A stretch of DNA of 64,000 bases from assembly GCF_014131735.1 (NCBI RefSeq), contig NZ_CP039121.1, positions 2,418,001 through 2,482,000 on the forward strand, written 5' to 3'. The notes beneath the pieces were generated by a model that ran no database searches, was not told the origin of the DNA, and worked only from the letters and a program-made list of their open reading frames with translations. This document shows positions 1 to 64,000 of this stretch, one piece after another (position 1 is the first letter of the stretch; each line of letters begins with the position of its first letter). Source of the stretch: Lactiplantibacillus plantarum (lineage in GTDB: Bacteria; Bacillota; Bacilli; Lactobacillales; Lactobacillaceae). The translations under genes and the position numbers were made by a program.

Positions 1-41
1 TGAGCACTATCTTGCGGTTGTGCCGTTCGAATTTCCATCAT
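1..41 (-). CDS. Start of a GNAT-like acetyltransferase (partial)
   Basis: The reverse strand opens a frame at two consecutive ATG codons (41 and 38) that runs off the window edge. A GGGAG ribosome binding site lies at 49-53 with a 7-base gap. The 13 visible residues (MMEIRTAQPQDSA) resemble the N-terminus of GNAT acetyltransferases, which often begin with an ILIR.A...D pattern. It lies downstream of, and on the same strand as, the YibF/YibE genes. The family is inferred from very little sequence; the start itself is better supported than the function. Confidence 0.4.
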   Translation of the reverse strand, partial: MMEIRTAQPQDSA

Positions 42-91
42 CACAACGCTCCCAACTGTTTTCTCAACCGTAGCAAATCCCGCGGTCATCG

Positions 92-856
92 TCAATCGTT
101 GTGCTTAATTTGTTGCCGATGTTGAATCGTCATCACCCACGTCGTGACGGGAACTACCAGGATAACGCCAATTAACGAGAATAATACCATTAATACTTCC
201 GCAACAAATATTTTATTATTGATAACACTCCCGAAGGAATAATGTAAGCCCGCAAACCAGATAAATAGCGCCAAGAAGCCACCAAAAAAGCCGAAAAACA
301 AGGTATTAAAAGTCGTCCCGATAATCTGCTTACCAATACTGATACCATCGATATAGAGTCGCTTAGTTGGCAACTGCGGATGCTGCGCCAGAATTTCACT
401 CAGACCCGCCGCAATCGCAATAGCAGCTTCCGCAATGGCCCCTAGTGTACTTAAAATTGCTTCAGTTACTGCTACGCCAATAAAGGAGACCCCAATGGCT
501 AACGACATACCTTCCAGATCTTCACTATCTTCTAAACTAAAGCCCTGCGCCATGATCCAATTTTCAACGGGAAAAATAATCAGCACTAAAATGACCATAA
601 CAATCAATGCTGCAATATAAGCTGGCTTGGCCGCCACTTCGTTGTCCTCCCCAAAGAAAATCGTGAAGGCCAAGATGATTGTCCCAATGACCAACGACAC
701 CCCCATTGCTGGAAAGCCCCATGAAATCAAAACAACGGCTAAAAACAACAATCCAAAGTTAAATAACAAACTCAAAAAGGCCGTCGCTCCAGTCTTACCA
801 CCAATTAATGTCATCAATCCTAGTAAGATCAATCCTAAAACGGTAATCGTGTTCAT
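92..856 (-). CDS. YibE/F family membrane protein (second of a pair)
   Basis: An integral membrane protein of 254 residues with about seven hydrophobic segments and no catalytic motif. It contains the loop seen in YibE/F proteins, with an acidic stretch (EDSEDLEG near residue 110) and a Gly/Ala-rich segment (ATEAILSTLGAIAEAA-like). Its ATG overlaps the stop codon of the upstream YibE-like gene in an ATGA arrangement, so the two are translationally coupled and probably form one complex. The biochemical role of the family is not established; transport is an inference from topology. It continues the order YibE-YibF common in lactobacilli. Confidence 0.75.
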   Translation of the reverse strand: MNTITVLGLILLGLMTLIGGKTGATAFLSLLFNFGLLFLAVVLISWGFPAMGVSLVIGTIILAFTIFFGEDNEVAAKPAYIAALIVMVILVLIIFPVENWIMAQGFSLEDSEDLEGMSLAIGVSFIGVAVTEAILSTLGAIAEAAIAIAAGLSEILAQHPQLPTKRLYIDGISIGKQIIGTTFNTLFFGFFGGFLALFIWFAGLHYSFGSVINNKIFVAEVLMVLFSLIGVILVVPVTTWVMTIQHRQQIKHND

Positions 857-1962
857 GCCATCACCGCCTTAGGCATCAATCGACTGGCTAACCAACTGGC
901 TACTGGAATCGCTAAAACGATACCGATACCAGAAATCAAACTTTGGACCATCCCCAACGACATATTCATTGTAAAAGTGTAACCCCAGCTATTGCCGTTA
1001 CGGAAATAGAGCAAAGTCATCGCGAAAGTATCCGCCATGAAAATCAAAAATAGCACGTTGATCAAGGGTCCCATAATAGACCGGCCAATTTGAATACCCG
1101 ACTTAAATACTTGTCGTGGTGCAATGTCCGGGCGCTCCGTTTTCAATTGAAACAATGAAGCAACAATATCTGTTGATTCATCCATGACTGCTCCGAGTGA
1201 ACCGAGGACTGTTTCGACTAAAAATAACGGTCGGGGAACCTGCGTCACGTACTGCATCGATTCATAAGTCACACCACGCTCATGGGTCACCGCAAAGACG
1301 ATCAGACTAATAATGACAGCCAGTCCCGTGCCAACCACAGTCGCACCCAATGTTACTAACATTTGACGACTAAAACCGAGAACTAGCAACAGTGTGAGCA
1401 CGGCGAAGATTACGGCCAATACGCCAAAGAGCAGGTAAATGTGACCACCATTAGTAGCTAAATCGATCTGAATGGCGGCATAAAATAGTACAGCGTTGAG
1501 CGCGACACTCAAAAAGGCCATCAGACCGCTGAAACGCATAATTAACAAGAGCAGTGCTAGGGCTAACCACGCGACAAACGCCAATGCGGTATCTCGTTTT
1601 AACCCCTGAATCGTCACTGCACTACTATGATCGCTAGGAATCCGTAAGAAGACTTGATTACGGACGTGATACGGCTGATCCATTGCGCCTGAGCGCGTAT
1701 ACGTATTCTTGATCTGGTAAGTTCGACCACGATGTGCCTTATTGAGCACCCGGACCGTTACCAACTGTGTCACTGTCGCATCCTTATTCTCAAATTCATC
1801 CGTCGTCGTGCTTCGACTCTTAGTCTGCACGTGGGTCACTTGTGCAACTGTCTGCTGATAAAGTCCCGCATTAACTCGGGTCAATCCAACCCCGATTAGT
1901 CCTAAAATAATCACCAGCAGTGTTAACCACAACCCCCACCGTTGCTTGATTCGCTGTTTCAC
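853..1962 (-). CDS. YibE/F family membrane protein (first of a pair)
   Basis: Membrane protein of about 369 residues: an N-terminal transmembrane anchor, an extracytoplasmic domain of about 130 residues, then a block of seven or so membrane segments containing the family-typical acidic loop (AVMDESTDI). I place the start at GTG 1962 because an AAAGGTG site sits a few bases upstream. The frame is open for 47 more codons upstream, but that stretch (ESFTRSSNGLDYRRN...) reads like non-coding sequence. It is coupled to the following YibF-like gene by a 4-base ATGA overlap. Function unknown. Confidence 0.75.
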   Translation of the reverse strand: MKQRIKQRWGLWLTLLVIILGLIGVGLTRVNAGLYQQTVAQVTHVQTKSRSTTTDEFENKDATVTQLVTVRVLNKAHRGRTYQIKNTYTRSGAMDQPYHVRNQVFLRIPSDHSSAVTIQGLKRDTALAFVAWLALALLLLIMRFSGLMAFLSVALNAVLFYAAIQIDLATNGGHIYLLFGVLAVIFAVLTLLLVLGFSRQMLVTLGATVVGTGLAVIISLIVFAVTHERGVTYESMQYVTQVPRPLFLVETVLGSLGAVMDESTDIVASLFQLKTERPDIAPRQVFKSGIQIGRSIMGPLINVLFLIFMADTFAMTLLYFRNGNSWGYTFTMNMSLGMVQSLISGIGIVLAIPVASWLASRLMPKAVMA

Positions 1963-2066
1963 ATTTTCACCTTTTTTCACTTCAATGGTCACCAGTTTAC
2001 CACCCATTTTCCAATACAAACTTCGATTCTGGCAATCTTTAACAGAATCTAAGTTTCTACGGTAAT

Positions 2067-3068
2067 CTAGGCCGTTACTTGAACGCGTAAAGCTTTCAGC
2101 CAAGCAATTTCTTCCTCATCGTGGAGGCGCTGAGCAATTTTTAGTCCCTTTTCAATCAATGCCAGGGCCTGTTCAGGTTGCTGATGGACCCGCCATTCAT
2201 AAACGGCAGTTAACTTATAATGAGCCAAAGGTTGGTAACGACGTAATAACTGTTGAACACCATCATCTTGATACCAGGCTATGATCTGGGGGTCACGATG
2301 ATTGGTGACCAAGTTCCAGTACAATGTCGCATCTAAATACTTCGCCAAATCAGCTGGCGGCAACGTATTGAAACTTGGCTCCAAGCGACTCAACCCCGCT
2401 AACAGTTCGGGGGTGTCCAGCCCATGTTGAAGTCCCCATTCCAGAATCAACCAGGCTTGCCGGACGACTAAATAATTCCGATTGCCACCATCGCGCGGCA
2501 TAACAATCATACTCGCATCAAGGTCACGGACACTACCAGTCTGAACCTTAACGGCCGCAGCACACGCAGTGACATACGCGGCGGTCATCGCCGCCGTTGA
2601 TTCGCGTGCCTGCCGAAATTCCTGGCCCGCCGTGGGATAACCGTGCAAGTTCATTGGTAATAATTGGGCGGCTTTCAACGTATTGACCCAGATCCAAATA
2701 ATGAACGAAAACAACCATAAATCGAAACTAAACTTAAATTGATTCAGAGTTATTAAACTGAGCATGACCGTCAGTAAGTTGAACAGGCCACCGCCAAAAC
2801 AATAAATGGCGTGATTGAACCGTTTGGCATCCGCCGGGGGTGCTGCCACGATATGTGGATGACGCGTCAGCGGTCGTTCTAATTTCCAATGACCACGAAC
2901 CCGACTTAATTGAAGTCGAAAACCGGTAATCCGGACAATTCGAGCACCAATTAATCGAAATCCGACCCACTGACCGAGCCAATGGATTAACGTCGCACCT
3001 AGTTCGCTGGCGACTAGTGCCAATCCTAGCCAACCGACTGTTGCAATAAATTGTCCAAAAACTTGCAT
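2067..3068 (-). CDS. M50-like membrane protein, probably without protease activity
   Basis: A 333-residue protein. Residues 1-40 form a membrane helix with SELGATLIHWLG where site-2 proteases (M50) carry HExxH; a second hydrophobic hairpin (about 90-130) is followed by NLHGYPTAGQEF, which sits where M50 proteins have their N.hP...DG motif. The first metal-binding His is missing, so activity is unlikely. The C-terminal half is helical and resembles TPR-type repeats (EQALALIEKGLKIAQ). A GAGGAGG site precedes ATG 3068. It is transcribed toward the YibE/F pair, with about 100 bases between. The M50 relationship is my own pattern match and moderately certain. Confidence 0.5.
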   Translation of the reverse strand: MQVFGQFIATVGWLGLALVASELGATLIHWLGQWVGFRLIGARIVRITGFRLQLSRVRGHWKLERPLTRHPHIVAAPPADAKRFNHAIYCFGGGLFNLLTVMLSLITLNQFKFSFDLWLFSFIIWIWVNTLKAAQLLPMNLHGYPTAGQEFRQARESTAAMTAAYVTACAAAVKVQTGSVRDLDASMIVMPRDGGNRNYLVVRQAWLILEWGLQHGLDTPELLAGLSRLEPSFNTLPPADLAKYLDATLYWNLVTNHRDPQIIAWYQDDGVQQLLRRYQPLAHYKLTAVYEWRVHQQPEQALALIEKGLKIAQRLHDEEEIAWLKALRVQVTA

Positions 3069-3487
3069 GCTATTCCTCCTCGTACCTTGATTGACAGCCT
3101 TTATTTAACAAAATTAATTTTGAAATCAATAATACGTTTTTGGGCATGACCCATGATTAGTTTTTGACAAAGTTAGATTCAAAAACCGGCAGCTTGGATG
3201 CGCCAAAACCGAAACCAATCACAGCATGCTGCCAAATAAAAATTCATCTAATTTAACATGTTTTAATTATGGTTCATACGCCTGGCAACCAGTACCAAGT
3301 GTCCTCATTTTCTAATTCGACGATACCATATTAATTATACGCGTAGACACTGAAATAATCGCTGGTACTTCGTAATTGTTCTTATTATAGCAAAACAAGC
3401 TGACCTCCGGCGATTAAGACGCCAAGCCCAGCTTGCTAATCAATTGAATTTTAATGTCGTTGTTGCTGAATGCACATGCCGTATCCC
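3069..3487. other. Intergenic region of 419 bases with two hairpins
   Basis: No coding frame is supported. It holds the likely terminator of the flavodoxin-like gene (3396-3435) and, at about 3187-3234, an imperfect GGCAGC...GCTGCC hairpin of unknown role. The end next to 3068 carries the ribosome binding site of the M50-like gene. No consensus promoter was recognised with confidence. Confidence 0.4.
3396..3435 (-). terminator. Probable terminator of the flavodoxin-like gene
   Basis: Outer arms CAAGCTG/CAGCTTG and inner arms GGCG/CGCC form a nested hairpin. Read on the reverse strand it is followed by GTTTTGCT, a short T-rich tail. It lies just past the stop of the gene at 3488. Confidence 0.5.
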
Positions 3488-4252
3488 TTAACGACGCCGG
3501 TGTTTAACAACAGTGAAGAAATGTAAAATCATTGCTAAAAGAACATAAAAGACGACGACAAAGACGCCGTAGTAGGCCCAAAAATTGTTCAGCGGAATCA
3601 ATTGTTGAATCCCCGCTTCGATTCCCATGGTTAGTAGTGCCATCACCGCAATCATGAAGAATAATTGAATATACCGTTTCACCGTACTGTCATCCCTTTC
3701 CTTTTTATGTGCAGCCCGCGCGCCGACCCGTTCACATTCTGCTTGCTTAGCAGCTGTGATGGTTTGCATACCCCACGTTTTAGTTACGACAATCTCCCGT
3801 AATTTGATGAGACCACCCATCGTCAAAAATTTATCAAGTGTTTTAAACGTTGCGTCAGTCACGCCGGTCAAATAATTTTCAATACCACCCGCGTAACAAT
3901 CCGTGATCGTCACATAATGCTTGTTCTTAAAGCGATCAGGTACTGCTTCACCCACGGAATTAAACCGTGCGATCCGCCCCCGAAAACAGTCACAGAAGTT
4001 TTTCATTACCCCCGATAAGCTCCCCAAATAGGTTGGTGCAGCTAATACCCAGACATCCGCCGCCATTAATTTTGCTTCCAGCGCGTCTAAGTCAGCATTC
4101 GGTTGACTATCGTGATCTGGTCGCAACTCATAATCGTTGAGGTTGACTAGTTCCGTGTCAGCGCTGGCCGCGGCCCCCTTTAAGACGGCTTGCAGTAGCT
4201 GGGCAGTCACGCCATCAGCGCGATGCGAACCTAATATTCCTAAGACTTTCAC
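3488..4252 (-). CDS. NADPH-dependent FMN reductase/flavodoxin-like protein with membrane tail
   Basis: Residues 1-190 have the flavodoxin-like fold of the FMN reductase family: VLGILGSHRADGVT with the phosphate-binding loop, AAPTYLGSLSGVMKNFCDC at the flavin site, and TITDCYAGG later. About 60 C-terminal residues add two membrane helices (FFMIAVMALLTMGIEAG and YYGVFVVVFYVLLAMILHFF) separated by a short loop and ending in KHRRR, so the reductase is probably membrane-tethered. I chose GTG 4252 because GGGAGTGG precedes it at good spacing; ATG codons 4267-4270 upstream overlap that site. It is divergent from the ArsR gene at 4606. Substrate unknown. Confidence 0.7.
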   Translation of the reverse strand: MKVLGILGSHRADGVTAQLLQAVLKGAAASADTELVNLNDYELRPDHDSQPNADLDALEAKLMAADVWVLAAPTYLGSLSGVMKNFCDCFRGRIARFNSVGEAVPDRFKNKHYVTITDCYAGGIENYLTGVTDATFKTLDKFLTMGGLIKLREIVVTKTWGMQTITAAKQAECERVGARAAHKKERDDSTVKRYIQLFFMIAVMALLTMGIEAGIQQLIPLNNFWAYYGVFVVVFYVLLAMILHFFTVVKHRRR

Positions 4253-4605
4253 ATTTTCCACTCCCATCATTCATTCAAAAGCTATTTTTATTTTAACGCA
4301 TTTCAACATAAAAATATGGTTATCAAACGAACAGCAATTGTTAAACCCGCTAATAGTACTTACTTTTAACAAAAAGGTTTGACAATCGATTAACGACTTG
4401 CTTTAATTATACATAAGTACGAACGTTCCAATAACAATTAGTCTAACTGACAACTTGTAGACTTAAAGTTTTCTTGGCTGCAACTATTTCACCAGAACTT
4501 GAACAATCGAGCTGTCATACCAACACTTAACAACTAATTCAGCGTACTGCCGATGGGGGGAGTTAGTCCTTAAGTGTAAATTGAATTTGAAAGGACGCAG
4601 TCACC
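4253..4605. promoter_or_regulatory. Divergent regulatory region between flavodoxin-like and ArsR genes
   Basis: This 353-base AT-rich region separates two divergent genes and should hold both promoters. On the forward strand TTGACA (4379-4384) is followed after 17 bases by TTTAAT (4402-4407), a possible promoter. GAACGTTC at 4423-4430 is a perfect 8-base palindrome just downstream, and could be part of an ArsR-type operator. An alternative is that the true operator lies nearer to 4606. No ORF is supported here. Confidence 0.35.
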
Positions 4606-4932
4606 ATGGCTAATTTTCAACAATCCGAAACGGCACTTATTGAAAGTGCCACACTAATTAATATCTTCGCCGAAAAAATTCGGCGTCAGATTATCATTGC
4701 TCTGGGGAACAGTGATAATGGTCTCAACGTTACTGATATTACCGCCTTGGTCAATATTTCACGCCCCGCCGTTTCACATCATCTACGCTTAATGCGTGAA
4801 GCTGGGGTCATTGATATGCGCAGTAACGGAGTCGAGCATATTTATTTTCTCACGTTAACCGCACCATTACAGCAATTACAGGCAACTTTTGCGACGCTAA
4901 CGGCTGATAACGCGCCACTTAGTCAGTCGTAA
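4606..4932 (+). CDS. ArsR/SmtB-family winged-helix regulator
   Basis: A 108-residue regulator. It has the ArsR fold: an initial helix (FAEKIRRQIIIAL), a helix-turn-helix with recognition helix ISRPAVSHHLRLMREAGVI (about residues 55-74), and a beta wing (MRSNGVEHIYFLT). No CxC metal motif is visible, so it may sense something other than arsenic or cadmium-type thiophilic metals. GAAAGGA precedes ATG 4606. The divergent flavodoxin-like reductase is a plausible target, since ArsR regulators usually control their neighbour. A shared bidirectional terminator follows. Confidence 0.85.
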   Translation: MANFQQSETALIESATLINIFAEKIRRQIIIALGNSDNGLNVTDITALVNISRPAVSHHLRLMREAGVIDMRSNGVEHIYFLTLTAPLQQLQATFATLTADNAPLSQS

Positions 4933-5031
4933 GCACTAGCGCCTCATTCAATAGTCACCGCAACCTTCAGGATAACGCGGGCCTGCAACTTACCCGCTAA
5001 ACGTTAGCTTGATTTTAGACGGTTGCCAACC

Positions 5032-5082
5032 AAAAATCGGCACTGCCAGAATGTTCAACGCATTCTAGCAGTGCCGATTTTT
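5032..5082. terminator. Bidirectional terminator between ArsR and RluA-family genes
   Basis: Long near-perfect hairpin: AAAAATCGGCACTGC pairs with GCAGTGCCGATTTTT, with AGAATG/CATTCT further inside and a TTCAACG loop. The A and T runs on the two sides let it terminate both convergent genes. Confidence 0.9.
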
Positions 5083-5123
5083 ATTAACCATTCATCCGGA
5101 TGGTCACTGGTCCTAAACTGAAC

Positions 5124-6005
5124 TCAGTCGTGATTCAAGGCTTGCAGATCAGCTGGCAATGCCGCCTCAAAGTGTAAAATCTGTTCCGAAAAGGGGTCAA
5201 AGAACTGTAAACTAGCGGCGTGTAAGGCTTGCCGTTGAATCCACGCCAAGTTACCGCCATACAGCGCATCACCTAATAAGGGGTGCCCAAGCGCGGTTAG
5301 ATGAACCCGAATTTGATGCGTCCGTCCAGTCACAAGTTCCAACCGTAACCGACTCACGTTATGCTGCAATTGGTCCGCCTCCACTTGATACGTCGTAATG
5401 GCGCGTTGGCCCGCCGTGGTGACCACTCGCCGAGGACTGTCAGCCACCCGGCCAATCGGGCGATCAATTGTGCCACTAGCCGGCGTAATGGTCCCTTCGA
5501 TCCAAGCTTGATACGTCTTCACTAATTGCGCCGCAATTCGGGGCTCTGTCAACATCCCCTGCGCCACCCGATGTTTAGCAACTAACACAAGGCCACTCGT
5601 ATCCCGGTCCAACCGCGTGACCAGGTGCGGTCGTTGATTACTGGCATGACTGGCTATCAAATAACCCTTGATTCGATTGACCAACGTATCGGTCCGATTA
5701 CTAGGCCCCGGCACGCTGGTTAACCCGGCTGATTTATTAAGAACGAGCCAATTAGCATCTTCATACTCAATTTGGATTGGTTGTTCGCTGACGACTACCG
5801 CTGTATCCGGTGCCTCGTCTGGTAGTTGAATTCCCGCAATATCGCCATCATGAATGGTAATAACGCCCGTTTGAACTTGATTATTGACAAGAAACGCGCC
5901 GGTGCCATGCTTGATTGCCTTGATTGTTCGCATACTGATGGCATGCGTCGTCAAGAATCGTTTCATTGCCATTGGTTGTCCCTGGTGTTGCCAAGTAAAT
6001 TCCAT
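5124..6005 (-). CDS. RluA-family RNA pseudouridine synthase
   Basis: A 293-residue pseudouridine synthase that should modify uridines in rRNA or tRNA. The signature HLVTRLDRDTSGLVLVAK is at about residues 127-144, with the catalytic Asp at 133; ELVTGRTHQIRVHL and HPLLGDALYGG follow in the usual order. The N-terminal 80 residues look like a degenerate S4-like region. GGAG precedes ATG 6005. It lies downstream of recQ on the same strand with about 40 bases between, so the two may be cotranscribed. The exact target base cannot be read from sequence. Confidence 0.9.
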   Translation of the reverse strand: MEFTWQHQGQPMAMKRFLTTHAISMRTIKAIKHGTGAFLVNNQVQTGVITIHDGDIAGIQLPDEAPDTAVVVSEQPIQIEYEDANWLVLNKSAGLTSVPGPSNRTDTLVNRIKGYLIASHASNQRPHLVTRLDRDTSGLVLVAKHRVAQGMLTEPRIAAQLVKTYQAWIEGTITPASGTIDRPIGRVADSPRRVVTTAGQRAITTYQVEADQLQHNVSRLRLELVTGRTHQIRVHLTALGHPLLGDALYGGNLAWIQRQALHAASLQFFDPFSEQILHFEAALPADLQALNHD

Positions 6006-6047
6006 ACGTGTTACTCCATTTCATCTCGTAGTTTACCAATCAGCCAT

Positions 6048-7856
6048 CTAATCGGTTTCCTCATCGGTGCTAGTTGCTGATTCCGCATGAGCTGCCGCTC
6101 GAATCGTCGCCATAAAGGTTTCACCATACTTTTCAAGTTTGCTGGTCCCGACCCCTTTGACCGTTAAGAAAGCTGCATCGTCTTCTGGCATCAGGTCACA
6201 CATCGAATGAAGCGTCCGGTCAGAAAAAATCACAAATGGTGGTACGCCCTGTTCTTCCGCCAATTGGCGCCGAAGTGTCCGCAATTGTTCGAAGAGGGCA
6301 CTGTTCTCTGGCACCGTCTGCTGCACCTTTTGGGCCGTCTTTCGGTGTACCGTGGTCGTTCCTTTAAGCACGGCCACTCCACTCGCTGAGACTGTCAGCG
6401 TTGGATACTGACCACCCACCGACTGCAAATAACCGCTCGCAGTCAAAAAATCGATCAGTTCCACGACACTCTTCTGTCGCTGCCCGGACATCAACCCGTA
6501 CGTCGACAACGTATTGAGGTTCGATTCGCGGACCCGTTGATTATTAGCGCCCGTCAATACCTGGGCCACGACCCCTTTACCGAACCGGGAATGAAGCCTA
6601 ACGACGCACGATAAGACTTGTTGAGCTGCCGTGGTGATATCCTGTGATTCTCGCTGATCAGTACAATTACTACACCGACCACACGGCGCGGATTTTTCAC
6701 CAAAGTATTTCAAGATAAACTGTTGTAAACAGCCCTGGGTATTCGCATACCGTGTCATCACCTGTAGCTTCTGATACGCCAGGTGTCGGTGCTCCGTATC
6801 CATCTCCGACTCATCAATAAAGAAGTGCTGAAGTTGAATATCAACCGGTCGAAAAATCAAAATCGCTTCACTAGGTAACCCATCCCGGCCAGCCCGACCG
6901 GCTTCCTGATAATAAGCTTCCAAAGTTCCGGGGACCTGCGCGTGAATCACAAAACGCACGTTACTCTTATCAATGCCCATTCCAAACGCGTTGGTTGCCA
7001 CCATGACGTCAACACGGTCGTACAAGAAATCCTCTTGGTTTTGCCGCCGAACCGCATCATCTAGCCCAGCGTGGTACGGCGTGGCCTTAATATCATGCTT
7101 TTGCAACAAACTCGTCAGACGCATCACTTCTTTACGGGTGCTGGCGTAAATAATCCCGGCTTCACCATGATTAACTTTCAAATAATCTAAAATGTAACGG
7201 TCCGTGTCTTGGTCCTTGACCACCGTCAAATCCAAGTTATCGCGGGCAAAACCAGTATTCACTTCATGTTGTGGATCGATCGCTAAGCGGCCGCAAATAT
7301 CCGCAGCAACTTGCTCAGTTGCCGTCGCCGTTAAAGCTAGAACTTGCGGATGGGTCGGCAATTGTTCAATCGCCGTGCTGAGCGCTAAATAACTGGGACG
7401 AAAATCGTGCCCCCACTGTGAAATACAGTGGGCCTCATCAATTGCTAACAGTTGAATGGGCAACCGGCCCAGCGCTTGAATAAAGTAATCCGAATCTAAC
7501 CGCTCGGGTGCCACGTAAAGTAAGGTATAATCCCCCGCCCGTAGTTCTTGGAGCCGTTCGTTAATCTCTTGGAAATCCAGTGAACTGTTAATAAAAGTCG
7601 CCGCGATGCCATTATCATTTAACGCGTCTACCTGATCTTTCATTAAAGAAATCAATGGTGAGACAACGACGGTCAGCCCCTGAAAAAGTAACGCTGGGAT
7701 TTGGTAACATAATGACTTACCACCCCCAGTCGGCATAATCGCTAGGGTGTTTTCACCGGCCAACACTTGTTCAATCACTGCTTTTTGCCCCGGTCGGAAT
7801 TCATCATATCCGAACGTGGTCTTTAATACTTGCTGTGCCGCCGCTAAGTCAATCAT
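6048..7856 (-). CDS. recQ: ATP-dependent DNA helicase RecQ
   Basis: A 3'-5' DNA helicase for recombination and repair at stalled forks, about 602 residues from ATG 7856. Walker A GGGKS is at 44-48, the DEAH box with the RecQ aromatic loop (IDEAHCISQWGHDFRPSY) at 139-156, helicase motifs IV-VI follow (STRKEV; GRAGRDG), a RecQ-CTD zinc site uses C...CGRCSNC, and an HRDC domain ends the protein. GGGAG at 7867-7871 supports ATG 7856 or GTG 7859; the 40 residues further upstream in frame have no such site. It is close to a typical RecQ length. Confidence 0.93.
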   Translation of the reverse strand: MIDLAAAQQVLKTTFGYDEFRPGQKAVIEQVLAGENTLAIMPTGGGKSLCYQIPALLFQGLTVVVSPLISLMKDQVDALNDNGIAATFINSSLDFQEINERLQELRAGDYTLLYVAPERLDSDYFIQALGRLPIQLLAIDEAHCISQWGHDFRPSYLALSTAIEQLPTHPQVLALTATATEQVAADICGRLAIDPQHEVNTGFARDNLDLTVVKDQDTDRYILDYLKVNHGEAGIIYASTRKEVMRLTSLLQKHDIKATPYHAGLDDAVRRQNQEDFLYDRVDVMVATNAFGMGIDKSNVRFVIHAQVPGTLEAYYQEAGRAGRDGLPSEAILIFRPVDIQLQHFFIDESEMDTEHRHLAYQKLQVMTRYANTQGCLQQFILKYFGEKSAPCGRCSNCTDQRESQDITTAAQQVLSCVVRLHSRFGKGVVAQVLTGANNQRVRESNLNTLSTYGLMSGQRQKSVVELIDFLTASGYLQSVGGQYPTLTVSASGVAVLKGTTTVHRKTAQKVQQTVPENSALFEQLRTLRRQLAEEQGVPPFVIFSDRTLHSMCDLMPEDDAAFLTVKGVGTSKLEKYGETFMATIRAAAHAESATSTDEETD

Positions 7857-7986
7857 CACACGTAAACTCCCTCTTTGAATTAATACTCTCATTCTACCGA
7901 GAATACCGGCCCATGACAAGAACGCGCCCCGGTAATCACTAGGTACGTTAAGTCGCACTTGCGCCACGAAAACTATCAAAATACCG

Positions 7987-8028
7987 AAAAGTGCCCGTCC
8001 CTATTGATTTTATAGGAACGGACACTTT
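7987..8028 (-). terminator. Terminator-like hairpin beside the IS remnant
   Basis: AAAGTGCCCGTCCCTA pairs with TAGGAACGGACACTTT around a short loop. The two mismatches in the forward strand become G-U wobble pairs in reverse-strand RNA, so the structure seems to be maintained as a reverse-strand transcript. TTTTC and later TTTT follow on that strand. It could end the small transposase-like gene at 8114 before recQ. Confidence 0.5.
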
Positions 8029-8113
8029 AAAGAGACCGATATCGATTAAACGACCATGTCAGATTGGCCATCAAAGGGCACTCGCCCACACAGTTTATAT
8101 GTACAATGCTGAC

Positions 8114-8311
8114 TTAGCCTTGCTTGGGTCGGCCACGGTGATCCACCAAACCTTCCATGCCGTGTTGTCGATATTTTCGTACCCATGTATAGACTTGTGG
8201 ATACGAAACATTAAAATGCTTAGCGGCTTCTCGATAATCGTTGCAATGGTCCAGCGTATACTTTACGATCGCAATTCGTTCTTCCAGCGTTGCGCGTCGT
8301 CCTCGATCCAT
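8114..8311 (-). pseudogene. Transposase OrfA-like helix-turn-helix remnant
   Basis: A 65-residue protein with a helix-turn-helix of the IS3-type OrfA class: RRATLEERIAIVKYTL, then YREAAKHFNVSYPQVYTWVRKYRQHG, ending VDHRGRPKQG. The HRGR/HRGH segment and the YREAAKHFNVSY segment parallel the OrfA at 49557-49856 in this window (SEAAEHFNVSYQQARYW, DNRGHRKP). It is shorter than usual OrfA proteins, and no OrfB or second repeat is found near it, so I take it as what remains of an insertion sequence. It still has a good GAGGAGG site before ATG 8311, so a domesticated small DNA-binding protein cannot be excluded. Confidence 0.6.
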
Positions 8312-8483
8312 GACTCGGCCTCCTCTCATTCACTACTATTCATCATACCAAGAGTTCTCAATTTTTTGTAGCTTTTTCCCCGTGACTTGCCTGATTCGTT
8401 GCGATTTTTAATAAATTATTTCGAATCAGTCCAGTGCACCTAGCGCTCATCTTAAAATAAATTTGTTAACGCAGTTATTTTGC

Positions 8484-8512
8484 TTGCATTTAAGAACGTA
8501 TGTTCGTATACT
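8484..8512 (+). promoter_or_regulatory. Promoter with embedded LexA-type (SOS) box
   Basis: TTGCAT (8484-8489) and TATACT (8507-8512) are 17 bases apart. Inside the spacer lies GAACGTATGTTC (8494-8505) followed by G, matching the Gram-positive LexA/DinR consensus CGAACNNNNGTTCG except at the first base. A repressor bound here would block RNA polymerase directly. It drives the operon 8531-10080. Confidence 0.75.
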
Positions 8513-8530
8513 CGTATTGAGGTGATTAGC

Positions 8531-8797
8531 ATGCAGTCAAAAAATCTAACCGTTAAGTATTTAAATAAAAGCAAGATATTAAAGTTGGACCCCTTTATGT
8601 TGTACTTACAAGTCACGCCATTAAAGGCGACCGAGCCTATGCCCATCAACTGCATCATCGTCAAGCATGCATTGACTTTATTTTACCAACTCCAACCTGA
8701 CGCACAACTAGCACTCTACGGTCACTATAACACCAGGCACCAATTCGTGATTACCAAATTCATGGTTCGATCTGCAGTGCAAACACTAGCCAGCTAA
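8531..8797 (+). CDS. Small conserved-type protein of unknown function, probable SOS operon
   Basis: An 88-residue soluble protein with no domain I recognise. It is rich in Lys and Leu at its start (NLTVKYLNKSKILKL) and seems to form beta strands followed by helices. I chose ATG 8531 because GAGGTGA lies 7 bases upstream; the longer open frame starts inside the promoter. It is the first gene after the LexA-type promoter and precedes the exonuclease gene by 50 bases, so the two are probably cotranscribed. A helper or regulator of the exonuclease is the simplest guess, unsupported by homology. Confidence 0.65.
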   Translation: MQSKNLTVKYLNKSKILKLDPFMLYLQVTPLKATEPMPINCIIVKHALTLFYQLQPDAQLALYGHYNTRHQFVITKFMVRSAVQTLAS

Positions 8798-8847
8798 TGT
8801 ACAAAGCCGCTAAAATATAAGTACTTAGATCAGAGGAGCTGTTGTCG

Positions 8848-10080
8848 ATGATGCCAACGAACCTAACCTTACTTGAGCGTAAGATCTCAAATAACTTGAA
8901 TTGTCTATACTTTGTCAACCATCCCGTTTACCGTATTCAAAAGGACCATCAATTAGCACTCGCTTCAGAATACAACCTTGCCGGCAACGTGACCGAAATT
9001 ATCTGTGATGAACAGCAGCGCTATCATATTTTATTCGTGGCGCGTAAAGAAATTGTCTTAACTGAAAAGAAGGTCGCTAAAGTAACCAATAACCAGCTCG
9101 GGCAGGATACCGTTCAATTTCTGGCGACGCTGGGATACCAGTTTCCCCCTGCGCAGCCGGCCGGTGAACTAAGCCAACCCACGATCCTACCTTCACCAAC
9201 GGAATTGAGTGAATGTCCGACCGCTTACGTAATCATCGACTGCGAGTTCGGCACTCGCTTTCGTCGTAATGGCTCCGCTAAAGCCGTCAGTTGGCACGTC
9301 ATCGAATCACCCGAATTACGGGCTAGTATCTTCCAGCTCAGTGCCATCGGTTTTTCCCATCATACGCAGACAGCGCCTTTTTTCAATCGTTACTTCGATG
9401 ATCCTAACTTTTTACCTGACAAAAAGTTGGCCGGTTTATCAGCAACTGGCTTAACGACCGTCGCTTACGAGGCGCAAGGCGACCCCCTGACGATTCTAAA
9501 AGCATTTATCCAGCAAGTTATCCAGCCACAACTCCCCCTCGTTTTTTGGGATCAGACACAGGACATGAAACACATTCGATTATTACTAACTCAGTATTAT
9601 CAGCAATTGACCCCCACCGAACAGCAGCTAGTCAGTCGCCCGGTCACGATTTTTGATGCCCAAGCCTATACGAATACCTTGATCAATCGTGGCAACCATA
9701 AGGTCGGTAGCCATGATCTGCCATTAAATGGCTTAGCCGCACTCTTTAATATCAGCAATCCACACCAGCATAACGCCATTTGGGATGTTCAGACAACTGA
9801 ATTAGTCATGGTTAAGCTTGCTGAACTAACTCACCAAACGCCGGTAATCACTACACCGCCTGCACCGATCGCACTACCAGCTACGGTGCCAGCGGTGGTT
9901 CCGTCAATCCAGACGCCTAGCCCCACACCACAACATGCCAGCCACGCGCAAGTTCACCAGTTACGGGCACGTGGCAAGACTTACCGTGAAATTGCGGCGG
10001 TCACCGGTTTTAGTATTAGCGGGATTAATTATATTCTCAAAAAAGCCCGTTCTATCCCGACCCGCTCAGAAAGCGTATAA
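8848..10080 (+). CDS. DnaQ-like 3'-5' exonuclease with C-terminal helix-turn-helix
   Basis: A 410-residue protein. Residues 1-110 are unrecognised. A DEDDh exonuclease domain covers about 125-335: ExoI VIIDCEFG (Asp131, Glu133), ExoII around FWDQTQDMKHIRLLL, and ExoIII HNAIWDVQTTELV, where His and Asp complete the site. A Pro-rich linker (about 340-370) leads to a resolvase-type helix-turn-helix (LRARGKTYREIAAVTGFSIS) at the end. Of three possible starts (TTG 8842, ATG 8848, ATG 8851) ATG 8848 fits AGAGGAG best. It is second in the LexA-boxed operon, so damage-induced trimming of DNA ends is inferred. The exonuclease-HTH combination is uncommon. Confidence 0.8.
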   Translation: MMPTNLTLLERKISNNLNCLYFVNHPVYRIQKDHQLALASEYNLAGNVTEIICDEQQRYHILFVARKEIVLTEKKVAKVTNNQLGQDTVQFLATLGYQFPPAQPAGELSQPTILPSPTELSECPTAYVIIDCEFGTRFRRNGSAKAVSWHVIESPELRASIFQLSAIGFSHHTQTAPFFNRYFDDPNFLPDKKLAGLSATGLTTVAYEAQGDPLTILKAFIQQVIQPQLPLVFWDQTQDMKHIRLLLTQYYQQLTPTEQQLVSRPVTIFDAQAYTNTLINRGNHKVGSHDLPLNGLAALFNISNPHQHNAIWDVQTTELVMVKLAELTHQTPVITTPPAPIALPATVPAVVPSIQTPSPTPQHASHAQVHQLRARGKTYREIAAVTGFSISGINYILKKARSIPTRSESV

Positions 10081-10115
10081 TGATATTAATAGCTTAAAAG
10101 GAGTGTTTTAATATC

Positions 10116-11522
10116 ATGGAAAAACGTATTAAAGGTTCATGTACCACGATTCTCGTCGGTAAAAAAGCCTCAATCGATGGCTCGACCATTATTTCACGAA
10201 ACGATGATGGTCACGAAGCCCTAGACCCCGAACGATTAGTTGTGGTCAATCCCGCAGATCAACCCCGGCACTATCAGTCCGTCATTAGTAAGGTCGAAGT
10301 CGACTTACCTGACAATCCCTTACGGTATACTTCAATTCCCAACTCAATCTTGACCAATGGGACCTGGCCAGCAGCAGGGATCAACAGTGAGAACATCGCC
10401 ATGTCCGCAACCGAAACCATCACCACGAACTCGCGTATCTTGGGAATCGATCCCTTCGTTGCCGGCGGAATTGGTGAAGAAGACCTTTGCACCCTAGTAT
10501 TACCATACATTCACAGCGCCAAGGAAGGCGTTACTCGTCTAGGTGCCCTGCTTGAACAATACGGGACTTACGAACCAAACGGTATCGCTTTTTCTGATCA
10601 AGACGAAATCTGGTGGTTAGAAACCATTGGTGGTCACCACTGGGCTGCTAAACGTATTCCTGACGATGCTTACGTGGTTGCTCCGAACCGCATGAATATT
10701 GACGATTTCGATTTTAACGCTGATGATACCTTAGCTTCAGCTGACCTTGAACAATTAATTGAAGATTACCACTTGAATCCTGACTTTGACCGTGTCAACT
10801 TGCGGCACATCTTTGGAAGTGCTTCAATCAAAGATACGGTTTACAACAACCCCCGGGCTTGGTTCGGTCAGAAATACTTCACGCCGGACGTTGTGCAAGA
10901 TCCAATGGAACAAGACTTACCATTCATCTGCCATGCTAACCGTAAGATTTCTATCGAAGACGTCAAGTTCGTTTTGAGTTCTCACTTTGAAAACACGAAA
11001 TACGATGTTTACGGGAGTGGCTCTGAAGCTGACAAAACCCTTTTCCGGCCAATCGGGATCAACCGTAACCACGATGTGCACATCTTACAGATTCGCAACA
11101 ACGTCCCCGCTGCTGTTGCCGGTATTCACTGGTTAGCCTTTGGTGCCAATACCTTCAACACGGTCGTACCATTCTATGCAAATGTCAATGACACGCCAGC
11201 TAGCTACAAAGATGCGGACGGCACCTTTAATCTCAACCACATGTACTGGTTAAGCTGTACAACCGCCCTTTTGGGTGACACCGACTACGACTTTTACGTG
11301 GATATGCGGAATAGTTACGAACTCGAAGCCATGAGTGCTTACCGTAAAATCGAGAATGATACCGACGCTGACTTGGCTAACCACCAAGACGTCACGGCCT
11401 ATCTTGAAACGGCTAACCAACAATTGGCCGATACCGCGATGAAGTTACAAACTAAATTACTCGGCGATATGGTCATTGCCGGTTCTGAAAAAATGAAATT
11501 ACGTTATAATTTGAACGATTAA
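10116..11522 (+). CDS. C69-family dipeptidase
   Basis: A 468-residue intracellular dipeptidase of the PepD type (peptidase family C69, Ntn hydrolase fold). The N-terminal segment [25 protein letters not shown] places the nucleophile at Cys9, exposed after removal of a short propeptide. [14 protein letters not shown] and [18 protein letters not shown] are further family blocks. AAGGAG lies upstream of ATG 10116. It stands alone on the forward strand, 35 bases after the exonuclease stop, so read-through from the SOS-type promoter is possible. It degrades dipeptides released during peptide utilisation. Lactobacilli often have several paralogues, so I give no exact symbol. Confidence 0.9.
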
Positions 11523-11604
11523 TTAAGCCCGGTAGCTTGCGGTTTTAGCTAAGATTTTTATGGTGAATTCATGAGACTAAACTAATTTATTTTTAATTTA
11601 GTGG

Positions 11605-11632
11605 TTTACAAATACCAGAATCGTGCTAATAT
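11605..11632 (+). promoter_or_regulatory. Promoter of the asnA-asnS operon
   Basis: TTTACA (11605-11610) and TAATAT (11627-11632) are 16 bases apart, placing the transcript start just before the T-box leader. Confidence 0.6.
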
Positions 11633-11639
11633 AAATGTC

Positions 11640-11931
11640 ACAAGATAAAAAACGGAGGAAAGAGGAGTACGATTAGTCAACCTGCCAGTGAATCGGGAGT
11701 GAGTGGAAACCCGACCAGAACTTGACTAATCCGAAAAACACTTTCTTAGTTGCTAACTGAAATAACCTCGTTAAAGTAGGATTAGCCGTTAACCGGTACG
11801 TTACCATCGGTGGTGTATGTTTGTACACTATTTTAAAGCTGGTTTACTGTAAGGTAAACAACTTGGGTGGTACCGCGAAAGAGTCTTTCGTCCCTTGATA
11901 ATTCAAGGGATGGAAGGCTCTTTTCTTTTTA
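11640..11931 (+). ncRNA. T-box leader (Asn-specific riboswitch)
   Basis: A T-box leader that reads uncharged tRNA-Asn. The lower stem pairs GAAAG (around 11656) with CTTTC (11741-11745), the AGTA loop-E motif follows GGAGG-like sequence, and GATTAGTCAA pairs with TTGACTAATC above it. Opposite AGTA, the specifier reads AAC (11737-11739), an Asn codon, followed by A as usual. The T-box core GGGTGGTACCGCG lies at about 11865-11877 and is followed by a terminator hairpin (GAGTCTTTCGTCCCTTGA/TCAAGGGATGGAAGGCTC, then TTTTCTTTTT). Uncharged tRNA should favour the antiterminator, raising asnA-asnS expression under asparagine shortage. Confidence 0.93.
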
Positions 11932-11975
11932 TCCTGTAACTAAAATCTGAACTTATTTTAAAGGAGACCACGCAT

Positions 11976-12983
11976 ATGCATTTAATTATTCCAAAGGATT
12001 ACGATCCTAAATTATCCGTTAAAGAAACCCAACAGGCCATTCGTTACATTCGTGAAACGTTCCAAGATGAATTTGGGAAGCAACTAAACTTATCTCGGCT
12101 TTCAGCACCGATGTTCGTTGAAAAGAAAACTGGTCTGAACGATAACTTAAACGGTGTCGAAAAACCTGTCTCCTTCACTATGCAAGACATGGGTGATGAA
12201 CAAATCGAAATCGTTCACTCACTTGCTAAGTGGAAACGGGTCGCTTTAAAGCGCTACGGTTTTGATATGCATGAAGGTCTCTACACGAACATGAACGCTA
12301 TTCGTAAGGATGAAGATTTAGACAATTACCACTCCGCCTACGTTGATCAATGGGATTGGGAAAAAGTGATCAGTAAGGAAGAACGAACCGTTGAAACTTT
12401 GAAAGCCACGGTACGTCAAATATTTAAAGTGATCAAGCACATGGAACACGAAGTTTGGTACAAGTTCCCACAAGCCGTTCACCACTTACCAGACGAAATT
12501 CACTTCTTAACCACACAAGAGCTCGAAGACATGTACCCTGACATGACGCCGCGCGAACGCGAAAACGCCATTTGCAAGAAACTCGGCTGTGTCTTCTTAA
12601 TGCAAATTGGCTGGAAGCTTGATTCCGGCGAACGTCACGATGGCCGCGCCCCCGACTATGATGACTGGAAATTGAACGGCGATATCCTCTTCTGGTATGA
12701 ACCATTAGACCAAGCTATCGAAATCTCAAGTATGGGAATCCGGGTCGATGCTGAATCAATGAAGAAACAACTTAAAGACGTGGACGCCGAAGACCGGCTT
12801 AGCTTGCCATACCACCAAATGATCTTGAACGCGGACGTCCCTTACACGATCGGTGGCGGGATTGGTCAATCACGGCTCTGCATGTTATTACTTGGCAAAG
12901 CCCATGTCGGTGAAGTACAAGCTGCCTTGTGGCCACAAGCCATGATCGACCAATGTGCCGAACATAACATTCATTTACTTTAA
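11976..12983 (+). CDS. asnA: Aspartate-ammonia ligase
   Basis: Makes asparagine from aspartate, ammonia and ATP. The 335-residue protein has the class II synthetase-like fold of Asn[20 protein letters not shown] at the start, [49 protein letters not shown], and the late [14 protein letters not shown] motif. The length is that of the family. AAGGAG precedes ATG 11976. It sits 45 bases after the T-box terminator and 38 bases before asnS, so the operon pairs asparagine synthesis with its charging onto tRNA, both governed by tRNA-Asn charging. Confidence 0.97.
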
Positions 12984-13021
12984 TCTGATTTAAAATCCAA
13001 CAAGAAGGAGTGATCAATATC

Positions 13022-14317
13022 ATGGAAACCATTAGTATTATCAACGCCGCTGACCATGTCAATGAACAAGTTAAAATTGGGGTGTGGATCAGTAATAAGC
13101 GTTCTAGCGGCAAAATTGCCTTTCTTCAATTACGCGATGGCACTGCAACTTTTCAAGGGGTAGCTCTCAAAAACGAGCTCGGTGAAACAGCTTTTGCACA
13201 ACTGACCGACCTCGCGCAAGAAACTAGCCTCTGGGTCACCGGCACGATTCATGCAGATACCCGTTCCCCCTTTGGCTACGAGCTTGCCATCTCACAATTT
13301 GAAGTGGTTGGGACTAGTCACGACTACCCGATCACGCCCAAGGACCATGGTATTGATTTCCTGTTGGATCATCGCCATCTTTGGCTACGGTCATCGCGTC
13401 CCAACGCAATTATGCGGATTCGCAACGAGGTCATTCGAGCCGTTTATGAGTTCTTCAATGACCGCGGTTTTATTAAGATTGACGCGCCGATTTTGACCGG
13501 TTCCGCTCCTGAAGGGACGACTGAATTATTCAAAACTGATTACTTTGGTCAGGACGCCTATTTATCACAATCCGGCCAGTTATACGGTGAAGCTGGCGCA
13601 ATGGCGTTCGGCAAAATCTTCACGTTTGGACCAACTTTTCGGGCCGAAAAATCCAAGACTCGTCGCCACTTAACAGAATTCTGGCAACTTGAACCTGAAA
13701 TGGCCTGGATACATCAAGATGAAAGTCTGGAAGTCCAAGAACAATTGGTGGCCTACCTCGTTCAAGCCGTGATTGACCATTGCCCCCACGAACTGGCCGT
13801 TTTGGACCGCGATGTTGCGACGTTGCAAAAGTACACCAAGCTCCCATTTCCGCGAGTTTCGTACGACGATGCTATTACACTACTCCAAGCGAACGGCTTT
13901 GACGTCGACTGGGGTGTCGACTTTGGCTCACCGGAAGAGACATTTTTGGCAGAACACTTTGACCAACCAGTCTTTGTCTTAAACTATCCCAAAGCAATCA
14001 AGGCCTTTTACATGCAGGCACACCCGACGCGCGATGATGTCGTCATTGCAGCTGACCTGTTAGCACCTGAAGGTTACGGCGAAATCATCGGCGGTTCCGA
14101 ACGCTCAACGGATTATGACTACTTGAAGGAACGGTTACTAGCCAGCGGTCAAGACTTGCAGGATTACGAGTGGTATCTCGATTTACGCAAATATGGTTCG
14201 GTGCCGCACTCCGGTTTCGGTATGGGTCTGGAACGTTTTCTGGCTTGGATCACTTTGCAAGATCACGTTCGCGAAACCATTCCGTTTCCACGTATGTTGC
14301 ACCGTATTTACCCGTAA
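13022..14317 (+). CDS. asnS: Asparaginyl-tRNA synthetase
   Basis: Class IIb aminoacyl-tRNA synthetase of 431 residues. An OB-fold anticodon-binding domain covers about 1-110, with the class II motifs afterwards: motif 2 [21 protein letters not shown] and motif 3 [13 protein letters not shown]. The [10 protein letters not shown] and [10 protein letters not shown] segments are typical of AsnRS/AspRS. ATG 13022 follows AGAAGGAG (13003-13010); the open frame starting at 13010 begins inside that site. It is the second gene of the T-box operon, and a terminator at 14376 closes the operon. Confidence 0.97.
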
Positions 14318-14375
14318 AGTCGCTCCAACCTAGTGCTAGTAGCATTGGTTAATCAAAATTAATCGTGCATCCTTT

Positions 14376-14415
14376 AAATTCCCCACGCATTTTCGAATGT
14401 GTGGGGAATTTTTTA
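14376..14415 (+). terminator. Terminator of asnA-asnS
   Basis: AAATTCCCCAC pairs with GTGGGGAATTT around a loop, with CATT/AATG in between, followed by TTT. Confidence 0.88.
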
Positions 14416-14423
14416 TCTTATTT

Positions 14424-14466
14424 GTTGACAAGCAACAATATTCAAGATAAAATGTTGCTTGTCAAC
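14424..14466 (+). promoter_or_regulatory. Promoter inside a perfect 14-bp inverted repeat
   Basis: GTTGACAAGCAACA (14424-14437) is the exact reverse complement of TGTTGCTTGTCAAC (14453-14466). TTGACA (14425-14430) in the left arm and TAAAAT (14448-14453), which ends at the first base of the right arm, form a 17-base-spaced promoter. Each 14-base arm is long enough for a MarR-type dimer, suggesting strong repression of the azoreductase gene; the MarR gene at 15226 is the natural candidate. Confidence 0.8.
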
Positions 14467-14487
14467 AAAATTAAGGAGCTGTTTAAA

Positions 14488-15117
14488 ATGACAAAATTAT
14501 TAATGATTAATGCTCATCCACACACGACCGTCCCCAGTGCCTCACTGACCGTTGCAGCGAGTTTTAAAACTGCGTATCAGCAAACCCATCCGAACGATGA
14601 GATTACGACACGCGATCTTTATCAGGACGGCGTTCCCGCTTTGAACGACACAACCTTCGAAGCTTGGCGTAAACAAAAATACGGTGAAGAACTAACGTCA
14701 GTGGAAGCTGAACTACTTAGCCGTCACGCCGCCTGGCTAGCTGAATTTCTAGCAGCCGACAAGATCGTCTTCGTTAATCCAATGTACAATCACTTTCTTC
14801 CAGCCGAACTCAAACAATACTTAGACTTAACCGCAGTCGCCCGTAAAACTTTTAAGTACACGGTCAACGGCCCGGTCGGCTTATTACCCGACAAACACGT
14901 CTTACACATTCAGGCTGCGGGTGGCTACTATCACCAACCTGATCAGCACAACCAGGTTGAAGCAGGCGACCCCTACCTCCGTGGCATGATGCAACTGTAT
15001 GGGATTCAGGATTACCGAACCATCTTCATTGAAGGATTGGACCAATTTCCAGAACAGCGAGAACAGGCCATCACTGCCGCACAGGTAGCAGCAGAAAAAC
15101 TCGCCGGTGAATTTTAA
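14488..15117 (+). CDS. FMN-dependent NADH-azoreductase (flavodoxin-like fold)
   Basis: A 209-residue flavin oxidoreductase of the AzoR/NQO type, likely reducing quinones or azo compounds with NADH and defending against electrophiles. Features: MTKLLMINAHPHT with the FMN phosphate loop, FVNPMYNHFLPAELKQYLDL in the middle and HIQAAGGYY near the flavin ring. ATG 14488 is preceded by TTAAGGAG; the longer frame begins upstream in the terminator and promoter region and is not credible. It is expressed from the palindromic promoter 14424-14466 and is followed by the MarR gene on the same strand. Confidence 0.88.
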   Translation: MTKLLMINAHPHTTVPSASLTVAASFKTAYQQTHPNDEITTRDLYQDGVPALNDTTFEAWRKQKYGEELTSVEAELLSRHAAWLAEFLAADKIVFVNPMYNHFLPAELKQYLDLTAVARKTFKYTVNGPVGLLPDKHVLHIQAAGGYYHQPDQHNQVEAGDPYLRGMMQLYGIQDYRTIFIEGLDQFPEQREQAITAAQVAAEKLAGEF

Positions 15118-15225
15118 AACCGGTATAATAATAGTAATAAAAGCTAATGATTAATTGATAATTGCGCGCTAACCACCACGAGAACCAGTCGCCATGACGC
15201 ACAACTATCTAAGGGGGATCAATCG

Positions 15226-15699
15226 ATGTCAATATCCACGGAACAGACAATTCTAACGCAGCTCAAAACGATTCGAACCAAGCGTGCTTCCACTACTGGT
15301 GAACAGAAATGGTTACAGCAGCATATCACCGAAGCCAATCTACGCCGCCTGTTGCCGGATATTTCCATCGTTGGCCTACATTTATTATCTGAACTAGAGG
15401 CCGGTCCACAAACGGGCATCGACTTAGCCACTAACCTCGGCGTCACTCGAGGTGGTGTGACCCGGGCAGCCAAACGACTCGTAACGCAGGGCTTAATTGG
15501 CTCATTCCAGCAACCCGATGATCACAAAAAGATCTTCTACCGCTTAACGCCGAGTGGTCGTAAGCTGGCCCGCTATCATGATAAGATGCATGCAACCCGC
15601 AATCATCAAGCAATCACGCTCCTTCATGAACACTACTCACCAGCAGAACTTGCGGTGATTCAACGCTTCTTGGCTGATTTGACGGATTATGAAGCTTAA
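15226..15699 (+). CDS. MarR-family transcriptional regulator
   Basis: A 157-residue winged-helix regulator. The helix-turn-helix spans roughly residues 65-90 (TGIDLATNLGVTRGGVTRAAKRLVTQGLI) and is followed by the wing QQPDDHKKIFYRLTPSG, a typical MarR motif, with helices at both ends for dimerisation. AGGGGG precedes ATG 15226. Lying directly downstream of the azoreductase gene, it may repress that gene through the palindrome at 14424-14466 and respond to quinone-like ligands. This pairing is inference from position. Confidence 0.85.
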   Translation: MSISTEQTILTQLKTIRTKRASTTGEQKWLQQHITEANLRRLLPDISIVGLHLLSELEAGPQTGIDLATNLGVTRGGVTRAAKRLVTQGLIGSFQQPDDHKKIFYRLTPSGRKLARYHDKMHATRNHQAITLLHEHYSPAELAVIQRFLADLTDYEA

Positions 15700-15706
15700 T
15701 AAAACC

Positions 15707-15754
15707 AAAAACACCGCTACGACTAATGCGTTCGTTAGTCACAGCGGTGTTTTT
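15707..15754. terminator. Bidirectional terminator after the MarR gene
   Basis: AAAAACACCGCT pairs with AGCGGTGTTTTT, with GACTAA/TTAGTC inside. It can end the MarR transcript and the reverse-strand small ORF at 15768. Confidence 0.9.
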
Positions 15755-15767
15755 GAATTTCTAATGA

Positions 15768-15872
15768 TTAGTGATTTTGTAATCGATACTTGCGAATTGC
15801 TATAATCAATGACAACGTGTTGAGTACCAATGATAAACTGCTGAGGAGTAAACTCGTTTTTGTAATACGCAT
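15768..15872 (-). CDS. 34-residue membrane peptide (small ORF)
   Basis: A frame of 34 codons on the reverse strand. Its product begins MRITKTSLLL, has a single hydrophobic helix of about 20 residues (LLLSSLSLVLNTLSLIIAI) and ends in a basic tail (RKYRLQNH). GGAGG lies upstream of ATG 15872 at good spacing, and the frame stops just before the bidirectional terminator at 15707-15754, so it has the complete layout of a gene. The shape resembles small membrane proteins and type I toxins (one helix, positive end), but I see no antisense RNA and cannot identify a family. It is transcribed away from the reductase gene at 15975, whose stop it follows. Confidence 0.5.
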   Translation of the reverse strand: MRITKTSLLLSSLSLVLNTLSLIIAIRKYRLQNH

Positions 15873-15974
15873 GAGCGGCCTCCATTGATTGAATTTGTTA
15901 ATTCTAGTTTACCGGTATTACGCACTAAAAGATACTAAAAGCACTAGGTGATTCGTGGATTGTGCGATCAGTGG

Positions 15975-17840
15975 TTAATCATTTGACACGGTCTGTTTGG
16001 CCTGGGATAGCGCGTCCTTGACTGCGGCCTTGATGGCACGGCTCGATACAGAAGCGCCGGAAACTGCATCCACATCATAAGTGTTAGCAGCCACCATTTT
16101 TGCCGGCAATTCGGCAACTGCCTGACCACCAACTTCACCAGTCTCATGTTGTTCAACTACTTCAACATGAGTTAATTGTTGGTCAACATACGTGATACGA
16201 ACCACAACTTGCCCACCAATGCCATCATCTGAGCGCCCTAAGTATTGGTGTTCACCAACTGTGATGTCCGGTGATGCTTCAGCTAGCAAATCATTGGCAC
16301 CAGTCTGATGCACCGAAGCACTAGTATTCGCATCCGGCTTAGCCACTGCTTTTTCATCGACTAATTGTATCGTTTCTTCCTTAGGTTTAGCTGCATTTTC
16401 ACCAGCGATTTTTCCAAAAATCAGGCATTCAGCTAAATTACCGCCACCTTGATACTGATTTGCACAAATACCGCCCAACTCACCTGCACCATACAAGTGC
16501 GGAATAGGTTGCTGATTTGCATCTAAAATCTCTGCCCGGTCATTACGACGTGGCCCCCCTTGGGTATTAAGTACGTTGTTTGTTAACTTAAGCGCATAAT
16601 ATGGCCCACCATCAAATGCCCGCATCGTATCAACCTGCCGATTAAACGCGTAGTCAGTACCAGACTCAACAAAATAATTGAAATCATGAACGGTCTTGGT
16701 AAGTACCGTACCATCAACTTCCATAACTCGTGCTAAGTCGTTTAGAGTAGTGGCCTTCACAACTAAATCGGTGAGATTATTAATCGGCGTATATTGACTT
16801 GCTAACATCTGTTGATACTGAGTTTCATCAAAAACCAAGTATGGATGGACATTTGTCCGCGGTACTCGCCACATTCCATGATCATAAATGTGACCGTGCC
16901 GGTTGGCTTCACTCTCATCAAAATACCGACTACCGTCATCAGCCACCGTAATAACGCTACCATGGTTCACTTCCGGCCAGCCTAAAATCAAGCGACCACG
17001 TTCACCTTGTGGTACGGCAATCGAAAGACCATGTAAAAATCCGAGTGATTCATAATTTTGCATGTGCCAAAAGTCCGCGCCAACTTCTTGGGCCATCTTA
17101 ATACCAGCACCCTTATTAAACAGCGTGCCTAATGGTGCCAAGTGCTCAGCACCAAGGTAGTCCTGGATGGCTTGTTGATTATTTTCAAAACCACCACATG
17201 CTAGGACTACACCATTGGTAGCTCGAACATTAACTAAACGATGCTGACGTTCGATTTGGACACCGATAATTGTATTCGTAGTGGGATCTTGAATCAGATG
17301 TTGTGCCGGAGCACTAAGCCAGACATCAATCTGTTGCTGCCGATCTAACACTTTTTGTCGAAGAATTTTCCACAAAGCTGCATCAAAAATGCCATGATGG
17401 ACAGTTGTAAAGTCATAGGATTGGACTCCATCAAATTCAGGAAACTCATGAACTGCACTGTCTAATGAAATTGGAGAATCAGCAGCTGTAAAATCATTTT
17501 TGACACTCACCGGGTCAACATTGAGATACTTTTGAACATAGTCGCGCATATTCGCCATGCCCGCTACGAAAGTATCAACCATACTATCGTCTAATTGCAT
17601 GGGTGCCGTTAAGTTTTGATAATATTTTTTACCCTCATCGAAACTATCTACCGTTCCTAAGAGTTGGGCAGAATAACGGGTATTGCCTCCTTCATGACCA
17701 TTCGGCGCTGCATCCGTGAGCAATACCTTCGCATGTGCATCCGCCGCAAACCGCGCTGCTGTCGCCCCGGCACCACCAAAGCCAATAACTACCGTATCAT
17801 ATTGATAATCCCATTTAACCTGATTCATTTTTTGGAGCAT
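15975..17840 (-). CDS. FAD/FMN-binding fumarate-reductase-type flavoprotein
   Basis: About 621 residues. The FAD domain starts with DTVVIGFGGAGATAARFAAD (dinucleotide-binding loop near 19-24), continues with GGNTRYSAQ and ends near GAGELGGICANQYQGGGNLAECLIFG, as in fumarate reductase/flavocytochrome c flavoproteins. A linker (about 510-545) leads to a C-terminal FMN_bind domain, with DAVSGAS near the end where ApbE would attach FMN covalently to a Ser. No signal peptide. The start at ATG 17840 follows AAAGGGTGG. Likely reduces an enoate (fumarate, urocanate or hydroxycinnamate type) with NADH. It is divergent from a LysR regulator that probably controls it. Confidence 0.85.
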   Translation of the reverse strand: MLQKMNQVKWDYQYDTVVIGFGGAGATAARFAADAHAKVLLTDAAPNGHEGGNTRYSAQLLGTVDSFDEGKKYYQNLTAPMQLDDSMVDTFVAGMANMRDYVQKYLNVDPVSVKNDFTAADSPISLDSAVHEFPEFDGVQSYDFTTVHHGIFDAALWKILRQKVLDRQQQIDVWLSAPAQHLIQDPTTNTIIGVQIERQHRLVNVRATNGVVLACGGFENNQQAIQDYLGAEHLAPLGTLFNKGAGIKMAQEVGADFWHMQNYESLGFLHGLSIAVPQGERGRLILGWPEVNHGSVITVADDGSRYFDESEANRHGHIYDHGMWRVPRTNVHPYLVFDETQYQQMLASQYTPINNLTDLVVKATTLNDLARVMEVDGTVLTKTVHDFNYFVESGTDYAFNRQVDTMRAFDGGPYYALKLTNNVLNTQGGPRRNDRAEILDANQQPIPHLYGAGELGGICANQYQGGGNLAECLIFGKIAGENAAKPKEETIQLVDEKAVAKPDANTSASVHQTGANDLLAEASPDITVGEHQYLGRSDDGIGGQVVVRITYVDQQLTHVEVVEQHETGEVGGQAVAELPAKMVAANTYDVDAVSGASVSSRAIKAAVKDALSQAKQTVSND

Positions 17841-17935
17841 GCTGACCACCCTTTCAAAATCCATTTAACGTATTCTAAAGCACAATTGAAATTGATATTT
17901 AAATCACAAACAGAATCATTTTTTAACTACATCTG

Positions 17936-18012
17936 TATTATATAACCGCTTTCATTTTTATAGAAATAACAATCTGATTATCTGTTATTACAAATGAGTA
18001 ATGGGTTATACT
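17936..18012. promoter_or_regulatory. Divergent promoter region with LysR-type dyad
   Basis: AATAACA (17965-17971) and TGTTATT (17983-17989) are 7-base inverted arms with an 11-base spacer, the geometry of a LysR-family operator. A reverse-strand TATAAT is at 17936-17941 and a forward TATACT is near 18007, so the dyad sits between the two promoters. Confidence 0.55.
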
Positions 18013-18050
18013 TGATTTTAATAAGATTAAGCATTAAAGGTGGCGATTTC

Positions 18051-18977
18051 ATGGAAAATAAATTGTTAGTATTTTTAGAAGCTATTCAACAGCACAATAG
18101 TATGACGAAAGCTGCACAAAGTTTATTCATCAGTCAGCCGTACATTAGCCGCACAATTAAAAGTGCGGAAACTCATTTTGGGACCCCCTTAATCGACCGC
18201 GGCCATCATCCACTTGAATTAACTTATGCTGGAGAAAGATTACTGACTTATTTGCAAAGTGACGCCCGTCTCCATCAGCGAATGAACACTGAACTTAAAG
18301 AAATCAGTCAAAATAAGTATCAAAGTATGACGATTGGGATTACACCACCAATGGCTAATGCTTGGTTTAGTCAAACACTACCTGCTTTTTATCAACGTTT
18401 TCCGAACATTCGCACTAAAATACTAGAAATCACAACATCAAAAGCAGAAACGTTGCTAGCTAGTCATCAGCTAGACTTTTTTATTGGCAAAACAATTCAT
18501 CAAACTAACGTCAAAACCATCCCTTTGCAGACAATTTCTTTGTCTTTAGTCATTCCAAAAACAGCCGGAATATATCAGTCCAATCAATTTTGGCGACCGT
18601 TCACCCCCACCATTCTTACAGGAATGACTGGTGAGCCTGTCATCCGTGCAGTCGGTGAAGCTCGCTTTCAAGAACTGGTTGACCATTACTTTGCCGATAA
18701 AGGCATTCAAACGATTCCACTCATTGAAGTCGATAACTCTCGCTTTGCACTAAGCTTGACACTTCAAGGACTTGGTAGCATTGTTCTAGCCACTGCAATG
18801 TTGGCAAGACTAGCCACTGAACCAGCCAAGTACCCTATCAATGCGTTCAAATTACCAACAAGCGAGCTCAGCCTTGATTTTAGTATTGCCTACTTACCAA
18901 GTCACGTGCTAGCTAAACCGATTGCTTATCTAGTCGAACAAGCTTGTCAAACCTTTAATCCTGCGATTGATTTTTAA
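18051..18977 (+). CDS. LysR-family transcriptional regulator
   Basis: A 308-residue LysR protein: the N-terminal helix-turn-helix uses MTKAAQSLFISQPYISRTIKSAE (about residues 18-40), followed by a linker helix and a periplasmic-binding-protein-like effector domain. ATG 18051 is preceded by AAAGGTGG; the 19 codons upstream in frame have no such site. It is divergent from the FMN-binding reductase at 15975, the usual arrangement for a LysR activator and its target, and the dyad at 17965-17989 lies between them. The inducer is unknown; an unsaturated acid substrate of the reductase would be the natural candidate. Confidence 0.9.
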   Translation: MENKLLVFLEAIQQHNSMTKAAQSLFISQPYISRTIKSAETHFGTPLIDRGHHPLELTYAGERLLTYLQSDARLHQRMNTELKEISQNKYQSMTIGITPPMANAWFSQTLPAFYQRFPNIRTKILEITTSKAETLLASHQLDFFIGKTIHQTNVKTIPLQTISLSLVIPKTAGIYQSNQFWRPFTPTILTGMTGEPVIRAVGEARFQELVDHYFADKGIQTIPLIEVDNSRFALSLTLQGLGSIVLATAMLARLATEPAKYPINAFKLPTSELSLDFSIAYLPSHVLAKPIAYLVEQACQTFNPAIDF

Positions 18978-18980
18978 CAT

Positions 18981-19034
18981 AAAACGCAAACTGTCAGCAT
19001 CTATTAAGCTAGATGATTGACAGTTTGCGTTTTA
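18981..19034. terminator. Bidirectional terminator after the LysR gene
   Basis: AAAACGCAAACTGTCA pairs exactly with TGACAGTTTGCGTTTT around a 22-base loop, with A and T runs for both directions; it also serves the convergent XRE gene at 19048. Confidence 0.9.
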
Positions 19035-19047
19035 CTTTCAAAATAAA

Positions 19048-19599
19048 TCACCGGTAGTAAATCATGTTCAACCCCACCAGCTGTTGCATTAGTTGCTCAT
19101 TTTCTGGTGATAGTTTGATTTGTTGCTGCCGCAGACATTTGGAGATGTCTAAGTTCATTCTGTCGAATACTCCCAGTACTGAACCAGTTCGTTGTTCCAA
19201 TAGTTCCTGATAATAAGTTGCCAGCAGCTGTCGTAACGGTTGCTCATTCGTGGTATTTAGATTAGCAACTAAATCACTAATTATGCCCACAGCAACACGT
19301 GCCCGATCCTGCCCCCCGCTGTACCATTTCACCGTCATATCTGTTCGACTCCTTTTACGCAATAACAACTGCCACCATGGTCGCTGAACAGGTCTTCTGC
19401 TCAAACCTAATAACTCATCCGTCGAGACAGCAAATAGTTTGCTCAGTGCTACCAACAACTCTAAATCTGGATAACTTTTCCCTAACTCCCACTTGGAAAT
19501 AGTTTGCCGTGAGACGTGTAACCGCTCCGCCACCGTCTGCTGGGACCATTCATGCTGTTGTCGTTGCTCTTTTATTTTAGTACCAATCACAATTTTCAT
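19048..19599 (-). CDS. XRE-family transcriptional regulator
   Basis: A 183-residue regulator. An XRE helix-turn-helix occupies about residues 5-62 (WSQQTVAERLHVSRQTISKWELGKSYPDLELLVALSKLF, DELLGL). The rest is a helical domain without membrane segments or a recognised ligand-binding motif; it may be for oligomerisation. A GAGGAGCGGG stretch precedes ATG 19599. The next gene upstream (19699) is a second XRE regulator of the same strand but different C-terminus, 99 bases away. No obvious target gene beside it; its neighbours suggest a small regulatory cluster. Confidence 0.82.
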   Translation of the reverse strand: MKIVIGTKIKEQRQQHEWSQQTVAERLHVSRQTISKWELGKSYPDLELLVALSKLFAVSTDELLGLSRRPVQRPWWQLLLRKRSRTDMTVKWYSGGQDRARVAVGIISDLVANLNTTNEQPLRQLLATYYQELLEQRTGSVLGVFDRMNLDISKCLRQQQIKLSPENEQLMQQLVGLNMIYYR

Positions 19600-19698
19600 C
19601 CTACCCGCTCCTCTATTAAAATACTAGACTATTGGGTGCACCAATTCATTGCAACACACTTAAGCGCTACCGCAACGGTTGGTTGCAACCACTCAAGA

Positions 19699-20451
19699 TC
19701 AAGTCTCGGTATGAAAATGTTGATACAACGACTTTCCTGAAACTAACAATTCCACAACTTGTTGAGGATCATCAACCGTCACACCTTGTCGTTGCAAATA
19801 ACTGACAAATTGCGGTAAATAGTCGCTGGCCTTCAACGCACATTCCAGCTGATAAGTTTGGGCATTAGTCTTTAAAATCAATTGAAAATAATCCGGATTG
19901 AAATCAAATGGTGAAAGTCGTTTGCGACACCGATAACTGATGGTAACTCGCTGCAGATCTGTATAGTGGATTAGTTGGCACCGTGGACAATTGAACACAA
20001 TTTGGCGAAACTTCGTCAATGTCGATGCAGCATACGTATGCAACTCAATGGTAGCAGGCTGAATCACCCAGTAACTATTGATTCCCACTGGAACGACCAC
20101 AATCAATCCAACAATATAAAGTGATAAAAAGAGCCACCACGGCTGATAACCAAAACCAGTAAATAATAGACAAACAAATAGCCAAAATAATCCGAGACCC
20201 AGAAGTCGCCCAAAGCTTAGTCGCCGACCAACAACATATGGCTTTGGAAAGAAAGCACTACCACGAACTAATTCATCCAAGGATAGATTATACAGATCCG
20301 ACAGTGCCAGTAAATTATCGATTGACGGAATCGCCTTTCCGCGTTCCCACTTAGACACCGCCTGAGTCGTAACAAATAACTTGGACGCTAATTGCGCCTG
20401 TGTCAATCCATACTGACAACGACGCGTTTTCAATAATGCTGCGAGTAACAT
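19699..20451 (-). CDS. XRE-family regulator with membrane segments
   Basis: A 250-residue protein with an N-terminal XRE domain (residues 1-65: YGLTQAQLASKLFVTTQAVSKWERGKAIPS, then DELVRG) and then two membrane helices (LGLFWLFVCLLFTGFGY and LFLSLYIVGLIVVVPVG; about residues 85-130). The remaining 120 residues resemble a PH-like or zinc-ribbon-like extracytoplasmic or cytosolic domain with NCPRCQ, a lone pair of cysteines. A membrane-tethered regulator is unusual but common in lactobacilli. GGGGGCG precedes ATG 20451. Its target is not evident. Confidence 0.75.
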   Translation of the reverse strand: MLLAALLKTRRCQYGLTQAQLASKLFVTTQAVSKWERGKAIPSIDNLLALSDLYNLSLDELVRGSAFFPKPYVVGRRLSFGRLLGLGLFWLFVCLLFTGFGYQPWWLFLSLYIVGLIVVVPVGINSYWVIQPATIELHTYAASTLTKFRQIVFNCPRCQLIHYTDLQRVTISYRCRKRLSPFDFNPDYFQLILKTNAQTYQLECALKASDYLPQFVSYLQRQGVTVDDPQQVVELLVSGKSLYQHFHTET

Positions 20452-20518
20452 TGGCTCGCCCCCTTTATGATTTCAGCTTAATCCTCAACCACGATCAAAC
20501 CAATCAACTCATGGTTGT

Positions 20519-21013
20519 TTAGTCACAATCATACATGGCAGTCATAATTTGTTGAACTTCCGTTGTTAAATCTTGTTGCTCGCCAATTAAGACTTCGTTA
20601 GCAACGCCCAACGTATCATGTGGAAACCACCACCGACGCATGTCTTCCACACCAAAATCACGATGACGATTTTGATGGCGCGCCAAGGTCGTGGCAAAGC
20701 TCACTTCAAAATAATAAGTAAGGACGCGTGGAAACGATTGACTAAGCCGCGCCAACATTTTTCCATACCGATCACGTGCTAAGATGCCTTCCACAATGAC
20801 TACAGGCACACGTCCCAGCCCATAGCACGCAATTTGTTCAATCAGACCAATTGAAATATTTCCCGGGTAATCATGACTCATCAGCATGTCGCGACGAACG
20901 ACATCTTGGGACACTAGCAACGTATGATGGCCCACGCGTCGTTGCAACGCCTGCGCTAGCGTCGTCTTGCCACTCCCAGAATTCCCCCGAATAATCACCA
21001 AAGTTGTTTCCAT
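20519..21013 (-). CDS. Small P-loop kinase-like protein
   Basis: A 164-residue P-loop protein. Walker A IIRGNSGSGKTTLAQAL is at about residues 7-23, with VVIVEGIL as the Walker B strand near 80-87. It resembles small nucleoside/gluconate-type kinases and zeta-toxin-like proteins, but the substrate site cannot be read. ATG 21013 is chosen because GGAGG lies 8 bases upstream; the earlier ATG 21019 would be too close. It is followed 67 bases later by the membrane XRE gene on the same strand. Confidence 0.7.
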   Translation of the reverse strand: METTLVIIRGNSGSGKTTLAQALQRRVGHHTLLVSQDVVRRDMLMSHDYPGNISIGLIEQIACYGLGRVPVVIVEGILARDRYGKMLARLSQSFPRVLTYYFEVSFATTLARHQNRHRDFGVEDMRRWWFPHDTLGVANEVLIGEQQDLTTEVQQIMTAMYDCD

Positions 21014-21062
21014 CCACATGTCCTCCACTCATTCCTGTATCTTAATCATACCGCACAGCTAA

Positions 21063-21094
21063 CAAAAAAACGTTAGCCAAATTGGCTAACGTTC
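21063..21094 (-). terminator. Terminator of the 39-residue basic protein gene
   Basis: AACGTTAGCCAA pairs with TTGGCTAACGTT around one base; reverse-strand transcription then meets seven T residues. Its place directly after the stop at 21102 supports that small gene. Confidence 0.9.
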
Positions 21095-21101
21095 GCTGAT
21101 A

Positions 21102-21221
21102 CTATTTGGCTTTACTGGCGTTACGTCGGGCATCATGTAAAATCTTCAATGCGCGTTTCCGCGATTTTAAGTTGGTCCCCCGTAGACGCCTGCGCGCACT
21201 TGCTAAATCTTGTTTTTCCAT
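21102..21221 (-). CDS. Small basic protein, putative metal homeostasis protein
   Basis: A 39-residue, strongly basic protein on the reverse strand (MEKQDLASARRRLRG..., then SRKRALKILHDARRNASKAK). AGGAGG (21229-21235) supports ATG 21221 (8-base spacing) or ATG 21224. It has its own promoter, a Fur/Zur-like operator and a strong terminator, so it is very likely a real gene. I recall similar short basic proteins in lactic acid bacteria annotated as putative metal homeostasis proteins; the name rests on that resemblance and not on a motif I can read. No Cys or clustered His; a metal-binding role is not visible. Confidence 0.7.
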   Translation of the reverse strand: MEKQDLASARRRLRGTNLKSRKRALKILHDARRNASKAK

Positions 21222-21243
21222 CATGGGTGCCTCCTGATAAATA

Positions 21244-21289
21244 GTAATTATTACCATTTAAATTATAATCAATCTTATGCTTACGTCAA
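21244..21289 (-). promoter_or_regulatory. Promoter with Fur/Zur-like box for the small basic protein
   Basis: Reverse strand: TTGACG (21284-21289), 16 bases, TATAAT (21262-21267). Just past the predicted start site lies GTAATTATTAC (21244-21254), a 5-1-5 palindrome matching the core of Zur/Fur boxes (TCGTAATNATTACGA). Confidence 0.6.
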
Positions 21290-21429
21290 CTATTATGCAG
21301 CCAGCTGACATTGACAGATACAATTAGCTCCCAATAATTAAATTATCATTTATTAGACTAACGGCAATGACAATGTTACCCTTAAATTGTCAACGACATT
21401 ATATAAGTATTTTGAAGGAGTGGGGATCT

Positions 21430-24400
21430 TTGAAACCAAACAATGTTAATAATCAGAATAAACGTCACCAATCGCGATGGGTAATCACGAGCGCAACCGC
21501 CATGATACTGACAACGTTAACGATTGCCAGTCAGGCGGCGGCTGCCGACGATACAGTCACGACCACAACCAACGAACCGACCAACAGTCAGTTGAATACG
21601 AATACTCAAGTTAACGCTACTCAGGTCAATTTGAAAGCGGATACTTCTACATCAGTATCCACGATAAAATCCGACCAGTCAGCAGTCGCAGCCACGTCAC
21701 CCACCACATCAACCGGAAGTCCCTCTGAGCACTCGTCGTCAGTGAACACCAACCCACAACAACAATCAGCAAATCCAGCATCACAATCTCAAGCAACTAC
21801 CACGTCAGAATCAACACCGACCACAGATATTAAGCACCCAACTCAAACCGCACCAGCTCAAACAACCTCCGCATCAACTACTGAACCAACTACCGAATCA
21901 AACACTGAATCAGCGACTGATAGTCAAGCTAAAGCAACGACAACCGATAATCAAGCTTCCAAGCAACCAAGCCAGCAAGCCGCACCTGCGCCGTCCAACT
22001 CCACTACCACCGAGGTGAATACTCAGTCAGCGACTAGCTCAGCGTCAACCGATGATAAAATTGTTACCAATGTAAACCAGGAAAAGCTAGTTTTGAAAAC
22101 TAACCAACCAGTCGTCCGTGCCATTAGCCGCACCGCGTCAGAAAATATTAACGATTGGATGCCAAACACATTATTGCAACAAGAGGTACTCAGTCAACTG
22201 CGCAAACAGAACCCAGATCGTACCTGGAACTCAGCTGCAGACATCACTAAGGCAGATATGCTACTACTGACCACCTACTATGGCAAGGACACTTATATCG
22301 ACGGCAAGACTTCCTACTCATTAGAAGGACTGCAATATGCCACTAACCTTACGACAGTCTGGCTCAACAACAACTTGAACGCACCGTCTGGCAGTTACTA
22401 TAGTGATGTCACTGATATTTCACCATTAGCCAACTTACAAAAACTCCAAGTGGTCAATATTCAGCAAAACCGGATCACGGACATTTCACCGCTCGCAAAC
22501 TTAAAGAATTTAACGGAGGTCGATGCCGCCTATAACCACATTTCAGATTTTTCGCCACTTAAAGGATTTAAAAATCTGAAAGGCACATTCAGTAACCAAT
22601 TTATCACCTTACCACCCGCCTATATTAGTGCAGATAATAATATTGCGACGCTGGCGATTGATTGCTATTTGCCAGATGGCTCTAAAGTTCAACTGAAGCC
22701 CAATAATGGCGTCGGTGAAACTGTTTTCTACAAAAACGGTCAGCTTTACGTTCGCTGGTACTTTAACGGTGCGGGCGGTGGTAATTACGACAGCAACGGT
22801 CATATCTACTACACGAATATGAAGCCCCAGCAACCCGGACTAACAGGTCCGACCTTTAACGGTACCACGGTTATTCCCATGGACGATTATTATTTCATGA
22901 CTGCCGCTTCTGACGGTAACAACTTTGTCGTCGTCCGCCCGTATGTCTTAGCTGCCACTGCTGCGCCCATCACGGTCAAATACGTCGACGCGCTTACCGG
23001 TGAATCCTTAGTCACCGCTGACCTCACCTTAAACGGAATCGTCGGTCAGCCTTACACGACTCAGCGCATTGATGACGAGCTACCAAATTATGACTTTACG
23101 AACATTGTCGGCAATGCCAGTGGTGTCTTCACAGCGGATGCCCAGACCGTCACTTATTACTATACTCGTAAGGACGCCGGCGACATTACGATTCACATGG
23201 TCGATGCTAACGGCAACTTAGTCTACGAACCGCAAATTCTACCTGGAAAACACAATCTCGGTAACGCCTACAATTTAGATGCGCCAACCTTTGACCATTT
23301 TAAATTACAGCAAACTATCGGCAATGCGGCTGGCGTTTTCACGACTGATCCGCAAAGCATCACGTTTGTCTATGTCCGCTTAGACGCCGGTAACATTACG
23401 GTGAAATATCAAGATAAGCAGGGAAAACAATTAAAGCCCGATAAGACAATTTCCGGCTCCCAATCACTCGGCCAAGCCTATACGACTGAACCGTTGGATA
23501 TTGAAAATTACACCCTGACGACAACGCCGACAAACGCCACGGGCACTTTCACAGACCAGGAACAGACGGTCATTTACGTCTATGTGCGCCGCGATGCTGG
23601 CCAGATCGTTGTTAAGTATCAAGATAGTGCTGGTAACCCACTAGCACCCGACAAGCTTTTAGACGGTAAAGAACAGCTAGGAGCAGCCTATCAAACGGAA
23701 GCCATTTCAATTCCTAACTTTTACCTAGTCGCCACACCTGCGAACGCCACCGGGACCTTTTCAACCGACGCGCAAACCGTTATTTACCAGTATACGCGCT
23801 CGAATGCTGGCCATATCACGGTGAAGTATCAAGACGCTAACGGCACGACCTTAGCTCCCGACGACGTCCTAACTGGTGACGGTCAGCTCGGTCGCCCCTA
23901 TCAGACTAGCGCCAAGACGATTGAAAACTACCGCTTAATTCAAACGCCGGCGAACGCTACTGGGCAATTCAGCGACCAAGCGCAAACCGTCATCTACGTC
24001 TACACTCGCGAGGATGCGGGTGACATCACGGTTCAGTATTTAGACGAAAACGGCCAGCAGTTAGCCGCCGATAGCGTATTAAGCGGTCAAGGTCAATTAG
24101 GACGGCCCTATGAAACGTCACCGCTGAACATTAACGGCTATACGGTAAAATCGACACAGGGTAACACGACTGGGACCTATACTGTACAGCCGCAACGCGT
24201 CGTTTACATTTACGATCGGACAGCTGGACAGCCGGTCACTGCCAAGTATCAGGACCAAGATGGTAAGTCTATCCATCCTGACGTTGTTCACAGCGGGTAT
24301 TTGGGTGACAACTACTCGACCGAACAACTTGTTATCGACGGCTACACCTTTAAAGCCGTTCAGGGTGACGTCAGTGGGACGTTCGGGACTTCTGCTAAGA

Positions 24401-25212
24401 CTGTGACCTACGTCTATGAACGGACGGCTGGGCTACCCGTCACTGCCAAGTATCTGGATGAGCATGGTAAGTCTATCCATCCTGACGTTGTTCACAGCGG
24501 GTATTTAGGTGACAGCTACTCGACTGAACAGCTGGTTATCGATGGTTACACCTTCAAGGCTGTGCAGGGTGACGTCAGTGGGACGTTCGGAACTACCGCG
24601 AAGACTGTGACCTATGTTTACACTGTAAACACCCCCACAATTCCAGATACCCAAGGAACCGTTACGGTGCATTACATGACCAAGGACGGCATTAAACTAA
24701 ACGAACCAACCGTGCTGAGCGGCAAGACGGGAACCACTTATCAAACCGTGCCCCTGACGTTCACTGATCATGAACTCGTTGGTCAGCCGGAAAATGCCAT
24801 GGGTCTCTTCACTGCTGATAACGTAGACGTCACGTACGTCTACCAAGCAACTGACACGACTGGTACCGACGATATTATTGATCCCGAAGAACCGGAACAA
24901 CCGACTAAGCCGATTAAGCCTGTTGAGCCAACCACACCCGAGACGCCTAACGAACCAGGAACGACCGTAACGCAGCCGGATCGCATTAAGCCGACTCAAC
25001 CAGCGGTAGCTGTAAAACCAGCAGCGACCGTGAAACCAACGCTTAAACCCGCGGCCGCCCAGGCAAGTTTGGTCAAAACAACGAGTCCCGTCACTGAACA
25101 CTCAGCCCAGTTACCACAAACCAACGAACAGACTGGCAAATTAGCGGTCATCCTAGGACTGTTATTATCCATCGTCACGTTCGGGTTCTATGGTAAACAT
25201 CGGCAATCATAA
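21430..25212 (+). CDS. LPxTG-anchored MucBP-repeat adhesin
   Basis: A 1260-residue surface protein, probably a mucus adhesin. The start is TTG 21430 (AAGGAG at 21415-21420). An N-terminal signal region (WVITSATAMILTTLTIASQAAAA) is followed by a Ser/Thr/Gln-rich stalk (about residues 40-235), a leucine-rich-repeat segment (NLQKLQVVNIQQNRITDISPL and neighbours), nine MucBP repeats (about 22,970-24,870), a Pro-rich wall segment (EPEQPTKPIKP), and LPQTN with a hydrophobic helix and KHRQS tail for sortase anchoring. Repeats 7 and 8 are nearly identical at DNA level with a 204-base period. A strong terminator follows. Confidence 0.92.
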   Translation: MKPNNVNNQNKRHQSRWVITSATAMILTTLTIASQAAAADDTVTTTTNEPTNSQLNTNTQVNATQVNLKADTSTSVSTIKSDQSAVAATSPTTSTGSPSEHSSSVNTNPQQQSANPASQSQATTTSESTPTTDIKHPTQTAPAQTTSASTTEPTTESNTESATDSQAKATTTDNQASKQPSQQAAPAPSNSTTTEVNTQSATSSASTDDKIVTNVNQEKLVLKTNQPVVRAISRTASENINDWMPNTLLQQEVLSQLRKQNPDRTWNSAADITKADMLLLTTYYGKDTYIDGKTSYSLEGLQYATNLTTVWLNNNLNAPSGSYYSDVTDISPLANLQKLQVVNIQQNRITDISPLANLKNLTEVDAAYNHISDFSPLKGFKNLKGTFSNQFITLPPAYISADNNIATLAIDCYLPDGSKVQLKPNNGVGETVFYKNGQLYVRWYFNGAGGGNYDSNGHIYYTNMKPQQPGLTGPTFNGTTVIPMDDYYFMTAASDGNNFVVVRPYVLAATAAPITVKYVDALTGESLVTADLTLNGIVGQPYTTQRIDDELPNYDFTNIVGNASGVFTADAQTVTYYYTRKDAGDITIHMVDANGNLVYEPQILPGKHNLGNAYNLDAPTFDHFKLQQTIGNAAGVFTTDPQSITFVYVRLDAGNITVKYQDKQGKQLKPDKTISGSQSLGQAYTTEPLDIENYTLTTTPTNATGTFTDQEQTVIYVYVRRDAGQIVVKYQDSAGNPLAPDKLLDGKEQLGAAYQTEAISIPNFYLVATPANATGTFSTDAQTVIYQYTRSNAGHITVKYQDANGTTLAPDDVLTGDGQLGRPYQTSAKTIENYRLIQTPANATGQFSDQAQTVIYVYTREDAGDITVQYLDENGQQLAADSVLSGQGQLGRPYETSPLNINGYTVKSTQGNTTGTYTVQPQRVVYIYDRTAGQPVTAKYQDQDGKSIHPDVVHSGYLGDNYSTEQLVIDGYTFKAVQGDVSGTFGTSAKTVTYVYERTAGLPVTAKYLDEHGKSIHPDVVHSGYLGDSYSTEQLVIDGYTFKAVQGDVSGTFGTTAKTVTYVYTVNTPTIPDTQGTVTVHYMTKDGIKLNEPTVLSGKTGTTYQTVPLTFTDHELVGQPENAMGLFTADNVDVTYVYQATDTTGTDDIIDPEEPEQPTKPIKPVEPTTPETPNEPGTTVTQPDRIKPTQPAVAVKPAATVKPTLKPAAAQASLVKTTSPVTEHSAQLPQTNEQTGKLAVILGLLLSIVTFGFYGKHRQS
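24238..24645 (+). repeat. Near-identical tandem pair of MucBP repeats
   Basis: Two successive units of 204 bases (68 codons) beginning at the GTCACTGCCAAGTATC segment; the GGTAAGTCTATCCATCCTGAC segment occurs at 24262 and again at 24466. They differ in few bases, whereas the other seven MucBP units of the gene are much more diverged, so this looks like a recent duplication. Confidence 0.85.
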
Positions 25213-25229
25213 CGTCATCAGGTCTAACG

Positions 25230-25264
25230 AAAACGACACTTCATTTTTCGAAGTGTCGTTTTTT
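25230..25264 (+). terminator. Terminator of the MucBP adhesin gene
   Basis: AAAACGACACTTC pairs with GAAGTGTCGTTTT around ATTTTTC; the T run continues beyond the stem. Confidence 0.9.
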
Positions 25265-25326
25265 CTGATCAAAGGTGCCTATAATGAAATTAATAATTAT
25301 AATTCCGATGAAGGAAGTCCTAATCG

Positions 25327-25857
25327 ATGAAAGTCTATCTCATTCGTCACTCCGAACCAACTTATCAACAGGTCACTACAGCTGGATTAACTGGTTTCGG
25401 CCGTGAACTCGGCGGCTTAACCGACCGTGGTATTATGCTGGCACAACAATGCGCCCAGCAGCCGTTATTTGCACAAGTCCAATTAATTCTGTCGTCCCCC
25501 TACACACGCGCCTTACAAACGGCACTGGAAATTGTGCGTTTTAATGATATCCCACTAAAGGTCGAACTTGGATTACACGAGTGGCTACCCGATAACACGG
25601 GTAGTCGGACTGATACCGATGAACAAGCGACCACGGCCTACAAGCTCTATCGACAACACGCCGGCAAGCGCACCACCGCTAGTCCCCTCCCCTACGAATC
25701 AGCAGCTGAAATGAAGGCCCGAGTTTTGGCAACTTTGAATAAGTATGCCGCATCTTACGATTGCATCGCCTGCGTCACGCACGGCGAGGTCATGCAGCAG
25801 TTTGGCGATCAGAAAGACGTGGATTATTGTGGTGTGCGTGTTATTGCGGTTAATTGA
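25327..25857 (+). CDS. Histidine phosphatase family protein
   Basis: A 176-residue phosphohydrolase of the phosphoglycerate-mutase-like superfamily. MKVYLIRHSEPTY carries the RH catalytic motif with the phosphorylated His at 8; GGLTDRG follows at about residues 29-35, SSPYTRALQTALEI near 57-70 and VTHGEVMQ supplies the second active-site His. The RHSEPTY variant (rather than RHGxT) is common in small phosphatases. AAGGAAG lies upstream of ATG 25327. The substrate is not predictable. It stands between the adhesin and a 363-base region with no clear gene. Confidence 0.85.
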   Translation: MKVYLIRHSEPTYQQVTTAGLTGFGRELGGLTDRGIMLAQQCAQQPLFAQVQLILSSPYTRALQTALEIVRFNDIPLKVELGLHEWLPDNTGSRTDTDEQATTAYKLYRQHAGKRTTASPLPYESAAEMKARVLATLNKYAASYDCIACVTHGEVMQQFGDQKDVDYCGVRVIAVN

Positions 25858-26220
25858 CAATTCATAAGCAGTCGCCAAACAATGGTCGCCTATAATGAAC
25901 TATCAACCACTGTCAATCTAATAATAATCAGGCTTAAAAACTGCGAAACAAGTGCCGACATTCGCTACCACGCCATACAGTCTTTGGCAAGTACTAGTAT
26001 ATCGCCTATATCACTCATAATGAAGTCATATGTCAATTTAATGGCTGAACACAACTTAAATACTGTGAAGTAGAAACGATTAATCATTTGACATGTTTAC
26101 CCTGGCCTCACAATAATAATATTCATTTAATAATTATCATAAACATCTAGCAACTACCGTCTCAATACAACTTAACTTTTGGCACTTAATAAATTAAATT
26201 GTAAGTTAGCCTCTTCATTA
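25858..26220. other. Intergenic region of 363 bases, no clear gene
   Basis: AT-rich. An open frame of 63 codons at 25882 has no ribosome binding site and looks random. An imperfect hairpin (TACAATTTAA/TTAAGTTGTA in reverse-strand reading, near 26166-26205) might end the MazG transcript, but lacks a T run. The region marks the edge of the AT-rich 26.2-28.3 kb module. Confidence 0.35.
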
Positions 26221-26538
26221 CTATTGTGTTTTCCTCTCCGTATCCCAATGTCTTGATTGATTGATTTTCATTTTTTGAGCAACAATCTCAAATGGATCAA
26301 CCTGTAGCTTTTCACACATATAAAATATATAAATTAACGTGTCAGCTAATTCTTCTTGCAAATGTTGATTTTCTCTATTATCCAACTTCTGATTAGCATT
26401 ATGCCACTGAAAAATTTCCAAAACTTCACTAGACTCAATGTTTAGAGAAATTGCCAAATCCTTCAAGTTATGATACTTCTGCCAGCCTTTTTTATTACGG
26501 AATTCGATTAATGCTTGTTCTATCTCCGAATAATTCAA
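26221..26538 (-). CDS. MazG-like nucleotide pyrophosphohydrolase
   Basis: A 105-residue all-alpha NTP pyrophosphatase of the MazG/RS21-C6 type. Metal-ligand acidic residues are visible: ESSEVLEIFQW (about 35-45) and EELADTLIYIFYMCEKL (about 62-78), which give the ExxE...ExxD pattern. GWQKYHNLKDLAISL precedes them, as in this family. It starts 5 bases after the stop of the GIY-YIG/helicase gene, so the two form one operon. Such enzymes hydrolyse (d)NTPs to NMPs; in a nuclease-helicase context depletion of nucleotides during phage growth is possible, as an inference only. Confidence 0.85.
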   Translation of the reverse strand: MNYSEIEQALIEFRNKKGWQKYHNLKDLAISLNIESSEVLEIFQWHNANQKLDNRENQHLQEELADTLIYIFYMCEKLQVDPFEIVAQKMKINQSRHWDTERKTQ

Positions 26539-26543
26539 TTAAA

Positions 26544-28334
26544 TCACCTCAAAATATGTTGATTTCCAGCTGCCCTTAGTAAGGCCTGTTGTAGTTCCTC
26601 ATCGACAGCAAAAATATATAACCCATGGACACCACGAGTTAATAAAACATTTAGTTCGTTACGTAACAATTCTTCGGAAACGTCAATTTTTTGATGTTTC
26701 CATGTTCGTTGATTCGTGGCTTTTTTATTCTTACTAGCTTGTTTATCAAAAATTAACTTTCCGTCTCGATACTTCACTGATGGGCCGATAATCACACCAG
26801 CATAATTCAAATCAAAACCTTGGATTGTAAATGTTGAGCCGACCTCATTAATTGTTTGAAACTGTTCGGCCCAAGCTAGCCCTTTGTTTCTTCGCTTTTC
26901 TTGGCGAGAAATAGGAATCTGCAAATTCCATGGCAAACTCCACGTCCCAATCTTTACTCGCCAACAGTCACCATCTTTTGGTTTTCGTTTCTCAACATAT
27001 GGCCAATCAAACGTTGCCAACATTCTGGCAAGACTAGCACCGTTACTATTTTTCAATCGATCTAGTGCCTTGATTTTAGCGTGTAGTTTTTCCGGAGATG
27101 TCGCGATTTTAAGTTGATATTGTGCATCATCTGGAATTACATTAATGCGCCCATCAATTGCAAAATTTCGTAACCAGTCAATAGTACGCTGCTCGGCAAT
27201 CATTCGTTCCTGATGTGTTAGCTCAATTCGATTGCCTTCACGTTCAGCATCATCTTCCAATTTTCGAACAGCCATGTCGTCCAAGTATCCCTCGGTAGTT
27301 AGTATTTGATACTTATCAAACACAATAACTACCACTTTGGCTAACTTTAATAAATCCTCTAGCTGATTATGTCCCCGATATGCCATCTTTCCCTGAGTCA
27401 GGAGTAAATGAGCTTCATCAACTAGTACAACATCAACTTTTGCCGCACCAGTATGTTTCTGAATAAAATGAGTAGGTTTGGAGACGATGTCTTTATGTTC
27501 GTGATCCAAACCTAATTTATGTGCAATCGTTTTATAAACTGTTTTTTGTTGATCGTGATTAACTAATAAATATACTGAATCTTTCCGCACTAAACTACTA
27601 TTCGTTAAGTCGTAAAACAAATTACTCAACAACACGGTTTTACCAGTTCCTGCCTGACCGGCAATAAAGATTGTCTTACCGCGTTCCGTAGATGATTCCT
27701 TCAGTGCAGACTCGATTTTACCAAAAATCTCATTCTTACTTTCATGCTGTTCAGCATTTAAAGAGTGGAAAGGTGACGCTTTGAACACAGCAGAATTTTC
27801 AATTTCTGATTTTTCCGGAAAAATCTCAGGCTTTTTTTTCCTAAGCGTTTGCCAGACTCCTTCAAACACATTCTCAAACTGATCCGACATAAAGTATTTT
27901 CGCTGCGGATTTGAGCGTCGATTATTCAATTGAGTAACACTCTCCGCACTTAATAAATACATCATCAATTTATTTTCAATGTCGAGCGTTAGGGATTTGT
28001 TAAAATAATAGTCCCCAATTACAATCATCTGTGAATTATGACTCTCATTTAATGCTTTCCAATCCATCCGTGACTTTCCAGTATCTTTTAAATGCTGTCG
28101 TGTTCTTCTACTTATGTCGTTAGTTTCTCCAACATAAACTTTGAACTTAGGGTCATTACTACTGCGGCCAGAACCTAATTTATCATAAATTAAATAGACT
28201 GTCGGATATTCAAATATCAGCTCTCTATTCTGCATATCTCTATGTAGGCTAACATTATAACCAGTATTATATGGAACAATTTCTACAACCGGCTCAATGT
28301 CGCCAATGTTTTCTTCAATTTTGTTGTATCGCAT
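26544..28334 (-). CDS. GIY-YIG nuclease fused to Schlafen-type (DUF2075) helicase domain
   Basis: A 596-residue fusion. The N-terminal GIY-YIG nuclease spans about residues 40-145: VYLIYD (46-51), KVYVGET (65-71), RRTRQHL (76-82), the catalytic Glu in ENKLM (about 120) and the final LNNRRSN. The helicase domain (PF09848, earlier DUF2075, now named after Schlafen group 3) follows: Walker A IAGQAGTGKTVLL (224-236), Walker B VVLVDEAHLLL (302-312), and late DNVLLTRG-like motif LNVLLTRGVHGLYIF. A reverse-strand TATAAT near 28372 may be its promoter. Paired with MazG; a defence role is inferred. Base composition is more AT-rich than neighbours. Confidence 0.85.
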   Translation of the reverse strand: MRYNKIEENIGDIEPVVEIVPYNTGYNVSLHRDMQNRELIFEYPTVYLIYDKLGSGRSSNDPKFKVYVGETNDISRRTRQHLKDTGKSRMDWKALNESHNSQMIVIGDYYFNKSLTLDIENKLMMYLLSAESVTQLNNRRSNPQRKYFMSDQFENVFEGVWQTLRKKKPEIFPEKSEIENSAVFKASPFHSLNAEQHESKNEIFGKIESALKESSTERGKTIFIAGQAGTGKTVLLSNLFYDLTNSSLVRKDSVYLLVNHDQQKTVYKTIAHKLGLDHEHKDIVSKPTHFIQKHTGAAKVDVVLVDEAHLLLTQGKMAYRGHNQLEDLLKLAKVVVIVFDKYQILTTEGYLDDMAVRKLEDDAEREGNRIELTHQERMIAEQRTIDWLRNFAIDGRINVIPDDAQYQLKIATSPEKLHAKIKALDRLKNSNGASLARMLATFDWPYVEKRKPKDGDCWRVKIGTWSLPWNLQIPISRQEKRRNKGLAWAEQFQTINEVGSTFTIQGFDLNYAGVIIGPSVKYRDGKLIFDKQASKNKKATNQRTWKHQKIDVSEELLRNELNVLLTRGVHGLYIFAVDEELQQALLRAAGNQHILR

Positions 28335-28414
28335 ATCTTCATCCTCGTGTTAAAAAATCTATCTGGCTTTATTATACATGAAAGATCAAGGGACAAAAGA
28401 GCTTACCGCACAAA

Positions 28415-28460
28415 CTAAAAAGGTAGCCCGCGCTGAAACGTCCAGCACCGAACTACCTTT
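28415..28460 (-). terminator. Terminator of pepN
   Basis: AAAGGTAG/CTACCTTT arms with GC-rich interior; the reverse strand reads CTACCTTTTTAG after the stem. It lies just past the stop of pepN. Confidence 0.8.
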
Positions 28461-28475
28461 ATAACGAATATTAAC

Positions 28476-31010
28476 TTATTTTACAACTTCCGCGACCGCC
28501 GCATTCACCGCATCACGTTCATCTTCAACTAAGGCAACGCGACTGGCGATTACCTTAGTATCCATCTTAATTTCACGCGTTAAACCGGGCGTATTGATTT
28601 TTGGTTCAAAGAACGCCTTGAATTCTGCTAAACGTTCAGCCGTATGGAAGACCCGGGAAATGACGGTGATGTAAGTGGTAAATTCCATGTCACCACCAAC
28701 CGTGGCTTCCAACCATGACCATTCGTCGCGAATCCAATCCCAAGCTGCTTGTTCACCAGCTGGATTAGCCAAGACGCCGCGGAACCAGGCCCGCAAGTCT
28801 TGTGGCTTAATCGTATCAGCATCTTCAAACTTCACAACTAACTGTTTGATTAATTCGGGGTCCGTAGTTGCGGTCAATGCGTCACAAATGTCAGCCTTGT
28901 AACTAGCATCGGCTGTTTGCCGTGACGCCGTCAATAAACTATCGAATAAGTCCTTGCTACCAAAGTTCTTGACTTCATTCCGTAAAATGAAGACCCGCAC
29001 ATCGGCTGGTAAGGTCGCTAACTTATCACGATTACCTTCGAATAACTCATGGGCAGCTAATACGGCCGCGCTATTCTTGGCGTACAAAGCCGCGCTCAAG
29101 ACGTATGGCCGCGTCAACTGATCATCGTTAGATTCACCAGCTTGTGGCAACCACCCTAACCGTTTAACCTGAGCGGCACTCAATTGGTCAAATAACGTTT
29201 GTAAATGCTTTTCTTCATCAGAATCTGGCGTAACAAACTTACGTAAGTTACCCGCAACTTGGTACAACGCTGCGTTAACGACCGTTGAATGGCTGGCTGC
29301 AAACCGGCTTAATAATGGCACAACGGCTGCGTATGAGATTTGACGACCTTCAGCTAATAAGCGTAAGTCTTGTAACAACTGTAACTGGTCAATGGCCGTT
29401 AAGTCATCAACGTGCGCTAGAATATCATCCAATAACGTTTGGTCATACTTGACGATGAAGTGGGAGTTATTCCCAACGTTCAAGCGAAATGGTTGCCCAC
29501 TCGCATCACGTAATTTAGCATAATCGCCGACCGTCACAGCTTGGTCCTTCATAATCGCTGGTGCCGCCTCATAGTTGCTATTCAACGGAATCTGCCATTG
29601 ACGACCGACTTCTTCACCTTCACCGATGAAGAACTGTTGTTGTGACAAGGTCAACTGACCGTCAACAACCGCTGCCGTGACCACTGGATAGCCAGGTTGT
29701 TCCAGCCATGAATGCATGATGTCTCCAACTTGCATCCCAGAAGCATCCGCTAAGGCGTTCCACAAGTCATCACCCTTGGCATTACCATATTTATGATTGA
29801 TAAAGTACTGCTTCAAGCCTGCTCGTAAGGCATCATCACCAACTAAGGCCCGCGCCATTACTAACATCCGCGCACCCTTAGCGTAGACAATCGCACCGTC
29901 AAAAATCGAGTCGATTTCGGCCGGATCTTCCACCTGAACGTGGACTGACTGAACCCCATCCGTGGCATCCCGTTGAAGCGCCATTGATGCTTCGGACGTT
30001 TGGAAAGTTTCCCAAATATGCCAGTCTGGTTCTAAGGCGTCCGTCGCCACATATTCCATCATGTTGGCGAAACTTTCATTTAACCAGAGGTCATCCCACC
30101 ACTTCATCGTAACCAAATCACCGAACCATTGATGGGCAAGTTCATGGGCAATCACCGTGGCGACCCGTTGTTTCGTTTCGAGGGCCGTGTTGTCAGGATC
30201 TAATAGTAAGTAGGCTTCCCGATAAGTAACTAAGCCCCAGTTTTCCATCGCACCAGCTGAGAAGTCTGGTAAGGCCAATTGCCATGAGTGTGGCAATGGA
30301 TATGGCGTCTGATAAAAATCTTCATAAAATTCGATTGAGCGCTTGGCAATGTCCAAAGCAAAGTCGAGCTCGTTAGCCTTGTGGGCCTTAGTACCGAAAA
30401 CACCGATGGTCACGCCACTCTTGGTCTTCGTCTGCTTGCCTTGTAATTCACCAAAGGCAAACGCAATCAAGTAAGTCGACATCCGCACCGTGGTTTCAAA
30501 GTAATGCACTCCATCGGCTTCATGATCTTCGGGCATGTTGCTTAAGATCGTTTCACCATCATGTTCATCGTACTTGATGGCAAGATCAAAAGTCGCTTTA
30601 GCTTCTGGTTCATCGACACACGGAAAGGCTTGCCGGGCCGCGGTCGTTTCAAACTGCGTCCCGATTAGTTCTTTCTTCACACCGTTGACTTCGTAATATG
30701 ATGGGTAGATACCCATCATCGTATCCGTCAATTTGGCACTGTACGTAATCGTCAAAGTTGTTTGACCGGCCTTGGCAAGTTCAATTCGAATTCCTTGAAT
30801 CGCATTATCCACAGTAAAGGGCACGTCCGCACCATCGGCTTGGACACCAGCAATGGTCAAACCATTCTGATGAATCAGCACTTCCTGCGCCTTAGCATCC
30901 CCGGTAATCGTTGATTTCCCCGAAATCAGCTTATCCGCCCGGTTAATATTGATATAAAGATCGTAATGTTCTGGTTGAAATGTTTCGTAAAAATGAGTTG
31001 TGGTTGCCAT
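28476..31010 (-). CDS. pepN: Aminopeptidase N (M1 family zinc peptidase)
   Basis: The main intracellular aminopeptidase of lactic acid bacteria, 844 residues. GAMEN (253-257) recognises the free N-terminus, HELAHQWFG holds the zinc ligands His289 and His293 with the catalytic Glu290, and Glu312 in NESFAN is the third ligand. The C-terminal half is the alpha-helical ERAP1-like domain. ATG 31010 follows GAGGAG; the 11 codons upstream in frame are discounted. It feeds amino acids from peptides into metabolism. Terminator at 28415. Confidence 0.97.
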   Translation of the reverse strand: MATTTHFYETFQPEHYDLYININRADKLISGKSTITGDAKAQEVLIHQNGLTIAGVQADGADVPFTVDNAIQGIRIELAKAGQTTLTITYSAKLTDTMMGIYPSYYEVNGVKKELIGTQFETTAARQAFPCVDEPEAKATFDLAIKYDEHDGETILSNMPEDHEADGVHYFETTVRMSTYLIAFAFGELQGKQTKTKSGVTIGVFGTKAHKANELDFALDIAKRSIEFYEDFYQTPYPLPHSWQLALPDFSAGAMENWGLVTYREAYLLLDPDNTALETKQRVATVIAHELAHQWFGDLVTMKWWDDLWLNESFANMMEYVATDALEPDWHIWETFQTSEASMALQRDATDGVQSVHVQVEDPAEIDSIFDGAIVYAKGARMLVMARALVGDDALRAGLKQYFINHKYGNAKGDDLWNALADASGMQVGDIMHSWLEQPGYPVVTAAVVDGQLTLSQQQFFIGEGEEVGRQWQIPLNSNYEAAPAIMKDQAVTVGDYAKLRDASGQPFRLNVGNNSHFIVKYDQTLLDDILAHVDDLTAIDQLQLLQDLRLLAEGRQISYAAVVPLLSRFAASHSTVVNAALYQVAGNLRKFVTPDSDEEKHLQTLFDQLSAAQVKRLGWLPQAGESNDDQLTRPYVLSAALYAKNSAAVLAAHELFEGNRDKLATLPADVRVFILRNEVKNFGSKDLFDSLLTASRQTADASYKADICDALTATTDPELIKQLVVKFEDADTIKPQDLRAWFRGVLANPAGEQAAWDWIRDEWSWLEATVGGDMEFTTYITVISRVFHTAERLAEFKAFFEPKINTPGLTREIKMDTKVIASRVALVEDERDAVNAAVAEVVK

Positions 31011-31127
31011 ATTATTCTCCTCGTTTTTTAAGAATATATTCATTATACGACAATTACGGGTGGAATGCGTCCTCTGCCGCCCATGAATTTGTCACGCGAC
31101 TAGCAACTAATTCTCGACAACCCCCAT

Positions 31128-31179
31128 CACTAATGATGACACGGTTCCTTGCACCGTACGATATCGATAATCATTAGTG
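31128..31179. repeat. Inverted repeat between pepN and the rhamnosidase-like ORF
   Basis: CACTAATGAT (31128-31137) and ATCATTAGTG (31170-31179) are exact reverse complements with a further short CACGGT/ACCGT stem inside. No T run follows, so it may be a terminator without a tail for the gene at 31192 or a processing hairpin. Confidence 0.4.
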
Positions 31180-31191
31180 CGAACGACGATA

Positions 31192-31764
31192 TTACGCCGC
31201 TTGTCTAAAGTCATCGATAATTTCTTCAAACTCCGCATCCGCCAACACCGGCTGCCACTTCAGCGACTGACCCACCGGCTCCAACATGATGTAGCGACAG
31301 CTGTAGCGGCGTTCGAACTGGACCGTGGTCGGCAATAATTCAACGTGGCGCGTGTCGTCTTGAATCCAGGCTGTGGGCAACCAACTGGTCACGCGACTAG
31401 CATCGACACTTAACTCTTGCAACTGTTCGGCAAACCTTGTCCGCATCAGTAACGGCGCGTCCATTGGCGAACCGGCCACGTCAATGGCAACTTGAAAATG
31501 GCCGACGTATAGCGCTCCCAAATCATAAATCAAACGTTCATGCTTATGTAGCGCAATTGCACCGGTGACTGGTTGCCACGTAGCTGTCGCTAAGGTAGCC
31601 TGATTGATCTTGGTGACCACCAAATAACGGCGTGGCTGAATGGTACGGGTAGTTAGTGGTACTGATATACTTGCCTTTGTCAGTAATTTAGGATTGGCAG
31701 TAAAACATTGGTCAGTAAGCTTATGAAACTTGTGATCATCTTCATTACTAAAAGTAACTGTCAT
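31192..31764 (-). CDS. Orphan beta-sandwich protein resembling a rhamnosidase accessory domain
   Basis: A 190-residue protein without a signal peptide or membrane helix. Its middle and end (LIYDLGALYVGHFQVAIDVAGSP, TAWIQDDTRHVELLP, FERRYSCRYIMLEPVG) follow the pattern of the jelly-roll domain of GH78 alpha-L-rhamnosidases (YDFG..xxG ... RRFxYRYxxLE). The (alpha/alpha)6 catalytic barrel of such enzymes is absent here, and no partner gene codes for it nearby, so it cannot be a complete rhamnosidase. It might be a lone sugar-binding protein or a remnant; the frame is intact, which argues for function. The family match is my own recognition, weakly certain. Confidence 0.45.
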   Translation of the reverse strand: MTVTFSNEDDHKFHKLTDQCFTANPKLLTKASISVPLTTRTIQPRRYLVVTKINQATLATATWQPVTGAIALHKHERLIYDLGALYVGHFQVAIDVAGSPMDAPLLMRTRFAEQLQELSVDASRVTSWLPTAWIQDDTRHVELLPTTVQFERRYSCRYIMLEPVGQSLKWQPVLADAEFEEIIDDFRQAA

Positions 31765-31870
31765 TTTTTAACCCCATCTCTATCCGTCTAAGTTGCTACC
31801 GAATACCATCTTCCAAAATCTAATCATGAACCAGTACCACGACCTTTCACTCGTCAGCTTCACGTTCGTA

Positions 31871-32203
31871 TTAAGCCGCTTCTGGCTCCCAGCGTTCAAA
31901 AGCGCCAATCAGATTCTCAGTCATCTGTAACTCGCCCATCACGTTGACTAGTGCCGACTGGGCATTCATAAAGAGTGTCGAGTGCACAAACCGTTGAGCC
32001 TTGGCATTCTCGATCAGTCGGCGTACCTGTAACCGCTGGGCCGTCAGCAATTCAGTTTCGGCCTGACGTAATTTTTCACGCGCCGCCTCGTAGCGATAGG
32101 CCGCAATCTCGGCTAAGGCAGCCGCAATCATTGACCGGGCGCTGCCGATTTTCAAAATCATCGTCATCGTAAGGTTGAGCGTGTGTTCCATATTTTTCTG
32201 CAT
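31871..32203 (-). CDS. PTS IIA (lactose/cellobiose type)-like protein without the phosphorylation site
   Basis: A 110-residue alpha-helical protein matching the trimeric IIA of the lactose/cellobiose PTS along its length: GSARSMIAAALAEIAAYRYEAAREKL, LLTAQRLQVRRLI, FMNAQSALVNVM. In true IIA proteins the last segment is LVHAQDHLM; the phosphorylated His is replaced by Asn, the metal-binding Asp by Ser and the second His by Ala. Hence it should not transfer phosphate. AAAAAAGGTG precedes ATG 32203. No IIB or IIC gene lies beside it, so it is an orphan; a regulatory role is inferred. Confidence 0.7.
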   Translation of the reverse strand: MQKNMEHTLNLTMTMILKIGSARSMIAAALAEIAAYRYEAAREKLRQAETELLTAQRLQVRRLIENAKAQRFVHSTLFMNAQSALVNVMGELQMTENLIGAFERWEPEAA

Positions 32204-32564
32204 GTCTACACCTTTTTTCTTTAGATTTCCTACTCTTTGACCAATCGTACACACTTGTGTTGACGGTAATCTTCATCGTCGCGCCATTCCCCCAAATGAC
32301 AGCAATCATGATCGACAATCAGCTTTAAAATGTCGTGCCGTTCACATGAATGCGCCGGCCGTTAGATGTCTTGACACCGTTAACTTATGTCATAGTATAG
32401 CATTATTTTCAGAAAACAATTCCGACTTTTTCAATATATACATAAACTTTACAAAATGAAAACCGGGGCAATTTACGTGCATTTGTCCCGGCTTTTATAT
32501 TAATATTATATTTTCACAGTGATTAATTTATCCCTGCCCGCACTACCGATCATGACACCCTCGA
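32204..32564. promoter_or_regulatory. Divergent promoter-like region with possible small RNA
   Basis: A 361-base region with no supported protein gene. TTGACA (32371-32376) and TAGTAT (32393-32398) form a forward promoter of 16-base spacing. On the reverse strand the same place gives TGC-TATACT (extended -10, 32394-32399), which would serve the IIA-like gene with a 180-base leader. A hairpin with T tail at 32458-32496 lies about 55 bases past the forward start site. Confidence 0.5.
32458..32496. terminator. Bidirectional terminator after the lipoprotein gene
   Basis: AAAACCGGGGCAA pairs with TTTGTCCCGGCTTTT around a short loop, with one mismatch at the internal G. It follows the stop of the lipoprotein gene at 32565 and may also end a forward transcript from 32371. 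Confidence 0.8.
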
Positions 32565-33575
32565 TTAATCTAATGAGTCAGCGGCCGGACTGGTCTTTGA
32601 TTCATCCCCATATTGCCAGTCACGCATTTGATTTGCCGCGGCTGCTGAAGGATAGGCGTTATTATCGAACCAGGCCCCCGCACCACTAGCATTCATTAAT
32701 ACTGGAATTTGGCGGCCATCAAAATAATGATAACGCACGTATTCAAAGTTACCGGCCCCAGCAGTCTGCTCGGCCCCCATAATATGAATCCATTTTTGTC
32801 CCTCAGCTGCCACATAAGATAGCTTCAACCCGTCGGTATCACTTTGCGTCATCGAATTAATCTTGTGATCGTACTTATTATAGTAATACCAAGTCCCCTG
32901 ATAACCTTGAGGCCATTGATTAGCCTTCGCATCACGACTCATGTTCACGTTCAGTGAACTATCTGTCAGCGTCGTCGGTCGACTGCCCGTAATGATCTTA
33001 GCAAAGCCGGCTTGCAAAGCACTGTTCTGCGTATCATGAATGATCAACTCGTCCCCGTTGGTCGTCTGAGTCACAAAGACGACTGGTCGCCGATGATGGA
33101 GGCAAAAGAAGTACGTGTTTGGATATTGTGCTTCCGCCTTACCACCCGTTGCGACCGCCACCACTTGAAATTCACTACGGTCTTCGCCGTCCTTGGACCA
33201 CTTGAGATCCACTGACTGCGAGCCCCACTTGATTCGGCCTGCTAAGCTACCATTAAGCAAAGCATTGGGAAAACGAAAGCCTAAATGATCCGGGACCTTG
33301 TCATCATACGTCCCGACATAGGTCTGGCCCATCTCGCGTTGCCAAGCGGCCATAAACGTTGATAAAGCCGCTTGCTTGCCCGTATTCCACAAGGTTGCCT
33401 CAGCCTGTGATGAAGAATCACTGCTAGCGGTATTTTTTTGGCTAGCGGCCTGCTTTGCCGCTACCTTGGTTGACGTTGCTTTTTGACTCGTCTTGGGCGC
33501 TGACGACTTGGGCGACGTCGTGCATCCCGCTAATAATAAACTTCCTAATAATAATCCGACCCACACTTTTTTCAT
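32565..33575 (-). CDS. Lipoprotein with DUF4767 domain
   Basis: A 336-residue lipoprotein. MKKVWVGLLLGSLLLAGCTTS is a signal peptide with a lipobox (LLAGC) for diacylglycerol attachment at Cys. A Ser/Lys-rich linker is followed by WNTGKQAALSTFMAAWQREMGQTYVGTYDD and PNTYFFCLHHRRPVVFVTQTTNGD, which fit the DUF4767 domain of Lactobacillales surface lipoproteins. The second half (about 200-330) is unassigned. ATG 33575 has GAGGAG upstream. Function unknown; extracellular location is certain from the lipobox. Confidence 0.85.
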   Translation of the reverse strand: MKKVWVGLLLGSLLLAGCTTSPKSSAPKTSQKATSTKVAAKQAASQKNTASSDSSSQAEATLWNTGKQAALSTFMAAWQREMGQTYVGTYDDKVPDHLGFRFPNALLNGSLAGRIKWGSQSVDLKWSKDGEDRSEFQVVAVATGGKAEAQYPNTYFFCLHHRRPVVFVTQTTNGDELIIHDTQNSALQAGFAKIITGSRPTTLTDSSLNVNMSRDAKANQWPQGYQGTWYYYNKYDHKINSMTQSDTDGLKLSYVAAEGQKWIHIMGAEQTAGAGNFEYVRYHYFDGRQIPVLMNASGAGAWFDNNAYPSAAAANQMRDWQYGDESKTSPAADSLD

Positions 33576-33634
33576 GTTGCTCCTCACCGGTCCCGTACCG
33601 GTATCCCCCTATTCAATAATTACTTTTATGGTAC

Positions 33635-33698
33635 CAAAAAAAGTCGGCATTGTGCTGGGCGTTACAATATAAATCTTCACCCATCTCACTTACCGACT
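33635..33698 (-). terminator. Terminator of the FAH-family gene
   Basis: AGTCGG (33642-33647) pairs with CCGACT (33693-33698) with a long interior that has its own GGG/CCC pairing; the reverse strand reads CCGACTTTTTTTGG, so seven T follow the stem. Confidence 0.75.
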
Positions 33699-33706
33699 AT
33701 GGCTAT

Positions 33707-34507
33707 TTACTTAATCGTGATATTTAACGTCCCTAAATGTGTAATCTGACCGCACAGTTGATCGCCGGCTTGCAAAAAGACTTGGGGATTGCGACCAACG
33801 CCGGTCCCACTAGGCGTCCCGGTAAAAATCAAATCACCTGGTTGTAACTCACAGACCGTCGACAAGTAGTGCACCAAATCCGGTACCTTGAAGATCAGTT
33901 GGCTCAACGGCGCTTGCTGCATCGTCTGACCATTGACGGTGGTCGTGATCACCTCATCGTCTAAGTTAGCTAATTCATCGACGGTCGTTAACCACGGCCC
34001 AACTGGTGCGTAATTTTCAAACGATTTACCCATTGAAAACTGGGGATTATCATTCTCGAACTGAACGGCTCGATCAGATAAGTCTTCACCAACCATCACT
34101 CCGGCCACGTGCGCCATTGCATCAGCCGTCGCAATATCGCGCCCACCCTTGCCAATCATCACGACTAGCTCGGTTTCCCAGTCGGTCTCAGGGCCATGCG
34201 TCACCACGGTCACATTCGCTGGTGCCAGTGAACTACTAAACTTCGTAAAAATACTTGGAACCTTCGGCAGCGTAATGTGGATCTCCGCCGAATGGTCGCG
34301 GTAGTTCATCCCCACCGCAAAAATCTGTTGCGGGGCCGTGATTGGTGCCGCTAATTCTTGCGGCGCAAACGTTTCAAGCGAGCCAAGTTTCCGGTCCGCT
34401 GCTGGCATATGTAGCGCTTCCAAAACTGTCTTCGCATTTAAAACTATTTGTCCATGCTGTTCATCCGTAATGATAAACGGTCGGTTGGCCCGCATGCCAA
34501 TTTTCAT
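33707..34507 (-). CDS. Fumarylacetoacetate hydrolase family protein
   Basis: A 266-residue enzyme of the FAH superfamily (hydrolases and decarboxylases acting on diketo acids such as acylpyruvates). Typical blocks: NYRDHSAEIHITLPKVPSIFTKFSSSL, EDLSDRAVQFEN, GKSFENYAPVGPWLTT, and near the end GDLIFTGTPSGTGVGRNP, which holds metal and substrate ligands. ATG 34507 follows GAGGTGA; ATG 34537 upstream has no site. No neighbouring aromatic catabolism genes, so the physiological substrate is unknown; an oxaloacetate decarboxylase/acylpyruvase activity is possible. Confidence 0.88.
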   Translation of the reverse strand: MKIGMRANRPFIITDEQHGQIVLNAKTVLEALHMPAADRKLGSLETFAPQELAAPITAPQQIFAVGMNYRDHSAEIHITLPKVPSIFTKFSSSLAPANVTVVTHGPETDWETELVVMIGKGGRDIATADAMAHVAGVMVGEDLSDRAVQFENDNPQFSMGKSFENYAPVGPWLTTVDELANLDDEVITTTVNGQTMQQAPLSQLIFKVPDLVHYLSTVCELQPGDLIFTGTPSGTGVGRNPQVFLQAGDQLCGQITHLGTLNITIK

Positions 34508-34658
34508 ATTAATCACCTCATTGATATTATTGTACACTCATCTCATGAATCATAACAATAATGATAGTTGCGTGACGGTCATTCCGGACAATCTTTATGA
34601 ACGTTCAAACGCAATTACGAACTTAGCTCAGGATATTTCTTCATGTAACGCTCATCAC

Positions 34659-34693
34659 TAAAAAAGGTACCCGCCTAATTTGCGAGTACCTTT
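34659..34693 (-). terminator. Terminator of the Asp23 stress operon
   Basis: AAAGGTAC/GTACCTTT with CGC/GCG inside; the reverse strand has six T after the stem. It lies 18 bases past the last Asp23 gene. Confidence 0.88.
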
Positions 34694-34710
34694 AACCATT
34701 ACGGCTGCCA

Positions 34711-35151
34711 TTAATGTGGGCCGTCATCCTTTGGTTCTGGGTGTTTCTTTTCTGGTGCTTTTTCTTGCTTGTCATTTTGTTGCCGCCACTCTTCTGTCGT
34801 TAACATGTCTTTAACGACTAATTTTAACTTAGTCACTTGATAACCAGTCATTGATTTAACGGCCTTGGCAACCTTATCCGCCACCCGTGCTAGAATCTCC
34901 TGACCATTCTTACCATAAGCTAGAATGGCCGTCAATTCGATTCCAACCGTCTGGTCATCGTCATCGGTATCCACTGAAACACCGGTCTGCGGGCGATCCT
35001 TATCCGTAAAGCGATTGGAAATATCATCAATCAGATTTCCCTGTAAGCTCAATACTCCTTCAACTTCTTGGGCCGTGTTACTAGCAATCTTTGCCAATAC
35101 CGTATCGTCAAAAACAACTTCTGGTTTTAAAGATGTCGCTGTTGCTTCCAT
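34711..35151 (-). CDS. Asp23/Gls24 family envelope stress protein (last of operon)
   Basis: A 146-residue Asp23-family protein, cytosolic, expected to be held at the membrane by AmaP. The characteristic core is present: VFDDTVLAKIASNTAQEVEGVLSLQGNLIDD, GIELTAILAYGKNGQEILARVADKVAKAVKSMTGYQVTKLKLVVKDML. The C-terminal tail is long, acidic and Lys-rich (about residues 118-146). The start at ATG 35151 has AGGAGGA; the longer frame upstream is discounted. It is the last of five genes in the alkaline-shock operon and partner of the paralogue at 35212, from which it is separated by 60 bases. Confidence 0.9.
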   Translation of the reverse strand: MEATATSLKPEVVFDDTVLAKIASNTAQEVEGVLSLQGNLIDDISNRFTDKDRPQTGVSVDTDDDDQTVGIELTAILAYGKNGQEILARVADKVAKAVKSMTGYQVTKLKLVVKDMLTTEEWRQQNDKQEKAPEKKHPEPKDDGPH

Positions 35152-35211
35152 CAAAATTCCTCCTTGTTTTGTCAAAAATCGTCTTACCAATGACTACTCT
35201 AAACGACCGTG

Positions 35212-35634
35212 CTATTCAACTTGCCGCTTATCTGTTGATTGATCCGTATTTGGTTTGCCAGTGGCCTGATCTTGCCAATCACGCTTGCTCATGACGTCAC
35301 TGACATGTACCTTAATTTCAATGACCTTCAAGCCAGTATACCGTTCAACATCTTGCTGAACACGTTGACAAATTTGATTGAAGATTTGTCGCATGTCCTT
35401 ACCATATTCAACGATCATCGTCATATCTAAAGCAACTTGTTTCTTACCAACTTGGGCGTCAACCCCCTGTGTCGGGTCAGCTTCATCACGAAAGCGGTTC
35501 GTTAAATTGCTTAACATGCCGCCTTCTAGGGATAACACGCCGTCAACATTGCGTGAAGCTAGACCGGCGATTTTTTCAATCACACCGTCATCAAACGTCA
35601 ATTGAGTCTGTAATTGTTGTTCTGGTTGTGCCAT
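35212..35634 (-). CDS. Asp23/Gls24 family envelope stress protein
   Basis: A 140-residue Asp23-family protein, paralogous to the downstream gene. It carries the same core: FDDGVIEKIAGLASRNVDGVLSLEGGML, VALDMTMIVEYGKDMRQIFNQICQRVQQDVERYTGLKVIEIKVHVSDVM. The GLKVxEVxVxVxDV ending is the family's best conserved block. GGGAGG supports ATG 35634. The gene lies 14 bases after the DUF2273 gene, so cotranscription is clear. In staphylococci Asp23 accumulates at the membrane and responds to cell-wall stress; the role here is by analogy. Confidence 0.92.
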   Translation of the reverse strand: MAQPEQQLQTQLTFDDGVIEKIAGLASRNVDGVLSLEGGMLSNLTNRFRDEADPTQGVDAQVGKKQVALDMTMIVEYGKDMRQIFNQICQRVQQDVERYTGLKVIEIKVHVSDVMSKRDWQDQATGKPNTDQSTDKRQVE

Positions 35635-35648
35635 TGTAATTCCTCCCA

Positions 35649-35831
35649 TTATTTAGATAAATACTCACTCAACTTCTGACTAACTGCAGCCAAATCGACG
35701 TGGACAAACCGTCCAATCGCCCAGCCGATCAGCCCTAAAACTGCGACTAATAAGACTGCCGAAAAACTGGTTAATACCCAGACGATACCTAAAAGCAGTC
35801 CAATCAGAAAACCATACTGTGCGTTACTCAT
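35649..35831 (-). CDS. DUF2273 small membrane protein
   Basis: A 60-residue protein with two membrane helices (YGFLIGLLLGIVWVLTSF and AVLLVAVLGLIGWAIGRF), ending in a short amphipathic helix (LAAVSQKLSEYLS). This is the DUF2273 type that lies between AmaP and Asp23 genes in lactobacilli and staphylococci. AAAGGAGGG precedes ATG 35831. It probably helps to anchor Asp23-type proteins to the membrane, as suggested by its constant position; not shown by any motif. Confidence 0.85.
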   Translation of the reverse strand: MSNAQYGFLIGLLLGIVWVLTSFSAVLLVAVLGLIGWAIGRFVHVDLAAVSQKLSEYLSK

Positions 35832-35843
35832 CAGGACCCTCCT

Positions 35844-36389
35844 TTACACCACGGTTAACTTACGCTGGTGATTTGCTGGCTTAACTTGCACTACTGGTTG
35901 TTCGACCGTCAATCCCAATTGATTCTTCAAATAGTCCTGTGCCAAGGTTGCCGCCTGTTGGGCCGTGGTTTCTAACGATGCGTCAGTATTAACCATCGCA
36001 TCAATTTTTACTCGTACCCGGCGACGACGCCGTAATTTCAAGTGAACCTCAGGATCAATCAGATTCAACTGATTAACGAGTCGGTACTGCAAATCACGTT
36101 CCAAAGCCCGTTGCGGAATCGTTAACTGGCCAACCTTGCCATCATACGTCAACGTGCTGACTTTAACTGGTCGAAACAAGCCGACAATTACCAATAAGAT
36201 ACCAACGATTCCGGCAATAATGGCAAAGACCATCAATAAGATACTCCAAACCATTGGGTAGTTAATCGTCAGATCAGCTAACCAGGACGTCAACCACGGG
36301 ATCGGGTACAACTGACCCAGTTCAAAAACCGCTAATAACACCAATACAATTCCGACTAACGTCACCGTAAACTTAGCTAAGCGGCTCAT
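35844..36389 (-). CDS. amaP: Alkaline shock response membrane anchor protein AmaP
   Basis: A 181-residue membrane anchor. Two helices at the N-terminus (LAKFTVTLVGIVLVLLAVFEL and WSILLMVFAIIAGIVGILLVIVGLF; about residues 5-75) precede a cytosolic domain whose end resembles the Asp23 fold (ALERDLQYRLVNQLNLIDPEVHLKLRRRRRVRVKIDAMV, TTAQQAATLAQDYLKNQLGL). That matches AmaP of the staphylococcal asp23 operon. It is the second gene of this operon with 11 and 12 bases to its neighbours. It is expected to recruit the two Asp23 proteins. Confidence 0.85.
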   Translation of the reverse strand: MSRLAKFTVTLVGIVLVLLAVFELGQLYPIPWLTSWLADLTINYPMVWSILLMVFAIIAGIVGILLVIVGLFRPVKVSTLTYDGKVGQLTIPQRALERDLQYRLVNQLNLIDPEVHLKLRRRRRVRVKIDAMVNTDASLETTAQQAATLAQDYLKNQLGLTVEQPVVQVKPANHQRKLTVV

Positions 36390-36400
36390 CTAATCACCGC

Positions 36401-36664
36401 CTAACGTTTTTTACGCATGCCGAAGATTGCAGAAACGATTAATACTAAGATAATAGCGCCTAAGATTGAGGGTACCAATGCCATACCAGCTAACGAAGGT
36501 CCCCAAGTTCCAAGCAATGCTTGACCAATCCAGGCACCAACTAAACCGGCAATAATATTGCCAATGATCCCCATTGGAACGTCACGGCTGGTAATCGCAC
36601 CTGCTAACGCACCAATGACACCACCAACAATTAATGACCATAGCCATCCTAACATTCTAATCAC
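36401..36664 (-). CDS. GlsB/YeaQ/YmgE family stress membrane protein
   Basis: An 87-residue protein of the GlsB/YeaQ/YmgE (transglycosylase-associated) family: three hydrophobic segments with a Gly pattern, WSLIVGGVIGALAGAITSRD, MGIIGNIIAGLVGAWIGQALLG and the last IILVLIVSAIFGMRKKR. It is the first gene of the stress operon, 11 bases before amaP. No -35/-10 pair of good match was found in the 230 bases upstream. The name of the family should not be taken as enzymatic evidence; function unknown. Confidence 0.88.
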   Translation of the reverse strand: MIRMLGWLWSLIVGGVIGALAGAITSRDVPMGIIGNIIAGLVGAWIGQALLGTWGPSLAGMALVPSILGAIILVLIVSAIFGMRKKR

Positions 36665-36810
36665 TCCTTACAGTTATATTTGAGTACATGCTTATGATAA
36701 CCATAATTTAATTTTGGGACAATTAATATGCACACTGGTCGAATTGTCACTTAAAATCTGAACAATTACCATCAACGAATCCCGCCGCTTCGCAATTTAA
36801 CCACAAACAT

Positions 36811-36851
36811 AAAAAAATCAGCCTGCCAATTGTTACATCGCAAGCTGATTA
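36811..36851 (-). terminator. Terminator after the O-acetyltransferase gene
   Basis: AATCAGC-TGC pairs with GCA-GCTGATT; on the reverse strand seven T follow the stem. It lies past the stop at 36896 and separates this gene from the Asp23 operon. Confidence 0.85.
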
Positions 36852-36895
36852 TTTCTATTAAATTGACTACTAATAACTGCTCTGACTTAGCTAGA

Positions 36896-38743
36896 TTAGG
36901 CTGGTTTAGCCGGAGTCTGTTTGGCTGCCGTCAATGCTTGATTGATTACCTTGGCGTATAAAATATCACCAGCCCGAATGCCACCGAAATGTACGCCATC
37001 CGTCCCTTTGAAAACTTCTGGATGTTGCGCCGCAATCTTGCCCCAGTCGGCAACCGTAATGAACTTATACTTAGCTGGCAAACGCCGTTCCAAAACGGCC
37101 AACTTTGATGAATTCCAGTCAGCATCGGCCCGGGCATTATAAGGTGTCATCAGAATCAACTTGTGCCCCGGCTCCAAGTCATGAATGATCTTCATGGTTT
37201 GTTCTTCGTAATCATCCAGCGCGTTGGTCCCAATACAAATCACCACGTACTGCCGTAACGTATGGCTTCGCTGCTGGTTCATCATGACTTTATATGCCAG
37301 GTTCATCGTCCGATCGCCCTCCGCATCAATATTGCTGTTCGCGACGTGATCGCCCAGGTAGCTCCGCGTCCCCAGCGTGACACTGTCACCAATAATGGAA
37401 ACGCCTGGTGCCTTTTCTTGGTCACCTTTAGGCGTTGCCTGCTTCTTCTTGGGCGTCACGGCCGCGAGCACAGCTTCATGAGTCGTTCCGATTTTATCAA
37501 TATCTTGGTAAATCCCGCTCACCCATAAATTCTGTTCCAGTGTCGAAAGTTGCGGCGCATTTTTGACTACGACCCCGGTATTAACTGCCAACAACACTCC
37601 TGCGGTGATAACGGGTAACTGCAACTGTCGCCACGTCACTGTATGACCGAAAACGTGGGCGCGTTTGCCCGCAATCACTGGTTCTAACACGTAGTATGAC
37701 AACGCGGATAGGATAATCGACAGTACCGTCGTGAGCAGCGCCGCCAACCAGTTGACCATCATGTGTGAAAAAATCACGTACAACGGCCAGTGATAGAGAT
37801 ACACGCTATAGCTCACATCCGCTAAGAACGTCATCCACCGCGGTTCCTTGAGGTTCGGCGTGTGGTCATGCAACAATCGGGCGCCATAGATCATGATGCC
37901 AGCGAGTACAGTAGCCAGTAACAGCCCACCCTGATACGTTTGTAGCGCATCGAACTTCATCCGGTCGCCTAAAGCAACTAACAAGATAAAACTAATAAGC
38001 ATCACCGCGCCCGCAATGATCGGATTGCAGTGCGCCGTGGTCCAACGATAGATTGGCCCTTGAGCTTTGATGCCGCTCAGGACACCGATAAGCCCGCCGA
38101 CAAAGAACGGAAAACAGTGGGTCAGACTTGAAAAGTAGACTGGTGAAAAGTCCTTTAAGCCGACCGCACCAAAGTACATCATGACAAAGCTTTCAATCGC
38201 AAAGGCAGTGGTCAACAGCCCTAAGCCCCAGCGAAAACGGGTCAATGCGCGCCGACCACTCGCCAACCGCCGACTAATTTTAGCGACCAACCACGCAATC
38301 AGGCCCCATAAAATATAAAAGTGCATTTCAACCGCTAATGACCACGTATGGACAAATAAGTGCGGAATAAACTTGTTTTCATAACTGCCACCCGTCGCAA
38401 TTTCAAAATAATTAGTCGTAAATCCGAGAGCCGCCGCGACCTGCTTACCAATGTCGGTCACAAAATCGTGGTCAATCAAGTAAGTTAGCGGTAGCACCAA
38501 TAACACCGCAATAAATAATGGTGGCACAATTCGATAAAACCGGCGACCATAGAAAGCCATTAGTTTAAAGTTATCCGAACGAGCAAACTCGTCCACCATT
38601 AATGACGTAATCAAAAACCCTGAGAAGGTAAAGAAGATGTCCACCCCGATAAAGCCACCAGTAAACTGGGTTTGGAAAAAGTGATACGTCAATACCAGCA
38701 CGAGTCCCGTTATCCGTACTAAACTAAACCATTTAATCCGCAT
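36896..38743 (-). CDS. oatB: Peptidoglycan O-acetyltransferase of OatA/OatB type
   Basis: A 615-residue acyltransferase-3 protein with about ten membrane helices followed by an extracellular SGNH domain. RITGLVLVLTYHFFQ near the start and VDIFFTFSGFLITSLM are the acyltransferase-3 blocks; the SGNH part has GDSV (Ser454), CIGTNA and DGVH (Asp582, His585). In L. plantarum two enzymes are known, OatA (O-acetylates MurNAc) and OatB (GlcNAc); the genomic place beside the Asp23 operon suits OatB, so the symbol is inferred from context. Its ATG overlaps the MORN gene by 11 bases, so both are translated together. It modifies the wall glycan and affects lysozyme and autolysin sensitivity. Confidence 0.85.
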   Translation of the reverse strand: MRIKWFSLVRITGLVLVLTYHFFQTQFTGGFIGVDIFFTFSGFLITSLMVDEFARSDNFKLMAFYGRRFYRIVPPLFIAVLLVLPLTYLIDHDFVTDIGKQVAAALGFTTNYFEIATGGSYENKFIPHLFVHTWSLAVEMHFYILWGLIAWLVAKISRRLASGRRALTRFRWGLGLLTTAFAIESFVMMYFGAVGLKDFSPVYFSSLTHCFPFFVGGLIGVLSGIKAQGPIYRWTTAHCNPIIAGAVMLISFILLVALGDRMKFDALQTYQGGLLLATVLAGIMIYGARLLHDHTPNLKEPRWMTFLADVSYSVYLYHWPLYVIFSHMMVNWLAALLTTVLSIILSALSYYVLEPVIAGKRAHVFGHTVTWRQLQLPVITAGVLLAVNTGVVVKNAPQLSTLEQNLWVSGIYQDIDKIGTTHEAVLAAVTPKKKQATPKGDQEKAPGVSIIGDSVTLGTRSYLGDHVANSNIDAEGDRTMNLAYKVMMNQQRSHTLRQYVVICIGTNALDDYEEQTMKIIHDLEPGHKLILMTPYNARADADWNSSKLAVLERRLPAKYKFITVADWGKIAAQHPEVFKGTDGVHFGGIRAGDILYAKVINQALTAAKQTPAKPA

Positions 38744-39116
38744 TTTCTAACTTACCGTCCCCCGTAATTTTTTTGGCATAAGTCTTGTTGCCGACCCGCA
38801 GTTTGACCACACCATTCAACGCACCCTTGCTGAAGTTGCCTTGCAAACGCCACCCGTTCGGTGCAATGAATTCGCCTGGGCCTTCAAACCGGCCATTGGT
38901 AAAATTACCCACGTAGCGCCCCTGTTTGTTAACCTGCAACGTACCCTGACCGTCAAACTTGTGCTTCAAAACGGCTCCGCTGTAGCTCATCCGTCCGTGA
39001 TCCAATTGCACACTTTGCTGCTTCGCCGTTGATGGTGTTAGACTGATAACGGCAAAAGTGACAATACCGATAATCGTGATAATTTCAAAGACCATTCTGC
39101 TACTGATTTTTCCCAT
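38733..39116 (-). CDS. MORN-repeat protein with membrane anchor
   Basis: A 127-residue protein: an N-terminal hydrophobic helix (MVFEIITIIGIVTFAVISL), then three or so MORN-type repeats (FDGQGTLQVNKQGRYVGNFTNGRFEGPGEF; YVGNFTNG; LQGNFSKGALNG). MORN repeats bind lipids or proteins in other systems. The last bases overlap the start of the O-acetyltransferase gene by 11 bases, so the two probably work together at the membrane. AAAGGAATAGAGGT precedes ATG 39116. A role as accessory or regulator of O-acetylation is inferred from the overlap. Confidence 0.75.
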   Translation of the reverse strand: MGKISSRMVFEIITIIGIVTFAVISLTPSTAKQQSVQLDHGRMSYSGAVLKHKFDGQGTLQVNKQGRYVGNFTNGRFEGPGEFIAPNGWRLQGNFSKGALNGVVKLRVGNKTYAKKITGDGKLENAD

Positions 39117-39601
39117 ACCTCTATTCCTTTCACAACCTTAATTCCCCTTAAAGCAATCGGCAGTTAGCCACCCTGGATTTCCCAATCATCCACGGGATTA
39201 TACGGACACATTATGTACCATGGCTGTCAATTGCAACTCTGCATTTAATAACGGATCATTTTTCATTCCGTTAATTATCCATTAATTTAATTCGTTTATT
39301 TAAATAATCAAAAAAACTTCAATGGCCGTATTACTTAATATATTACTAAATATTAGCCTTGCCGTGTACAAAATATCAAAAATGAGTTGTCTTTTATTGT
39401 TAATACCGGTTATGTTTAATTCACTAAACTTAATATCTAACCACTAAAAAAACCAGTCAGGCCAAGGATTTCGGCTGATTGACAACCATAGGTAAGCATT
39501 CATTGCCTATCTATCATTCCCGGTATCCATCGGCTATCCTAGTCCAACTGTTTTTATTATTTCATATGATCAATAATTCTAAAAAGCTTTGAGCTCAGAA
39601 A
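39117..39601. other. Intergenic region of 485 bases
   Basis: AT-rich and without a supported gene. A reverse-strand TATAAT at 39197-39202 may be the -10 of the MORN-oatB operon, but the nearest TTGACA (39225-39230) is 22 bases away, so the promoter is uncertain. A terminator (39445-39482) closes the CAP-protein gene. Confidence 0.4.
39445..39482 (-). terminator. Terminator of the CAP-domain surface protein gene
   Basis: Imperfect hairpin (TCAGGCC/GGCTGA, one bulged base) followed on the reverse strand by GGTTTTTTTAG. It lies past the stop at 39602. Confidence 0.65.
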
Positions 39602-42106
39602 TTAAGCGCGTTTGCGTAACTTTGTTAAACCCAATAATGAGAACCCTGCCGCTAGTAATCCCACCACAGTCAAACTCGCTGACTGTTTTTCATCCGTTTG
39701 TGGTAACGCCGTGGCCTGTGCGGCAACTGGCTGTTGTTTAGCTCCCGCAACCAGCTTAGTTGTTGCATCGCCATCTGAAACATCTACGCTAGTACTCGTG
39801 GCATTAATGGTACCATTGTTATTCGCTACGGTTTTAGTAGCTGTCGCATGTGGTGCGGTAACACCAGTCGATTGAGCAACATTTGTTGTTTCAGCAATTC
39901 TATCAGCCGCAGCAGCCGTCGTCGTTGTAAATTTGTTAGCTTCGACGCGTGCCAAGAAGGCTTTAGTAGCCGTTAAATCACCTTGTGCAACGGCGAGATC
40001 AACTCTGGCAGCGCCGAGCACCTGCTTAAGTTGTGCTAAATCGGTCTTTTTACGATCCAGTTGCGCTTTTCCAGCAGCAAGTTGCTCGTTTGCTGTATCG
40101 ACTTGAGCCTGCCCCTGCGCGAGCATGGCCTTGGCAACAGCGATTTGTTGTTCAGCCGTAGCAATTTGGGCCTTCATGCTTGCAATCCGCGCGGGCAGGG
40201 CCGCGATTTCGGCCGCCAATCGGGCATTTTCAGCGGTCAAATCGGCTACCAATGTCTTGGCACTGGCTAAGTTTTTAGCGGCTTGCGTGGCAGTTACTTG
40301 CGCCGCAGCCGTCTTCGCGATTGCTGTCTTCAAATTACGAACGGGCGATAGTTGTTGCTGTTGCGCCATTGCTAATTGCCCTTGAGCTTGCGTCAAAGCA
40401 ACATTAGCCGCTTTCAAACTAGTTGCAGCGACTTGAACTTGGGCCTGTTTAGTCGTAACAGTCGCTTGTAAGCCACTTGTCTGGTTTTGTAAAGCTTGTA
40501 AACTGGCATTTTGGTTAGCCAGCGTGGTTGCTAATGTCTTCCCGGTATTTTGTAAACCATTTAAACTAGCCGTTGCAGCAATCAACGTTGCGTTAGCCGC
40601 CGCAATCTTCTTCGGATCAGCGGGGGCCGTCTGGACGTAATTGAACGTGACAGCTGGTAAGGCCTTAGTCCCAGTAGCGGCATTCGCATGGGCATTGTCG
40701 AACAAATCAACATACTTGTCTTGCTGTGCTTCCGTCATCCCGGCATTATCGACTTCAAATGCCGCCACGTGTTTGGCCAAGTTGATGGCTACTCCGGCAT
40801 CACCAGTCGAGTATATTAGGTTGACGCGGTGACCAAAGGAACCGGACTCAATGTTATTGGATTCATCATACCAACCCATCACAGCATTATAGGCCGTTTC
40901 TTGATCGCTCATGAACCATTGCGGATAAACTTGTGTTAAATTTTCTGCATAACTTGAGCCAGTATGATCCAAGCCACCGTCGACTTGGGCAGCTGCTCGC
41001 GCAATCGCATTATTTTGCAACGTCGCCGTCTGTTTCAATGCTGGTTGACCATTCAGCGCCCGTAGCTGATTGATATATTCAAACATATACTGATTGATTT
41101 TATCCGCATTAGGCACATACTTGCCATTACTTGGATAGGCGACGCTGACTGTTTCGGCCCCAGTCAATTGAGATTGTGGGAATTCGGCAGCGTCATACTT
41201 ATTTTGCGATTCTGTCGTGGTCGTTGGCCGTTCTGCTGCCGCTAAAGCTGCTTGAGCTGCGGTCACTTTGGCTTGCGCTGTGGAAACAGCTTGATTATTC
41301 GCATTAATTTGACTGGTCGTATTTTGAATCGCTGTCTTGGCAGAATTGATTGCCTGGGTATTTTTATTAACCGCATCTTGCGCTGATGCTACGGCCACTT
41401 TAGCTTGATTTGCTTGGGTGGCCGCTTTTTGCTGGGCGGCAGATGCTTGGTCAACCGTCGCCTGTTTAGCGGCAGTGACGGCACTGGCTGCATCGGCATC
41501 AGATTGGGCCGTGGCCTGTTCAGTTTTAGCTTGCGTCAAGGCCGTGTCAGCCGCGTCCTTAGCCGTTTGTGCTTTCTTCTCGGTAGCTGGCTGGTTGGCG
41601 ATAGCGACTTTGTTGGCCGCAATTTGCTGTTGGTCAGCTGGAATTTGTGTTTCAGCTGCTGCCATTTGCGACTTAGCAGCGTCGACTTTATTCTCAGCCT
41701 CAGCGAGGACCTGATTGTTAGCATCCAGTGTTTGTTGTGCACGGTCAACTTGGGCTTTACCAGCATCATACTGGGACTGTCCAATCGCAACTAATTGACT
41801 TTGATTAGTCACTTGCCCCTGCGCAGTCGCCACTTTAGTTTGTGTTGTATTGACTTGGTTTTGAGCCGTGGCTACGTTCCCCTTGGCAGTCTGCACGTTG
41901 GCTTGATACTGTTGCTGACTAGTCGGTTTGACCGTTGCTAACTTTTCGTTAGTTGCCGTCTGAGCGCTCCCCTGCGTGGCACTCGTCTGATTCGTCGTAT
42001 CGCTGTTATCAGTTGCCGTGTCGGCCTGCGCATTGTTAACACCCAATTGGGTCCCCACGAATAATGCCGCAGTGGTAATACTGGTATACAATAATTTCTT
42101 ATTCAT
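39602..42106 (-). CDS. LPxTG surface protein with CAP (SEC10/PgrA) domain and coiled coils
   Basis: An 834-residue wall-anchored protein. A signal peptide (MNKKLLYTSITTAALFVGTQL..., about 28 residues) is followed by a long Ala/Gln-rich coiled coil (about 75-300), a CAP/SCP-type domain (about 325-480: YINQLRALNGQPALKQTATLQNNAIARAAAQ, AENLTQVYPQ, GSFGHRVNLIYSTGD), a second coiled coil (about 500-740), and LPQTDEKQ with a membrane helix and KLRKRA tail. This resembles the SEC10/PgrA surface exclusion family. ATG 42106 is preceded by GGAGTGAG. An adhesion or aggregation role is likely; the activity of the CAP domain is unknown. Confidence 0.9.
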   Translation of the reverse strand: MNKKLLYTSITTAALFVGTQLGVNNAQADTATDNSDTTNQTSATQGSAQTATNEKLATVKPTSQQQYQANVQTAKGNVATAQNQVNTTQTKVATAQGQVTNQSQLVAIGQSQYDAGKAQVDRAQQTLDANNQVLAEAENKVDAAKSQMAAAETQIPADQQQIAANKVAIANQPATEKKAQTAKDAADTALTQAKTEQATAQSDADAASAVTAAKQATVDQASAAQQKAATQANQAKVAVASAQDAVNKNTQAINSAKTAIQNTTSQINANNQAVSTAQAKVTAAQAALAAAERPTTTTESQNKYDAAEFPQSQLTGAETVSVAYPSNGKYVPNADKINQYMFEYINQLRALNGQPALKQTATLQNNAIARAAAQVDGGLDHTGSSYAENLTQVYPQWFMSDQETAYNAVMGWYDESNNIESGSFGHRVNLIYSTGDAGVAINLAKHVAAFEVDNAGMTEAQQDKYVDLFDNAHANAATGTKALPAVTFNYVQTAPADPKKIAAANATLIAATASLNGLQNTGKTLATTLANQNASLQALQNQTSGLQATVTTKQAQVQVAATSLKAANVALTQAQGQLAMAQQQQLSPVRNLKTAIAKTAAAQVTATQAAKNLASAKTLVADLTAENARLAAEIAALPARIASMKAQIATAEQQIAVAKAMLAQGQAQVDTANEQLAAGKAQLDRKKTDLAQLKQVLGAARVDLAVAQGDLTATKAFLARVEANKFTTTTAAAADRIAETTNVAQSTGVTAPHATATKTVANNNGTINATSTSVDVSDGDATTKLVAGAKQQPVAAQATALPQTDEKQSASLTVVGLLAAGFSLLGLTKLRKRA

Positions 42107-42493
42107 AAACTCACTCCAATAAGCTAATATAAATATCATTATAAACCAATGATGCCATAATGCTAGATGGTGTTTACACCCTTATGTCCTGATTGAACAT
42201 TGGAAAACCTTATTTAATCGGGACTATTATGAATTTTAGTCGTTGAAGAAGTCGCAAATCAGGAAGTACCATTGTTCCAATTTTACAGTATAAAGTTATT
42301 TTGATAATCAACAATTGCTAATCAAACATTACCTAGTTATCATTAATAGCCACTGTTTTCAAAAACAAACGAAACTAGGGTGGTATATTTCTATCCGATT
42401 AACGACAGTCGCTGGTATACTTTTATTCACTTGTTTCTCTATTGTAAGGCCCTTAAACTCCTAGTTGTACCTAATTCAAAAGGAGTGAGTCCT
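42107..42493. promoter_or_regulatory. Divergent region between the CAP protein and MFS transporter
   Basis: A 387-base region. An extended -10 (TGG-TATACT, 42416-42421) probably serves the MFS gene, giving a 65-base leader. The other part shows no feature I can name. Confidence 0.45.
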
Positions 42494-43678
42494 ATTTTCA
42501 ATCAAATCACTATCCATAACCAACATACTGAAAATTGGCTTATTATTGGCCTTTTCTGTGGGGCTTTTGTGACTGGTGCTGACGCATTTATTATTTCAGC
42601 ACTACTCCCCGCTATCGCTACTAGTCTGCATGTGCCGACTAACACCGCGGCATACGGAGTCACCGTTTACGCACTATGTTATGCCATCGGTGCACCTTTA
42701 TTCGGCCCATTAGGTGACCGCTTTAATAAACGTTTTTTGCTAATCAGTGGCTGTGGCATCTTCTTACTAGGAACACTACTCTGTGGATTAGCAAACTCAT
42801 TGCTAACATTCTATCTTTACCGTGCCATCGCTGGCATCGGTGCAGCTTTATTTGTCCCAAACATTTGGGCTTTTATCGGTACTTACTTCAATGGTCAACG
42901 ACTTAACCAAGTCATGGGCATCGTTATGTCGGCACTTTCATTATCAATTGCTACCGGTGTACCACTCGGTGCTTTACTAGCACAACTCAGTAGTTGGCAT
43001 ATGGCTTTCTGGGGTTCAGCCATGCTAACCTTGATTGCATTATCGATTTTAACCATTGCCATACCTTCATTACCGAGTCAGAATGCCCAGCCTGACGGTT
43101 ATTTTACAAGTTTTAAGACATTAGTCCACACTCCTCACGCCATCGCTGCTCTACTGATTACATTAACTTGGATGACTGGGTTCTATGGCGTTTATACCTT
43201 TTTGGGTGTTTTTGCAACCGCGACCTTTCATTTCAACACAATGCAAACTGGTCTCATCTTTATCACTTATGGAAGTGCTAATTTTGTTGCGAGTTTCTTT
43301 GCCGGTAAACTTATATCATCGCTTGGTAAAAAACAGAGCGTTACAATTAATGGCTTAGTTTCAGCTACATTAGTCTTATCCTTAGGCATCTGGGGACAAC
43401 ATTTAGCAGTATTGCTGATTATTCTGGTTGTGCTCGCCTTATCTCAAGGCTGGGGTGTCACTGCATTAACTGCGACAATCGTTAATATTGTGCCATCTAA
43501 TCGTTCAACCATCATGTCATTTAATAGTGCTTTTTTATACTATGGCTTAACGTTAGGATCTGCCGCTGGCGGCCTGCTTTTAACTAAAATTGGCTTTTAC
43601 GCAGTGACGATTGCAGCGGCCACGGCCTTATTAGTCGCAGTATTGATTGCAAATGCACTTAGCCACTATTCGGATTAG
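42494..43678 (+). CDS. MFS transporter (drug:H+ antiporter type), apparent ATT start
   Basis: A 394-residue permease with 12 predicted membrane helices, of the DHA1/AraJ-like group. GDRFNKRFLL is the intracellular loop motif after helix 2, and YRAIAGIGAALFVPN corresponds to the motif in helix 4. The start is ATT 42494: AAAAGGAG ends 8 bases before it, while no ATG, GTG or TTG lies at useful distance. GTG 42485 overlaps the Shine-Dalgarno site itself. A far upstream start is possible but has no ribosome binding site. Convergent with the HxlR gene, so regulator and transporter may still be functionally linked. Confidence 0.85.
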   Translation: MFNQITIHNQHTENWLIIGLFCGAFVTGADAFIISALLPAIATSLHVPTNTAAYGVTVYALCYAIGAPLFGPLGDRFNKRFLLISGCGIFLLGTLLCGLANSLLTFYLYRAIAGIGAALFVPNIWAFIGTYFNGQRLNQVMGIVMSALSLSIATGVPLGALLAQLSSWHMAFWGSAMLTLIALSILTIAIPSLPSQNAQPDGYFTSFKTLVHTPHAIAALLITLTWMTGFYGVYTFLGVFATATFHFNTMQTGLIFITYGSANFVASFFAGKLISSLGKKQSVTINGLVSATLVLSLGIWGQHLAVLLIILVVLALSQGWGVTALTATIVNIVPSNRSTIMSFNSAFLYYGLTLGSAAGGLLLTKIGFYAVTIAAATALLVAVLIANALSHYSD

Positions 43679-43708
43679 CTTTGAGACAATCAGCTTTTAA
43701 TGCGTATT

Positions 43709-43745
43709 AAAAAAACTGCTCCGAAGATTCCTGCGAGCAATTTTT
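43709..43745. terminator. Bidirectional terminator between MFS and HxlR genes
   Basis: AAAAACTGCTC...GAGCAATTTTT with a 13-base loop; one mismatched pair inside. A and T runs on both sides. Confidence 0.8.
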
Positions 43746-43809
43746 ATGATTGTTAAAAATAGTGGCTAATAATGACGTCCTATACTTAGTCTAAGCGTTG
43801 ACCAATCGA

Positions 43810-44154
43810 CTACGCCAACTGTAACGTTTCAAGGTAAGCCTCCCCCCATCGATCCATTGCTTTAACGATTGGAACTAGTGATATTCCAATGTTCGTTAAC
43901 TCATAAACTGAATGATTAGCGACCGTTTGTTGACTCACAATCTGATCCGCAACTAATTCCTTTAGTTGCATCGCCAACATTCGACTGGTACAGCCCGGCA
44001 TGCCTTTTAATAAGGACGAAAAGCGCTGCGAACTCCCCATTAATCGACAGATAATAATTGATTTCCATTTACCCGACAAGATACTCAAAGTTGTATCCAA
44101 TGGACAAAATTCTTCATGTCGCCGACTGTTCTCAATTGGTGTAATTGTACGCAT
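43810..44154 (-). CDS. HxlR-family transcriptional regulator
   Basis: A 114-residue winged-helix protein of the HxlR/DUF24 group. The marker CPLDTTLSILSGKWKSIII lies at about residues 17-36; a Cys at its start is the redox-sensitive residue of the family (for example in YodB, CatR). Further, RFSSLLKGMPGCTSRMLAMQLKELVAD is the DNA-binding helix and wing. GGAGGTGG precedes ATG 44154. The adjacent MFS permease is a plausible target. A second Cys in CTSRM may offer an additional thiol. Confidence 0.88.
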   Translation of the reverse strand: MRTITPIENSRRHEEFCPLDTTLSILSGKWKSIIICRLMGSSQRFSSLLKGMPGCTSRMLAMQLKELVADQIVSQQTVANHSVYELTNIGISLVPIVKAMDRWGEAYLETLQLA

Positions 44155-44270
44155 CTCGCCACCTCCATCGAAAATTGTATCATAATAATATTCTTGGTAT
44201 AACTGAACTGTTTAATATTATTAAGTGACCAAACAATGATTACCACTACATCAACCACACCGCTATTAAT

Positions 44271-44310
44271 AAAACAGGCAGCGCCCAAAATTTGGACGTT
44301 GCCTGTTTTA
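44271..44310. terminator. Bidirectional terminator after the CPBP protease gene
   Basis: AAAACAGGCA(G)CG(C)CCAAAATTTGG(A)CG(T)TGCCTGTTTT; long near-perfect stem with A and T runs. It lies past the reverse-strand stop at 44374. Confidence 0.85.
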
Positions 44311-44373
44311 ATCATTACACATCACGCAACTAATACGCGAATGTCAACCGCTATGTCGGTAGGATAACCTGTG

Positions 44374-45057
44374 TTAACGTGAAAGCAAAGTCAACATGCC
44401 AACCATGGCTAATGAATTATTGATAATGTGCAAGGCGACACTATAGCGAATATCGTTGAACCACACGTACGTAAAAGTCAGCACGACGGCGATCGGTAAG
44501 TAGGCTAGTAGCGCAGGGCTAAATGATAACGTATGGGCAAGGGCAAATACTAAACTCGCAAAAACTAATGCAACCGTGAAACTCACCCAATTTGTGACCC
44601 GCGGAAATAACCAACGATACATCAGCCCACGAAAAATCAGTTCTTCGACAATCGGTGCCAGTACTGCCATCATGACAACATTAATGACTGGACTAGTAGT
44701 AAATACCTTATCCAAAATCACTTGGTTTTCAGGGGTTTGTTTCACGATAAGTCCCGCCAACACGTTACCTAACTCAACCAGGATAAATAGGCCCACTATC
44801 GTTAACACCGGACGTGTCGGTCGTGATAAACTGGTCACGATTGGCGCTTGACGACGATAAATCGTTACCAGCCACCAAATGAGTAATCCGAGCAAGACTA
44901 AACTTGCCACTCCGGCAATTAGTGTTGCCGTGGCCGAGAACCCGTGTCGAATTGCTGGCATCATCGTAGGAATCATAGCGAGTTGATATAGTGCGAATAG
45001 ACCAATTAGTTTAACGATATTGAGGAGCCAGGTGACAATAGAACGATTCGACTTCAA
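44374..45057 (-). CDS. CPBP family intramembrane glutamic endopeptidase
   Basis: A 227-residue membrane protein of the CAAX/CPBP (PF02517) family, with seven or so helices. The active-site EELIFRG (motif EExxxR) lies in the middle, FALAHTLSF (FxxxH) later and HIINNSLA (HxxxN) near the end. The start is TTG 45057 with AAGGAGG upstream. Members process bacteriocin precursors, confer immunity or cleave prenylated-like substrates; no bacteriocin gene was found within this window next to it. An extended -10 (TGG-TATTAT) lies on the reverse strand upstream. Confidence 0.88.
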   Translation of the reverse strand: MKSNRSIVTWLLNIVKLIGLFALYQLAMIPTMMPAIRHGFSATATLIAGVASLVLLGLLIWWLVTIYRRQAPIVTSLSRPTRPVLTIVGLFILVELGNVLAGLIVKQTPENQVILDKVFTTSPVINVVMMAVLAPIVEELIFRGLMYRWLFPRVTNWVSFTVALVFASLVFALAHTLSFSPALLAYLPIAVVLTFTYVWFNDIRYSVALHIINNSLAMVGMLTLLSR

Positions 45058-45622
45058 AATTTTCCAACCTCCTTATGTGTTTGCATCAGCTTTTCAGCTC
45101 GTTTTGGGATTAGTCCGCCAAGCTGACTAAACATCCACTAGTGTCCTTGTCATAATACCATAATGAAGACCATTTGATTGTGAACAATCACCTCTTCAGA
45201 GTGAAATTATGATTGCACTATTTGACCAGTCTATCTTAAGAAACCATAATCATCGGAAAACAGTGATCGTTTTAAGTCTAACCACCTATTTTTAATTATT
45301 TATCTGTTTGGAGAACTCTGCCGATATTCCAAATCATACTAATTCTCAAATCATTATCTCCGTATATATTAAAGTGAGAAAAATCGTATCTAAATCTAGT
45401 AGCATCCTAGGAATAAAACCATCATCTAGATAACACTTGATACTAATCTATTTTGTTCCAACAACCTGAATGCATTATAATTAACAAGCGATTAATTTAT
45501 ATCGATAAATCATGTTTTATATTAAATAGTTTATTTAAATAAGTTATTTCTTAAATTTTTTATTTAAAAATATAAATTTTACGTTTAAATATTATACAAT
45601 ACGTTCATTGGGAGACTATAAC
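45058..45622. other. Intergenic region of 565 bases, very AT-rich
   Basis: Divergent region between the CPBP and XRE genes. GATTGTGAACAATC (45176-45189) is a short palindrome (GATTGT/ACAATC). The end near 45590 has TATTATACAAT as a probable -10 for the XRE gene, flanked by an ACGTTTAAA...ACGT pattern. No protein gene. Confidence 0.4.
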
Positions 45623-45991
45623 ATGCCAGCAAAAACACAAAACAACTTCATTCGAAGACTAATTAACCTTCGTGACAGTCGGAACTGGTCAAAAACTGAG
45701 GTGGCCAGGAAATTAGGGTTGAGCAGTATGCAGCGATATGCTAACTATGAATATGGCACGAATGAGCCAGATTTGAACATGCTTAAACAGATTGCAGATC
45801 TATATGATGTGACAACCGACTACCTGCTGGGTGAAGATAGCGCATCTAAATGGATTGCTAGAAAAGATACCACTGACTTAAAAGACTTTCTCACAGCTCA
45901 TGTGGATTCGATGACATACGGAGGCGAAGCACTTACGGAAGAAGAACGCCAACAAGTACGAGTAGCAATGGCCGTCATCTTCTGGGAATAG
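45623..45991 (+). CDS. XRE-family regulator (phage-repressor-like)
   Basis: A 122-residue protein with a Cro/CI-type helix-turn-helix at about residues 5-65 (LRDSRNWSKTEVARKLGLSSMQRYANYEYGTNEPDLNMLKQIADLYDVTTDYLLGE). The remainder is short and resembles the C-terminus of small phage-type repressors (ALTEEERQQVRVAMAVIFWE). GGGAG 7 bases upstream fits ATG 45623 rather than TTG 45608. It stands alone in an AT-rich region, consistent with a mobile-element origin. No int or phage gene is adjacent. Its target is unknown. Confidence 0.82.
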   Translation: MPAKTQNNFIRRLINLRDSRNWSKTEVARKLGLSSMQRYANYEYGTNEPDLNMLKQIADLYDVTTDYLLGEDSASKWIARKDTTDLKDFLTAHVDSMTYGGEALTEEERQQVRVAMAVIFWE

Positions 45992-46224
45992 GGCTAAACG
46001 CGACTAACGCCCCTTACGATGAAGTATCTTAATGTTCGAACCAAGTTACTTCGGGCACGCTTATGGAAAGCTTATTTATCGGCTAGAATATTGGTCACCT
46101 TTGTTTATTTATACGAAAAATAAGCCTATCAATACGGGGATTAATGGTTTGGGTAGGCTTCAACAACTTATGTCCAATAAACTGATCGACACGAAAAGCT
46201 GTTAATAAAGGGAGGAGCTTCAAC

Positions 46225-46593
46225 ATGAAGTCAAAAAATTTAGCACTTACTAACGGGATTGTAGGGCTAGTCGGCGGCATTATTTTATTATTCGGGGGCT
46301 GGTTTATTGCTGGTGGTATTGTTAGCGATGCTGCCACTGGATCAGTATCTAATACATCAGGTGCGGCCGCTTTCCTAAACATTTTGAAAATTGCTATTTT
46401 AGCATTAGGAATTATTGCATTAATTTATTATAAAGGTGATAAGCGTGTCGGTACTGCATCAGGCGTTTTACTAATTGTCGGCGGCGCAATCGCGCTTATT
46501 CCATTCTTGGGTTGGATTGGCGGAATTCTCGCAATTATTGGTGGATCTTTATATTTAGCTTCATTAAAGCATTTTAGTCAACCACAAGCATAG
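46225..46593 (+). CDS. Small membrane protein of the DUF4064 type
   Basis: A 122-residue membrane protein with four hydrophobic segments and many glycines (GIVGLVGGIILLFGGWFI, LNILKIAILALGIIALIYY, ASGVLLIVGGAIALIP, GWIGGILAIIGGSLYLASL). This resembles the DUF4064 family of small Gram-positive membrane proteins. GGGAGGAG precedes ATG 46225. It is on its own with a short terminator-like hairpin after it. Function unknown. Confidence 0.7.
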   Translation: MKSKNLALTNGIVGLVGGIILLFGGWFIAGGIVSDAATGSVSNTSGAAAFLNILKIAILALGIIALIYYKGDKRVGTASGVLLIVGGAIALIPFLGWIGGILAIIGGSLYLASLKHFSQPQA

Positions 46594-47150
46594 TCTAATC
46601 TGCAATCAGTTAGTAATATCAGCCCTTAACTGGGCTTTTATTCAGGCCCAAAAAGAACGTACGTTCCAATTGTGCAAACCATTTATAAAAGGCCGTTACA
46701 ATTAACGAATTCTGACAAGTCTTTTGCAATTGCAAAGCAAACCAAATTTACTCAGTGCTATGCACACATTTCTCAATACTGACATTCGAATGCCCGTTGG
46801 CTAACAAAGTTACCAACAATTTGTTAACACTTCAAAGTTCATAGCGACTACTATCACCGGGTTTATCGCTACTGCTCTTAGAAACGCCCGTGGAACGTTA
46901 ACTGATGAATATAGAATAACTATCCTTACCGGATGGATTCGATATGCTATTTAATTCTGATTTGACATACTTGCGATAAATGCCGATAAGTACACTTGTC
47001 AGCCAGCGTTTAAGCTGAATCAATCCTTCAACTATCATAAATTCTGACAATGCTTGAAAAAATTTTAAATGAAATTTTTATTGATATGATGTATGTATAA
47101 AAGCAAGAAAAATGTATGCTTACTAAAACTTGAGAGAAGATGAAAACATT
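46594..47150. other. Intergenic region of 557 bases with LexA-like palindrome
   Basis: AGCCC...GGGCTTTTATT at 46621-46642 is a weak terminator for the upstream gene. GAACGTACGTTC (46655-46666) is a perfect 12-base palindrome of the LexA/SOS core form GAACNNNNGTTC, but it lies 485 bases from the next gene and no good promoter overlaps it. The rest has no supported gene. Confidence 0.4.
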
Positions 47151-48554
47151 TTGAAAACTCACTTTTTTACAGTTCACTCTGTCGACAGTAATACTTACGA
47201 TTTAAGTAATATCAAAATATATTTTAGCTTCAATGGTATAACAGTTGAATCAATTAGTCGTGATAAAAGCACTGTAATTGCAGTTCGTGGTGAATTGAAT
47301 ATAGACCCAATTTATTCACAAGTAGAAACTTCAAGACTAATGAGACCATGGTTACTTGTCATTCAAGGGATAATTTCTCTATTTCTTGAATGTCCCATCA
47401 CTATTTATGACATTACTGAATCAGGATCCTCTTTCGTGGTTAAAAATGGTATCGACAATCCCCCAAAAACTATTTTTCAAACCGAAATGAATGACTATTC
47501 AAAAGATTTAGAAAAAGTATTATTTAAAATCAATGATTCAAAGTATAAAAACCTTTCTATTTCTCTACTCGACCGATGGCGCAAAAATCTCAACCTAGAG
47601 AATGAGGATTTAGAAAGCAATTTATATCGTGATGAAGCTTTACTTGGACTCTTTCAAATTTTAGAACTATTGAGTAACAGCCGCGAAGATGAATTAAAGA
47701 AAATTGCGGAAAGCAAAATAAAGTCAAGTTTGAAAGAATATGCTTCACTTATGCTAACAAGGAATGACGAACTTGATAACTATGTTAACGATAATTATAA
47801 GATTGTATCAACAGCTCTAGGCGCAAAGAGCCCTAACTTTAGCACAAAAATAAAATATTTACTATCAAAAAATGGTATAGATTCAGAAAATGATATGTAT
47901 TTCGTTGAATCAGTAATTAAACTTAGAAATGCGATTGCACACGGCAGATTTTTATTTCAGCCAATATTCCGGTGGCCGCTGACTCCATTTTTTAACATTT
48001 CTCAAAACGTATCTGAATTTGACGTGCTACGTTCTCTAGTAAAAAGATTGATTGGAAACTTTTTTGAAATAAGTACTTGGAACTCTGACTATACAGAAGT
48101 TTCTAAAGCACTCTTGAAACCTCCCATTAAGACAATACAGAAGTTTATGAAGGAACCTGAGACCTTCAAACAGGTTACGTTTGATACTTTAGAATCCTCA
48201 ATAGGAAACGAAACTGGAATCACCTGGGCAAATATTTACCTCAGCTATATTGAAAATCCCAAAAAACTCAATCTAGATGATCTTGCTAATTCATTAAAGC
48301 GTTATTTCTTTAATTTGAAAAAAACTGAAGATAATATTGACGATATTTTTGTCACTTCAGTGATTTTTATGGAATGTAGTAATGATGAAGTAGTTGCTGA
48401 ATGTTACAGAAAGATAGAATGGCTATTGAATAACACGCATTTTCACGACAGTTCCCTAATCAATATTATGCCTGAGCTAGATTTTCATCACATTCAATAT
48501 CCTAGATATAAAAAATTCATTGAAATGAGACGGAACATTGATGGTGAGTTTTAA
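47151..48554 (+). CDS. HEPN-motif protein of unknown function, possible abortive-infection type
   Basis: About 467 residues, AT-rich (many Asn, Lys, Ile), unlike the housekeeping genes nearby. IKLRNAIAHGRF (around residues 257-268) carries Rx4H, the active-site pattern of HEPN ribonuclease domains. No other domain is recognised; there is no transmembrane region, although one hydrophobic stretch (LLVIQGIISLFL) exists near residues 68-79. The start is uncertain: TTG 47151 has a weak AGAGAAG upstream; TTG 47130 has none. It lies beside a decayed insertion sequence, which suggests horizontal acquisition. An RNase-type defence role is inferred from the motif only. Confidence 0.55.
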   Translation: MKTHFFTVHSVDSNTYDLSNIKIYFSFNGITVESISRDKSTVIAVRGELNIDPIYSQVETSRLMRPWLLVIQGIISLFLECPITIYDITESGSSFVVKNGIDNPPKTIFQTEMNDYSKDLEKVLFKINDSKYKNLSISLLDRWRKNLNLENEDLESNLYRDEALLGLFQILELLSNSREDELKKIAESKIKSSLKEYASLMLTRNDELDNYVNDNYKIVSTALGAKSPNFSTKIKYLLSKNGIDSENDMYFVESVIKLRNAIAHGRFLFQPIFRWPLTPFFNISQNVSEFDVLRSLVKRLIGNFFEISTWNSDYTEVSKALLKPPIKTIQKFMKEPETFKQVTFDTLESSIGNETGITWANIYLSYIENPKKLNLDDLANSLKRYFFNLKKTEDNIDDIFVTSVIFMECSNDEVVAECYRKIEWLLNNTHFHDSSLINIMPELDFHHIQYPRYKKFIEMRRNIDGEF

Positions 48555-48645
48555 AATCAAGTTAGCCACTAGTATTTTTACAAAATAAAAACACCAAGAC
48601 GAAAACCTCTTTCATTGGAGTTCCTACTGTACGAGTATCTGTCAA

Positions 48646-50271
48646 GTTGTCATTTGAAATAATATAAGTTTTGCTCTACTTAAACGGCCTCATTCCAGTA
48701 TTCCGCTGGGGTGAGGTCGTTTCTTGCTGATGAACGGTCTAGCTGATTAAAGTAGTTGCTGCCTTCTTCAACCAAGGCCACTAATTCTTTATAGGTAGCT
48801 GGTTTGGCATGTCGGTCCATCCAACGTAATTTGAAATCGTTCCATTGGTGCGTTATCATATGGCGTTCCTGGTCGTGACATGCTACGAGTACCTCATGTT
48901 GCGCCAAAAATTATTGAATACTCCTGATATGTATGCCGAACCTCGGTCAGTATGCACTACAGGGTGGACGTCACCCGCAAAATTAAAGGCCCGTTGAAAA
49001 ACCTGAACTTCCGCATTCGTAGTTTCAGTTTCACTTAGTTTATGGGCAATTAGATGCCGACCGCAAAGACCCAGTAGCCACTCAAGCGTACTTTATACTG
49101 ACCATTAACACCATAAATTAATTCAGTTGAATCGGCCAACCAGACCTGATTTGGTTGGTTAACGCTAAAATGCTGATTTAAAACATTATCTTGTAAGTAT
49201 TGCTCCTGTTGTTTGATCCGTGAATGCTTTTTCTGACGAACCTGGCAACGAATTCCAAGCTTGATCATAATTCGCTTAACTTGCTTTAACGTCACCTGTT
49301 CGGTAACGGTCGGGTCTTTTCTGAGATTAGATAGCTGCCAATACTTTGATGATGTTGGTTATACCAGTATTGAACCCGTTCAGTTAAGAAGTTATCTCGA
49401 ATTTCCCAAGTCGTTACGTCACGATGGAGCCCCTTATAATATGCCTGGCGGCTAACTTTGAGTATTGATAATAACTTAGTGACCGTACCGTGATTATTTT
49501 GACTAACTTCCTTGATTGCGTGGTAAGCCAGTCGACGTTGTGAATTCACCCTTGCGCTAAAGTTCCTGATATTTTTTTATGAAAGCCTCTAATAACTGCT
49601 GATCCTTGCTTTGTGATTCTAATTGTCTAATCCACAGATTGGCTTTGTCCAAATCGGTTAATTCTGATTCGGGTTTACGATGTCCTCGGTTATCGACCAA
49701 AACTTCAAAACCTTTAGCTTGGTCCTTTAAGGCCCAATAACGGGCTTGCTGATAAGAAACGTTGAAATGTTCGGCGGCCTCACTGTATGAATGATTACCT
49801 TTATTAATCCATTCCAAAATCGTTACTCGCTCATTAAAAGTCGTTTTACGGCTCATTTTAGGACCTGCTTTCTAGACGGTGAAGCCGTCACAGTTTGTCC
49901 CTATTATACTTGATTGGCCAGTTTCTTAGCTGTGAAGTTGAACGTAATCCATATTTATTAGTTAATCCTTGAATTGTTCCCTCGCCATTCAAATATGCTC
50001 GAATGATCTTCTGCTTGAAAGTCTGACTGTAGTGCTGATTCTTAGTGGCCTCTGCTAGTCCATCAATACCGTCACGTTGATAGCATAACATCCCATTATC
50101 TAATGGAATAACAACTCAATTCATGTTGCTTGCTAAATGCGCTAATAGAAAGGCCAGAGCTCTGAAAATCAGTAATTAAAGCCAATTTTTCGGCCGGTGT
50201 ATGTCTAGACCTTGGCATATAAAAAATCCCTCCATGGTTGTCAGATGAATTATATTATTTCATCTGACAAC
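48646..50271. mobile_element. Decayed IS3-family insertion sequence
   Basis: About 1.6 kb. The inverted ends share GTTGTCA..TGAAATAATATAA (left end 48646 onwards; right end read inward from 50271). The right end is part of a larger palindrome (50235-50272, GGTTGTCAGATGAA/TTTCATCTGACAACC). Between them lie fragments of OrfA and OrfB in several frames. Boundaries are approximate to a few bases; no clear target duplication was identified. Confidence 0.75.
48680..50218 (-). pseudogene. IS3-family transposase genes orfA and orfB, frameshifted
   Basis: OrfA begins at ATG 50218 (GGAGGG upstream; MPRSRHTPAEKLALITDF) but meets a stop at about 50097; its next part is 49888-50091 (YSQTFKQKIIRAYLNGEG), then 49557-49856 has the second helix-turn-helix (YSEAAEHFNVSYQQARYW). 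OrfB pieces occur at 49292-49549 (HAIKEVSQNNHG...), 49050-49295 (LNQHFSVNQPNQVWLADSTEL, the first catalytic Asp region) and 48680-48907 (RSSARNDLTPAEYWNEA, the C-terminus). At least four frame breaks occur, so the element is inactive. The second catalytic region falls in the broken stretch 48908-49049. Confidence 0.8.
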
Positions 50272-50332
50272 CATAAAGGGATCATAGCACTGCAACAGGT
50301 TCTAGATCCACTTACTTATTATTAATAATATT

Positions 50333-50851
50333 CTATTCAAAATCTTTTGCGTCACCAATGATTATATTTTTTCGTCGGCAACGACGTAATGTTATTGGTC
50401 CAGCAATCGGTGCCAAAAGACCTGCAATCAAAATGCCACCAATCAGTGTGACAATAATTTTTCCAATAACAGCCCAGAAGCCACCAAAGTACCACATGCC
50501 ATTTAAAATGCGTCCTATCAAACTTTCACGATACCAGTACAAACTAAATGGATAGAAATAAGCACTTATTGCCGTCAGAACAATATGCAATACACTCATC
50601 GTTACTCCTAATAAGCTAACAGTAACTCCAATTCCTGATTGCATACCTGGATAAAAGATGGCCAGTAGAATCATACCATAAATGGTCCACACAACTGGTA
50701 TTACTAGTAATAAGTGAGCTAACTTTCGCTTCCAATAATCGGGATGTAAATAATTATATGCGTCTAATTTATGGCTAAGTTTTTTCCTAGATACCGTAGG
50801 CTTTATCTTTACTGGCTTGGGCGGCCGAACATACTGTTTCTTTTCTGTCAT
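50333..50851 (-). CDS. Membrane protein cotranscribed with the beta-helix-AAA+ ATPase
   Basis: A 172-residue protein: a basic N-terminus (KKQYVRPPKPVKIKPTVSRKKLSHKLDAY), a first membrane segment (LLLVIPVVWTIYGMILLAIFY), and three others (VTVSLLGVTMSVLHIVLTAIS, FGGFWAVIGKIIVTLIGGILIA, LLAPIAGPITL). No family is recognised. GAGGAG supports ATG 50851, and it follows the ATPase gene by 23 bases, so the two are an operon. It might anchor the ATPase at the membrane. Confidence 0.65.
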   Translation of the reverse strand: MTEKKQYVRPPKPVKIKPTVSRKKLSHKLDAYNYLHPDYWKRKLAHLLLVIPVVWTIYGMILLAIFYPGMQSGIGVTVSLLGVTMSVLHIVLTAISAYFYPFSLYWYRESLIGRILNGMWYFGGFWAVIGKIIVTLIGGILIAGLLAPIAGPITLRRCRRKNIIIGDAKDFE

Positions 50852-50874
50852 TCTTCACTACTCCTCTGTTGTCA

Positions 50875-52806
50875 CTATAACATTGCAGCATCAATATCCT
50901 GCTGCTTAATTGCAGAAAGGTCTTCTCCTTGCTGGCCGGCGACACGAACAGCAAATTTCCTGATTAACCTTTCATTAAGATTACGAACCCAGCGGCCATT
51001 ACTATGATCGTGAGAAACATTAAAATTATGCATAACTAAGTCCGTGTATGCAGTTTTATCCACAATATAATTTTTAGCCTTTAAGTCATTCCAGCCAATT
51101 TCAATTAATTCCTGGGGTGTATAATCTTCAAACATAAAGTGATTAGGAATCCGGCTTCGCAGTCCCTCATTCATTTTTAAGAACTTTTCCATACGATCGG
51201 TATACCCAGCGAAAATAACAACAACATCCGCACGATGATCCTCTATGAATTTTAAAATCTCATCGATGGCTTCCCGTCCAAAGTCTTTCTCATCCCCGTT
51301 AGCTAGCGTATATGCCTCATCAATAAATAGGACTCCGCCAAGAGCAGACTCTAGAACTTTACGAGTTTTTATCGCAGTTTCGCCAATATAACGTCCTACA
51401 ATGTCCGAACGTGAAACCTCGACAAATTTCTGATCGTTAATGATTCCTTTGTCAAATAAAATTTCACCTAAAATACGTGCAACGGTTGTTTTTCCTGTCC
51501 CCGGATTACCTAGGAATAGTGAATGTAGTGTCATGGCATCACTACTTATCCCTTGCTCCTTACGCTGCTTATTCATTTGGGCTATAGCAATAAATTCATT
51601 AATCTCCGATTTAACTCCACTAATCCCTATCATTTCATTGAGACGATCCAACGCAGGCTTTTTACCAAAATAACTCACTTGACCCTGCTTGTCCGCGGAA
51701 ATGTAATGATTTGTTTGATCCACCACAAACGTCCCATTGTTTAAATTATATTGGTAGTAATCTAATGCTGTCTTACCGATATCTACATTCCGTTCAAGTT
51801 TCAAATTTGGATTTGAGATTTGTCCAAAAATAATATGGCAGACCTGAATATTAGAGCGGCCCGCAATATACAAATTTACTTTGCCGTTGTCACGCCCTAG
51901 AATAAAAAAGCGATTTCCAGTGACTTGTGTTCCATTTTCGATTGCAAAGCTTTCCCGAATCAGTGTTTCGTTAATATTAGCCGTGGTGTGATCTAAACTA
52001 ACTGAATCCACTTGACCACCTTTAAGTGTCATTTGACTGTTTAACACCAATAGAGCCATGTCAAACTTGGGCTGATTAATAGAACAATCTTGACAGGTTA
52101 ATTTGGAATCACATATATGAACGCATGGATACACTTCTTTAGACAGAATTTTTCCACCCGTTAAAGTTGACGATATTAATTGGATAGTACTTTGTTCATT
52201 TCCGTTAAGCACACAACCGTCCGTGTATTCTAGTTGACTTTTATGACATAAAAATTGAGCATGCTTCAAATACACCTTTGCACAAATCCATGAATTACGA
52301 ATAGTCAGCTCAGAATTCTCGACGTAAATACGATGCTTTCCATCTGAAATTTTGCTAGCTCCGACTGTTACATTCTTTAATTGTACATGTGAATTTCCAC
52401 TAATATACACAATTGGATAGTTTGTTCCAGTCGTTGATTTGTTAATTAAGTAAACATCTTCAGCAATTACAGTTGAACCCATACGCACAGTAATTGCATT
52501 ACTCTTATCAGTATTTTTCTGAATACAAATATTTTGCAACGTTACTGTAGCTCCATCCTTCACTACAATACCATCGATTGTATTGGTATAGATATGTTCA
52601 TTCTCTCTATTTTCAACGTGACCCTGAATTGTAATACTTTTAGTAATAACTATAGATTGGTTATTTTGACCGTTGAACGGATCAAATCCCGCCTCAATCT
52701 CAATGACATCTCCATCACTGGACGCTTCAATTGCCTGATCAAAATCCCACGTTGACCGCCGACCAAACAGATTTTTCTTATCAGGACCCACTAGATAATT
52801 ACTCAT
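50875..52806 (-). CDS. AAA+ ATPase with N-terminal right-handed beta-helix domain
   Basis: A 643-residue protein. Residues 20-360 are repeated short beta strands (VIEIEAGFDPF, ITIQGHV, GIVVKDGATVTLQNICIQ, VYISGNSHVQLKNVTVG, IYVENSELTIRNSWI), the pattern of a right-handed beta-helix. Residues 385-640 are an AAA+ domain of the CbxX/CfxQ-EccA-SpoVK kind: Walker A GNPGTGKTT (433-441), Walker B VLFIDEAY (492-499), Arg finger in GLRSRIPNHF (547-556). GAGGAGGGG precedes ATG 52806. The N-terminal repeats may bind a protein or polysaccharide partner. No secretion genes are adjacent, so its substrate is unknown. Confidence 0.85.
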   Translation of the reverse strand: MSNYLVGPDKKNLFGRRSTWDFDQAIEASSDGDVIEIEAGFDPFNGQNNQSIVITKSITIQGHVENRENEHIYTNTIDGIVVKDGATVTLQNICIQKNTDKSNAITVRMGSTVIAEDVYLINKSTTGTNYPIVYISGNSHVQLKNVTVGASKISDGKHRIYVENSELTIRNSWICAKVYLKHAQFLCHKSQLEYTDGCVLNGNEQSTIQLISSTLTGGKILSKEVYPCVHICDSKLTCQDCSINQPKFDMALLVLNSQMTLKGGQVDSVSLDHTTANINETLIRESFAIENGTQVTGNRFFILGRDNGKVNLYIAGRSNIQVCHIIFGQISNPNLKLERNVDIGKTALDYYQYNLNNGTFVVDQTNHYISADKQGQVSYFGKKPALDRLNEMIGISGVKSEINEFIAIAQMNKQRKEQGISSDAMTLHSLFLGNPGTGKTTVARILGEILFDKGIINDQKFVEVSRSDIVGRYIGETAIKTRKVLESALGGVLFIDEAYTLANGDEKDFGREAIDEILKFIEDHRADVVVIFAGYTDRMEKFLKMNEGLRSRIPNHFMFEDYTPQELIEIGWNDLKAKNYIVDKTAYTDLVMHNFNVSHDHSNGRWVRNLNERLIRKFAVRVAGQQGEDLSAIKQQDIDAAML

Positions 52807-53474
52807 GACCCCTCCTCACTCCTTTTCACTCACTATTCTATACTAACTACACTATCACCTTTGTATCGTGCACTGCAATATCACTAGTCACAAATGTCAA
52901 AAAATGTCCTACTAATGATAAAAAATAAAATTATCACTCAGAATTTAACCTTGATTGCACTAACTTCTGAAAACAAACCATTCATAATCCTATTACACCA
53001 TCGATATTACGCCTGCATTAAATCTGAATTAGTACGCTTAAATAAAAGTTTGTTTTTTAATAAGCTTCATTCAATTCTTTGTAAAAATCATTACCACTTT
53101 CATAACTTAGAAATTATTTTCTGGGTTCTCTTTGATTCACTCTTCAAAAGTGCTAACAAACTCTTTGTGATTTGGTTCATCAATTATCAATTAGATTTAG
53201 TCTTAAACTTCTGTAATTGCCATAACAGTTCTTCCACACTCTATATGATACATCTCTACTTACTTACATTATCCGCAATGTTTTGTGAACAAACAAGAAT
53301 CCAATAAAAAAAGAATCGTGCAAATCCTTAATCACTCCTAAGTGACTAAAGACCTCCACGATTCTTAGTGAGACTGTTGATAGGAAATCTTTCAGATTCG
53401 CCACCAATTCATCCATTTTATAAGCTCACAAATACTGTTAAATCAATATTACGATTTCATTTTTATATGATTTT
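52807..53474. other. Intergenic region of 668 bases
   Basis: AT-rich. An open frame of 137 codons on the forward strand (52894-53307) has no ribosome binding site, an unusual amino acid mixture and no recognisable family; I do not accept it as a gene. The only clear feature is the guaA terminator at 53304-53366. Confidence 0.45.
53304..53366 (-). terminator. Terminator of guaA
   Basis: AAGAATCGTG (53311-53320) pairs with CACGATTCTT (53357-53366) with an inner CTTAATCACT/AAGTGACTAAAG stem; the reverse strand has seven T after the outer arm. Confidence 0.88.
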
Positions 53475-55031
53475 CTATTCCCATTCAATTGTCGAAGGTG
53501 GCTTACTCGTAACATCGTACACGATGCGGTTAACGTGATCGACTTCATTGACGATCCGCACTGAGATCTTTTGTAAGACATCCCATGGAATACGTGCAAA
53601 GTCGGCGGTCATACCGTCGATTGATGTCACGGCCCGAATACCAACGGTGTAATCGTAGGTCCGGCCGTCACCCATGACACCGACTGACTTGATGCCTGGT
53701 AATACGGTGAAGTATTGCCAGATTTCACGGTCCAAGCCGGCTTTTTTGATTTCATCACGTAAGATAAAGTCACTATCGCGCACGATTTCTAACTTATCTT
53801 CCGTAATCTCACCAATAACCCGAATTCCGAGACCAGGGCCGGGGAATGGTTGACGCCAAACAAGGTCAGACGGCATCCCTAGCTTTTCACCGAGTTCCCG
53901 TGCTTCGTCCTTAAATAACGTCCGTAGCGGTTCAATCAACTTGAACTGCATGTCTTCTGGCAAACCACCAACATTATGATGTGACTTGATTGTTTGGGCC
54001 GTTGAAGTCCCACTTTCAATCACATCGGTGTAGAGGGTCCCCTGTGCGAGGAATTCCATCCCGTTTAACTTCGTGGCTTCTTCATCAAACACTTGGATAA
54101 ATTCGTTACCAATAATCTTACGTTTCCGTTCAGGATCACTGACACCAGCCAACTTGCTTAAGAAGCGGTCCTTAGCATCAACTTTGATGATGTTCAAGCC
54201 GAACTTACCTTCTAGGCTCGCCATAACTTGATCAGCTTCGCCCTTCCGTAACAAACCATGGTCAACGAAAATACTTGTTAATTGCGTGCCAATGGCCTTG
54301 TGCAATAACACACCGACGACACTGGAATCAACCCCACCGGAAAGTCCCAGTAAGACCTTTTTGTCGCCAACTTCAGCGCGGATCTTTTCAATCTGCATAT
54401 CAATGAAATCATCCATTGACCAGTTAGCTTCAGCTTGGCAAACGTCAAATGCAAAGTGCCGTAGAATATCATTACCGTAGTCCGTATTCCGAACTTCAGC
54501 ATGGAATTGAATCCCATATAACTTCCGGTCAACATCTTGAATTGCCGCAATCGGGCAGTTCTTAGAAGTGGCCACCACGTCAAAACCATCAGGTGCTTGA
54601 GTAACCAAGTCACCATGACTCATCCACACTGACTGTTCAGCTGGCGTGTCCTTAAATAGGGTCGCCGAGTCACTCGTCACGTCAATGTTCGCCTTGCCGT
54701 ATTCACGGTTATCAGCTGATTCGACCTTCCCGCCCGCAAGCGTGTAGGTCATCAGTTGCATGCCGTAACAAATCCCCAAGATTGGTAAGCCCAACTTGAA
54801 AATCTCCGGGTCAACCCGAAAGGCGCCATCATCGTAAACACTGTTGGGGCCACCAGAAAAGATAATACCTTTCGGGTGACGGGCCTTGATTTCTTCAGCG
54901 GTGATCGTGTTCGGAAGTAGTTCCGAATAAACGCCGAAATCACGAATGCGCCGGGTAATCAATTGATTATACTGACTACCGAAATCCAATACCAAAATGG
55001 AATCGAAAGACGCGGTATCCGTTTTTGCCAA
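53475..55031 (-). CDS. guaA: GMP synthase (glutamine-hydrolysing)
   Basis: Makes GMP from XMP, glutamine and ATP. The 518-residue protein has a class I glutamine amidotransferase domain (residues 1-200: GICYG with Cys88, IQFHAEV with His177 and Glu179), the N-type ATP pyrophosphatase loop SGGVDSSV (231-238) and the dimerisation domain ending in [14 protein letters not shown] 55031 follows AAAGGAG at 8-base spacing, while the in-frame GTG 55040 overlaps the binding site. Promoter at 55060-55098 and terminator at 53304. No purine riboswitch is visible in the short leader. Confidence 0.97.
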
Positions 55032-55069
55032 GTTGTTCACTCCTTTGGATTAATTAATGCTCAATAGGT

Positions 55070-55098
55070 CTATCATACTGATTTCTAAACGTTCGGTC
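55070..55098 (-). promoter_or_regulatory. Promoter of guaA
   Basis: On the reverse strand TTGACC and TATGAT are 17 bases apart, placed about 40 bases before TTG 55031. CATACTG/CAGTATG arms surround it, so an operator is possible. Confidence 0.65.
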
Positions 55099-55124
55099 AA
55101 CCAGTATGAGAAATTTCTTAGGTG

Positions 55125-56042
55125 CTAATATTTGCGGAAATACACGGCATCAATCACATGATGCGCAACTTTGTGCAAAATTAAATCCGCACGATTACGG
55201 GTTGGCAAGATATAATCATTCAAGTTTTTCAAGTTAACCTCTTCCCAAACACGCTCGGCCATCGCCATCGCGTCCTTCGGATCACCGATCGCCCAAGGAT
55301 AGAAATAATTCGTCGGATCCTGGAAAGCCGTTTTCATCAGGGCCTTGAAGCGTTCTAAGTACCAATCTTCAATTAAATCGGCATCCGCATCCACATACAC
55401 TGAGAAGTCCGTAAAATCACTAATGTAGATCGCCTGATTGCTTGGCAATTGCAACACGTTAATCCCTTCAATAATCAAAATGTCAGGATGCGTGATCACG
55501 TCAAAGCGGTTTGGCACAATATCATAAGTCTGATGAGAGTATACCGGGGCCTTCGCTAACGGCTTTCCGCTCTTCACATCGTTCAAGAATTGGATCAGCC
55601 GCGTCATATCATAGCTTTCCGGAAACCCTTTACGTTCCATCAATTGCATCTTTTTGAGCTCGGCATTCGGGTATAAGAAACCATCCGTCGTAATCAATTG
55701 CGTCCGCCGGTCTGGATATAAATATTTAAATAGAATCTCTAATAACCGTGCTGTGGTGGTCTTGCCAACTGCCACACTTCCAGACACTCCAATAATAAAG
55801 GGTGATTGGCGGTTCTGGCGGTGTAAAAAAACGGACTCCGTTTCCCGCCATGACAAGTAGTGTTCATACTTGGCCTGCAACAAATGCGCAAACGGCATAT
55901 AAATATCACGGACATCGTCGAGACTAATCCGGTCATTAAACGCCTCAATTTCGTGCAAATTGGCTGCGGTCAATGGTACTTGATGCTGATTGTTACGATA
56001 AAATTGCTTCCACTGTTCACGTGAGAAGCGATAATAGTTCAT
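55125..56042 (-). CDS. coaA: Pantothenate kinase, type I
   Basis: First step of coenzyme A synthesis: phosphorylates pantothenate with ATP. About 305 residues, Walker A GVSGSVAVGKTTTARL (85-100), TTDGFLYPNAELKKMQLMERKGFPESYD and YDIVPNRFDVITHPDILIIEGINVLQ are characteristic of the type I enzyme. Two starts are possible: ATG 56042 with GGAAG 5 bases upstream, or ATG 56054. I prefer 56042, with moderate certainty. It stands upstream of guaA on the same strand, with 93 bases between. Confidence 0.95.
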   Translation of the reverse strand: MNYYRFSREQWKQFYRNNQHQVPLTAANLHEIEAFNDRISLDDVRDIYMPFAHLLQAKYEHYLSWRETESVFLHRQNRQSPFIIGVSGSVAVGKTTTARLLEILFKYLYPDRRTQLITTDGFLYPNAELKKMQLMERKGFPESYDMTRLIQFLNDVKSGKPLAKAPVYSHQTYDIVPNRFDVITHPDILIIEGINVLQLPSNQAIYISDFTDFSVYVDADADLIEDWYLERFKALMKTAFQDPTNYFYPWAIGDPKDAMAMAERVWEEVNLKNLNDYILPTRNRADLILHKVAHHVIDAVYFRKY

Positions 56043-56171
56043 CTGATCTTCCATGATTTCTGTCTGCCACCATTACTAAATTAATGGGTTGATTATAACA
56101 TGAAACCCTTATCAAACGCTGATTAAAATTCAAATTAACCGGATTCCTAATTGATAGCCAATAACCATTAA

Positions 56172-56210
56172 TAGCTCGATACTAGTTAACGCTGACCTAG
56201 TACCGAGCTA
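56172..56210 (-). terminator. Hairpin after the FabK-like gene
   Basis: TAGCTCGATACTAG pairs with CTAGTACCGAGCTA (one mismatch) around an 11-base loop; no T run follows, so termination is plausible but not certain. Confidence 0.5.
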
Positions 56211-56222
56211 TGCTACTGTATC

Positions 56223-57152
56223 TTATTCGATTTTCAGTTGTGCCGCGACCTCACGAGCCTGACCAAATAACGTCGTAATAATTTCCTTGACTGGCCGAAT
56301 TGTCGTCATCATCCCCGCCACTTCGCCAGCCATGGGCGTACCATGTTCCATATCGCCATCTTCAACGGCTTTCGCAAATGAACCGTCCGCTAACGCGTGT
56401 AATTCTGCTACCGGCGCGTTAGTTTGCTCCAATTGCAAGTATTGCGCCAACATCGGGTTAACTAGCGCCCGTACCGGATCGCGCTGGCTGCGGCCAGTCA
56501 CGATTGTATCCGTGTCACTGGCAGCCAATACCCGTTGCTTATAACTAGCTGGAACCGGGCACTCCTCAGCTGTCAAAAAGATCGTGCCACACTGCACACC
56601 CTGGGCGCCCAGCGCAAACATCGCCGCAATCGAGCGGCCATCACCGACACCACCAGCACCAATCACCGGAATATCAACAGCGTCCACGACTTGAGGTAAT
56701 AATGCCATCGTTGACGTTTGACCGATATGTCCGCCTGATTCTTGACCTTCAGCAACCACCGCATCCGCACCGGCCGCCACCATCTTATGGGCATGGTGGA
56801 CCGAAGCAATCACTGGAATCACTTTAATACCGGCCGCGTGTAGCGGCGGAATATATGAAGTCGGGTTACCCGCACCAGTCGTCACGACCTTGACCCCCTC
56901 ATCAATGATGACTTGGGCCAGTTCTGGACAGTTCTTCATCTGTAACATTAAATTGACACCAAACGGCTTATCCGTCAGCTTGCGGGTTGCTTGGATCTCT
57001 GCTCGCAACTGTTCGGCAGATAACCCCGCTGAACCTAAAACACCGAGTCCCCCGGCTTCCGAAACCGCCCCGACTAATTCATGGGTCGCAATTCGCATCA
57101 TGGCACCAGAAAAAATGGGATATTGAATACCTAACATTTCAGTGATTGACAT
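56223..57152 (-). CDS. FMN-dependent enoyl-ACP reductase II/nitronate monooxygenase-like protein
   Basis: A 309-residue TIM-barrel flavoprotein. Blocks: QYPIFSGAMMRIATHELVGAVSEAGGLGVLGS, KPFGVNLML, VVTTGAGNP, AVVAEGQESGGHIGQTSTMALL (the His near 140 is the likely base), VIGAGGVGDGRSIAAMFALGAQGVQCGT. It belongs to the NAD(P)H-dependent flavin oxidoreductase family with FabK and nitronate monooxygenase; the two cannot be separated reliably here. As fatty-acid synthesis genes are not around it, the nitronate-type role is also possible. A 9-base inverted repeat at 57173-57201 lies just upstream of its binding site. Confidence 0.88.
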   Translation of the reverse strand: MSITEMLGIQYPIFSGAMMRIATHELVGAVSEAGGLGVLGSAGLSAEQLRAEIQATRKLTDKPFGVNLMLQMKNCPELAQVIIDEGVKVVTTGAGNPTSYIPPLHAAGIKVIPVIASVHHAHKMVAAGADAVVAEGQESGGHIGQTSTMALLPQVVDAVDIPVIGAGGVGDGRSIAAMFALGAQGVQCGTIFLTAEECPVPASYKQRVLAASDTDTIVTGRSQRDPVRALVNPMLAQYLQLEQTNAPVAELHALADGSFAKAVEDGDMEHGTPMAGEVAGMMTTIRPVKEIITTLFGQAREVAAQLKIE

Positions 57153-57172
57153 CGTCGTTTCCTCCTCAGGTC

Positions 57173-57201
57173 ACTAACAACCGTTCTAACTAGTTGTTAG
57201 T
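57173..57201 (-). promoter_or_regulatory. Inverted repeat upstream of the FabK-like gene
   Basis: ACTAACAAC (57173-57181) is the reverse complement of GTTGTTAGT (57193-57201), 11 bases apart. It lies about 20 bases before ATG 57152, between any promoter and the start codon, and suggests a repressor binding site. Confidence 0.5.
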
Positions 57202-57393
57202 ATTTTCACGATATTGTGTGCCTAGTCAGTATTAAGGCCATTGTCTCTCACCGACTACTGCACTTGATGAGTTAATTTTAACGCTTATTCCATCGCTATG
57301 ATAGCGTTTTCTCAGCTATTCCGACACACTTCCCCAACTGTTCCACCACTGATCATCCTGACACACCTTAAGATTTCCTTCACAAGTAAAACT

Positions 57394-57427
57394 AAAAAAA
57401 TACCACTCCAGGTGAATGGAGCGGTAC
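57394..57427 (-). terminator. Terminator of helD
   Basis: TACC-CTCCA/TGGAG-GGTA with one mismatched pair; on the reverse strand seven T follow the stem. It lies past the stop at 57446. Confidence 0.85.
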
Positions 57428-57445
57428 TCACTGTCTTAAACTGAC

Positions 57446-59752
57446 TTAAACTTTTGCTTCATTTAATGTATACAAGGCGTGGTTCACCCGCGCTAGTAAC
57501 GGTGACAAGCTACCCACCGCGACTAACGTTAACTCGTGCATGGCCCGTGAACAGATTGTATATAATAGTTGCCGTTCATCTTCACGTTGGTAATTTTCCT
57601 GATTAGCGTTCCACACGATGACCGCGTCAAACTCCAACCCTTTTGCTAAGAAAGACGGGACTACAATGACACCGGGAGCCAAGCGTTGATTTTCAGTTTG
57701 AATCAACGTAACCTGCTCACCACGAGCTTTCAGGGCCTTCGTGAGCGCCTCGCATTCTGCTAAGGATTTCCCGATAATTGCCGTCGTATCACGTTCAGAA
57801 TCGTTCATCGCTAGCTGATCAACGACTTGATCAACCCCCGCTTCAAAGTTAGGCGTCACAACAACATTTGGCAAGTCGCCCTGACGATCAAAAGCCGTGA
57901 CGGCTTCACCATTGACTAAAATTTCCTTGGTGAAATCAGTAATCTGTTGCGTTGACCGGTACGATTTAGTCAATTGCACGACCCGCGTCTTTTCAGGGTC
58001 AAATAACGTGGCCAATTCATTGATCAGCGAATGGCTGTTTTCCTTGGTAAAAATCGCCTGGTTCAAGTCACCGAGCATTGTGAAGCGAGCTTGGGGGAAG
58101 CTAAACTTCAAGAAAGCTAACTGAAAGGCATTGTAATCTTGAATTTCATCCAAGAAGACAAACCGGATGTCACGCTGCCCGTGCTTTCCGGTCATTAGGT
58201 CATGCAGGTACATGTAAGCTGAGACCGTTGTTAACGAGATATGACGTTCCTTAATCTCGGCTAGTTTCCGTTCAACCGTAGCATCCCAGTCAGCAGCTGA
58301 GATACCGTGATCAGCCAACTTGATGATCTTCGGTACTTCGCGTAAGAAATGCGCGTACTGCATGTTGATGCTCAAGAAACGGTTACGCACGATTTGCGTC
58401 CGGGCTTTTCCTAAGCGTTGCATCACAATTTTACGTGCTAAGAATTTAAACTCTTTATCGCCATTCTTAAATTCCCGCGGCTGATTGCCATATAATTGAT
58501 TGATCTCTTCGCGTGATAAGTCTTGAACCGCTTCTTCGACCCACTTGGAACGCATCTCCGATTCAACCTTGCGATTCAAAATCTTGATTAATTCTTCCTT
58601 AGTTGCTGATAACCGGTTCGCTAAGTGGTAGTTTTCGTTGAAAGAGTAGTAAATCGATTTAATCTTTTCCCGGGAAATAATCACTTCATCGTTCAACGTA
58701 ATGTTACGGAAACGCATGTCCGCTTGTTCCAAATGTCGGCCATACGTGGTAACCGCGTTGAAGAATGCGAGGCTACCTTCCAACTTCGTAATCTTTGCCA
58801 TCTGCGGTGTATTTTCAGTTTCAAACCGCTGCTGTAAAGTTTCAACTTGCATGTGTGGTAACCGGTACGATGCGTATTGGAAATAGGTCATCTGAACCAT
58901 GTTTTGTTCACCCAGTTCGGGCAATACTTGGTTAATATAATCATTAAAGAGTTGATTTGGTGAGAACAAGATGACTTGTCCGGCCGTCAAATTACCCCGG
59001 TAACGATACAACAAGTATGCGACCCGTTGTAAAACGGACGAGGTCTTCCCGGAACCGGCCGCCCCCTGCACAAACAGGAGGTCAGAACTCGTATCCCGAA
59101 TAATGGTATTTTGTTCCTTTTGAATCGTCGTCACGATACTCTTCATCTTCACATCGGACTTTTCATCCAACACTTCTAGTAGCATCGAGTCACCAACGGC
59201 TTCATCAGTATCGTAGACTGTCACGATCTGGCCATTCTCAACCATCAACTGCCGCTTCAACTTCACATTAACGGTCTGCTCACCATCCGGAGTCTGGTAC
59301 GTCACGTGCCCTAACCCACCGTCATAATAAATACTGGAAATAGGCGCTCGCCAGTCGTAGATCAAAAAGTGATCCGGCGTGTCAGAAAATGAACTGAGTC
59401 CGATATAAATCGTCTCAGGCTTAGGCTCACCAGTCTCATGAAAATCGATCCGCGCAAAATAAGCATTCTTTTCCAACTTTTTTAACGTCGATAATTGCTT
59501 AGTCGCGTGCTTCCAACTATTCTGCCGCTCATCCATCATCTGTTGTTGCTGCCGCACGGATAATCCGGTCTCCATCATGCCTTCGTAACTATCCGTTTTA
59601 ATATTGATGTTATTCAGCAAGTCACGTTTAATATCGGCCTGATCTTTTTCCGAGCGCGTAATGGTTTGGCTTTGTTGTTCTTCAGCCACCTTAATTTTCG
59701 CAACCACATGATCTAAGTGTTCCTGTTCTGCAGCTTTAATTGACTTAGCCAT
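57446..59752 (-). CDS. helD: HelD-type helicase (RNA polymerase recycling factor)
   Basis: A 768-residue UvrD/Rep-like ATPase. HelD dislodges stalled RNA polymerase from DNA and releases nucleic acid. An N-terminal coiled coil (about 1-95) matches the arm that enters the secondary channel; Walker A GAAGSGKT lies at 230-237, FLDEIQDY is Walker B, and TKSYRS, APGVIVVPSFLAKGLEFDAVIVWNA and YTICSRAMHELTLV follow as later helicase motifs. GGAGGG supports ATG 59752. It stands alone with its own terminator. Confidence 0.9.
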   Translation of the reverse strand: MAKSIKAAEQEHLDHVVAKIKVAEEQQSQTITRSEKDQADIKRDLLNNINIKTDSYEGMMETGLSVRQQQQMMDERQNSWKHATKQLSTLKKLEKNAYFARIDFHETGEPKPETIYIGLSSFSDTPDHFLIYDWRAPISSIYYDGGLGHVTYQTPDGEQTVNVKLKRQLMVENGQIVTVYDTDEAVGDSMLLEVLDEKSDVKMKSIVTTIQKEQNTIIRDTSSDLLFVQGAAGSGKTSSVLQRVAYLLYRYRGNLTAGQVILFSPNQLFNDYINQVLPELGEQNMVQMTYFQYASYRLPHMQVETLQQRFETENTPQMAKITKLEGSLAFFNAVTTYGRHLEQADMRFRNITLNDEVIISREKIKSIYYSFNENYHLANRLSATKEELIKILNRKVESEMRSKWVEEAVQDLSREEINQLYGNQPREFKNGDKEFKFLARKIVMQRLGKARTQIVRNRFLSINMQYAHFLREVPKIIKLADHGISAADWDATVERKLAEIKERHISLTTVSAYMYLHDLMTGKHGQRDIRFVFLDEIQDYNAFQLAFLKFSFPQARFTMLGDLNQAIFTKENSHSLINELATLFDPEKTRVVQLTKSYRSTQQITDFTKEILVNGEAVTAFDRQGDLPNVVVTPNFEAGVDQVVDQLAMNDSERDTTAIIGKSLAECEALTKALKARGEQVTLIQTENQRLAPGVIVVPSFLAKGLEFDAVIVWNANQENYQREDERQLLYTICSRAMHELTLVAVGSLSPLLARVNHALYTLNEAKV

Positions 59753-59983
59753 TGAACGCCCTCCATTCCTAAATATCGAACAATAATTTTATCACTATCG
59801 GCGGCCCGACTCAATTAATAACCCATGGCAGCCGCCAGTTTTTGATTTTTTATGCAAATTTGTTTGAACATTGGTCTATCAAAGTTACGATTGTGTTAAA
59901 CTGAAAGAAATGTAATCGGTTACATCTGTTTTTCAACCCGCAGACGCTTATAATAAATGCAACTTAAATTGGAGGTGGCGCCG

Positions 59984-60631
59984 TTGGTCAATTTAATAAC
60001 CATTTTAACCCATTTAGAACAAAGTATCGTCCCACTATTAACCACGCTTGGTAGTTGGTCTTACATCTTATTATTCGCCGTTATCTTTCTTGAAACGGGC
60101 ATGGTCGTTTTCCCATTTCTTCCCGGCGAATCATTGATCTTTCTCGCCAGCACGATGGCTGCAACTCACAGCGACGCCCTCAGTATTCAGATTCTGGTGC
60201 CAGTATTCTTTGTGGCTGCTGTAATTGGCGACACTGTCAATTTCGAAATTGGCCGCCACCTGATTCGCTTACCGTGGTTGCAACGCCACCTCCCCCAATC
60301 CAAGCAACAACGCGCACAACAATTTTTTGCTAAGTATGGCGCGAAAGCTGTCATGTTTGGCCGCTTTGTTCCACTCGTGCGGACCTTTGTCCCGCTGAGT
60401 GCCGGGGCCGCTAAAATGCCGCAACCGACCTTCGCTATCTGGAACTTAGTTGGCGTTGGTATCTGGGTCAGTGTCGGCTGTTCACTTGGTTACTTCTTTG
60501 GCTCGATCAGCTTCGTACAGAACCACCTCTCGCTCTGTTTTCTAGGAATTATGGCCGCCGCGCTCATTCCAGCCACAGTGGTTGCGCTGATTAAGACCTG
60601 GCGACAACGGACAACACTCAATCTCAAATAA
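59984..60631 (+). CDS. DedA family membrane protein
   Basis: A 215-residue SNARE-associated (DedA) protein, expected to scramble or translocate lipids such as undecaprenyl phosphate. Characteristic blocks are FLETGMVVFPFLPGESLIFLAS, VAAVIGDTVNFEIGRHL and the arginine-rich FFAKYGAKAVMFGRFVPLVRTFVPLSAG. The start is TTG 59984, 6 bases after GGAGGTGG; the nine codons upstream include that site. A hairpin with T run follows at 60650. Confidence 0.9.
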   Translation: MVNLITILTHLEQSIVPLLTTLGSWSYILLFAVIFLETGMVVFPFLPGESLIFLASTMAATHSDALSIQILVPVFFVAAVIGDTVNFEIGRHLIRLPWLQRHLPQSKQQRAQQFFAKYGAKAVMFGRFVPLVRTFVPLSAGAAKMPQPTFAIWNLVGVGIWVSVGCSLGYFFGSISFVQNHLSLCFLGIMAAALIPATVVALIKTWRQRTTLNLK

Positions 60632-60649
60632 GCGCCACACACAACACGG

Positions 60650-60676
60650 TTGATCTGCAATCGTGTTTTTTTTATT
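60650..60676 (+). terminator. Terminator of the DedA gene
   Basis: AACACGGTTG...CAATCGTGTT stem with one bulge, followed by eight T. The next gene starts about 90 bases later. Confidence 0.7.
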
Positions 60677-60764
60677 GCTTCTCGCTTTGAAAGGCACGTC
60701 TTTCCTTTTCAAAACCACTCAAAAAGTGTATCCTTTCAATGACTTATTCGAGTGGAGGGATTCT

Positions 60765-61718
60765 ATGCAACCAATTCAATTAACTGCCTATCAATCTGAC
60801 TGGCAAAAGCAAGCAATCGAGTATCAAACCTTGTTACGCCAGCAATTACAGGCGAATCTATTAAAAAGTAGTCACGTGGGTAGTACGGCCATGCCCCAAT
60901 TATTAGCGCGTCCAACAATTGACTTGGCGTTGCTTGTTAAAGATCAGGCGGCTGCCGTAGCTACGTTACACGCACGACCGGTCGCTGGAACAACGCATAC
61001 TTACGCAACGCAATTAGCTGCTAACGACATCCACGTGATCATTACAACTGATGAACAGCATTATCAGCAATTGCTCACTTTCCGGGATTATCTCAATGCA
61101 CACCGGACAGACGGCCGCAAGTATACTGCCATTCGCGAAAAAGGTGTGCGCAATGGGCAAGCCGATCTCGCAGCCTACCTACAAACGAAAGCAGCATTCA
61201 TGGCAAGCATCAATGACAAGGCCCAAGACTGGTTAGCCACTAAGGATCAGCATGAACACCACGACCGGACCGTCCGTGCAGAACTCGTCAACATGTGCCT
61301 CATCACCAATCCAGCGACCGGCGATGTCCTGGTTGAAAATAAGATTGACGCGCAGTGGTCGGGGTTAACTTTTCCCGGCGGCCATGTTGATCGCGGTGAA
61401 TCACAAGTAACCGCGATGAAGCGTGAAGTATTAGAAGAAACCGGCTTGCACGTCGATCAATTGAAATTAGTCGGCACCGTAACGTGGGTCGAAAATGCGG
61501 ACGGCGACGTGTCACTTGGCACCTTATACACCACTAGTCACTATCACGGTGATTTGCTAGCCGGCTCATACGAGGGGGCCATTAGTTGGCAACCATTGAG
61601 CCAACTGACGCCTGACAAATTAGCCCCTGGTGTCGACCAAATCCTGAAAGTTTTCACCGATGCACATGCTAGCGAAGCTTTCTGGGGCTTTGATGATGAT
61701 CAGCTCCGTGTGTACTAA
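60765..61718 (+). CDS. GrpB (UPF0157) domain fused to Nudix hydrolase
   Basis: A 317-residue two-domain protein. The first part (about 1-150) is a GrpB/UPF0157 nucleotidyltransferase-like domain with SSHVGSTAMPQLLARPTIDLALLV (36-58) in place of the family's HxGSTxVPGLxxKPxID motif. The second part (170-317) is a Nudix hydrolase: GG at 205-206 starts the Nudix box Gx5Ex7REUxEExGU, with Glu212, Arg220-Glu221, Glu224-Glu225, Gly227. Its end (AFWGFDDDQLRVY) is typical of MutT-like proteins. GTGGAGGGA precedes ATG 60765. Substrate unknown; 21 bases before the antiporter gene. Confidence 0.82.
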   Translation: MQPIQLTAYQSDWQKQAIEYQTLLRQQLQANLLKSSHVGSTAMPQLLARPTIDLALLVKDQAAAVATLHARPVAGTTHTYATQLAANDIHVIITTDEQHYQQLLTFRDYLNAHRTDGRKYTAIREKGVRNGQADLAAYLQTKAAFMASINDKAQDWLATKDQHEHHDRTVRAELVNMCLITNPATGDVLVENKIDAQWSGLTFPGGHVDRGESQVTAMKREVLEETGLHVDQLKLVGTVTWVENADGDVSLGTLYTTSHYHGDLLAGSYEGAISWQPLSQLTPDKLAPGVDQILKVFTDAHASEAFWGFDDDQLRVY

Positions 61719-61739
61719 AACGAATCGAGGTATTTATTC

Positions 61740-63596
61740 ATGGATCAAGTTTCCTTAGTCATTATTTTATTAGCCGCATTATTAATTCCGCTTATCATGG
61801 CTAAATTCAAAATCAACAGTTTGCCAACGGCCGTCATGGAAATCATTGTCGGTATCGTAATTGGCCCCAGCGTGTTTAACTTTGTGAACACCTCTGACCT
61901 TATCTCACAACTCTCAACGATTGGCGTCATCGTCCTGCTGTTCTTAAGTGGACTTGAAATTGACTTTAGCCTATTTAAGAAGCGGCGCACGGCATTAACA
62001 CCTTTAGAACAAAAAAACGCGGTCAACACACCGAAATATTCGCCAGTTCGACTTTCGGTGTACGCCTACAGCACAATTATTGTTCTATCGCTGTTACTCG
62101 CCGCTGCTTTTAAAGTCAGCGGCCTCTTCAGTGATTTCTGGCTTGCCGCGATTTTATTTGGCACGATTTCACTTGGTATTGTAATTGCAGCTTTAAAAGA
62201 ACAGGAATTGCTTAGTAAGGCTTTCGGACAAACGATTCTGCTCATCTCGGTCTTTGGTGAACTTGTACCGATGATGGGACTGACGCTCTATGCATCCGTC
62301 TACGGCAGTAACTCACAAAGTCTCTGGTTACTATTACTCATTTTAGCCGTTGCCGCACTATTACTCTTACGGTTCAAACCATTCTTCCGCTTCTATCAAA
62401 ATATTAACAAATCGACGACACAACTAGATATTCGGTTAGCCTTCTTCTTGATTGTAACGATGGTCACGGTGGCCGAATCCGTCGGTGCTGAAAACATCCT
62501 GGGCGCTTTTGTGGCCGGAATCGTCTTGAAACTCTTGAACCCTAGTGAAACGACCCGCGAACGCTTGGATGCTATTGGTTACGGCTTCTTCATCCCGATT
62601 TTCTTCATTACGACTGGCGTCGATTTGAACTTACGGACCTTATTAACAAGTGGCAAAACCTTACTATTAATTCCACTATTTTTCTTAGCATACATGGTTG
62701 CCAAGATTGGCGGCTACTGGGTCCTAAAGTTACGGTTCAAGCAAGCCAATGCTTTAGCCGGTACCGCGCTGACTGCAACGACAATGACAATGGTATTAGC
62801 CGTTCTTCGAGTTGCCAAGTCAATGAAGACAATTACTAGTGACCAGTCCGGCGCTTTCTTACTCGCAGCGCTACTCACTTGTGTCATCTCACCCCTGATT
62901 TTTAACAAGTTTTATTCAGCTGAAAAAGAAGACCTGGTCAAAACAGCGGTCCACTTTATCGGCGCTAACTTAAGCACCGTACCCGTTGCACAACAGCTAC
63001 GAAAAGGCTGGTACGACGTGTCAATGTACACGAATCATCCTGAGAATTATCAAACCTACCACGCGCAAGTGCCAGTGACCTTAATGGAAAACTTCACAGC
63101 CCAGGACTTACAGGATCACGGCGTCTTTGACACGGATATTTTGGTACTCGGCCATATTGATGCCGAACGTAACTACGAGCTTGCTAAAGCCGCCAAAGCA
63201 TACGGTGTACGGCGGATCATCGTTCGGTTTGAAGACCGCAATGTGCTCAACGAACATGAAGATGAACTCCGAGAGCTAGGCGTCGAAGTCTACAATACAC
63301 CAGAGGCCAACATTACTTTACTGCGCGCCTTAATTGAATCACCGTCAACCTTGCTATTGCTCAATGATACTGAAAACAGCATCTACGAAGTCCGGGTCCT
63401 CAACCATCTCTATACTGATGTTCAAATTAAGAACTTACAGTTTGCTCAGGATATTACCATTAGTCAAGTCATCCGTAATCGGAAACTGATCGCGCCCAAT
63501 GGAAATACGACGATTATGTACGGTGACCGCTTAATCTTTACCGGGAATAAGCAAACGGCCGCTCAGATTCGACAAGCCTTAGCAACTGCTAATTAA
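61740..63596 (+). CDS. CPA2-type cation:proton antiporter with TrkA/RCK domains
   Basis: A 618-residue protein. The first 390 residues form about 12 helices of a CPA2 (Kef-like) antiporter (MEIIVGIVIGPSVF, LLFLSGLEIDFSLFKKR, AENILGAFVAGIVLKLL, FFIPIFFITTGVDLNL). The rest is cytosolic: a TrkA-N-like region (about 400-520; ILVLGHIDAERNYELAKAAKAYG, IIVRFEDRNVLNEH) and a TrkA-C-like region (IRNRKLIAPNGNTTIMYGDRLIFTG). The ion is not predictable: K+ or Na+. Cotranscription with the GrpB-Nudix gene is likely, 21 bases upstream. Confidence 0.88.
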   Translation: MDQVSLVIILLAALLIPLIMAKFKINSLPTAVMEIIVGIVIGPSVFNFVNTSDLISQLSTIGVIVLLFLSGLEIDFSLFKKRRTALTPLEQKNAVNTPKYSPVRLSVYAYSTIIVLSLLLAAAFKVSGLFSDFWLAAILFGTISLGIVIAALKEQELLSKAFGQTILLISVFGELVPMMGLTLYASVYGSNSQSLWLLLLILAVAALLLLRFKPFFRFYQNINKSTTQLDIRLAFFLIVTMVTVAESVGAENILGAFVAGIVLKLLNPSETTRERLDAIGYGFFIPIFFITTGVDLNLRTLLTSGKTLLLIPLFFLAYMVAKIGGYWVLKLRFKQANALAGTALTATTMTMVLAVLRVAKSMKTITSDQSGAFLLAALLTCVISPLIFNKFYSAEKEDLVKTAVHFIGANLSTVPVAQQLRKGWYDVSMYTNHPENYQTYHAQVPVTLMENFTAQDLQDHGVFDTDILVLGHIDAERNYELAKAAKAYGVRRIIVRFEDRNVLNEHEDELRELGVEVYNTPEANITLLRALIESPSTLLLLNDTENSIYEVRVLNHLYTDVQIKNLQFAQDITISQVIRNRKLIAPNGNTTIMYGDRLIFTGNKQTAAQIRQALATAN

Positions 63597-63666
63597 TCGC
63601 AGTGCATTTTATGGTAAACTAAACACATTATGGCTTAGTTTTGAACACCAAGTAGAGGAGTAAATA

Positions 63667-64000
63667 ATGGCAACTTTTTCCGTTTACATGATTCGTCATG
63701 GTCAAACTTACTTTAACAAGTACCGCCGAATGCAGGGCTGGTGTGATTCCCCCCTCACAGCTGTCGGCGAACAGGACGCTCGCAATGCAGGTAAAATGCT
63801 CAACGGTATTGATTTCGATGCCGTTTACGCCAGTGACATGACGCGGGCAATGCGCACCGCAGAATTAATTCTTCCTGCCAGTGGCAATACCGATTTGACG
63901 GTTCAACCAATGGCCGCCTTCCGTGAAGCCTTTTATGGCTATTTTGAAGGTGATGACACGTCGCAGACCTGGTTCATGGTTGGTGCGCCCCATCAAGCAC
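63667..64000 (+). CDS. Histidine phosphatase family protein (partial)
   Basis: The gene runs off the window after 111 codons. MATFSVYMIRHGQTYFNKYRRMQGWCDSPLT carries the RHG catalytic motif (His12) of phosphoglycerate mutase-like phosphatases, and YASDMTRAMRTAELIL follows. GAGGAG lies upstream of ATG 63667. The substrate cannot be inferred. It is a second phosphatase of this type in the window, but is not close to the one at 25327. Confidence 0.88.
   Translation, partial: MATFSVYMIRHGQTYFNKYRRMQGWCDSPLTAVGEQDARNAGKMLNGIDFDAVYASDMTRAMRTAELILPASGNTDLTVQPMAAFREAFYGYFEGDDTSQTWFMVGAPHQA

Follow-up and report, generated by a model that had tools for sequence, protein, structure and literature searches.

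A GIY-YIG nuclease-Schlafen-type helicase fusion with an adjoining MazG gene in Lactiplantibacillus plantarum: a candidate mobile defence module

The window analyzed in this work (64,000 nucleotides of the L. plantarum contig NZ_CP039121.1, assembly GCF_014131735.1) carries two consecutive genes, the first of which encodes a fusion of a GIY-YIG nuclease with a Schlafen-type helicase and the second a MazG-like pyrophosphatase. A role of these genes in defence in the wide sense, be it by direct attack, by abortive infection or against mobile DNA of other kinds, is probable. With less assurance, we lean towards the more specific interpretation that the pair is a mobile module directed against phages or other invading DNA, in which the nuclease-helicase would attack DNA and MazG would act as an accessory hydrolyzing (d)NTPs. 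The reading as mobile defence is based on the domain composition of the proteins, their conserved catalytic residues, the adjacency of the two genes in shuffled order, the patchy and plasmid-borne spread, an insertion site used by defence systems and the presence of defence genes in the neighbourhood. The genomic context supports a defence role; the mechanism, comprising anti-phage activity, the DNA target, the MazG substrate and the cooperation of both proteins, is predicted from the sequences.

Organization of the gene pair and conserved domains of its products

In the source genome (3.25 Mb) the pair is represented by two minus-strand ORFs (Table 1), the nearest named homologues of the fusion being found in Lactiplantibacillus. 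The nearest sequence cluster comprises 189 members. The two genes are spaced by 5 bases, as was noted in the preliminary description: the stop codon TGA of the fusion occupies positions 26546-26544, and the TTG start of MazG lies at 26538. This spacing, together with the ribosome-binding-like GAGGTGA which overlaps the first stop codon, suggests possible translational coupling of mazG to the fusion. No promoter was recognized before the fusion by a consensus scan (13 sites versus a mean of 10.6 in shuffles, i.e., no clear excess). Both genes are indeed AT-rich, with a GC content of 37.6% (fusion) and 32.1% (MazG) as compared to 47.4% in pepN and 44.4% in the whole window. The adhesin-like gene (21367-25212), which had been described as lying beside the pair, is located nearby but is the next but one, since a phosphoglycerate-mutase-like (PGM-like) gene (25327-25857) lies between.

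Table 1. Positions of the two genes, their domains and flanking features in the window
Feature	Position	Strand	Evidence
GIY-YIG nuclease/Schlafen-group-3 SF1 helicase fusion, 596 aa, ATG start	26544..28334	minus	ORF, Pfam, conservation, AlphaFold model (mean pLDDT 82)
GIY-YIG domain core, residues 45-112 (Y47, Y67, G69, R77, H81 invariant; invariant E120 just past core)	27999..28202	minus	Pfam (36/36 members), conservation
SF1 helicase domain, residues 220-578; Walker A 226-233, DEAH 306-309, R567	26601..27677	minus	
GAGGTGA overlapping the stop codon of the fusion; resembles a ribosome-binding site for mazG	26544..26550	minus	sequence, by eye
MazG-like all-alpha NTP pyrophosphatase (105 aa, starting with TTG); acidic site E35, E38, E63, D66	26221..26538	minus	PF12643; 4qgp and DCTPP1 matches; 67/67 conserved
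Insert of about 2.43 kb holding the fusion and MazG genes, by comparison with sister species G011, between pepN end and PGM region	26040..28469		blastn of sister flanks
Decayed remains (68% DNA identity) of another PGM-like gene, which G011 has beside the first	25855..26039	minus	sister comparison

The proposed GIY-YIG core, in the N-terminal half, was recognized by Pfam profile PF01541 above its cut-off (24.3 bits versus 22.6 for the full protein; 26.1 bits for the domain alone), and the same profile matched all 36 scanned members of the fusion family with E-values of 0.01 or better. Catalysis by GIY-YIG nucleases relies on a Tyr/Tyr/Arg/Glu set, and residues Y47, Y67, R77, H81 and E120 were present in 133/133 rows of the fusion alignment, from which rows shorter than 500 aa were excluded. 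Altogether, 17 key nuclease and helicase positions were identical in 131-133 of these 133 rows (114 distinct sequences), and this near-invariance excludes a chance match. Judging by the profile match and the catalytic-type residues, the protein is a predicted member of the GIY-YIG nuclease superfamily. Among solved structures, the sole profile match of this half was I-TevI (1mk0), a weak one (E 0.33).

The helicase half, which had likewise been proposed as a P-loop protein of the Schlafen type, matched PF09848 (Schlafen group 3) with 293 bits over residues 220-578 and possesses the Walker A sequence GQAGTGKT, the Walker B DEAH and the SF1 fold, which place it in this group; R567 lies in motif VI of SF1 helicases. 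Structure comparison of the fusion model covers mainly residues 149-596, so that the GIY-YIG half is barely included; UvrD was the top match, and SLFN11 appeared among the matches with a common helicase fold. The suggested likeness to human SLFN11 thus holds for the helicase but not for the N-terminal part, where no animal-type Schlafen core nuclease (RNase) domain was found by Pfam at E 0.001 and the GIY-YIG domain is present instead. Nor was a separate sequence-specific DNA-binding domain recognized in the fusion by Pfam.

The second protein was confirmed as MazG-like by a match to PF12643 (42.9 bits). Its best solved relative is 4qgp, a 'pyrophosphatase' (E 7.8e-22), followed by dCTP pyrophosphatase 1 (DCTPP1; E 3.1e-11). 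MazG proteins carry the acidic-site motif ExxE...ExxD, and the corresponding residues are retained in 67/67 MazG sequences, so that profile and acidic site together indicate a probable member of the MazG all-alpha NTP pyrophosphatases. Enzymes of this kind, DCTPP1 included, normally perform house-cleaning and are not toxic.

Association with MazG and distribution of the fusion

A search of contigs revealed 334 relatives of the fusion, and the analysis was performed on the 80 most similar of them. A MazG match was located at most about 71 bp from that of the fusion in 66 of these best 80 loci, 44 times downstream, 21 times upstream in the same orientation and once upstream divergent; the MazG profile search detected no MazG in the other 14. 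By neighbour clustering of the 80 loci, MazG was assigned to 60 loci with 25 genus labels. A less biased set of 57 loci was composed of the fusion-length matches listed for 201 evenly sampled Lactobacillaceae genomes (55 genomes, one with a broken gene) and two matches from a phylum sample; a family genome (G198) whose match begins at residue 114 was not included among the fusion carriers. The two sets share loci, with at least 19 of the 54 family rows present in the named set as well. Within the less biased set, a MazG ORF adjoins the fusion in 33/57 loci (16 upstream, 12 downstream, 5 divergent) and none was found in 24/57, where the latter figure comprises a locus with a tblastn match to MazG but no called ORF (L045) and some loci near a contig edge, e.g., L259. 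No MazG match was detected in any of 52 control loci, namely 21 loci that carry a 400-aa paralogue and 31 stretches of 10 kb taken at random (34 were drawn, and three were omitted, two of them overlapping another stretch and one lying 5 kb from another). The state of MazG (downstream, upstream or none) changed at least 12 times on the tree of the 80 rows.

Apparently, the association of the fusion with MazG is real and has been rearranged, yet MazG is dispensable. MazG is a frequent neighbour and not a rare one, its adjacency being far above background; what does not stand of the two-gene module described preliminarily is its fixed composition. Considering that no MazG was found beside 24/57 and 14/80 fusions, the fusion looks like the core and MazG like an accessory, and nucleotide depletion is not essential. 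No partner shared by the 24 loci lacking MazG was found in its place, the largest clusters of neighbours there comprising 3 loci, and a fixed two-gene system was ruled out on account of the many fusions without MazG and of this lack of a common substitute.

The same observations bear on a variant of defence by abortive infection, in which the helicase would sense phage replication intermediates, the GIY-YIG half would cut host and phage nucleic acid indiscriminately and MazG would drain dNTPs, so that the cell stops or dies. We consider this unlikely, as MazG is so often absent (24/57), is normally a house-cleaning and not a toxic enzyme, and as no toxin-antitoxin-like immunity partner was recognized in the pair. 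Consistent with it are the conserved catalytic residues of all three activities and the SLFN11-like helicase half, which would suit the sensing of ssDNA or of stalled forks (passages of PMC9482658).

The distribution of the fusion is patchy. It was found in 9 of 21 Lactiplantibacillus genomes, eight of these nine with MazG, and, among the matches listed, in at least 55 of the 201 genomes sampled from Lactobacillaceae. Of 398 phylum genomes, just two (G505 and G610) matched at 1e-70 in addition to the source genome G000. The best 80 of the 334 named loci include those from Staphylococcus, Enterococcus, Carnobacterium, Streptococcus, Lachnospiraceae and Corynebacterium. The fusion also matched 32 plasmid records, 10 of which cover at least 80% of the query. 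This spread, the plasmid copies and the ties to defence loci described below agree with the earlier suggestion of transfer and are at variance with an even distribution in core genomes. Phages were rejected as the main carrier, since the search of IMG/VR viral sequences for the fusion gave one weak partial match, and only 4 of 50,697 phage records matched it, all with less than 60% identity and one covering at least 80% of the query; the one of these four records that was inspected bears no annotation.

The 400-aa Schlafen-helicase paralogue mentioned above, whose match begins behind the GIY-YIG part, was dropped as a possible member of the system: it occurs in 21/21 Lactiplantibacillus genomes and has MazG within 1.5 kb in 0/21.

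Insertion site and neighbouring defence genes

The insert with both genes (Table 1) is missing in the sister species G011 and G013, whose pepN genes are 99% and 95% identical, respectively, to that of the source genome and are followed by a short gap and the PGM-like gene; against G013, the similarity resumes at about position 25846 (blastn of sister flanks). The flanks downstream of pepN were read in 21 species-level Lactiplantibacillus genomes. In three of them (G011, G012 and G013) the PGM-like gene directly follows pepN. Defence features occur within 1.3 kb downstream of pepN in 8/21 genomes, the module of the source genome counted, a proportion that covers the flanks of pepN alone among housekeeping genes. 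These features are Cas9, starting 199 bp past the pepN match (G016), type I restriction genes (G008), a Nudix gene with a DUF3427 helicase (G020), CRISPR arrays with a 61-nt period (G018 and G019), a diverged fusion (54% identical) followed by an NA37-family gene (G007), and the fusion with MazG followed by Nudix and the DUF3427 helicase (G015). No defence gene was recognized in the other 10/21 flanks, of which one ends with its contig at pepN (G006) and another about 1 kb further (G005). The fusion is situated on the pepN contig, within about 28 kb, in 7 of the 9 fusion-bearing genomes of the genus. The copy in the window has pepN and the PGM-like gene as neighbours and no recognized defence gene adjoining it.

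Contexts were read in 7 of the 32 matching plasmid records. An L. plantarum plasmid carries, in one direction, genes of a Nudix-type pyrophosphohydrolase, a DEAD helicase, a MazG-type pyrophosphohydrolase, the fusion, two hypothetical proteins and a DUF2357 protein. The fusion adjoins Cas6 and Cas10 on an L. fermentum plasmid, follows HsdS, HsdM and a small ORF and precedes MazG on that of L. salivarius, and stands beside DUF262 and restriction endonuclease genes in L. amylolyticus; in F. sanfranciscensis a DNA adenine methylase gene is about 3.5 kb away. A DUF3578 protein (Paenibacillus) and a DUF3883 protein (Streptomyces) adjoin the fusion on the two remaining plasmids; both names are used for proteins of restriction-type loci.

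A PADLOC search at 1e-15 was performed on 379 ORFs within 5 kb of 49 fusion loci, hand-picked from the 80 to spread genera, with 31 omitted. Batches of 128, 128 and 123 ORFs matched 116, 69 and 85 families. The control, 279 ORFs of 30 random stretches divided into batches of 145 and 134, matched 24 and 7 families; a further stretch, L166, with a single 2973-aa ORF, had been left out of it. All matches are per batch and not assigned to single loci, and the counts are those of models, inflated by redundancy and by helicases of the UvrD type, probably housekeeping, which were called GajB or RTasHel. Since the models are redundant and some matches are probably housekeeping, the contrast shows the direction, not the size, of the association with defence genes. 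Among the matches listed near the fusion were Cas1, Cas3, Cas5, GajA, type II and type IV restriction enzymes, DrmB, AbiEi/AbiEii, PD-T4-3 and HEC-06, while those listed for random stretches were MTase_II, SspH, PD-Lambda-5_B, Cas12f-type, Csx1 and PDC-S models.

Neighbour clustering of the 80 loci also revealed a DUF3427/PLD helicase near 7 loci (7 genus labels, median distance 561 bp) and a Nudix protein near 6 (5 genus labels, median 372 bp), the domains of both being taken from one pair. As an obligate third gene DUF3427 was rejected: its co-occurrence with the fusion in genomes was not significant (20 with both, odds ratio 1.7, p 0.16), and no more than 2 of these 20 family genomes have it close to the fusion on the same contig. 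Independently of the fusion, DUF3427 is present in 57/201 family genomes. Its occurrence with the fusion is treated as island-type docking.

Taken together, the pepN-site flanks, 4 of the 7 plasmid contexts and the PADLOC counts versus random stretches reveal defence genes among the neighbours of the fusion and its association with mobile DNA. An alternative is a module of DNA repair or replication stress, in which the helicase-nuclease would process damaged forks and MazG would clean oxidized or modified dNTPs. UvrD as the top structural match, the house-cleaning nature of MazG and DCTPP1 and the many fusions situated among genes with no evident link to defence speak for such a module; we nonetheless regard it as improbable in view of the patchy spread (9/21 in the genus), the plasmid copies beside CRISPR and restriction genes and the insertion where other species carry Cas9 and restriction systems. 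That the GIY-YIG half is a homing-type nuclease promoting its own spread with MazG as a passenger is highly improbable, as the surroundings differ between genera by neighbour clustering, the helicase motifs are conserved and IMG/VR gave only a single weak partial match, even though GIY-YIG homing nucleases are a classic class and the unit is a compact insert by comparison of sister flanks.

Proposed mechanism and comparison with known systems

For the mobile defence module preferred here, the following sequence of events may be proposed. The helicase half would bind single-stranded or forked DNA; loading on such substrates is suggested by analogy, on the basis of the common helicase fold and of the binding of single-stranded, not double-stranded, DNA by SLFN11 (as stated in passages of PMC9482658). 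Powered by ATP, the helicase would position the GIY-YIG half to cut invading or replicating DNA. MazG, as an optional accessory, would hydrolyze (d)NTPs, most likely of the dCTP type and perhaps modified ones, either starving the invader of precursors or removing modified nucleotides which would protect it from cutting. Being optional, MazG may raise the potency or widen the range of the system without being essential. The preliminary proposal that the pair senses foreign DNA and combines cleavage with nucleotide depletion is likewise a prediction.

If confirmed, the pair would constitute an unnamed antiviral module in lactic acid bacteria, enterococci, carnobacteria and staphylococci, would offer an experimental handle on MazG, which according to passages of the DefensePredictor paper (PMC13092281) is a predicted, not experimentally validated, defence domain, and would provide a bacterial antiviral system with a Schlafen helicase for comparison with human SLFN11.

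The protein family itself is known, and databases label its homologues 'DUF2075 domain-containing protein'; the system is without a name in the sources searched (PADLOC, NCBIfam and open-licence literature), in accordance with the earlier statement that no named system is known to consist of exactly this pair. In PADLOC 2.0.0 the fusion had partial matches and no full-length one, and MazG had no match at E 1; in NCBIfam 20 the best match of the fusion reached 26.4 bits against a cut-off of 324.5, and MazG had none at 0.001. No paper on a fusion-MazG system was found in the open-licence literature, and publication elsewhere is possible. GIY-YIG, DUF2075 and Schlafen are absent from the main text of the DefensePredictor paper (PMC13092281), as are the searched terms from the main text of surveys of McrBC and YprA-family systems (PMC11090510, PMC12458937).

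The PADLOC models matched in part by the fusion were those of Nhi and AbiO (1.5e-11 and 2.5e-10), and these weak matches of the helicase region fall within residues 191-363, comprise less than a third of the models and leave the GIY-YIG region outside. Both Nhi and AbiO are helicase-bearing single-protein defence systems. With I-TevI and the Odn nuclease of phage ICP1 the fusion shares the conserved GIY-YIG residues, but its GIY-YIG domain is joined to a helicase and, by Pfam, to no separate sequence-specific DNA-binding domain; Odn itself is described in passages of PMC8263062 as a phage-borne anti-parasite nuclease. MazG resembles DCTPP1 (RS21-C6) in sequence and in the four conserved acidic residues, and differs from it in standing in an operon with a nuclease-helicase.

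Closer in logic is the pair of Nudix and DUF3427 (PLD-nuclease/helicase; mREase_IV in PADLOC), in which a helicase-nuclease likewise stands beside a small NTP pyrophosphatase, and which shares one run of genes with MazG and the fusion on the L. plantarum plasmid (helicase 60% identical). The nuclease (PLD) and pyrophosphatase (Nudix) of this pair, of which one example was compared, are unrelated to those of the fusion and MazG. The common pattern suggests a general principle of cutting DNA and cleaning the nucleotide pool. It is conceivable, though rather doubtful at present, that a helicase-nuclease with a small nucleotide pyrophosphatase represents a class of defence without a name so far, with two or more independent versions (MazG with the GIY-YIG/Schlafen helicase and Nudix with the PLD/DUF3427 helicase) able to dock in one gene run, where the pyrophosphatase would remove the (modified) dNTPs that a phage needs to rebuild or mask its DNA while the nuclease cuts it. 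Such a class would imply antiviral use of a Schlafen-type helicase by bacteria with a different nuclease: in human Schlafen proteins of group III (SLFN11, SLFN14) the nuclease is the Schlafen core RNase, whereas in the bacterial fusion it is a GIY-YIG domain, often accompanied by a MazG partner.

Defence genes downstream of pepN

In Lactiplantibacillus, defence genes turn over just downstream of pepN: 8 of the 21 species-level genomes carry defence features there, a count that covers pepN flanks only. The kinds found comprise Cas9, type I restriction, CRISPR arrays, DUF3427/Nudix and the module formed by MazG, a MazG-like pyrophosphatase, and the fusion of a GIY-YIG nuclease with a Schlafen-group-3 SF1 helicase.

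Coordinates of the features discussed (L, loci examined; G000, the genome containing the window)
Feature	Location	Remark
pepN	window 28476-31043	orthologues in L188-L228
Second phosphoglycerate-mutase-like gene, remnant	window 25855-26039	gene carried by sister species G011
643-aa AAA protein and adjoining 172-aa ORF	window 50333-52806	
NA37-type genes	L228:14522-15508; L217:2097-3086; L220:981-1967; L227:299-1315	
Fusion immediately ahead of Cas6 and Cas10 (type III-A CRISPR system)	L230:3995-8994	L. fermentum plasmid
Nudix-PLD/DUF3427 helicase pair	L063:12141-15477; L212:6290-9617; L229:1357-4654	
400-aa Schlafen-group-3 helicase without GIY-YIG	G000:C1:2921563-2922735	

Other genes of the window and genome

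The AT-rich stretch at 45-53 kb of the window contains the AAA protein, whose relatives are CbbX and EccA1, and the neighbouring ORF, for which a Pfam search returned no match. The Schlafen-group-3 paralogue was present in all Lactiplantibacillus genomes searched (21/21).

Relatives and neighbours of the fusion

In the 80-row tree of fusion homologues, Sedimentibacter sp. SX930 (L084) was nested within Trichococcus with end branches of 0.02-0.03, a placement reflecting either a mislabelled contig or a recent transfer. A nucleoid-associated gene of the NA37 type, assigned by Pfam for one of the four genes and by eye for the rest, was observed ~0.05-3.1 kb from the fusion in 4/9 fusion-bearing Lactiplantibacillus genomes.

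The MazG/fusion pair is at times joined by another recurrent pair, in which a PLD/DUF3427 helicase is directly preceded by a Nudix protein; both pairs share the logic of a helicase-nuclease combined with a pyrophosphatase.
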